A stretch of 34,500 bases of DNA from Patescibacteria group bacterium. GTDB taxonomy: Bacteria > Patescibacteriota > Minisyncoccia > Moranbacterales > DUUL01. Location of the stretch: contig WGDO01000048.1 in assembly GCA_015493225.1 (NCBI GenBank), positions 1 through 34,500 of the forward strand, given 5' to 3'. Below, piece by piece: positions 1 through 34,500 of the stretch. Made by a program: the position numbers and the translations under genes. How positions within the stretch are numbered: position 1 is the stretch's first letter; every line of letters begins with the position of its first letter. Under the pieces are notes generated by a model. That model was not told where the DNA came from. It saw only the letters and a program-made list of their open reading frames with translations, and searched no databases.

Positions 1-267
1 GCTATAAATGTTTTCTTTCTTTTACTTCTTAACCATACTTCTATTTTTTCTCTTTCATAGTGGGTTATGGAGTTTCCTTTTGGCATATTCATGTTAGTGT
101 TAAAAGTTAACACTGTAGAATAGCAGAAAATTCAGTTTTTTGAAATATTTTCGCTAAATTTTCTGGGAAAAGGGGCTTTAAATTCTTGAATAGGCAGAAT
201 ATTTCACGCCCCTGACATTTATCTCATAAAATATCTTATTTAAAAAAACTTCTTAATTTAGTTTCCT

Positions 268-434
268 AATTTTAATTTGTAATTTGTAAATTTTAATTTA
301 ATTTTAAATATCTTAATTTTAAATTCTTAAAACAATGCCAAATACGAGATGCTCGATAATTGATAGTTTGCTTGAAAAATTAAAATTTAAACAATTAGAC
401 TTGAATTAAAATTTACAAATTACAAATTAAAATT
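268..434. mobile_element. AT-rich MITE-like element, copy 1
   Basis: 34-bp TIRs matching at about 33/34 (268-301 and 401-434); right half nearly identical to 29355-29410. Confidence 0.65.
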
Positions 435-445
435 AACTCCTGCCC

Positions 446-1015
446 CTACTTAACAATCTTATCAATCAACCCATAATTTTTAGCTTCCTGGGCACTCATA
501 AAATAATCTCTATCTGAATCAGCAGTAACTTTTTTTAAGGTTTGTCCGGAATGCTTAGCTAAAATTTTATTTAATCGTTCTTTAATCTTCAAAATATGTT
601 TGGCATGAATATCAATATCCGTGGCTTGCCCTTCGGTACCGCCCATTACCTGATGAATCATTACTTCACTGTTTGGTAAAGAAAATCTTTTACCCTTTTC
701 TCCAGCGGCCAATAACACGGCGGCAGCTGAAGCGGCTGTTCCCACACAAATTGTAGAAACATCACTTTGCACAAAGTTCATTGTATCATAGATGGCCAAA
801 GCGGATGACACTTGCCCACCGGGAGAATTAATATACATCTTAATATCTTCTTGATTTTGAGAATCTAAAAATAACAATTGAGCCACGATAGCATTGGATA
901 CCTGGTCATCAATGCCTGTACCCAAAAATATAATCCTCTCTTTTAAAAGTCGAGAATAAATATCATAGGCTCTCTCGCCAAATTGTGATTTTTCAATAAC
1001 AGTAGGAATTAACAT
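446..1015 (-). CDS. clpP: ATP-dependent Clp protease proteolytic subunit ClpP; start trimmed to the internal Met of [32 protein letters not shown]
   Basis: Typical ClpP sequence: [18 protein letters not shown] (catalytic Ser), MIHQ (catalytic His), [18 protein letters not shown]. Confidence 0.97.
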
Positions 1016-1104
1016 CTTATCGCTTCGCTCCAATTTTAAATTTAAAATTTTAAATTTAAAATGAATTTTAAATGTTTTAATTTTTAAATACTTAAACAAC
1101 GTAC

Positions 1105-1210
1105 TTCATCGAACTTTCCGAGTGTTATCTTCGAACGCATGTTTGACACTTCTTTTTGACTAACAAAGTCAAACATCAGGTAGAAAATAACGCTCGGAAA
1201 GTTCGATGAA
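1105..1210. repeat. Nested fold-back element between clpP and tig
   Basis: TTCATCGAACTTTCCGAGTGTTAT / ATAACGCTCGGAAAGTTCGATGAA (24-bp arms, one mismatch) with inner ATGTTTGAC / GTCAAACAT. Confidence 0.75.
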
Positions 1211-1294
1211 AAGTTCAATACAGCAAGCTACTTTAAATTCATAAATTTCTACGTTCCTAAATTCATAAATTCCTATACTCCTAGATTTCCAAAA

Positions 1295-2650
1295 CTAATG
1301 TTCGCACTTATGCACTTTGTCTTCTCCACCCATCAACCACTTGAAAACTTCTTCATTGGTCAAACTTCCCTTAACCGCTTCATAAATTCTTTGGATATCT
1401 AATTTAGCCGGATCTTGTCCATAGGCAGTTTGTTGCTGAACAATCTGGTCAACTTGTTGTTGAATTAATTCTTTTTTTGGAGCAAGTTTATGTTCTTTGG
1501 CTAAATGTTGTAAAATCAAAGCGGCTTTTACTCGATTTGGAGCTTGTTTTTTCTTCCATTCTTCTTTCATTTTCTCTTCGGTTGTTTTTACTTGAGAAAA
1601 ATATTGCTCTTTAGTTAAACCAAGACGCATCACATCATTTTCCAGTTCCCTCATCATTACCTCAACTTCATTATTAACCAACGAAGCTGGAATTTCCATA
1701 TCAACTTTTGTTAACAAAGTCTCTATTAATTCTTTTTTCCACTCATCCTCTTTTTTGTGCTCCTGTTCATGGACTAAACCATGTTTAATGTTGTCTTTCA
1801 ATTCTTGTAAATTTTTAAATTGTCCAAACCCCTTGGCAAATTCATCATTAATTTCTGGTAGCTCTCTTTCCTGAACCAAACCAACTTTAACTTTAAACTT
1901 GGCTTTCTTTCCTGCTAAATTTTTGGCATGATAATCTTTAGGAAATTCTAATTCAAATTCCTTTTCATCGTCAGCTTGAGCACCAACCAATTGCTCCTCA
2001 AACCCAGGAATAAATTTATTTTCACCAATGACCACTGGATGCTTCTTAGCACTACCACCTTCAATGGCAACATTGTTTACAAAAACATCAAAATCTACCT
2101 CAACCTGATCACCCTTTTGGGCTTCACGATTTACGGTTACTACTTTCACTTTTTGACTTGCTAAAATGTCTAATTCTTTTTGAACGTCTTTGTCATCAAC
2201 CTTGACTTCCTGTTTAGAAAATTTCTCATTAACTTTATCAATATCTTTTTGAAAATCTTTCAATTCTACCTCTGGCAATAAATCAACCGTGGCCACAAAT
2301 TCTAAATCTTCCCCTTTTTTGATATTTTTTAATTCTATTTTTGGCTCACCAATGGCTGAAATATTATTTCCAACAACTGCATCAACATATGCTTTACGAA
2401 TAGCAATATCTCCAGCATTATACAAAATTCGCTCCGGAGTAAGTTCCTTTTCAGCTACTTCTGCCGGGACCTTTCCCTTACGAAATCCAGACACTTTTAG
2501 ATCCTTGCTTAATTCTTTCAGAGATTGTTGATAAAATTTATCAAAATCTTTAGCGGGAATCTTAAAAACCAATTCCTTGCTTGATTTTGATCTATCTTCT
2601 GTTTTCACCAAGTAATTCTTTTTCTTGGTTTTATCTTTTAATTTAGTCAT
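1295..2650 (-). CDS. tig: Trigger factor (ribosome-associated PPIase/chaperone)
   Basis: GFRKGKVP ribosome-binding motif, FKBP-like central domain (GDQVEVDFDVFVN...GFEEQLVGAQADDEKEFELEFP) and trigger-factor C-terminal domain. Confidence 0.95.
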   Translation of the reverse strand: MTKLKDKTKKKNYLVKTEDRSKSSKELVFKIPAKDFDKFYQQSLKELSKDLKVSGFRKGKVPAEVAEKELTPERILYNAGDIAIRKAYVDAVVGNNISAIGEPKIELKNIKKGEDLEFVATVDLLPEVELKDFQKDIDKVNEKFSKQEVKVDDKDVQKELDILASQKVKVVTVNREAQKGDQVEVDFDVFVNNVAIEGGSAKKHPVVIGENKFIPGFEEQLVGAQADDEKEFELEFPKDYHAKNLAGKKAKFKVKVGLVQERELPEINDEFAKGFGQFKNLQELKDNIKHGLVHEQEHKKEDEWKKELIETLLTKVDMEIPASLVNNEVEVMMRELENDVMRLGLTKEQYFSQVKTTEEKMKEEWKKKQAPNRVKAALILQHLAKEHKLAPKKELIQQQVDQIVQQQTAYGQDPAKLDIQRIYEAVKGSLTNEEVFKWLMGGEDKVHKCEH

Positions 2651-2661
2651 TTTAGTTATTG

Positions 2662-4287
2662 TTATTTTTTAGACTCTTTTTTTGGTTTTTTGATTTCTTG
2701 TTTTTCCTCCTCCGCTTCTTTATTTATTTTCTTTTCTTCTTCCTCTTTTTCTTCTTTTTTCCCTTTCTTATCTTCTCCGTCTTTTTTGTCTTCCTTCTCT
2801 TTTTTATCCTTTTTTTCTTTTTTAGATTTTGTAGATTTATCTTCAGATTTAGCATTGTCCTTTTCTTCTTCCTTACTCTTATCAGTTTCTTTATCTTCAA
2901 CTTCCTTATCTTCAGCCTCCAAGGCTTCCACATTAATATTCCAACCAGTCAGCTTAGCGGCTAGACGAACATTCTGTCCTCGCTTTCCAATGGCTAAGGA
3001 AAGTTGGTCATCTTTAACATAGGCCACTGCTTTTTTCTCAGCCTCTTCTTTTTTCTCCACTATGTCCTCTTCTTTATTTTCTTTTTTGTCTTTATCTTCT
3101 TTTTTGTCCTCATCTTCTTCGGCTTCTTTTGTTTCATCTTTTTTAGTAGCTTTTTTTGCTTTTTTACTTTTTTTCTCCTCGTCTATTTCTTCTTCCTGTG
3201 GTTCTCCCAATAATTCAACCTGAACGACTTTAGCCGGAGAAAGAGCCTGGGTAATCATTGCTTCTGGACTATCTTCCCATTCAATGATATCAATTTTTTC
3301 TCCATTTAGTTCGTCAATAATTGCCTGAACCCTAGTACCTTTCTGTCCAACACAAGAACCAACTGGGTCAATACCTTCTTCATGGGAAACAACGGCAATT
3401 TTTGAACGCATTCCTGCCTCTCGAGCAACGGCTTTAATTTCTACCGTGCCGGCAAAAATTTCTGGAACTTCCAACTCAAAAAGTTTAGCTAATAGTTGAG
3501 GATGTTTTCTACTCAAAACAATACCCAAAGATCGTGGGTCTGAATCAACCTTATCAATATATAATTTTAATCTTTGCCCTACTCGATAAGTTTCTCCGGG
3601 AATTTGTTCTGATTGAAATAAAACTCCCACTGATTTCCCAAGGTCAATAAACACCTTGCCTGACTCTATTCGTTGAACTGTTCCATTGATAAGTTCTCCT
3701 TCTCGTCCCTTAAATTCTTCATACATTGCCTCTCTTTCTGCTTCACGAATTTTTTGGATAATTACCTGCTTGGCAGTTTGAGAAGCTATTCGGCCATATT
3801 GGTCTTGAATATCCAAAGAATATTCAATGTAATCACCAAGCTTAATTCCCTTAACAACTTTTTTAGCATCCTCAAGTATAACATCTCTTTCTGAATTAAA
3901 TTTTGGTAAACTAACTTCCTCTTCATCATTATTATGAGAACGGTCTGGATGTCTTTCAATCACTTCTTTGCTCTTAACGGCATGCTCGGGAACTTGATGA
4001 ACTTCTTCCGGAATATATTCCTCCTCAATCGTTCTGGTAGTCTCATCTACCACCTCCTTCAATTGTTTAAAACTGGTTTCACTGGTGTTTTCATCCATTT
4101 TGGCTAGGATAATTTGTCCTTTCTTTCCATAATCTTTTTTGTAGGCGGCTGCCAAGGCTGCCTCGATGGAAGTGATAACTTTATCTTTGTCTATTCCTTT
4201 TTCTTCACAGATTTGAGCAATGGCGCTACTGAACTGCCCTAGACTGGATTGGTCTTTGATTATTTTACCAGATTGGTTTTTTGACAT
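2662..4287 (-). CDS. nusA: Transcription termination/antitermination factor NusA with large charged insertion and lysine/glutamate-rich C-terminal tail
   Basis: NusA N-terminal domain, S1 domain (GELINGTVQRIESGKVFIDLG), KH1 (DPVGSCVGQKGTRVQAIIDELNGEKIDIIEW), KH2 (DDQLSLAIGKRGQNVRLAAKLTGW). Confidence 0.95.
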   Translation of the reverse strand: MSKNQSGKIIKDQSSLGQFSSAIAQICEEKGIDKDKVITSIEAALAAAYKKDYGKKGQIILAKMDENTSETSFKQLKEVVDETTRTIEEEYIPEEVHQVPEHAVKSKEVIERHPDRSHNNDEEEVSLPKFNSERDVILEDAKKVVKGIKLGDYIEYSLDIQDQYGRIASQTAKQVIIQKIREAEREAMYEEFKGREGELINGTVQRIESGKVFIDLGKSVGVLFQSEQIPGETYRVGQRLKLYIDKVDSDPRSLGIVLSRKHPQLLAKLFELEVPEIFAGTVEIKAVAREAGMRSKIAVVSHEEGIDPVGSCVGQKGTRVQAIIDELNGEKIDIIEWEDSPEAMITQALSPAKVVQVELLGEPQEEEIDEEKKSKKAKKATKKDETKEAEEDEDKKEDKDKKENKEEDIVEKKEEAEKKAVAYVKDDQLSLAIGKRGQNVRLAAKLTGWNINVEALEAEDKEVEDKETDKSKEEEKDNAKSEDKSTKSKKEKKDKKEKEDKKDGEDKKGKKEEKEEEEKKINKEAEEEKQEIKKPKKESKK

Positions 4288-4457
4288 AATTTTTAGTTTA
4301 ATTAACTTATTTTAAATTTAAAAAAATTTCCGTCAAATCCATGACCGAAATTTCTCCTTACATTTATAAGTATAGCCTATTTTTTAAATTTGTCAATGGC
4401 GCTATCGATTAAAAAATATACTCTTCTATTTTCATTTCATAATACATATGCATATTA

Positions 4458-4500
4458 AAAAAGGCATCAACGAAAAAATGTTAATTTCGCGATGCCTTTC
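4458..4500 (-). terminator. Intrinsic terminator downstream of the 4568-4936 gene
   Basis: AAAGGCATC...GATGCCTTT stem with inner CGAAA/TTTCG pairing; on the minus strand it is followed by TTTTTT. Confidence 0.7.
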
Positions 4501-4557
4501 CTGATATCTATATATCTATCTTTAATCAGTTTTACCGATTAAGGATATATATATCAG
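4501..4557. repeat. Long AT-rich inverted repeat (hairpin) just past the stop of the 126-aa gene
   Basis: CTGATATcTATATATC...TTTAATC loop GATTAA..GATATATATATCAG pairing. Confidence 0.6.
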
Positions 4558-4567
4558 ATTTAAAGAA

Positions 4568-4936
4568 CTACTTTGAAAAATTCATATGATAAGGAAATGG
4601 ATCGGGCGCATGCCAGTCGCCGTTGGCGTTTATTAAATCTGCACAAGTCATACCGGGAGCATTAAAAGAAAATTGTACTTGTTTACCTTCGGACTCTGCC
4701 AATAAGGCCGCCTTAAGAATGGTTGGGCAAACTTCTTTTTTTATACCATTCCGATCGTATCTGATAGAACAGATATCCCAGGTTCCGTAGCCAATATCCA
4801 TGGAAACAATACCCCACTCAAGGTTCATTGAGACATTCGGTATTCCTTCACAACGCAATTTGTCATCTGCCTGGGCTTGAATTACTGTCATTGCCAATCC
4901 ACTTATTAATGCCAAAACTACAAACAACTTTTTCAT
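4568..4936 (-). CDS. Small secreted hypothetical protein (signal peptide MKKLFVVLALISGLAMTVIQAQA)
   Basis: Sec-type signal peptide; GGAGG Shine-Dalgarno upstream of the second ATG (ATGGAGGTTGTAATGAAAAAG); mature part has four Cys. Confidence 0.75.
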   Translation of the reverse strand: MKKLFVVLALISGLAMTVIQAQADDKLRCEGIPNVSMNLEWGIVSMDIGYGTWDICSIRYDRNGIKKEVCPTILKAALLAESEGKQVQFSFNAPGMTCADLINANGDWHAPDPFPYHMNFSK

Positions 4937-4978
4937 TACAACCTCCATTTTTTGAACACCGCCAAGGTGTCATTTATT

Positions 4979-6241
4979 TTACCAAAGAATCTCCATCTTT
5001 TCTGCTACGGATAATCCTTGGTCTTCTGGTTCCAATACTGTAACGAGCTTAGAATGAGAAGTTTTTTGGGCTCCCCAATTAGCAGTGGTTGTTAAGGTTA
5101 TTGTGTAAGTTCCTGGATTTTCATATATATGGACTGGATTTTCCTCATTGGAAGTTGTTCCATCACCAAAACTCCAAAGATATGAAGTAATACTACCATG
5201 GACAACATTGGATTTATTGGTAAATGCCACACCTAACGGGACTTCTCCAATGACTGTGTCCATCTCAAATTTGGATGAAAAATCTGCAATCTCCACCTTA
5301 ACATACTCATCATCGTCATCCCGGGAAGAAGGATTAACTCCTCCGGAATAAGTTACTCTTGTAAAAAAATAATAATTTTTGCCAGCCTCCATCTCATTAG
5401 GAATATAGACATCTTTCACATAAACAGACTTATAATTGTCATCGTCATATTCACTATTTGAAAGATTTTTGCATTTTGTTTTTAAATGCCAATCTTCGTC
5501 AGTGAAATATTTATTATGTGAAAACCAAACTTCTGCACAAACATCGGGCCAAACTCCTCCTTTTCTTTTGAGTTTTATTCTGAAGTCTCTTCTGTTGGGA
5601 ATATCATCAATTGGCCAAATTTTTGAACCATCCCAATGACCAGAAGATTTTTTACCAACCTTCATATATTTCAAACCAACATGATGTACATACCCGGCCC
5701 AGGTGTCTCCATTGGGATCTGAATCATAGCCGGCCCCACTTCCATTGGATCCACCCGTAGCATTTCCACCATAGCCCTTACCAATCCCACTTTTTACCTG
5801 GCTGGATGTTACTCCGGCCTGGGAGAAAGAAATGGTTATCTTTTTTGCTCCGTTTGCTTTAAGGGGATGATTTGAAGTTATGGTAGCTGTGCTGTTTTTG
5901 GTGTTCATTATGAGCTTAGCTTTATTATTTGGATTAGCACAAAACGCTGAATTAGAAATCCCACTTGCGAATCCTTCGAATAACTTCTGTAGCCAATTTT
6001 CTCCCTTTGCTACACAAATATTACTAGCCAATAAATTATATAGCGTGCTCACCTCATCCTTTTTGTACCAAAGATATATCTTATTTTTCAGAATATCCTC
6101 CGTATCTCCAGGTATCACCGCCATAGCAGTCCTTGCTGTAGTTCCAATACAAAATGATACTTTACCTCCCGACCAATGTCCGTGTTGTAGTGATAATAAC
6201 CTGCTTGTATCATTATCTTGAAATGATACCGCCTGCATCAC
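4979..6241 (-). CDS. PKD-domain protein; probably the frameshifted 3' portion of a secreted protein whose 5' portion is 6238-6567
   Basis: PKD motif SYLWSFGDGTTSNEENPVHIYENPGTYTITLTTT; no own signal peptide; GTG/ATG start overlaps the stop of the upstream ORF. Confidence 0.75.
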   Translation of the reverse strand: MMQAVSFQDNDTSRLLSLQHGHWSGGKVSFCIGTTARTAMAVIPGDTEDILKNKIYLWYKKDEVSTLYNLLASNICVAKGENWLQKLFEGFASGISNSAFCANPNNKAKLIMNTKNSTATITSNHPLKANGAKKITISFSQAGVTSSQVKSGIGKGYGGNATGGSNGSGAGYDSDPNGDTWAGYVHHVGLKYMKVGKKSSGHWDGSKIWPIDDIPNRRDFRIKLKRKGGVWPDVCAEVWFSHNKYFTDEDWHLKTKCKNLSNSEYDDDNYKSVYVKDVYIPNEMEAGKNYYFFTRVTYSGGVNPSSRDDDDEYVKVEIADFSSKFEMDTVIGEVPLGVAFTNKSNVVHGSITSYLWSFGDGTTSNEENPVHIYENPGTYTITLTTTANWGAQKTSHSKLVTVLEPEDQGLSVAEKMEILW

Positions 6242-6567
6242 GTTGAGAGCCCTCTCCCCCTGCTGTCTCCCCCGTCAACATAAATATTATTTACGTCAAA
6301 ACCAAAAGGGAACGCTTGCTTAAGTTTTGTTATATCAAATTCTAACGCCCAATCTCCAAAAAATTCACTTCCTACGCAATTTTCAGCAGTAAAATTTGGT
6401 GATTTATTAATAGATCCAGTTATGAATGGTTGATTACCATAAGACCCATAGATTTCTTTAACACCAACATTATCTTGCCTCCTATCCATTACATCCGCAA
6501 AAGATAAGCTACTATTTATTGCTAAAATTAGCAATATTACCCAAGCCTGCTTACAAAATACTTGCAT
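6238..6567 (-). CDS. N-terminal, signal-peptide-bearing ORF upstream of the PKD protein; likely 5' half of the same gene
   Basis: Signal peptide MQVFCKQAWVILLILAINSSLSFA; strong SD (GGAGG) upstream of ATG; ends in a G-rich tract and overlaps the next ORF. Confidence 0.65.
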   Translation of the reverse strand: MQVFCKQAWVILLILAINSSLSFADVMDRRQDNVGVKEIYGSYGNQPFITGSINKSPNFTAENCVGSEFFGDWALEFDITKLKQAFPFGFDVNNIYVDGGDSRGRGLST

Positions 6568-6677
6568 TGTTTAAACCTCCATTTTCAATTTTCAAAGAAA
6601 CAAACTATACGATGAATCAATTCCATAGTATACACAATGCACCACACTTATTGACACATTGTATTTAATGTAGAATT

Positions 6678-7316
6678 TTATATAATTTTTATACTTTTGA
6701 TTATTCCATACCAAATATTATCCTCTATTTTATAACTAGCGTCTAACATTATATGTGCAATTGGTTTTTCCCCATTAAAAAGATATCCCAATCCCAACAA
6801 ATCACTTTTGTCATCACCTTCTTTTGCATCCTTAAATATACCTCGTGTTATAGAAATAAAACTATACTCTGTTAATACATATCCCTCTTTTTGCCACTCA
6901 ATTATAGATTGAAATTTTTCATCAGGAATTAATCCATTAATTTTTAAATTAACACTACTTCCTTTATTAATATTTATAGTGCCAACCCAATCTCCAGATT
7001 TAGCATATTCTATCTTTATACTATTTTTATCACGTATTAATTTTAAGATTTTTGGATATTTAATACTCAGTCCACTTTTATAGTCTTGATAGACTTTCCA
7101 ATTTGAAACATCTACATGTACATTAATTCGTTGAGTTCTCTCTGTATACTGACGAATAATACTATACTGCATTATTTTATTTTCAGTATTAGTCTCATCA
7201 TTTATTTCAACACCTATATTATTCATCCTTTGATAATACCAAAAACTACCCACAATGCCAAGTGAGATTACTAAAATTATAATTAATAAAATTGTTGTTC
7301 CTTTTTTAGTTATCAT
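6678..7316 (-). CDS. Membrane-anchored hypothetical protein
   Basis: N-terminal TM segment GTTILLIIILVISLGIVGSFWYY; extracytoplasmic domain with DYKSGLSIKYPKILKL. Confidence 0.65.
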   Translation of the reverse strand: MITKKGTTILLIIILVISLGIVGSFWYYQRMNNIGVEINDETNTENKIMQYSIIRQYTERTQRINVHVDVSNWKVYQDYKSGLSIKYPKILKLIRDKNSIKIEYAKSGDWVGTININKGSSVNLKINGLIPDEKFQSIIEWQKEGYVLTEYSFISITRGIFKDAKEGDDKSDLLGLGYLFNGEKPIAHIMLDASYKIEDNIWYGIIKSIKII

Positions 7317-7467
7317 ATCTAAAAAATGGTTACTTTAACACCTTAATTTATCTTATTTATTCTAACTTTTTGAAATACAAAAGTCAAAAAACAAAAGAAT
7401 AATTCTATTATCCTTAGAACACACAATATTATGCATTCTAGTGATATCACAATTATCTATACTGGTT

Positions 7468-8166
7468 TTACTCCATAAATTTAAAGGTTGTAAGCACATT
7501 AACTAAAAGCTCTTTGGGACATTGCTCTCCACCAATAGTTATATAATACATTTTTCCAGTCTTTTTATCAATATAATCTATAAGAGCCTCTTTATCCCTA
7601 AATAAATTCAAACTTGGATATCCACAATTAGTCGTATGAACTATTTGTCCGTTTTTAGCATAAAAATATTGTAAATCTTTATGACTGGAAACCATCCAAT
7701 TAACACATTCTCTTCTCCTTGGCAACCAACTTCTTCCGACACCCCAACCTTTGTACATTATAAACATTACACATTTATTCTCTCGATTTTTGCTATCTAA
7801 AATAGTCAAATTTGTACTAATGTTAGGATAAAATTCTTTATTGATTTGTACCATAGCTCCCTTCGGATATTTAAACTCAAAACGATGCTCCTCATTTCTG
7901 TAAATATTATATGTCTTTGAATTTTGCTCATCTATAGTTGGTTTTAATTTATATTCTGTTCCGTGCTTAACAAGCAAAGAGCCAATGTGTTTTTGGTAAT
8001 ATTTATACGGATTTGACAATCCCCAAACATAAATTGGTGAATAAATTCCATCAAAACGAACTAAAGAATAAAAACTCCATAACATAATCACAACCACAAT
8101 AGCTACTGTAGTTTTTATAATTAACACTATCTTTCTATTCTTTTTTTGCTCCGTTCTTTCTATCAT
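7468..8166 (-). CDS. Membrane-anchored hypothetical protein
   Basis: N-terminal TM segment; YRNEEHRFEFKYPKGAMV motif resembling that of the neighbouring ORF. Confidence 0.65.
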   Translation of the reverse strand: MIERTEQKKNRKIVLIIKTTVAIVVVIMLWSFYSLVRFDGIYSPIYVWGLSNPYKYYQKHIGSLLVKHGTEYKLKPTIDEQNSKTYNIYRNEEHRFEFKYPKGAMVQINKEFYPNISTNLTILDSKNRENKCVMFIMYKGWGVGRSWLPRRRECVNWMVSSHKDLQYFYAKNGQIVHTTNCGYPSLNLFRDKEALIDYIDKKTGKMYYITIGGEQCPKELLVNVLTTFKFME

Positions 8167-8342
8167 TATTATGAATAAATTAATTTCCTTTATTCACTTA
8201 TTCTATTGTATTGCAATTTAATTGTCCAACAAATATTAAATACATTGACAAACTTTATGTTGATAAGTTTTTTGACAAGAGTTAGGTAAATGTTACCATT
8301 ATTATATAGAAAAAATAATATCTAAATATTAATTTTAGAACA

Positions 8343-10646
8343 ATGATTACTAATAAAGAAACTAAAAACAATAAGCAAATTGACGATCAAATAATGGCTC
8401 GTTTGAATGGTAAATTGGGAAATCAAAATAGTGCCAACACAACCAAAACAACAAATCAAAAAAGTGATACTCAAACACAAAGCTGGTTACGGTTTGTGGT
8501 AGCTTCAATTATTATTAGCGGTTTTTATGTTTTGTTTGTTTGGAGATTTTGGAATTATGGTACTGAGGCTCTTGGTTTGAATATCACTGTTTTTTGGTTA
8601 TTGTTAACTGGTTTTTTCTTGGCCATTCAATGGAAAAAACTGACCATTAAAAGTATGCTATGGATTATTCCTTTATTAATTATAATACTAAGCCTGGGCA
8701 TTTATTCTACTAAATTTACCGGTTGGATTAGTGTTTTACTTTTGCCGATTATCTTTTTTGTTTTTACTACTCACGAATCACATCCCCGCATTCGCTATTT
8801 GCTATGGAGCAGATATTTTCCTTTGACAATTGTCCTCACCCTAATTAATTTTATTTTTGCCTTGTTTTCATCTTCCAGTCATAGAAAAATTCAAAAAGCA
8901 ACCTCAATAAAAAAACAACCGTCTAAAAATACCGTTGATGTTTGGAGACAAATTATCATTGGTGTTTCTGTTCTCTTTATTTTAGCTGGCTTTGTGGTTA
9001 TCCCCCTACTTTCTTCCGCCGATTCATCATTCGCTAATATATTTAAAAATTTCTTCACTTGGTTGGGGCACCTCGTTGACTTTTTTACTCCGGAAAGTTT
9101 TATTCGTTTATTGTTTTTCTTTTTTGGCGTTTTTGTTTTAATGGGTAGTTTAGAATACTGGCGGAGAAAATTTAAGCCGTTTTTAATCAATAAAACAAAA
9201 TATCAGTCTGCTCAAAAAAATACAATTACCATTGGCATTATTTTGGGAGGAATTCTCGTGTTATATTTAATTTTTATTATTCTACAGATTAAACATCTCT
9301 TTGTTGGGGCTCTACCTATAGATTTTTCCAAGACAGAAAATTTTGTTAAAAGTGGTTTCTGGCAATTGGTCGCCCTAACAACTCTCAACATCCTGCTCTA
9401 TGCTGGCATCTATAATCGCAAGACAAAGATTATTCAGCACATCTTAACTATTTTTACTTTCACTTCCTTGTTTTTGGTTTTTTCAGCTACCCAAAGAGTT
9501 TTTCTCTATGTTCTTAATTATGGATTAAGTTATGAAAAGTTCTTTGCTTTCTACACGGTGGTTTTTTGTATTTTTGTTTTTCTTTGGTTTTTATCTTTGA
9601 TTTTTCGTCACAATAAGCCGGCTAATGTTATTCAGGGATTATTCTTTTTAGCCCTTTGGATGTATGCGTTGGCTACCATTGTTCCTTTGGAAAAAATAAT
9701 CCTAACCACCAATTTAAATCTTACTCAGCAAGAAAATAGTCGGGTTGATATTAATGAATTGCGTATGCTTGGTTTTGATGCCCTACCATCCATAGAAAAA
9801 AATTATGATTTGTTTATGAAAGAGGCTTTTAAAGATTACCGGGAACACCATGAACCAAATAAATATAAGATACTGGAAGGTCTAGATAAAAATCCCAAAA
9901 AAGAACTTGAGAAAAACTTTAACACGCGCTGGATTAATTGGTATAAAAAAATCACTGCCCAACAAAATAATTTATACAAATATAGATACTATAATAACCA
10001 CAGTCAATCAACTCCAAAAAAATGGTATGAGAAAAATATCATAGAATTATTTTATACGCCTGACAAAATAATAAATCAAAAAATAAATTCTTTACCAAAT
10101 AATAATAAATCATCTCAAGAAACATCTTCCAGAGATGAAAAGAAATTATTAATTTACAAAAACCCTATTAATAATTTCTCTTTCCAATATTTTTCAAATG
10201 GACGAATTGTTTTTAAAGATTATTATAAAAAAGATGGCTTCACAAAAGAAGATTATGTCGTCTCAGTAAATTCAACAATCGATTACAGTAAAGCTATTTT
10301 CTTTTTCTCCTATAACAAAAAAACAGAAAATAGAAATGCTTCCCATAAAAATATCGTTTCTTTATTTCAAAAAATGAATAGGAGCCCAGGCAAATACCCT
10401 CATACCTACCTACCAAATTTATCAAATCAACCTGTTTACATAACGGTGCATAAAAATAGGAATAATGAATCGGATTATGGTCTTTTACTGCAAACAACAA
10501 CTGATAATATTCTTCACATCAAATCAAATACCCGGCATACTAATGTTTCTTTTCCGGTCGTTAAGGTACCGACTGATGAAGCCGTTGAATTATTAACTCC
10601 CGAGGAAGACCTGCAACGAACCATCAAATCTTTGCGAGTTTTATAA
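8343..10646 (+). CDS. DUF4153/DUF4173-like polytopic membrane protein with C-terminal soluble domain
   Basis: Multiple TM helices; motif ATQRVFLYVLNYGLSYEKFFAFYTVVFCIFVFLWF recalls the DUF4153/4173 family. Confidence 0.75.
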   Translation: MITNKETKNNKQIDDQIMARLNGKLGNQNSANTTKTTNQKSDTQTQSWLRFVVASIIISGFYVLFVWRFWNYGTEALGLNITVFWLLLTGFFLAIQWKKLTIKSMLWIIPLLIIILSLGIYSTKFTGWISVLLLPIIFFVFTTHESHPRIRYLLWSRYFPLTIVLTLINFIFALFSSSSHRKIQKATSIKKQPSKNTVDVWRQIIIGVSVLFILAGFVVIPLLSSADSSFANIFKNFFTWLGHLVDFFTPESFIRLLFFFFGVFVLMGSLEYWRRKFKPFLINKTKYQSAQKNTITIGIILGGILVLYLIFIILQIKHLFVGALPIDFSKTENFVKSGFWQLVALTTLNILLYAGIYNRKTKIIQHILTIFTFTSLFLVFSATQRVFLYVLNYGLSYEKFFAFYTVVFCIFVFLWFLSLIFRHNKPANVIQGLFFLALWMYALATIVPLEKIILTTNLNLTQQENSRVDINELRMLGFDALPSIEKNYDLFMKEAFKDYREHHEPNKYKILEGLDKNPKKELEKNFNTRWINWYKKITAQQNNLYKYRYYNNHSQSTPKKWYEKNIIELFYTPDKIINQKINSLPNNNKSSQETSSRDEKKLLIYKNPINNFSFQYFSNGRIVFKDYYKKDGFTKEDYVVSVNSTIDYSKAIFFFSYNKKTENRNASHKNIVSLFQKMNRSPGKYPHTYLPNLSNQPVYITVHKNRNNESDYGLLLQTTTDNILHIKSNTRHTNVSFPVVKVPTDEAVELLTPEEDLQRTIKSLRVL

Positions 10647-10741
10647 TCTATTATTTACAATGACCTGTCCCATAAATATTGGGAACTGCACAATACCCAG
10701 AGTTACACTAATCATAATTCAAAACTTTAGATTTTGCAAAA

Positions 10742-10801
10742 TGAACCTAAGTTGCGACAGCCTGTCCCGCGAATGCCGGGGACCGCACTAACTTTGGTTC
10801 A
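10742..10801. repeat. Imperfect 60-bp palindrome, related pieces near 34225-34336
   Basis: TGAACCTAAGTTGCGACAGCCTGTCCCGCG...CGGGGACCGCACTAACTTTGGTTCA self-complementary ends. Confidence 0.6.
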
Positions 10802-10819
10802 AGTATTTATTTAAAAAAA

Positions 10820-10860
10820 TAGGCCTGCCGAAGATGCTCGGTAGGCCCGTTATATTTTTG
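10820..10860. terminator. Bidirectional hairpin terminator between convergent genes
   Basis: AAAAAAATAGGCCTGCCGAagatgcTCGGTAGGCCcgttatattttt stem with flanking A and T tracts. Confidence 0.7.
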
Positions 10861-10862
10861 CT

Positions 10863-11219
10863 TCAAACTTTATGGATTGGCAACTTTTGTTTATAGGTTT
10901 TGTTAACCTCAATTACAACAAGTTGCCAAAATGGAGCCATTATTACAATAGCCGTCAATAAAGTACTTACCAGAAGAAATAGCCATATCAAATTTATTGA
11001 ATTGACAATGCCTCTCCATCCAGACCCATGGATAAGTTGGATAATGATAATAATTATGGTACTTACTAATATACTCATAATTATAAACCAACTTATTTTT
11101 AATAATATGACATTTAAAATTGGTATTTGCACCAACTTCCACAGAAAAAACAATCCCGTGCAAAATATCAATCCATAGACTGCTACCTTTATCCACAATA
11201 CGATATCCACCTTGTCCAT
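10863..11219 (-). CDS. Small hypothetical membrane protein
   Basis: About three hydrophobic helices; homopolymeric G tract close upstream of the ATG. Confidence 0.5.
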   Translation of the reverse strand: MDKVDIVLWIKVAVYGLIFCTGLFFLWKLVQIPILNVILLKISWFIIMSILVSTIIIIIIQLIHGSGWRGIVNSINLIWLFLLVSTLLTAIVIMAPFWQLVVIEVNKTYKQKLPIHKV

Positions 11220-11330
11220 TATCCCCCCCCCTTTTTTTTTCTGTGAAATAAATTTGTATTAACTTTAAATAATTCTAAAGTGCAATTCGAGATAGTTTTC
11301 TCGAATGTATTATTAAAGCATATAATAAAT

Positions 11331-11366
11331 AAAAAAGCAAGTCTTTGGTTGGTGACTTGCTTTTTT
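11331..11366. terminator. recA intrinsic terminator (symmetric)
   Basis: AAAAAAGCAAGTC...GACTTGCTTTTTT perfect 13-bp inverted repeat downstream of recA. Confidence 0.85.
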
Positions 11367-11421
11367 GTTGTTGCGCGATGTGAATTATTTGGTTATTTTT
11401 AATAAACCTAAAAATTACAAT

Positions 11422-12483
11422 CTAGAAAATATTTTCTTCCTGGGCGCGTTTTTTAGCTTCTTTAAGAATTTTTTTAGCTATTTTTTTATTTTCCTGTAAA
11501 AATCTTTTAGCAGCTTCTCGTCCCTGTCCCAACTTTTCGTCTTCATACTGAAACCAAGCTCCGGCTTTTTTAACTACACCAAACTCTACACCCAAGTCAA
11601 GTAAATCTCCTTCATAGGAAATTCCCTTATTATACATAATATCAAATTCTGTATTTTGAAATGGTGGCGCGACTTTATTCTTAACTACTTTTACCTTCAC
11701 TCGGTTACCAATAATTTTATCCCCCTGTTTAATTTGAGCTGAGCGACGCACCTCAATTCTCACCGAAGAATAAAATTTCAAAGCATTTCCTCCGGTGGTT
11801 GTTTCTGGATTACCGAACATAACTCCAATTTTCATTCTAATTTGATTAATGAAAATTACTGTAGCGTTACTCTTGGCAATGGCACTGGTTAATTTTCGCA
11901 GAGCCTGAGACATTAATCTGGCTTGTAATCCCATGTGACTCTGTCCCATTTCTCCTTCAATTTCTGCCTGGGGAGTTAAGGCAGCCACTGAGTCAACCAC
12001 AATAACATCAACGGCATTGGAACGTACCAAGGTTTCCACGATTTCTAGAGCTTGTTCTCCAGCATCCGGCTGAGAAATTAATAAATCTTCAACGTTTACT
12101 CCCAAATTTTTAGCATAAACCGGGTCCATGGCATGTTCGGCATCAACAAAAGCAGCTACGCCACCAGCCTTTTGAGCATTGGCCACAATGTGTAAAGATA
12201 AAGTTGTTTTACCAGATGATTCTGGACCATAAATTTCTATAATTCTTCCCCGAGGAATACCACCAATACCCAAAGATATATCCAAAGATGGAGACCCAGT
12301 AGAAATAGAAGCGACATCAACTTTTTTTACATCACCTAATTTCATTATGGAGCCATCACCAAATTTACTTTGAATTTCGTCGATAACGCTAGTTATTTTT
12401 TCATTTTCTTTTTTAACTACTTTTTTAGAAGTAGTTGTTTTCTTGGCCTCCTTCTTCTCCTCTTTCTTTTTCTTTTTGTTCAT
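11422..12483 (-). CDS. recA: Recombinase RecA
   Basis: [13 protein letters not shown] Walker [62 protein letters not shown]. Confidence 0.98.
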
Positions 12484-12534
12484 ATTTTTGTGTTATGAAT
12501 TATGTACATATACATATTATACACTTTTTATTTT

Positions 12535-13533
12535 TTAATGCAAGGGTTCGGCATCTTTTTTAAATACTACATTTCTAGCTACACCAGCTTGTTCTGCTAA
12601 CTCATGAAAATCTGTTTCATCATTAACTTTAATTAAAGTCTGATTAGCCTTGCCGGAGGTAATATTAACTTCATTGTTTGCTTGGAAAGTTTGTTCGGCA
12701 TCTGCAAGAACCGTGCCATTGTAAACTTGCTCTCCGTCAACTTTAACCGATATCCAAACCGGGGAATCTTTAGCTTTAACAATAATTTTTAGTATATTTT
12801 GTTTTTGAGTTTCATCGTCTTTTTCTGTTTGTTCATTTTCTGTCGGCGGAATGTCTTTTTTGTATTGGGAGGATAAAGTTATCTCTTTAATAATTTCTTT
12901 ATTAAATTTATTACTAGCCTTGATAACCAGTTTATTTATCCCTTCTTTTAATCCGATCTTTTCCTTAAAACCACCTTTTTCATCAACAAAGATTGGCTGT
13001 CCATTGATAGTAACCTTGTCGCCAATGTCTGTCGAGCCAATGAGTTCAACTGAATTATTAGTTATGGTAGAATTATTGATAGGTTGAGAAATTAAAAGTC
13101 GTGGAGTTTCAGATAATTTATTGGCTTCCTTATAGAAATACCACATTATCCCCAGGGCGAATAAGGCAAAAAATATTCCAGCTATAAATTTAAAGGAGAT
13201 GACAATGGTCGGCATTTTAAAAGTTTTCTTTTTTTCTTGTTTGTGTTTACTTTTTTTAATGTTTTTTTCAATACCCCTTTCCTTTTGATAAATAGCCAAA
13301 ACATTTTCATATTTGATTCCCAAAAAGTTGGCATAACTTTTCAAGAACCCTCGTACATAAACTTCTGAGGGCATATTCTCATAATTATCTTCCTCTATTT
13401 GTCTAAGATATTTTTTATTTACCTTAACGGCATTGGCTATTTCCTCAATAGATACTCCAGCCTTTTCTCTTATTTCTCTCAGTCTTTCCCCTAACAATTT
13501 ATTCCCTATATTCTTTTTATTAAATTCTGCCAT
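12535..13533 (-). CDS. RodZ-like protein: N-terminal HTH, one TM segment, C-terminal extracytoplasmic beta domain
   Basis: LGERLREIREKAGVSIEEIANAVKVNKKYLRQIEEDNYENMPSEVYVRGFLKSYANFLGI is the RodZ/HTH_25 signature; TM; start trimmed to MAEFNKK. Confidence 0.8.
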   Translation of the reverse strand: MAEFNKKNIGNKLLGERLREIREKAGVSIEEIANAVKVNKKYLRQIEEDNYENMPSEVYVRGFLKSYANFLGIKYENVLAIYQKERGIEKNIKKSKHKQEKKKTFKMPTIVISFKFIAGIFFALFALGIMWYFYKEANKLSETPRLLISQPINNSTITNNSVELIGSTDIGDKVTINGQPIFVDEKGGFKEKIGLKEGINKLVIKASNKFNKEIIKEITLSSQYKKDIPPTENEQTEKDDETQKQNILKIIVKAKDSPVWISVKVDGEQVYNGTVLADAEQTFQANNEVNITSGKANQTLIKVNDETDFHELAEQAGVARNVVFKKDAEPLH

Positions 13534-13613
13534 AGTATTCAATTTGTCTAATGATATTATTCTTCTCAGTGCCTTGCTCGTCAAACTTTCTAGGTCTCAT
13601 TTTCAAACGCATA

Positions 13614-15524
13614 TTAGTTTTGTACTAAACCGTCTTTTAATCCCTTAACCATTTGAGAAGTAATAGCCTTAAATTCATAACCGATATCGGCATTGGTAAA
13701 TGTATCCTTGGCTCCAACCTTAATATTTTTTAATAAGTCTGTTCCCTGATCCACCTGATTTGCCGAAGGTGTTACACTGATAATAAATTCCGCTTTTTCT
13801 GGGGGAGATAATATTCCCGTTCCAACTTCAACTGAACCCATATTCCATTCCAGCTGGTGACTTCTTTCATCAAATTTTAAATTATCTCCTTCCGGATAAA
13901 TTTGCCCTTCCCAATTAGTACCAGAGGGAAGGTCAGCTAATAATTTAGTTCCTTTTAATCTGTTAGTGGTGTTGGATAAAGCTAAAGTAATTTTAATTTT
14001 TGTTTTTTGGTCAACTTTTAATATCCCCTCGGTAGCAGTGTCGCCATTTTCCGGCACATAGCTTGCTACACTGGCAACCTGAACCACTGAATTAATTGGT
14101 ATTTTTAATTTTGTGGAGGTAACTTTTTTATTTTCAAAAAGTGGCGAATCCACATCTAAACTTTCAATTTCTGAGTAAGAACGCAGGTAAGGATTTTTAT
14201 CATTTTTATCCTTGGGAATAATACTATCCACTAGGCCAACTCTAAATTCAACCTTACCCTCTTCACCCGGTTGTAGAAGTTGTAATTTGGAAAAATCTCC
14301 TGCTTTCCAGGTCAGGATATTTGCTCGACTATCATAATAACCATCCTTGGAAGTAACTCGGCTTCTCTCAATATATTTTCCTGGTAAATGGGTTTTTAAG
14401 ACTAGATTACGCAAAGGAACTGTGGAATTGTTTTTAAATAGGACAGTATAATCAACATAATTTCCAGGGTAAATACTAGACTCCTGGGCGACTTCTTTTA
14501 ACAATATTTTACTGGGAATAATTTTGATGCTATTTTCAGTTTGAGCTAAGACACTACTATTTTCATTATTTTCCAAGATGGCCTTAAATACCTTTACGGC
14601 ATCGAGACGACCAGATAATTTTCCCTGAATGTTTATTTTAGATTGTTCACCAGCCTCTAAATTATCTATGTTCCATTTATTTGTTTTGTCTTCAAGAGGT
14701 GTTACATTACTATGATCAAAAATAAATCCTTCCGGGTAATTAACAGTCAATGATAAATTTCCTAAATCATCTGTGCTGTTATTCTTTATAATAATATCCA
14801 ATGAGACCATCTCTCCGTTACTGGCTGTACCGGCAGAATCCATTAGCATCTCGATATTTGTTTTTGCCAATTTAATATTTTTCTGAGCACTGGACTGAAA
14901 ATAACTGGAGATATTGGATGGTTTATACTTAGCAAAAACTTTTAAAGTTTCCTGGGTGTCTCCGCTATAATTCACAACGGATTTAATTGTATATTGTTTT
15001 TTACTATGTCGCTTCAAATCTCCGACATTAATTTTTGCTCCAGATAAATTTCTGTCCACAATGGCTGGATTTTCCTGAAGGCTGAAATTACGTGGCAATT
15101 CTATGGACAAAGAAACATCTTGCAGTTTACTTCTATTTTTATTCTCCACTGTAATTTTATATTCCGCCGTCTCTCCTACACTCACAATTTCCCTTCCTTC
15201 GATGGTAACAGATACCTTATCTTCTTTAAAAGCAGAATTTGATAGACGAACATACAGAACCATAAACAAAGCAATGAGAACAGCTCCAATAACAACACTC
15301 GTAGCAATAACAATATTGATATTTTTAGCTTGAAGTTTTTCTTTCCAGGTCAATGGTTGATTTGTTTGCTCGGTAACAATTTTTTCTTCCACTTTTTCAA
15401 AACGATTTTCTTCAGTGGGAGTATGCTCCGAAGCTTTATAAATATCCTCAGCCATTTTTCGGTCCTCTACCCCAGGCTGGTTTCTTTTTCTAAATATTTT
15501 ATTTAATAATTCTCCTAGTCTCAT
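13614..15524 (-). CDS. Large membrane-anchored protein with repeated DUF11/CARDB-like beta domains
   Basis: TM near the N-terminus; repeats of the type VSVGETAEYKITVENKNRSKLQDVSLSIELP, NNSTDDLGNLSLTVNYPEGF, GNYVDYTVLFKNNSTVPLRNLVLKTHLP. Confidence 0.75.
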   Translation of the reverse strand: MRLGELLNKIFRKRNQPGVEDRKMAEDIYKASEHTPTEENRFEKVEEKIVTEQTNQPLTWKEKLQAKNINIVIATSVVIGAVLIALFMVLYVRLSNSAFKEDKVSVTIEGREIVSVGETAEYKITVENKNRSKLQDVSLSIELPRNFSLQENPAIVDRNLSGAKINVGDLKRHSKKQYTIKSVVNYSGDTQETLKVFAKYKPSNISSYFQSSAQKNIKLAKTNIEMLMDSAGTASNGEMVSLDIIIKNNSTDDLGNLSLTVNYPEGFIFDHSNVTPLEDKTNKWNIDNLEAGEQSKINIQGKLSGRLDAVKVFKAILENNENSSVLAQTENSIKIIPSKILLKEVAQESSIYPGNYVDYTVLFKNNSTVPLRNLVLKTHLPGKYIERSRVTSKDGYYDSRANILTWKAGDFSKLQLLQPGEEGKVEFRVGLVDSIIPKDKNDKNPYLRSYSEIESLDVDSPLFENKKVTSTKLKIPINSVVQVASVASYVPENGDTATEGILKVDQKTKIKITLALSNTTNRLKGTKLLADLPSGTNWEGQIYPEGDNLKFDERSHQLEWNMGSVEVGTGILSPPEKAEFIISVTPSANQVDQGTDLLKNIKVGAKDTFTNADIGYEFKAITSQMVKGLKDGLVQN

Positions 15525-15558
15525 AAGATACTATTTTTATTTTTTTATTTCTTCTTCT

Positions 15559-15587
15559 ATTATATAGTATGTGCAATTACTTGACAA
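15559..15587 (-). promoter_or_regulatory. Sigma70-type promoter of the 13614-15524 gene
   Basis: Minus strand TTGTCA-N17-TATAAT, about 27 nt from predicted TSS to ATG. Confidence 0.7.
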
Positions 15588-15608
15588 ATTTTTAAAACTT
15601 GTTATAAT
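15581..15608 (+). promoter_or_regulatory. Consensus sigma70-type promoter reading into the 15.6-16.4 kb noncoding region
   Basis: TTGACA (15581-15586), 16-nt spacer, TATAAT (15603-15608); overlapped by 9-bp inverted repeat AACTTGTTA/TAACAAGTT (15596-15621). Confidence 0.8.
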
Positions 15609-15614
15609 GTTTTA

Positions 15615-16376
15615 ACAAGTTAATTTATTAATTTGTTTTGAAAAAGTTCTTTTAAATATTTGTGAGTATACACAGCTTTAGGAAAAAATTATTCGAGTTT
15701 TCTTGAAATGTTTTTGATTAATACAGCAAATAGTAGTTAAATTTATTTAAAAATTTGAATATTATTTGCTGTATTAACGGAGGCTCTTTATTCTTGTCGG
15801 ATTGAAGTGTCTCTACCTAAAAACTCCATAATAAGGAGAGCGCCATGATTTGCTTTCGTCGTCCCCCGCCCATAGTGGGCACTGAGATCTCTTTTAAATT
15901 ATTTATTTCCCCTGTTGCCTGCGTCACCGCCACCTGATCGGACCGGCCCGTCGCACTTTCAGCCAGAATTTTTTCTGTGGACATAATATTTAGTTTTGAC
16001 ACCGGTATTTCGTTACCGTCAAAAATAAATAGTATGGCTGAAGCAGAAATAATCTCTAGCTGGAAAGACAATCTGTTGAGCAAGCATAGCTCAATTTGGT
16101 TGTCCGCAGTAACTGGATTAAGAAAGGGAGGGGAGTTCCATGTGAGCTGTCCTTCTGTGCGCTTTCTTTTCCAGTTTGTTTTCCCTTGTTGGGAAAAATA
16201 TAAGCTCACTTAGGTCATTTCGTCCCTGAAAACAGGAATGTAGAGTAGCGGAATGGCTGAAAGAACAAACTCTACATGTGAACCAGTGCTCTTTGACTGA
16301 AAAATATCATAAGAGCATTGGTCACGCCATTATCTATAAAGGCTGCCAGGCACAATACCTTGGTAGCCTTTTTTCT
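15615..16376 (+). ncRNA. Candidate large structured noncoding RNA, class not recognised
   Basis: Promoter upstream, strong terminator at the end, no credible ORF, and at least eight internal hairpins (15718-15777, 15868-15880, 16003-16018, 16076-16094, 16142-16209 with inner 16179-16197, 16238-16277, 16282-16322). Confidence 0.65.
16338..16376 (+). terminator. Intrinsic terminator of the candidate ncRNA
   Basis: AAAGGCTGCCAGG cacaata CCTTGGTAGCC followed by TTTTTTCTTTTT. Confidence 0.85.
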
Positions 16377-16508
16377 TTTTTAAAAATAAACTTTATTGAT
16401 AAATTATCCGGGAGTGAAAGAGTGGAAATTTTATTGATTAAAAATTGATTAAAACCACCATTCATATTATAATTGAAATGTAATCAACTCATTTTAAAAT
16501 ATTACTAA

Positions 16509-16534
16509 ATGTATGTATAAATTTATACATACAT
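16509..16534. promoter_or_regulatory. 26-bp perfect palindrome upstream of the GT39 gene (candidate operator)
   Basis: ATGTATGTATAAATTTATACATACAT, no spacer, 22 bp before the ATG at 16556. Confidence 0.5.
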
Positions 16535-16555
16535 CTACTTAATAAACTTATTTTT

Positions 16556-18862
16556 ATGAAACAAAAATCCTTTTTTGATCCTCAGCTTATAAAAAAATAT
16601 TTATTTTCGATAACTCTTTTTGTGGGAGCATTTGGGGTGGCAATTTATAAAGTTCCTTCTTTATTTTTTCTACGAATCTCTTTTCTCCCTTTAAAATTAT
16701 ATTATTTATTATTTTTTGGTTCTCTGTTGTTTTTGGGAGTTCAAATTGCTAAGTCCCAAAAATCAACCATTCAAAAAATATCTTTTTTTCTCTGGGCGAC
16801 CCTTCCCTCGGAAATTGTTTTAATTTTAATAGCCTGGAAGACTCAAGCATTTCAATCACACTCTATTCATTGGGTATTCTTATTATTAGTTAATTTATGG
16901 CCAGTATTATTAACGGGTTATCTTATTTATTACTATTCTTTACAATTCAATTCCCAAAAGAAAAAATCAGTATCTTCAAAAAAAACAGTCTCTTCTTCAA
17001 ATTTATCTTTGACAACCGTTATTCTTCTTGGTCTTATTTTGTTAATACATTTTTCTTTTGGATTTTATCATCTTGGGAAAGAAGCCTATGTTGACGAACG
17101 TCTTTGGACCTATAGCAATTCTCATCGAATTGAAAAATATTGGAATAATATTTTAGAAGGTGACTGGAAAAACACCAGGCCGAGTGATAAACCAGGAATA
17201 AGTTTGGCTTTTTTATCTGGCCCTTCTCTACTTTTTGTTACTCCCTCTAATTTTAAAGATGATATTCCAGATAAAGAAGCTTTTACTAGAATGTTCTTTG
17301 CAATGAGATTGCCAATTCTAATTTTCAGCACTCTTATTTTATTATTATTTTATCATCTCCTGAGTAATTTATTTAACAGTAAAATAGGACTTCTAGCCAC
17401 AGCCTTTATCGGATTATCACCAATTCTACTTGGTGTTAGTCGTTTAATTAATCCTGATTCTCTAAGTTGGTCGATTATTCCTTTAACGATTCTCTCATTT
17501 TTTAATTACCAAAAAACAAAAAAACTTCGCTGGCTTTATTTAACTGGCATTTTACTTGGCTGGGGATTATTAACTAAATACATCGCCAATCTTCTTTTTT
17601 TATTTTTCTTACTTTTAATATTTACTGAAAATATTTTACCTATTAAAATCACCAAGGCAGAAGTTAAGAAAAATATTCGTGAATCTCTAAAATCCCTGGG
17701 AATTATTTCCCTAATTGCTTTGTTGACATTTTATATTTTTTATCCTGGTGTCTGGGTCAAACCAGACCGCTTGCTCATTGGCACAATTTGGAGTCAACCT
17801 TTTGAGCCTATTTGGAAATATTTTGTGGGACTTGTCGCCGTAATAATCATTGATTATATTTTCAATAAATCCGGTCTAACTACTTGGGTTAATTGGCAAC
17901 TACGCAAATTACGAATATTTACATCTCTTGTTCCTTGGATATTTTTAATTACCATAATAATCACTTTGTACAATGTATATTTTGCTGGACATCCTATTAA
18001 TTTTGAAGCTATGCTTACTTCCCCAAAAACTGCCATTGATGACGGTACTTTTATTTTGAATTTTCAAGCCTTTGTCGTTAGTTTTTATGTTTTACTTTTC
18101 GGTATTTCTCCCCTAGCTTTTCTTGGTGTAATATTTGCTGTTTTTGCTGAATTGTCAAAAAAAAGCAAACAAAAATTATCTGCTTATCCTTATATTTGGT
18201 ATTTATTTCTATTTATAATTGTTTTTTATCTGGCTTCTATTTTTAGTACCACCATAGCCATCGTTCGTTATCAAATAATTATTTATCCTTTAATTTTTGT
18301 AATCGCTTCCTATGGTTGGTCTTCTATATTAAAATCCGTCTTCAAAAAAGATTCTTCAAAACTTTTTTATTGGTTGCTAGGAATTGTAATTTTAATTTCT
18401 TCATTTACTCTCTATTCCATCCGACCATATTATTTCAGTTACAATAGTCCTCTTTTGCCTCAAAAATATTTGATAAATATTAAAGATATGGGCGATGGCA
18501 ATTACGAAGCAACTCAATATTTAAATAATCTCCCCAATGCTAAAAACCTCAAAGTCTGGACGGACAAAAGAGGAGTTTGTCAGTTTTTCATTGGGCAAGA
18601 TTGTTCCAGTGGAATAGGCGAGAAAAGTTTTTTAAAGCATGGGCCTCGCTATGATTATTTTGTCATCTCCAAGGGAAGAGAAAAACGAAGTATGAAAATT
18701 TCTGAAATCTACGCTTCTGGAAAACCAAATTATCCAATTCATATGCGAGAACTTTACGAAAGCTCTAATGACAAAGCAGATTTTATAATACACCCTGGCA
18801 ATCGCCAAGCAAATTACATCAAAATCATCCCGGAAAAAAATGTTCATGTTTGGAGAAAATAG
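16556..18862 (+). CDS. GT39/ArnT-like membrane glycosyltransferase
   Basis: Many TM helices; YVDERLW and DKPGISLAFLSG near the N-terminus, and the shared C-terminal motif LNNLPNAKNLKVWTDKRGVCQFFIG. Confidence 0.75.
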   Translation: MKQKSFFDPQLIKKYLFSITLFVGAFGVAIYKVPSLFFLRISFLPLKLYYLLFFGSLLFLGVQIAKSQKSTIQKISFFLWATLPSEIVLILIAWKTQAFQSHSIHWVFLLLVNLWPVLLTGYLIYYYSLQFNSQKKKSVSSKKTVSSSNLSLTTVILLGLILLIHFSFGFYHLGKEAYVDERLWTYSNSHRIEKYWNNILEGDWKNTRPSDKPGISLAFLSGPSLLFVTPSNFKDDIPDKEAFTRMFFAMRLPILIFSTLILLLFYHLLSNLFNSKIGLLATAFIGLSPILLGVSRLINPDSLSWSIIPLTILSFFNYQKTKKLRWLYLTGILLGWGLLTKYIANLLFLFFLLLIFTENILPIKITKAEVKKNIRESLKSLGIISLIALLTFYIFYPGVWVKPDRLLIGTIWSQPFEPIWKYFVGLVAVIIIDYIFNKSGLTTWVNWQLRKLRIFTSLVPWIFLITIIITLYNVYFAGHPINFEAMLTSPKTAIDDGTFILNFQAFVVSFYVLLFGISPLAFLGVIFAVFAELSKKSKQKLSAYPYIWYLFLFIIVFYLASIFSTTIAIVRYQIIIYPLIFVIASYGWSSILKSVFKKDSSKLFYWLLGIVILISSFTLYSIRPYYFSYNSPLLPQKYLINIKDMGDGNYEATQYLNNLPNAKNLKVWTDKRGVCQFFIGQDCSSGIGEKSFLKHGPRYDYFVISKGREKRSMKISEIYASGKPNYPIHMRELYESSNDKADFIIHPGNRQANYIKIIPEKNVHVWRK

Positions 18863-18864
18863 TT

Positions 18865-19929
18865 TTACTCACCTTCTACATTTTTGAATCCATTCTGACC
18901 AACGGACTGAGAAGCATTTTTATATTTTAAATCTTTTCCGTCTTGACAATTGTATTTATCTGGACTGACTACTATTTTCTTCCAGCCCTTAATTCTCTCT
19001 CCTCTTCTTTTTTTATTTTTTTTGGTTTTCTTTTTAAAAACTCGATACTCCATTGCGACATTAATATCATCAGGGGTAATTGTGACATAATAGAAATTTC
19101 CACCCTCTTTAAACCTGTATTCTGGTTTTAAAAATCTATTTTCTTTCCAGGCACCATTTAATACAAAATATTTAGTTGGTCCGTCTTGCATGGAGCATAA
19201 AGTTTCAATGTGTCCGGAAAATACGGCTCTGACTTTATACTCACTAAATAATTTATGTAATTTTTCGCCCTGGGGAAAAACTACCCAATTGGTAAATAAA
19301 TCTGTATTAACGGGGGGTTGATGCATAAACACAATTGTGTCCTTATTTTTATTTACAGCATCTTTTAAAGTATTTTCTAACCATTGCCACTCTTCGTCGT
19401 TAATACGTCCAGGGTAAGAACTCTTACCAGGCTCGGCATCTGTTTGATCTTCTAGAAAATTTGCATCCACAATTACTAGTCGATAATTTTTAATGTCTTT
19501 ATAATAATAGGTTTTTTTATAACCAGTTAAATCTAGCCAATCTTTTTTGGTGAATTTTCTCACCTCATGATTTCCCAAAACATGATAGAATGGCATTTTT
19601 AATTTTGCAAATTGCTTATTCATTATACGCCAATCTTTTATTGAATTTTTATCTTTACCATCCGTAAAATCTCCCAGCTCCAAAGTAACATCTGGTTTAA
19701 ACTTTTTATTCATTCTATTGATAAATCTACTGATAGCTCCTTGACTTTTCCAGTTAATTTCCCATTTTCCATCTATCTCTTTCCCATATCCAGCCACATC
19801 TGTTATTAAACCAATCTTCAGAAAATTATCTGTCTGCCTATGTCCCAAAAAATTTCCGTAATTTAAATAAACCACAGCCCCAATACTAACTAGCAATATT
19901 ATTAACAAACTTTTAGATACTTTATCCAT
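18865..19929 (-). CDS. Membrane-anchored calcineurin-like metallophosphoesterase
   Basis: LITDVAGYG, LELGDFTDG, YHVLGNHEVR, FMHQPP, VFSGHIE metallophosphatase motifs; N-terminal TM anchor. Confidence 0.85.
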   Translation of the reverse strand: MDKVSKSLLIILLVSIGAVVYLNYGNFLGHRQTDNFLKIGLITDVAGYGKEIDGKWEINWKSQGAISRFINRMNKKFKPDVTLELGDFTDGKDKNSIKDWRIMNKQFAKLKMPFYHVLGNHEVRKFTKKDWLDLTGYKKTYYYKDIKNYRLVIVDANFLEDQTDAEPGKSSYPGRINDEEWQWLENTLKDAVNKNKDTIVFMHQPPVNTDLFTNWVVFPQGEKLHKLFSEYKVRAVFSGHIETLCSMQDGPTKYFVLNGAWKENRFLKPEYRFKEGGNFYYVTITPDDINVAMEYRVFKKKTKKNKKRRGERIKGWKKIVVSPDKYNCQDGKDLKYKNASQSVGQNGFKNVEGE

Positions 19930-20076
19930 AAATTTTAATTTAAAATTTAAATCTCCCTAGATGGGATTGTTTCTAGGTAAAATTACAATAGCACTAAAAA
20001 GAATAAAAAACAAGTTCGTTGAATAAAAATATTAAATATGTTAATATTAAAATACATTTAATGATAATTATATTTT

Positions 20077-22014
20077 ATGCGTCAAAAACAATTTACTTCT
20101 AAGCTACGCTTTGTAGCTGTTTTACTTTTTGCCATATCGTCTTTTATTTCAATTGGACTTTACCATCTTGGCCAATTTGAAACCAGTGATGAACATCTTT
20201 GGAAAAATATGCGTATTCCTCTTTATTGGGAAGGAATTTCCCAGGGATTAAAAACTGGAAATTGGGAAAAAACTTATATCAATGACAAACCGGGGGTTTC
20301 CCTAGCTTTGATCTCTGGTATTGGACTACCGTTTGTTCCGGATCCCACTCAACAACGACTATTGGGTACAGAAAAAAAATATGGTGGTCTTTTTAAAATT
20401 TATGATGTTTCCCAAACGGAACATTTAAATTTTGCTCTTCGCCTTCCCCTACTGCTTTTCAATGGACTGGTTATGCTTCCCTTGTTATTTTTCTTGGTTT
20501 ATCGAGCCACTGATAATAAAAAAATAGCTGACTTTTTTATTTTATTTATTGGACTAAATCCTATTTTAATTGGTATTAGTCAAATTATGAATCCCGATGC
20601 TTTACTTTGGAGTTTTGGAGCTGGCGGAGTTTTTAGTTTTATGGCTTTACTAAAAACAAAAGAAAGAAAGTTTATTTGGCTAACTGGATTGCTAACTGGT
20701 TTTGCTCTGCTGAGTAAATATACCGCTAATCTATTATTTTTATTTTATGGACTAATGGCTTTTATTTATTGGCTTTATACTCCCAAAATAAATCGTCAAT
20801 ATTGGAAAAATTTTTTAAGAAATTATTTTTTTATTATCTTAATCTCCTGGACTGTTTTTGCTTTGTTTGTACCGGCGGTTATTCAAACACCCGATTTTTT
20901 CTCCTGGAAAAAACCTAAGCATTTTGCCTATGGGACTTATTTATCACCAGCTCTTAAGCCAATCATCAAACCATTAATTTTAGCATTATTTGTTTTAATA
21001 CTAGATAGTTTTATTTTAAAAAACTCTCTACTATTATTTTTGCGAAAACAATTCCGTCGATATCGCTTCTGGCTACTTCGCCTAACGGCACTGATTTTAT
21101 TGAGCTTGTTTTTGTTTGTAATATTTAATGCTCTTTCCGGAGCTAAACAAATTCCCCTGGATGACCTAAAGGAGAAAATTGGCAGTACTAAAAAATTGCA
21201 CTTCTATTTTACCCAGGGAAACCCGTTGTTGATTTCCTATGCTAAACAAATTTCCGTGGAGTCATTTAATTTTATTTTTTCTCTACCGGCTTTAAATATT
21301 TTCCTTTTGTTTTTTCTTTGGATTTTTGCATTGGTAAAACCAAAAAAACTACCTTACTCTAGTGAAATAATTTTCTTTTCTCTGGTGCCTTTTATTTTCT
21401 TTGGCGGTGGATTGTTGGCTAAAGTATTTGTTAATGTTCGCTATTCAATTTTACTCTACCCTTTCTTTTCTCTTCTCTCCGCCATTGCTCTGTATCTTTT
21501 AATTAAACAATTATCCTTAAAAAAAATAGCCTCAAAAAAAATATTAACTGTTGGAGCGGTGTTGATTATCATAGTTTACCAATCAATTATCCTTTTTTCC
21601 ATTAAACCTTTCTTCTTTAATTTTCAAAATGTTTTCCTTCCGAAAAAATATGTTTTGACTGATTCCTGGAGTTATGGAATATATGAAGCAGCGGCAAAAT
21701 TAAATTCTCTGCCGAATGCCAAGGAATTACAGGTTTGGTCTGACCGTGGATCTTTTTGCCGTTATTTTATTGGACACTGTATTAAAAATCGTCGCATTGA
21801 CCGTTCTAAAATTAAGCCAGATTTTTTTGTTATCACCAGACGAAATGTAGCTCGGGGAAGATTTTTTGCCTGGAAAAAAGTTACCGAACAACTTGCTAAT
21901 CATCCAGCGAGCTATTATTATCAAGGAGCTGTTTTCCAAAAACCATGGTGGGAAATAAAAATAGATAACCGCCCTAAAAATTATATAAAAATAATTAAAG
22001 CCGATGAAAAATAA
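20077..22014 (+). CDS. GT39/ArnT-like membrane glycosyltransferase (paralog)
   Basis: FETSDEHLW, NDKPGVSLALISGIG, multiple TMs, LNSLPNAKELQVWSDRGSFCRYFIGHC, RPKNYIKII. Confidence 0.75.
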   Translation: MRQKQFTSKLRFVAVLLFAISSFISIGLYHLGQFETSDEHLWKNMRIPLYWEGISQGLKTGNWEKTYINDKPGVSLALISGIGLPFVPDPTQQRLLGTEKKYGGLFKIYDVSQTEHLNFALRLPLLLFNGLVMLPLLFFLVYRATDNKKIADFFILFIGLNPILIGISQIMNPDALLWSFGAGGVFSFMALLKTKERKFIWLTGLLTGFALLSKYTANLLFLFYGLMAFIYWLYTPKINRQYWKNFLRNYFFIILISWTVFALFVPAVIQTPDFFSWKKPKHFAYGTYLSPALKPIIKPLILALFVLILDSFILKNSLLLFLRKQFRRYRFWLLRLTALILLSLFLFVIFNALSGAKQIPLDDLKEKIGSTKKLHFYFTQGNPLLISYAKQISVESFNFIFSLPALNIFLLFFLWIFALVKPKKLPYSSEIIFFSLVPFIFFGGGLLAKVFVNVRYSILLYPFFSLLSAIALYLLIKQLSLKKIASKKILTVGAVLIIIVYQSIILFSIKPFFFNFQNVFLPKKYVLTDSWSYGIYEAAAKLNSLPNAKELQVWSDRGSFCRYFIGHCIKNRRIDRSKIKPDFFVITRRNVARGRFFAWKKVTEQLANHPASYYYQGAVFQKPWWEIKIDNRPKNYIKIIKADEK

Positions 22015-23485
22015 AAAATTAAAAATAAATTTTGAAACAATTTTAATTATTAGTGCTTTATTAATTATTGGCTTGATATTATTTTTACCTAGAGTTGTTA
22101 TCCTAGTTAACCACTCTGATATTTTATCAATTTTCGCACAAAAAATACCAGAAACTGAAGTCACCTATACTTTACCAAATAATCAAACTGTAAAACCGCC
22201 GGATAGAATATGCAATATCAAAAAGTTTGGGGCCACAGCTGGAGACTCTACTAAGGCCAAAGAAAATAGATTGGCCATTCAATCAGCCATAGATTCCTGT
22301 GTCGATGAAAAACATTCTTTATTTATTCCGGCCGGCAATTGGTTTACCGGCAGTTTATATTTTAATAAAAACACTTGGTTGATTTTAAATAAAGAAGCTA
22401 CTCTTAATTTCGTTTACGACCCAGAATTATACAGACCCCTGCGCCCTTCTCGTTTTGAAGGTTATGAATTAATAAACTTTTCTGCCCCTCTTTATTTTGA
22501 CCATCTTAGCGGTGGTGGTATAATTGGGGGAGGAAAAATTAAAATTGTCAATCCAGAAAAATGGTATACCTGGGACAAAAAAGAGAAGCCGGCGAAAAAT
22601 AGACTTCTTCAATTCTCCCAAGAAAACGTTCCTCTAGAACAAAGAGTTTTCGATAAAGTAACGGATGGTTTACGTCCACCTTTTTTACAACTTTACAATG
22701 TAAAGAATTTTGTTCTGGATAATTTTATTGTTGAAAATTCAACATCCTGGACAATCCACGCCCTTTATAGTCAAAACCTACTTATCCAAAATTTAAATAT
22801 TTTTACCAATGGACCAAATACTGATGGTATTGTTCTTGATTCATCTACTAACGCCATTGTTAGAAATAATATCCTCAATACCGGTGATGATGCCATTGTT
22901 CTCAAGTCTGGTTCCGATGAAGATGGTCGACGAATTGCCAAACCAACTGAGAAAATTTTAATTGAAGATAATTTCATAAAAGATGCTCATGGAGCAGTGG
23001 TAATTGGCAGTGAAATGACTGGCGGTGTTCAGGATATAACTATCAAGAATATTAAAATTGAAAAAGCGGATATTGGTTTGCGTCTTAAAACTCGTCCTGG
23101 TCGGGGAGGCTTTATTCGTAATATAAATTTAGATCACTTGGAAGCTCAAAAATTAAGAGCGGAATTATTGAAAATTAATGCTCATTACAAGGAAGCTATT
23201 AAAAACAAGAACTCGTCGCCGAAACCATATCCGATCGTGGAAAATATTACTGTTAATAATTTAACTGCTGAAACAACTGAACGAGTCATTTTCATTGATG
23301 GCTTAAAAGAAAATCCTTTTAAAAATATTCACCTGAAAAACATAACCGCTCAACAAAGAAGATCTTCCCACATAAAGAATACGACTGACCCTGATCTACA
23401 AAATATTAATATAACTTTTATACCCAGAAAAGATATCAAAAAAGAAGGTAAAAATAAACTTAAAAAAGTACTTATATTTAATTAA
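22004..23485 (+). CDS. GH28 polygalacturonase-like right-handed beta-helix protein, N-terminal membrane anchor
   Basis: NTDGIVLDSS, NTGDDAIVLKSG, AHGAVVIGSE, RLKTRPGRGG correspond to the GH28 NTD, DD, HG and RxK catalytic motifs. Confidence 0.85.
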   Translation: MKNKKLKINFETILIISALLIIGLILFLPRVVILVNHSDILSIFAQKIPETEVTYTLPNNQTVKPPDRICNIKKFGATAGDSTKAKENRLAIQSAIDSCVDEKHSLFIPAGNWFTGSLYFNKNTWLILNKEATLNFVYDPELYRPLRPSRFEGYELINFSAPLYFDHLSGGGIIGGGKIKIVNPEKWYTWDKKEKPAKNRLLQFSQENVPLEQRVFDKVTDGLRPPFLQLYNVKNFVLDNFIVENSTSWTIHALYSQNLLIQNLNIFTNGPNTDGIVLDSSTNAIVRNNILNTGDDAIVLKSGSDEDGRRIAKPTEKILIEDNFIKDAHGAVVIGSEMTGGVQDITIKNIKIEKADIGLRLKTRPGRGGFIRNINLDHLEAQKLRAELLKINAHYKEAIKNKNSSPKPYPIVENITVNNLTAETTERVIFIDGLKENPFKNIHLKNITAQQRRSSHIKNTTDPDLQNINITFIPRKDIKKEGKNKLKKVLIFN

Positions 23486-25450
23486 ATGAAAAAATTCTTA
23501 AAAACATATTTTCCACTATTAATTGCCGTAATTATATTTATTGGTTTTGGCTTTTTTCATTTGACCAAATTTGAGACCACCGATGAACATTTTTGGAAAT
23601 ATGACCGAATTGATAAATATTTTAATGGCTGGCGAGAACACGATTGGAAAAAAACCAGAATTAATGATAAACCGGGAGTAACAGTGGCTCTCATTTCTGG
23701 GATTGGGCGAGTTTTTATTCCTCCTCTAAAAAGTCATGAGGATTTGTCAGCTAAAGAAAAAAACAGCTTTGTTCTTCCCAACGGACATCGAAAAAGTTTT
23801 TATAATTTTTTTCATACTGACTGGACAGAAAAAATTAACTTGGCCCTCAGATTACCTCTGCTATTATTTAATGGCCTTTTAATGTTACCCTTGATGTTTT
23901 TCACTCTTCGACGAGCCTTCGGTAAACAAATTGCTGACTGGGGAATTATTTTAATTGGTAGCAATCCAATCTTGATTGGTATTTCCCAGATTATAAATCC
24001 CGACGCCCTGCTTTGGAGTTTTAGTACTGTAGCTCTTTTTTCTTTTATCGCTCTATTAAAAACCAATGAGCGAAAATTTATTTTTTTAACCGGACTAATG
24101 ACTGGTCTAGCCCTGCTGTCAAAATACACTGCTAACTTATTATTCGTTTTTTATGCTTTGGTTTATATTTTGTATACCTTGAATGCATCACTAAAATACA
24201 AATCATCGCTAAAAGAAATGTTATTAGACTATGGTCGTAGAATGCTTATAATTATTGCAACTGCCTGGGGAATTGTAATTTCATTGATGCCAGCTGTACT
24301 TATAATTCCTAGACACTTTTTATACGCCACAATTTACTCTCCCGTTTTTCAATCTCCAATAAAAATTCTAACCACTCTTCTCCATCTGAATAATCTTTTT
24401 TATCTAGGCAATGGACATTACCGAACTATCCCCCTTGGACTATTTTCCCTTGTTATTTTTCTAAGTTTATTTGTGATTTTACCACCAATTGTTTTAGTAA
24501 TATTTAAAAAATATCCAAAAATTGTTAAATTAATTGGCAATTTTTTTATTATTTTCTTATTATTGATATTCACTCTGTCATTTATCAATGCCTGGTTCAA
24601 TACACCACTTTTTTCTTTAGATAATTTAAAAGAGAATTCTCTTTCCAGTGATGTTTTGAAATTTAAACAATTGCGAGGTCAACCTTTTTTATTGTTTTGG
24701 ACCAATGCTTTATTGATTCAAGCCCAAAATTTTATATTTTCCCTTAGGGATTGGTTAATGCCAATTTTACTGGGTGGTTTTTTAATAACCCTGAAAAATT
24801 CAAAATCAAAAAAACTAAATTGGTTTATATATTTTTCAGCAATTATTCCTTTTGTATTTTTTATTGGGGGATTATTTGCTAATATATTCGTAAATATTCG
24901 CTACAGTTTAATGCTTTATCCTATTTTTATGGTTATCGGGGCAATAGCATTAGTGGAAATAAATAAAAAAATCACTTCTCGATTTTATCAAAAAGTTTTA
25001 TTTTTTATGATTTTATTATTTAGTTTCATATCTCTATGGCAAACTAAACCATTTTATTTTAACTACACCAACAATCTTTTGCCCCATAAATATGTGGTAA
25101 CCGATGCCTGGGGTTATGGTCTTTACGAAGCTGCTCAGTATTTAAACAGCTTGCCAAATGCTCAAAATGTCACAGCTTGGTCTGACCAGGAGGGTTTATG
25201 CCAATTCTTTGTTGGTAAATGTATCAGGGGACATAAAATTTATACTTATTACGTTAAACCCGATTATATTTTAATTACTCGTCGAGGATATATAACTAAA
25301 AGACCGGTGGTACGCAGTATTAATAGACAAAGAACCACTCTTGATTTAAGTAAACCCTATAGCCAAACTAGTCTCTCCAGCCCAGTTTGGCAATTAAACA
25401 TTGGGGGGCGTCCGAAAAATTTTGTAAAAATCATAAAAGTGATACCCTAA
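23486..25450 (+). CDS. GT39/ArnT-like membrane glycosyltransferase (paralog)
   Basis: FETTDEHFW, NDKPGVTVALISGIG, LNSLPNAQNVTAWSDQEGLCQFFVGKC, RPKNFVKII; begins right after the stop of the GH28 gene. Confidence 0.75.
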   Translation: MKKFLKTYFPLLIAVIIFIGFGFFHLTKFETTDEHFWKYDRIDKYFNGWREHDWKKTRINDKPGVTVALISGIGRVFIPPLKSHEDLSAKEKNSFVLPNGHRKSFYNFFHTDWTEKINLALRLPLLLFNGLLMLPLMFFTLRRAFGKQIADWGIILIGSNPILIGISQIINPDALLWSFSTVALFSFIALLKTNERKFIFLTGLMTGLALLSKYTANLLFVFYALVYILYTLNASLKYKSSLKEMLLDYGRRMLIIIATAWGIVISLMPAVLIIPRHFLYATIYSPVFQSPIKILTTLLHLNNLFYLGNGHYRTIPLGLFSLVIFLSLFVILPPIVLVIFKKYPKIVKLIGNFFIIFLLLIFTLSFINAWFNTPLFSLDNLKENSLSSDVLKFKQLRGQPFLLFWTNALLIQAQNFIFSLRDWLMPILLGGFLITLKNSKSKKLNWFIYFSAIIPFVFFIGGLFANIFVNIRYSLMLYPIFMVIGAIALVEINKKITSRFYQKVLFFMILLFSFISLWQTKPFYFNYTNNLLPHKYVVTDAWGYGLYEAAQYLNSLPNAQNVTAWSDQEGLCQFFVGKCIRGHKIYTYYVKPDYILITRRGYITKRPVVRSINRQRTTLDLSKPYSQTSLSSPVWQLNIGGRPKNFVKIIKVIP

Positions 25451-25471
25451 TTAAATTAATAAATTCTAAGT

Positions 25472-26902
25472 ATGGAAAATAAAACAAATACAGCAGATGT
25501 AATTATATTTGGAGCCGGTCCTTCTGGTTTGGCAGGTGCTCACGAGTTAGTAATTCACGACAAGAAAATAATTATATTTGAAAAAGATAAACAAGTTGGA
25601 GGAATTAGCAAAACAGTTAAATTCAAAGACTGTTATTTTGATTTGGGCGGACATCGCTTCTTTACTAAGTCCAAAAGAGTGAACAAACTTTGGAATAAAA
25701 CTCTGGGTGACAACTTCCTCAAAAGACCACGTCTATCTAGGATTTATTATCGTAATAAATTTTTCAATTACCCCATTAAACCCCTTAATGCTTTTAAAGG
25801 TCTTGGTCTAATTAATTCAATTCAGATTTTATTTAGCTATTTATTAATTAAATTATTCCCCTACAAAAAAGAAGATACTTTTGAAGAATGGACTTCAAAC
25901 AGGTTTGGTAAAAAATTATATAAAATATTTTTCAAAACCTACACAGAAAAACTTTGGGGAATACCCTGTACGGAAATTCAGGCCGAATGGGTTGCTCAGA
26001 GAATTAAAGGATTATCATTGCTTTCGGCAGTAAAAAATGCTCTTCTTCCTGATAAAAAATCAAAAATAAAAACTCTGATAAATGAATTTAAATACCCAAA
26101 ATACGGTCCAGGAATGATGTATAATAAAATGACTGAGGATATTAAACAAATGGGTGGAAAAATATATACAGAGACTGAAGTCTTAAAAATAAATCATACC
26201 AATTTTACCGTGGATAGCGTTACTGTTAAAAACAAAAATGCAGAAGCTATCGAGGAAGTTTTTTATGCGAAAAATTTCCTTTCCAGTATGCCAATCACGA
26301 CTCTAGTCAAACGCCTATCTCCTTCTGCTCCGGAAGAAGTTATACAGGCTGCCAATAATTTAACCTACCGAAGTTTTATTGCCATAAGCGTTATCTTGAA
26401 AGCACCTAACCCTTTTCCGGATACCTGGATTTACATACACTCTCCGGAGGTAAAAATGGGTCGGATTCAAAATTTTAAGAATTGGAGTCCTCACATGGTA
26501 ACCAATGATGAACAGGTTGCTCTTGGTTTAGAGTACTTTTGTACAGAGAATGACGAACTATGGAATATGAAAGACGAAGACCTTATAAAACTTGGTTTGG
26601 AAGAACTGGAAAAAATACATTTAGGAAAGAAAGAAACCTTTGTGGATGGATTTGTGGCTCGAGTACCGAAAGCTTATCCTGTTTACGATAGAACTTACAA
26701 TAAAAATTTAGAAGTTGTAAAAAATTATTTAGATAAATTTAAAAATTTACAACCCATCGGACGCTATGGAATGTTTAAATATAATAATATGGATCACTCT
26801 ATTCTTACCGGAATTTATGCTTCTGAAAATATTTTGGGAAAAGAACATAATATCTGGCAAGTAAATGCTGATCAAGAATATCATGAGCAAACAAAAAAAT
26901 AA
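25472..26902 (+). CDS. FAD-dependent amine-oxidase/UDP-galactopyranose mutase-like oxidoreductase
   Basis: VIIFGAGPSGLAGAHELV Rossmann motif, EKDKQVGGISKT, DLGGHRFFTKSK. Confidence 0.85.
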   Translation: MENKTNTADVIIFGAGPSGLAGAHELVIHDKKIIIFEKDKQVGGISKTVKFKDCYFDLGGHRFFTKSKRVNKLWNKTLGDNFLKRPRLSRIYYRNKFFNYPIKPLNAFKGLGLINSIQILFSYLLIKLFPYKKEDTFEEWTSNRFGKKLYKIFFKTYTEKLWGIPCTEIQAEWVAQRIKGLSLLSAVKNALLPDKKSKIKTLINEFKYPKYGPGMMYNKMTEDIKQMGGKIYTETEVLKINHTNFTVDSVTVKNKNAEAIEEVFYAKNFLSSMPITTLVKRLSPSAPEEVIQAANNLTYRSFIAISVILKAPNPFPDTWIYIHSPEVKMGRIQNFKNWSPHMVTNDEQVALGLEYFCTENDELWNMKDEDLIKLGLEELEKIHLGKKETFVDGFVARVPKAYPVYDRTYNKNLEVVKNYLDKFKNLQPIGRYGMFKYNNMDHSILTGIYASENILGKEHNIWQVNADQEYHEQTKK

Positions 26903-28343
26903 GACCTCAAAACAAAATTACTTTTCAGATAATAAATTATTCTCAATAGCAATAATTGTGATTTTTTTATTATCTTTTTTTCTAAGATTTTCTCTAGCTA
27001 GCATAAACAGGTATGCCAATGACCATCATTTCCAGGTTATCCAATTAATTCGAACTACCCATACTATTCCAGACCGTAATACTCCTTCTTGCAAACAATG
27101 TTACCATCCAAAATTTTATTATTTATCCACTGCCAAATTAATTGATCTTCTATCCCTAAACAAACCAATGGATTATGACTATCAGAGAACGCTTGCTCAA
27201 TATGTCAATGCTCTGGCTGGCTTAATAACCATTGGTTTTATTCTTTCTTTTTTGTTAAAAATAAACTTGCCAAAAAATATTATTTTAATTACCACGGCAC
27301 TCATTGCCCTTAATCCCAGATTTGTATCAATCAATATTCAAGTAACTAATGATTCTTTTGCAATTCTTTTTTCCACTCTGGCAATTTATTTTTTCTATTT
27401 CTTTTTAAAAAATAAAAAAAGACAATCTATTATCCTAACAACCATTTTTACTTCTCTGGCCTTACTGTCAAAATTCTCTGGAATAATTTTATTGATGGGA
27501 ATGGTTTTAATTTTAATAATAAAGTTATTGCTTTCTTTCAGAAAAAAACAATTGCTTCGTCTTTACGCAACGGCTTTAATTATTTTTTTAGTGGGAACAA
27601 TTTCATCGGCGATTTTACTTGGCCCCTACTACACCAATTACCAAACAGCCGGCGACCCCTTGGCAATTAATATACCAAAATCTCCTCCTCCTCATTTCAT
27701 AAAGAGGACTTATTTGGATAAAAAAAATGGGATGATATCCGTGGTTGATTCTTTCTTTAAATTTAGAATTATCAATTTAATTCAATACCCTTTTATGAGT
27801 AAGGCTAATCAGGTTAGGGCAAAAACTTTAGCCAAAACTTCTCTCTGGACTCAAATTTATGCTCGTTTTAATTTTATTCAATATGAATCCCATCCAATGT
27901 TTTGGAAAAACAAAAGCGACAATGCTAGAGTGATTGCCGAGGTGTCTTATTTAACAGCCCTTTTGCCCTTGGCTATATTTTTCTATGGATTTTTAGTAAA
28001 TGCCCAAAATTTATTTTTAGGACTAAAAAAATATGGCTTAAATTTTATTTTAACCAATTCTGAGTGGATTTTCTTTTTCTTCGCAATTTTATTTTTGGTA
28101 GCCATAATGAAATTTTCAGCTGACTATCGCACCGTAAGTTCCATGAAATCTATTTATATTCTGCCCGCCATACTAAGTTTTATAAAAATACTTGCTGATG
28201 GGCTCTTAGGTCTAAATAATAAATTAAAAAATCTAAAATATAAAAAAATATACTTTGGTATTATCTATTTTATATTTAGTGTGTTGATGATTTCTTATAT
28301 AGCTGATTCTATTTTGTTATTTACAACCCTAAAAAATCTTTAG
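26883..28343 (+). CDS. GT39/ArnT-like polytopic membrane glycosyltransferase
   Basis: About ten TM helices, DHHFQVIQLIRTT with HPKFYYLSTAKLIDLL; overlaps the previous gene by 20 bp (start trimmed to MSKQKNK). Confidence 0.65.
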   Translation: MSKQKNKTSKQNYFSDNKLFSIAIIVIFLLSFFLRFSLASINRYANDHHFQVIQLIRTTHTIPDRNTPSCKQCYHPKFYYLSTAKLIDLLSLNKPMDYDYQRTLAQYVNALAGLITIGFILSFLLKINLPKNIILITTALIALNPRFVSINIQVTNDSFAILFSTLAIYFFYFFLKNKKRQSIILTTIFTSLALLSKFSGIILLMGMVLILIIKLLLSFRKKQLLRLYATALIIFLVGTISSAILLGPYYTNYQTAGDPLAINIPKSPPPHFIKRTYLDKKNGMISVVDSFFKFRIINLIQYPFMSKANQVRAKTLAKTSLWTQIYARFNFIQYESHPMFWKNKSDNARVIAEVSYLTALLPLAIFFYGFLVNAQNLFLGLKKYGLNFILTNSEWIFFFFAILFLVAIMKFSADYRTVSSMKSIYILPAILSFIKILADGLLGLNNKLKNLKYKKIYFGIIYFIFSVLMISYIADSILLFTTLKNL

Positions 28344-28398
28344 TTCACCCCTGGCGCCTGTCCAGCGAAGCCTTCAGGCGAAGTGGGATAAAGGGGGT

Positions 28399-28430
28399 CA
28401 AATTTTTCGAAGAAAAATTTGGGGTTTTTT
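28399..28430 (+). terminator. Intrinsic terminator between the convergent GT39-like gene and recO
   Basis: CAAATTTTTC gaa GAAAAATTTG ggg TTTTTT. Confidence 0.75.
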
Positions 28431-28454
28431 GAATTGATAGTCCTGCATATTCCC

Positions 28455-29228
28455 TTAAAAAATCACCCTTCTTTCGACAATTTGCTCTAGAATTAATTTA
28501 GTAAATTGTTTTAGCTCTTGTAGGTCTTTGCTTTCTATTTTTAGTTTTTTGATTAGATTAATATCTTGGGTAACTAGAAATTTGATAATTTTAATAGTGT
28601 TCTTGTGCAAGTCTAATTTTAAATCAACACCAGTATGATTAGTACAGCCACAATTAATCCCCTGGGATAATACAAATTGATAAACTTCTTTTTCAGCTAC
28701 TTTTTTATTACAATAGGCACAGTTGGAAAACCTGGGAAAATAGCCTGTCCAGTAAATCACTTTCCAGAGTAAGGATAGTTGGGCCAACTGACTGATGAAA
28801 TCTTGTTGTTCTTTTTTTTCTATTTTATTATCTTCTTCTTTATCCTTGGCCAAGGTGTTTAATAATTTTAAATATTCTTTCATGGCCACAAATATTTTTT
28901 CATTGGCTTCTCCATCGGGCAAAAGTCGTTCCACAATATCGGTGGTACGACGCCCTTCTATTAAATAGTCTAGGTCCTGTTTTAGGGTTTTGTACTGTCT
29001 TAGAACAATGGCGCCAGTTACTCGATCTAAATAACGACATTTAACCAAGAAAATATCTGAGCGAGTAAAAGGCTCTAATCCAGAGGCTAACTTGGCAACT
29101 AATTTTCTAGTGCCAATTCCCACCACCCTTATTTTTCCATGCTCCCGCGAAAAAACAGAGTATATTCGGTCATACTCTTTGCTTTTCCAGTATTTTAGGA
29201 TGATTACTTCGGTGCGATAATCAGACAT
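28455..29228 (-). CDS. recO: DNA repair protein RecO
   Basis: YRTEVIILKYWKSKEYDRIYSVFSREHGKIRVVGIGTRK OB fold; zinc-finger-like CAYCNKK...CGC. Confidence 0.9.
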   Translation of the reverse strand: MSDYRTEVIILKYWKSKEYDRIYSVFSREHGKIRVVGIGTRKLVAKLASGLEPFTRSDIFLVKCRYLDRVTGAIVLRQYKTLKQDLDYLIEGRRTTDIVERLLPDGEANEKIFVAMKEYLKLLNTLAKDKEEDNKIEKKEQQDFISQLAQLSLLWKVIYWTGYFPRFSNCAYCNKKVAEKEVYQFVLSQGINCGCTNHTGVDLKLDLHKNTIKIIKFLVTQDINLIKKLKIESKDLQELKQFTKLILEQIVERRVIF

Positions 29229-29239
29229 CGGCGTTTCGC

Positions 29240-29410
29240 AATTTTAAATTTTAAGTTTTAAATTTTAATTCAATTTTTAATTTTCTAATTTTAAATATTT
29301 AAAACAACAGTAAATAAATGAAAAAGTTAGATAATTTATAGTTTATTTAAATAATTTAAAATTTAAACAATTAGATTTGAATTAAAATTTACAAATTACA
29401 AATTAAAATT
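29240..29410. mobile_element. AT-rich MITE-like element, copy 2
   Basis: 34-bp imperfect TIRs (AATTTTAAATTTTAAGTTTTAAATTTTAATTCAA / TTGAATTAAAATTTACAAATTACAAATTAAAATT); internal similarity to copy at 268-434. Confidence 0.6.
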
Positions 29411-29412
29411 TT

Positions 29413-29441
29413 TTGACTAATTTATCCTATCATTCTATACT
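29413..29441 (+). promoter_or_regulatory. trpS promoter
   Basis: TTGACT-N17-TATACT directly after the MITE right end, about 45 nt before the ATG. Confidence 0.6.
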
Positions 29442-29490
29442 ATAATTATACTAAAAATCAAAGTATTAACTAGCTAACATACAAACAACT

Positions 29491-30495
29491 ATGTCAAAAC
29501 AAACCTTTTTTTCCGGTGTACAACCATCTGGAAATTTGCATCTAGGAAATTATTTGGGAGCTATTAAAAACTGGGCAGATATTCAGGAAGAATATAATGC
29601 CATCTGTTGTGTGGTTAATCTCCATGCTATTACTGTACCACAGGATCCGGAAGAATTAAAGAGGAAGACCATTGAGGTGGCCAAACTTTATATTGCCAGT
29701 GGCTTGGACCCGGAGAAGGTAACTATTTTTAGACAATCGGATGTCCCTCAACACGCTGAATTGATGTGGTTACTAAACACAATCACTAAAACCGGAGAAT
29801 TATTTAAAATGACTCAGTTTAAAGATAAGTCAGGGATTCAAAGTAATGGAGCAACGGAAAAAATTAGTGTGGGGGCTGGTTTACTAAACTACCCTGTTTT
29901 AATGGCAGCGGATATTTTAATTTATGATGCTAATTTGGTTCCAGTGGGCGAAGACCAGACTCAGCACATTGAAATTACTCGAACTTTAGCTAGACGATTT
30001 AATAAAAAATTTGAGGAGGTATTTACTATCCCCGACATTTACACTTCTCCAGCTGGAAAAAAGATTATGTCTTTAACTGAACCCCTAAAAAAAATGTCTA
30101 AATCGGCCGAATCTGCCAATAGTCGGATTGAATTACTGGATGAGCCAGATGTTATTCGTAAAAAAATAATGAAAGCAACTACCGATGGTGAAAATAAAAT
30201 TTATTATAACGACGAACCAGAAAAAGCTGGTTTGAAAAATTTACTTAATATTTTTTCAATAATCACCGATAGCACCCCCGAACAAATTGCTGAAGATTAT
30301 AAAGATAAAGGTTATGGTGATTTGAAAAAAGATTTGGCAGATGTTCTGGTGGAATATCTCAAACCGATTCAAGAAAAATTTAATTTAATTACCGATGAGG
30401 AGGTTTTAAATATTTTCGCCAAGAGTAAAAATGAATTGTTGCCATTGGCGGAGAAAAAGCTGGCTATTGCTAAGGAAGCAATTGGACTAGAGTAA
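29491..30495 (+). CDS. trpS: Tryptophanyl-tRNA synthetase
   Basis: FSGVQPSGNLHLGNYLGAIKNW (HIGH-like), PVGEDQTQHIEITR, KKMSKSAESANSRI (KMSKS). Confidence 0.97.
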   Translation: MSKQTFFSGVQPSGNLHLGNYLGAIKNWADIQEEYNAICCVVNLHAITVPQDPEELKRKTIEVAKLYIASGLDPEKVTIFRQSDVPQHAELMWLLNTITKTGELFKMTQFKDKSGIQSNGATEKISVGAGLLNYPVLMAADILIYDANLVPVGEDQTQHIEITRTLARRFNKKFEEVFTIPDIYTSPAGKKIMSLTEPLKKMSKSAESANSRIELLDEPDVIRKKIMKATTDGENKIYYNDEPEKAGLKNLLNIFSIITDSTPEQIAEDYKDKGYGDLKKDLADVLVEYLKPIQEKFNLITDEEVLNIFAKSKNELLPLAEKKLAIAKEAIGLE

Positions 30496-30586
30496 TCGAG
30501 ATCGACTTCGCCTTGTGGGACCACTTCGTTCGTTGCATCGCTTCGCTCGTTGTCTCCCTAGGCGGGAGATAAATAATAAAAAAACC

Positions 30587-30615
30587 TGTACAAAAGCGTG
30601 TTTTTATGGTATAAT
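30587..30615 (+). promoter_or_regulatory. Promoter of the AbiEii-like pair, apparently leaderless
   Basis: TGTACA-N17-TATAAT with the -10 box ending about 6 nt before the ATG at 30622. Confidence 0.55.
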
Positions 30616-30621
30616 GTTAGC

Positions 30622-30891
30622 ATGAAAGAAAAAAATAAAATTCATAATTTCATTAAAGAAAGGTCATATCTAGTGTGGTACGTAAAAGATTTAGACGCCC
30701 TTTCTGAAGAATCAATTATTGAGGCCGTTTTAAATTACGGTGATTTTAAAGATGTCCAAAAAATGATAACTATTCTAGGAATTAATAAAACTGCGAAAAT
30801 ATTTAGACAACAAACCCAACAAGTTAAAAGATGTAATTATCGTCCAAAAACAAAAAATTATTTTCAACTTTATTTCAACAAATATGCATAA
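30622..30891 (+). CDS. Small protein preceding an AbiEii-like gene (possible antitoxin/partner, DUF6922-like)
   Basis: ERSYLVWYVKDLDALSEESIIEAVLNYGDFKDVQKMITILG; overlaps the next gene by 8 bp. Confidence 0.65.
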   Translation: MKEKNKIHNFIKERSYLVWYVKDLDALSEESIIEAVLNYGDFKDVQKMITILGINKTAKIFRQQTQQVKRCNYRPKTKNYFQLYFNKYA

Positions 30892-31519
30892 AGAAATATT
30901 AACAAAAAAACAATCAGAATTGCTACCCCTCATTAACCAATTCGCTAGCGAGTTTACCTTGGTCGGAGGAACCGCAATTGCACTACAGATTGGACATCGG
31001 GAATCAATAGATTTTGATTTGTTTTCTAAAACTGAATTTGATAACAGTAAAATCAGAAAATTAATTACCAAAAGCCACACAATAGACCGAACTATTATAG
31101 ATGAGAAGGATCAATACACAATAATTGTTAATGGGGTACAACTAACTTTTTTACGATACCCTTTTAAAATAAATTCATCAGAATATTTTGAAAGTATAAT
31201 CAAAATGCCAGATCTTCTGACATTAGCAGCAATGAAAAGCTATGCTTTGGGTAGAAGAGTTAAATGGAAGGATTATGTTGACCTATATTTTATACTGAAA
31301 AATTTTCATTCCGTTGAAGAAATATCCGACAGAGCAAGAGAAATTTTTGGTAATGAGTTTAATGAAAAAGCATTTAGGGAACAATTATCTTATTTTGATG
31401 ACATCGATTATTCTGAAAAAATAATTTATAAAAATAATTTTTCTGTGGATGATAAAATAATCAAAGAGGAATTAATTGAATATAGCTTAGAAACTGTTGA
31501 ATCGTTACACTCGTTGTAA
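30884..31519 (+). CDS. AbiEii/AbiGii-family nucleotidyltransferase (toxin-like)
   Basis: FTLVGGTAIALQIGHRESIDFDLFSK is the nucleotidyltransferase GG...DxD motif; MKSYALGRRVKWKDYVDLYFIL. Confidence 0.85.
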   Translation: MHKEILTKKQSELLPLINQFASEFTLVGGTAIALQIGHRESIDFDLFSKTEFDNSKIRKLITKSHTIDRTIIDEKDQYTIIVNGVQLTFLRYPFKINSSEYFESIIKMPDLLTLAAMKSYALGRRVKWKDYVDLYFILKNFHSVEEISDRAREIFGNEFNEKAFREQLSYFDDIDYSEKIIYKNNFSVDDKIIKEELIEYSLETVESLHSL

Positions 31520-31567
31520 ATGTTGGATCGCTTCGCTCGTTGCAGACATTTCGTTTTGAAAACATAC

Positions 31568-31593
31568 AATTAGTGAGACATATCTCACTAATT
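31568..31593. promoter_or_regulatory. Perfect inverted repeat upstream of the 142-aa gene (candidate operator)
   Basis: AATTAGTGAGA cata TCTCACTAATT, 11-bp arms. Confidence 0.5.
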
Positions 31594-31632
31594 AACTTGG
31601 AATCATTATTAATCAATTTAAAAAATACAATT

Positions 31633-32061
31633 ATGTCAAATGAACAAATTAAACCCTTTAAACCTTTCACAGAGAAGCAAAAACGAATTCAGAAAGAAAG
31701 ACTGAAGTCTGATGCTGAACTTGGTGATGTTGACGATTTCGGAAACATACAACCTTCAGAAAGAATGGTCGAAGTAGCCGAGAAAGAAATGGGTGAAGAT
31801 CAGGGTTTTTACTCAGAGGAAGAGACTGTAAATGGAATTAAACTTAGCATAGGCTGGTATGACAGTTATGAGGAATACTGCATATATTTTCCTCAAGCCC
31901 CTAGGCTTAATAGTCTACTTCGGATTAGCTCAGATAAAAGGATGGCCGAGCAAGTATTTACTCGTGCCAAGCAACTAGCAGAGCAAGAAAATCGAGATAA
32001 TATATCTCAAATAATTGAAAAAGTGGATGATTTTATTTCTGAACTAGTGGAACAAGACTAA
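31633..32061 (+). CDS. Hypothetical protein (142 aa), start trimmed to MSNEQIKPFKPF
   Basis: Open reading frame with charged, soluble composition; no family recognised. Confidence 0.6.
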   Translation: MSNEQIKPFKPFTEKQKRIQKERLKSDAELGDVDDFGNIQPSERMVEVAEKEMGEDQGFYSEEETVNGIKLSIGWYDSYEEYCIYFPQAPRLNSLLRISSDKRMAEQVFTRAKQLAEQENRDNISQIIEKVDDFISELVEQD

Positions 32062-32106
32062 AATAAATTGTAGAATTTTAAAGTTTGATTAATTTAAAAA
32101 ATAAAT

Positions 32107-32688
32107 ATGAAGGCACACGTTTTTAGACTTAAGCCAGGAGAAGATTTAAGAGATTCCATTCAGAATTACGTCCAGAAAAATAATATCAAAGCTGGGGTTA
32201 TTTTAACTTGTGTGGGGACTGTTTCCAAGCTCCGTTTTTGATGAATTTTTTCAAATTTTAGCCGAGACGCCGTTGAAAAAATCGCATGAATACGGCGTAT
32301 TGATAAGATTTTTTTGACAAGTCGCAGGCAAAATTTGGAAAAATTGGCAAAAATCGGGGTTTGGAAACAGTCCCGTATAAGAAGTTTAAAACAGGCAACT
32401 ATTAGAATGGCCAATGCGAGTGCCTTAGAAAAAGATAAACAAATTTTAAGTTTCAATAAAAAATTTGAAATTGTTTCACTGGTTGGTACTCTTTCTGATA
32501 AAAAATGCCACCTGCACATTTCCCTGTCTGATGGAAACGGCAAGGTTATTGGTGGCCATCTGAAAAAAGGTTGTACAATTTACACCACTGCTGAAATAGT
32601 AATCGGTGAATTACCAGGATTAGAATTGACTCGTGAAACAGATGAATCAACAGGCTTTGTAGAATTAGTTGTGAATAAATTAAACTAG
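32107..32688 (+). pseudogene. PPC/DUF296 domain protein gene split by a fold-back insertion
   Basis: 5' part MKAHVFRLKPGEDLRDSIQNYVQKNNIKAGVILTCVGT, 3' part SLKQATIRMANAS...LVGTLSDKKCHLHISLSDGNGKVIGGHLKKGCTIYTTAEIVIGE; same frame on both sides of the insertion. Confidence 0.8.
32215..32374. mobile_element. Fold-back/MITE-like element A (160 bp) inside the PPC gene
   Basis: About 48-nt inverted arms GGGACTGTTTCCAAGCTCCG... / ...GGGGTTTGGAAACAGTCCC plus inner ACGCCGT/ACGGCGT hairpin. Confidence 0.8.
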
Positions 32689-32693
32689 TCATT

Positions 32694-33311
32694 ATGAAAA
32701 AAAATATAATTTTTGATTGGTCAGGAACATTGTTAAATAATTTTGATCAAATTTATGAAATAACAATGGAAATATTTGTTAAATTAGGCGGTGGGAAAAT
32801 ATCTAAAGAAAAATATAGGGCTGAAAATATTTCATCTTATATGAAATTTTGGAATAAGTATTTTCCAAAATTGACCAAGGAGGAACAGAATAAATTATTT
32901 TCTAATGCTTTAAAAGAGACAGGAACACCAAAATTATATCCTCAAATAAAAGATGTGCTTAAAGATTTAAGTGAAAAAAATATCCAGTTATGGTTGCTTA
33001 GCTCTCAACCAGAAGATAATCTCAAGTTGCAAGTTGAAAAATTTGGAATTTCTAATTATTTCTCTGGAATTACAGGAGGTGTTCATGATAAAGAAGCCGG
33101 TTTTAAAAAATTATTAAACAACAATAATATTAAAGCTGATGAAACAATTTGTGTGGGAGATACAATTAGAGAGATCAAAGCGGGAAAAGCCTCGGATTTA
33201 ACTACGGTTGCCATAACTTGGGGATTTGGTTCAAGGGAGCAACTTAGCTCAGCTAATCCTGACTATATTTTAAATGATTTAACCAATTTATCAGAAATAA
33301 TAAATAAATAA
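32694..33311 (+). CDS. HAD-superfamily hydrolase
   Basis: Motif I FDWSGTLL, motif II LLSSQ, CVGDTIREIKAGKAS motif IV region. Confidence 0.85.
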   Translation: MKKNIIFDWSGTLLNNFDQIYEITMEIFVKLGGGKISKEKYRAENISSYMKFWNKYFPKLTKEEQNKLFSNALKETGTPKLYPQIKDVLKDLSEKNIQLWLLSSQPEDNLKLQVEKFGISNYFSGITGGVHDKEAGFKKLLNNNNIKADETICVGDTIREIKAGKASDLTTVAITWGFGSREQLSSANPDYILNDLTNLSEIINK

Positions 33312-33366
33312 ATATTTTATAGAATTTTAAAATTTGATTAAATTAATTTTTTAATATTAATAACCC

Positions 33367-33900
33367 ATGATTGAATTAGAAAAAACGTATTTGGCGAAAT
33401 TTATTCCTGATGACTTAGGAGATTGTGAGCACAAAGAGATTATTGATGTGTATGTCCCCAAAGAAAGCATTCATCCATCATTGCGCCTGAGAAAAAATGG
33501 AAACCACTTTGAGATGACTAAAAAAGAACCGCTCAAAGAGGGAGATGCCTCTCAACAACGAGAACAAACTATTATACTTACCAAGCAGGAATTTACCACT
33601 CTAAATAATCAGGTAGAGGGAAAAAGAATTCGTAAAATAAGATACCAATTTAAACATAAAAACAATACTGCCGAAATAGATGTTTTTCAAGATACTTTAG
33701 CCGGTCTTGTCTTGGCTGATATTGAGTTTAAAAATAATGATGATAAAAATAACTTTCAAATACCTGATTTTTGCTTAGCAGAAGTTACCCAAGAAACTTT
33801 CCTCGCCGGCGGAATGCTCTGCGGAAAATCTTATGGTGATATTGAAAGTGGTTTAGACAAATTTGGATACAAAAAATTAATAGACCTCTCCGGAAACTAG
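33367..33900 (+). CDS. CYTH-domain protein (adenylate cyclase IV/thiamine-triphosphatase-like)
   Basis: IELEKTYLAKF (ExExK-type), SLRLRKNGNHFEMTKKEP, AEIDVFQDTLAGLVLADIEF. Confidence 0.85.
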   Translation: MIELEKTYLAKFIPDDLGDCEHKEIIDVYVPKESIHPSLRLRKNGNHFEMTKKEPLKEGDASQQREQTIILTKQEFTTLNNQVEGKRIRKIRYQFKHKNNTAEIDVFQDTLAGLVLADIEFKNNDDKNNFQIPDFCLAEVTQETFLAGGMLCGKSYGDIESGLDKFGYKKLIDLSGN

Positions 33901-34059
33901 CTTCGTTACGAAACCTGCCTCGCCGGCAGGCAAGTTTGCTAGTTTTGAGTAAAATTTATTGAACAACTTTTGAAAATTTAGCCTTAGCTAAGTTGAAAAA
34001 GTTTGAAATAAATTTTACCAAAGATGGAAAATTGCAGTAGGAGATAGTTTCCGGAGAGG
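33885..34059. mobile_element. Fold-back/MITE-like element B (175 bp), overlapping the CYTH stop codon
   Basis: CCTCTCCGGAAACTAGCT / AGATAGTTTCCGGAGAGG ends; inner AAAATTTATT/AATAAATTTT; CCTGCC/GGCAGG sub-hairpin. Confidence 0.75.
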
Positions 34060-34370
34060 CCTAATAATAAAATCTAATTATTGATCAGAAAAATTCATAC
34101 TCTATTAAAACCATCCCTATTCTAGGGTTATCTCTAAAATGTCAATATCTATATTAATTTTAGAACAATTATTTTTCTAGGTTAAAGTAGGATTAATGCT
34201 CTCCCCTACTATGCCCAAAGGCTTCGCGGGGCAGGCTGTCGCAACTTTGGTTCAAGTAATCTAATTATAAAGAGGCTGTTTCTATTTTTTTCAATTCTTC
34301 CCAAACTATGGACGACCGCACTAACTTTGGGACAAGTTATAAACAATTCCGGGTCACTCTCATTTTAGGG

Positions 34371-34500
34371 TTATCCAAAAATCTTAAAAACCCTAAAAAG
34401 GTGAAACTTCTTATCTACAACCCCTCTGACTAGCGTTCTAAATCCTTTTAGTTTTGCATTAAAACTTTCTGCGGGAGCATTAGTACTTCTATTAATAAAA
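34371..34500 (-). CDS. C-terminal end of an ISL3-like DDE transposase, truncated by the window edge
   Basis: Manual translation of the minus strand: FINRSTNAPAESFNAKLKGFRTLVRGVVDKKFHLFRVFKIFG*, matching the SNAPAESFNAKLKxFR...F transposase C-terminus. Confidence 0.8.
   Translation of the reverse strand, partial: FINRSTNAPAESFNAKLKGFRTLVRGVVDKKFHLFRVFKIFG

Follow-up and report, generated by a model that had tools for sequence, protein, structure and literature searches.

An orphan candidate for a structured noncoding RNA gene at the edge of an accessory glycosylation island in a Patescibacteria genome

The locus and its accessory island

The window analysed here, a stretch of 34,500 nucleotides of contig WGDO01000048.1 from a Patescibacteria group bacterium of the Moranbacterales, carries an accessory island at 15525-28454, between a conserved gene for a 636-aa protein and recO, which starts at 28455, some 12.9 kb from the 636-aa gene. 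The seven genes of the island encode four PMT-type glycosyltransferases, a GH28 protein, an FAD amine oxidase-like protein, and a metallophosphoesterase. At one end of the island, on the plus strand, lies a predicted noncoding transcript of about 760 nt (15615-16376), the subject of this analysis. The first island gene, which starts at 16556 on the same strand and encodes one of the PMT-type glycosyltransferases, is preceded by weak promoter-like sites at 16445-16500; just upstream of it (16509-16534) is a 26-bp perfect palindrome, ATGTATGTATAAATTTATACATACAT, a possible operator that has no second copy in the genome even when 3 mismatches are allowed.

In a relative from the same family that could be read almost whole (G003; 928,959 bases), recO and trpS come directly after the 636-aa gene, and the island is absent from between this gene and recO. 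Six of the seven island genes have no counterpart in that genome at E 1e-5, while the metallophosphoesterase has one elsewhere there. Since G003 lacks the candidate along with these six genes, the candidate is part of, or came with, the accessory block. Direct repeats common to both ends of the island were not found beyond chance, and scanning the 636-aa protein against the genome contigs returned no match. Between the island and recO, a GC-rich stretch at 28345-28400, CACCCCTGGCGCCTGTCCAGCGAAGCCTTCAGGCGAAGTGGG, has the look of an interspersed repeat. Several relatives of the 16556 protein in other genomes are titled Candidatus Moraniibacteriota; one relative with 55% identity is on a 3.9-kb contig titled Flavobacteriia, which is possibly mis-binned, most of the others being titled Moraniibacteriota.

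Transcription signals, coding potential and predicted structure

An earlier note on this DNA had proposed a structured RNA of about 760 nt with an exact TTGACA-N16-TATAAT promoter and its own terminator, and both signals are present. The promoter lies at 15581-15608 on the plus strand, scores 12/12 against the sigma-70 consensus, has a TG ahead of the -10 box, and would place the start of the RNA near 15615; as a sequence signal, it gives the candidate a promoter of its own. A divergent promoter-like site on the minus strand (15559-15587; 11/12) overlaps it and is placed to serve the 636-aa gene. The perfect site is the only one in the window, against 0.06 expected from shuffled sequence, and the whole 1.3-Mb genome holds 44 perfect TTGACA-N16-18-TATAAT sites, as compared with 2 for a reversed control pattern, which argues that perfect sites here are mostly real signals. 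A perfect site alone is no proof of a useful transcript, since another in this genome is directed antisense into a 418-aa gene. One promoter sequence, TTGACAAATG(T/C)TTTAAATAA..., is present in nearly identical form on contigs 4, 62, and 65 and twice on contig 82, which suggests a repeated element.

At the other end, an intrinsic terminator of 13 pairs (hairpin 16338-16371) followed by a T-run extends to 16380, and it sits between the candidate and the next gene, which begins 185 nt further on. The rise in GC content that the earlier note had described is also real, at 0.433 over 15778-16345 versus 0.327 for the whole window; screens for structured RNAs between bacterial genes make use of such elevated GC against an AT-rich background (PMC11109978).

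The region shows no sign of coding for protein, in agreement with the earlier note, which had seen no credible ORF. The two ORFs named in that note, a 130-aa ORF on the minus strand and a 78-aa ORF on the plus strand, score -0.127 and -0.133 per codon, next to a median of -0.13 for chance ORFs, whereas most recognised genes score above zero on the same scale. Neither ORF matched Pfam, and protein homologs of either, one of the results that would have counted against the earlier reading, did not appear: comparison of the ORFs in the region with phages and plasmids (tblastn) and with viral contigs gave no credible relative, the phage matches having E values of 0.3 and 1. Six-frame translations with stops masked as X yielded a single match, below threshold at E 0.044, so that no frame shows the protein-family similarity expected of a decayed gene or pseudogene, even with stops allowed. 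A possible 30-codon ORF does stand behind an AAGGAG motif at 15845-15937 on the plus strand. Given its poor codon score and the fact that Shine-Dalgarno-like motifs precede only 3 of the 26 genes in the window, this ORF may be a chance occurrence.

On the transcribed strand, the region is predicted to fold better than expected by chance. For the full predicted transcript the folding energy is -246 kcal/mol, compared with -177 for shuffles (z -10.5), a value to which the AT-rich 5' hairpin and the terminator contribute in part; the core without these two elements (15779-16335) has a z of -5.6, versus -2.5 on the opposite strand, and 15780-16380 gives -5.65 versus -4.0. For comparison, RNase P RNA and tmRNA of the same genome score -7.4 and -6.5. 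Within the candidate, 15950-16112 alone reaches -5.6, and 200-nt pieces starting at 15601, 16001, and 16201 range from -4.6 to -5.75 on the plus strand, set against means of -0.4 (plus) and -0.7 (minus), with a standard deviation of 1.5, for pieces elsewhere in the window. The stretch at about 15750-15900 (pieces starting at 15751 and 15801) has z values of about 0 to +1 and by itself shows no structure beyond chance.

Folding as strong as that of the pieces in the candidate, or stronger, also occurs elsewhere in the window, at 32201 and 4401, in each case on both strands. The first is the strongest folding piece of the window (z about -10 on both strands) and corresponds to a long inverted repeat at 32215-32374, with 54-nt arms that are 78% complementary, at the start of a 124-aa ORF; the second, at 4369-4513, is intergenic and contains inverted repeats (z about -6 on both strands).

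The helices of the candidate predicted with high pair probability (about 0.9 or above) comprise a long AT-rich hairpin near the 5' end (15716-15778), with 27-nt arms that are 89% complementary; a hairpin at 15779-15814 (mean pair probability 0.95); a central, long, imperfect hairpin at 15957-16065, in two parts; a hairpin at 16067-16104 (0.99); the hairpin ACCAGTGCTCTT/AAGAGCATTGGT at 16277-16326, extended to 19 pairs; and the terminator itself. A further hairpin, ATGTAGAGT/ACTCTACAT, at 16238-16277 carries a loop, TGGCTGAAAG, that is complementary to 15956-15965 at 10 of 10 positions. A long-range helix of 12 pairs between 15833-15844 and 16157-16169, which would involve the AAGGAG stretch, has a probability of 0.47. 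All of the complementary pairs listed by the earlier note are present, although its first stem is longer than it had given, and in a fold of the entire transcript two of its stems, GTGAGCT/AGCTCAC and ATGTAGAGT/ACTCTACAT, face competition from alternative pairings. The 60-bp palindrome within the 5' hairpin (15718-15777) was also considered as a MITE; the genome holds no second copy.

Known RNA classes and homologs

An Rfam scan of the window at gathering cut-offs identified no family, and relaxing the threshold to E values of up to 10 over the region, a check proposed with the original observation, returned chance-level matches alone, mostly to microRNA-like hairpins. ARAGORN found no tRNA or tmRNA, and covariance models for GOLLD, ROOL, OLE, HEARO, introns, SRP, and 6S gave no match over the region. 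Nor did the models for RNase P RNA and tmRNA match here. The genes for these two RNAs lie on contig 87 (121 bits) and contig 24 (140 bits), respectively; the candidate is therefore neither of them, in line with the earlier note, which could not find their motifs.

Searches for relatives of the candidate were likewise negative. BLASTN covered more than 750 genomes (partly overlapping samples of 387 from the class and 384 from the phylum, together with 10 of the family, its own genome included) and found no homolog, and the region is single-copy in its own genome. Single-sequence covariance models (R1 and R2), which are weak and were used with stricter filters, recovered only the locus itself from 126 genomes of the order. 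Among phages, plasmids, and viral contigs no match extended: the plasmid matches covered the AT-rich hairpin alone, and the viral ones were exact 17- to 19-mers.

The 384 phylum genomes contained three short matches at E below 1e-3, slightly above expectation. In G598 and G710 the same 30 bases of the candidate were matched, in the former inside a topoisomerase I-like gene and in the latter in an apparent coding region of SMC type that is read from the opposite strand; a match in G666 looks like coding DNA, and a weak DNA match in G210 adjoins an HNH-type gene (assigned by eye). Lying in or against coding regions, these short matches were judged to be chance similarities.

The same-family relative G003 served as a control for sensitivity. 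Its RNase P RNA and tmRNA are 71% and 70% identical to those of the genome studied here, and both were recovered by BLASTN (E 7e-35 and 3e-46, respectively) and by nhmmer (8e-42 and 5e-53), while the candidate returned nothing in that genome by BLASTN, nhmmer, or models R1 and R2. As the same method finds these two genes there, the absence of the candidate from G003 is real within the sensitivity that suffices to detect ordinary RNA genes. A new structured RNA class would call for several homologs with compensatory changes in the stems, the outcome that would have supported the earlier note; the searches recovered no homolog, with or without such changes, and there is neither conserved structure nor covariation to assess. 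They thus neither support nor refute the proposal that the candidate belongs to a new class of large ornate RNAs. Our literature search on noncoding RNA in Patescibacteria brought up no publication dealing with large RNAs in these bacteria.

A stand-alone RNA gene and its rivals

The signals at the locus, taken in their order, favour a stand-alone RNA gene whose product would be released at the terminator. We tentatively place this reading first, at somewhat under an even chance: the region would be a lineage-specific noncoding RNA gene at the edge of the island. A perfect promoter would seldom arise by chance, and such sites are strongly over-represented in this genome; the terminator stands at the right distance and on the right strand, and the excess of folding, more marked on the transcribed strand, is comparable with that of the genome's own RNase P RNA and tmRNA. 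Weighing against it, no search recovered a homolog and there is hence no sign of selection on the structure; moreover, equally strong folding is seen on both strands at two other sites of the window, and the part of the candidate around 15750-15900 is unstructured.

Were this reading correct, RNA polymerase with the housekeeping sigma factor would begin near 15615, and synthesis would end at the hairpin and T-run at 16338-16376, releasing an RNA of about 760 nt. The product would fold into a row of hairpins, perhaps with the long-range helix 15833-15844/16157-16169 closing a central domain. Its most likely mode of action would be in trans, either in regulation or bound to protein, and the gene would have been acquired or lost along with the adjacent glycosylation island. 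The earlier structured-RNA reading holds in the signals for its own transcription unit, the missing coding signal, structure beyond chance, and a fit to no known class; its further step, to a large ornate RNA whose class is unrecognised, may be correct but finds no homolog to build on.

The main non-functional rival, which we regard as rather unlikely, is that the region is a relic or a chance assembly, either foreign or decayed DNA at the island edge or a by-product of the divergent promoter of the 636-aa gene. In its favour, the region is an orphan in all searches, in spite of a sensitivity control that worked, and it sits at the edge of an accessory block; hairpins also cluster elsewhere in the genome, and a further perfect promoter, if not more than one, looks unproductive. 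However, the core has a folding z similar to those of RNase P RNA and tmRNA, the transcribed strand folds more strongly than its complement, promoter and terminator stand in the right order, and the six-frame translations give no support to a decayed protein gene.

The main functional rival is a long 5' leader of the 16556 gene, beginning at 15615, in which the hairpin at 16338-16371 would be an attenuator that is sometimes read through, perhaps under the control of the 15845 ORF, the AAGGAG of which could be hidden by pairing with 16157-16169. The next gene is on the same strand only 185 nt past the terminator, and the candidate shares with attenuator- or uORF-controlled leaders a promoter, a possible small ORF (with its AAGGAG, its ATG, and a helix able to cover the motif), and a terminator ahead of a same-strand gene. 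It differs from them in being far longer, 760 nt being unusual for a leader, and in not being conserved ahead of homologous genes: upstream of the relatives of the 16556 gene no sequence resembles the candidate, and the nearest of these relatives, with upstream gaps of about 180-390 nt, have no such leader. The 16556 gene also has weak promoter-like sites and the 26-bp palindrome of its own, most genes here do without Shine-Dalgarno motifs, and the codon score of the small ORF is poor. On this balance we consider a leader unlikely. A very divergent member of a known large class (GOLLD, ROOL, OLE, HEARO, an intron, RNase P RNA, tmRNA, SRP, or 6S) is highly improbable: its length and multi-hairpin layout resemble those of large bacterial RNAs, yet no model matched at gathering cut-offs or at relaxed E values, ARAGORN was negative, and RNase P RNA and tmRNA are encoded elsewhere in the genome.

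Returning to the stand-alone gene, the established classes GOLLD, ROOL, and OLE have covariation support. As a predicted RNA that is large, stand-alone, rich in hairpins, and devoid of coding function, the candidate is like these large ornate bacterial RNAs (PMC12286853); it is unlike them in having no Rfam match even at relaxed thresholds, no known family, no homologs, and no covariation support. Screens of GC-rich intergenic regions rank their candidates by the number of representatives and a consensus model (PMC11109978; PMC6429828); the present stretch resembles such candidates in being long, intergenic, and GC-richer, with a promoter, a terminator, and predicted structure, whereas with its single representative it would be left "unnamed" or ranked low there. 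A bolder proposal, which we think quite improbable, is that it belongs to a new class of large structured RNAs on accessory cell-surface glycosylation islands of one Patescibacteria lineage, possibly also translated into a 30-residue peptide, with the start region of its ORF gated by the long-range helix.

The locus is most fittingly classed as an orphan candidate for a structured-RNA gene. For a genome of about 1.3 Mb, maintaining an RNA of 760 nt would be a considerable cost, and if it proves to be transcribed and sister strains turn out to conserve it, a new RNA class would become available for study.
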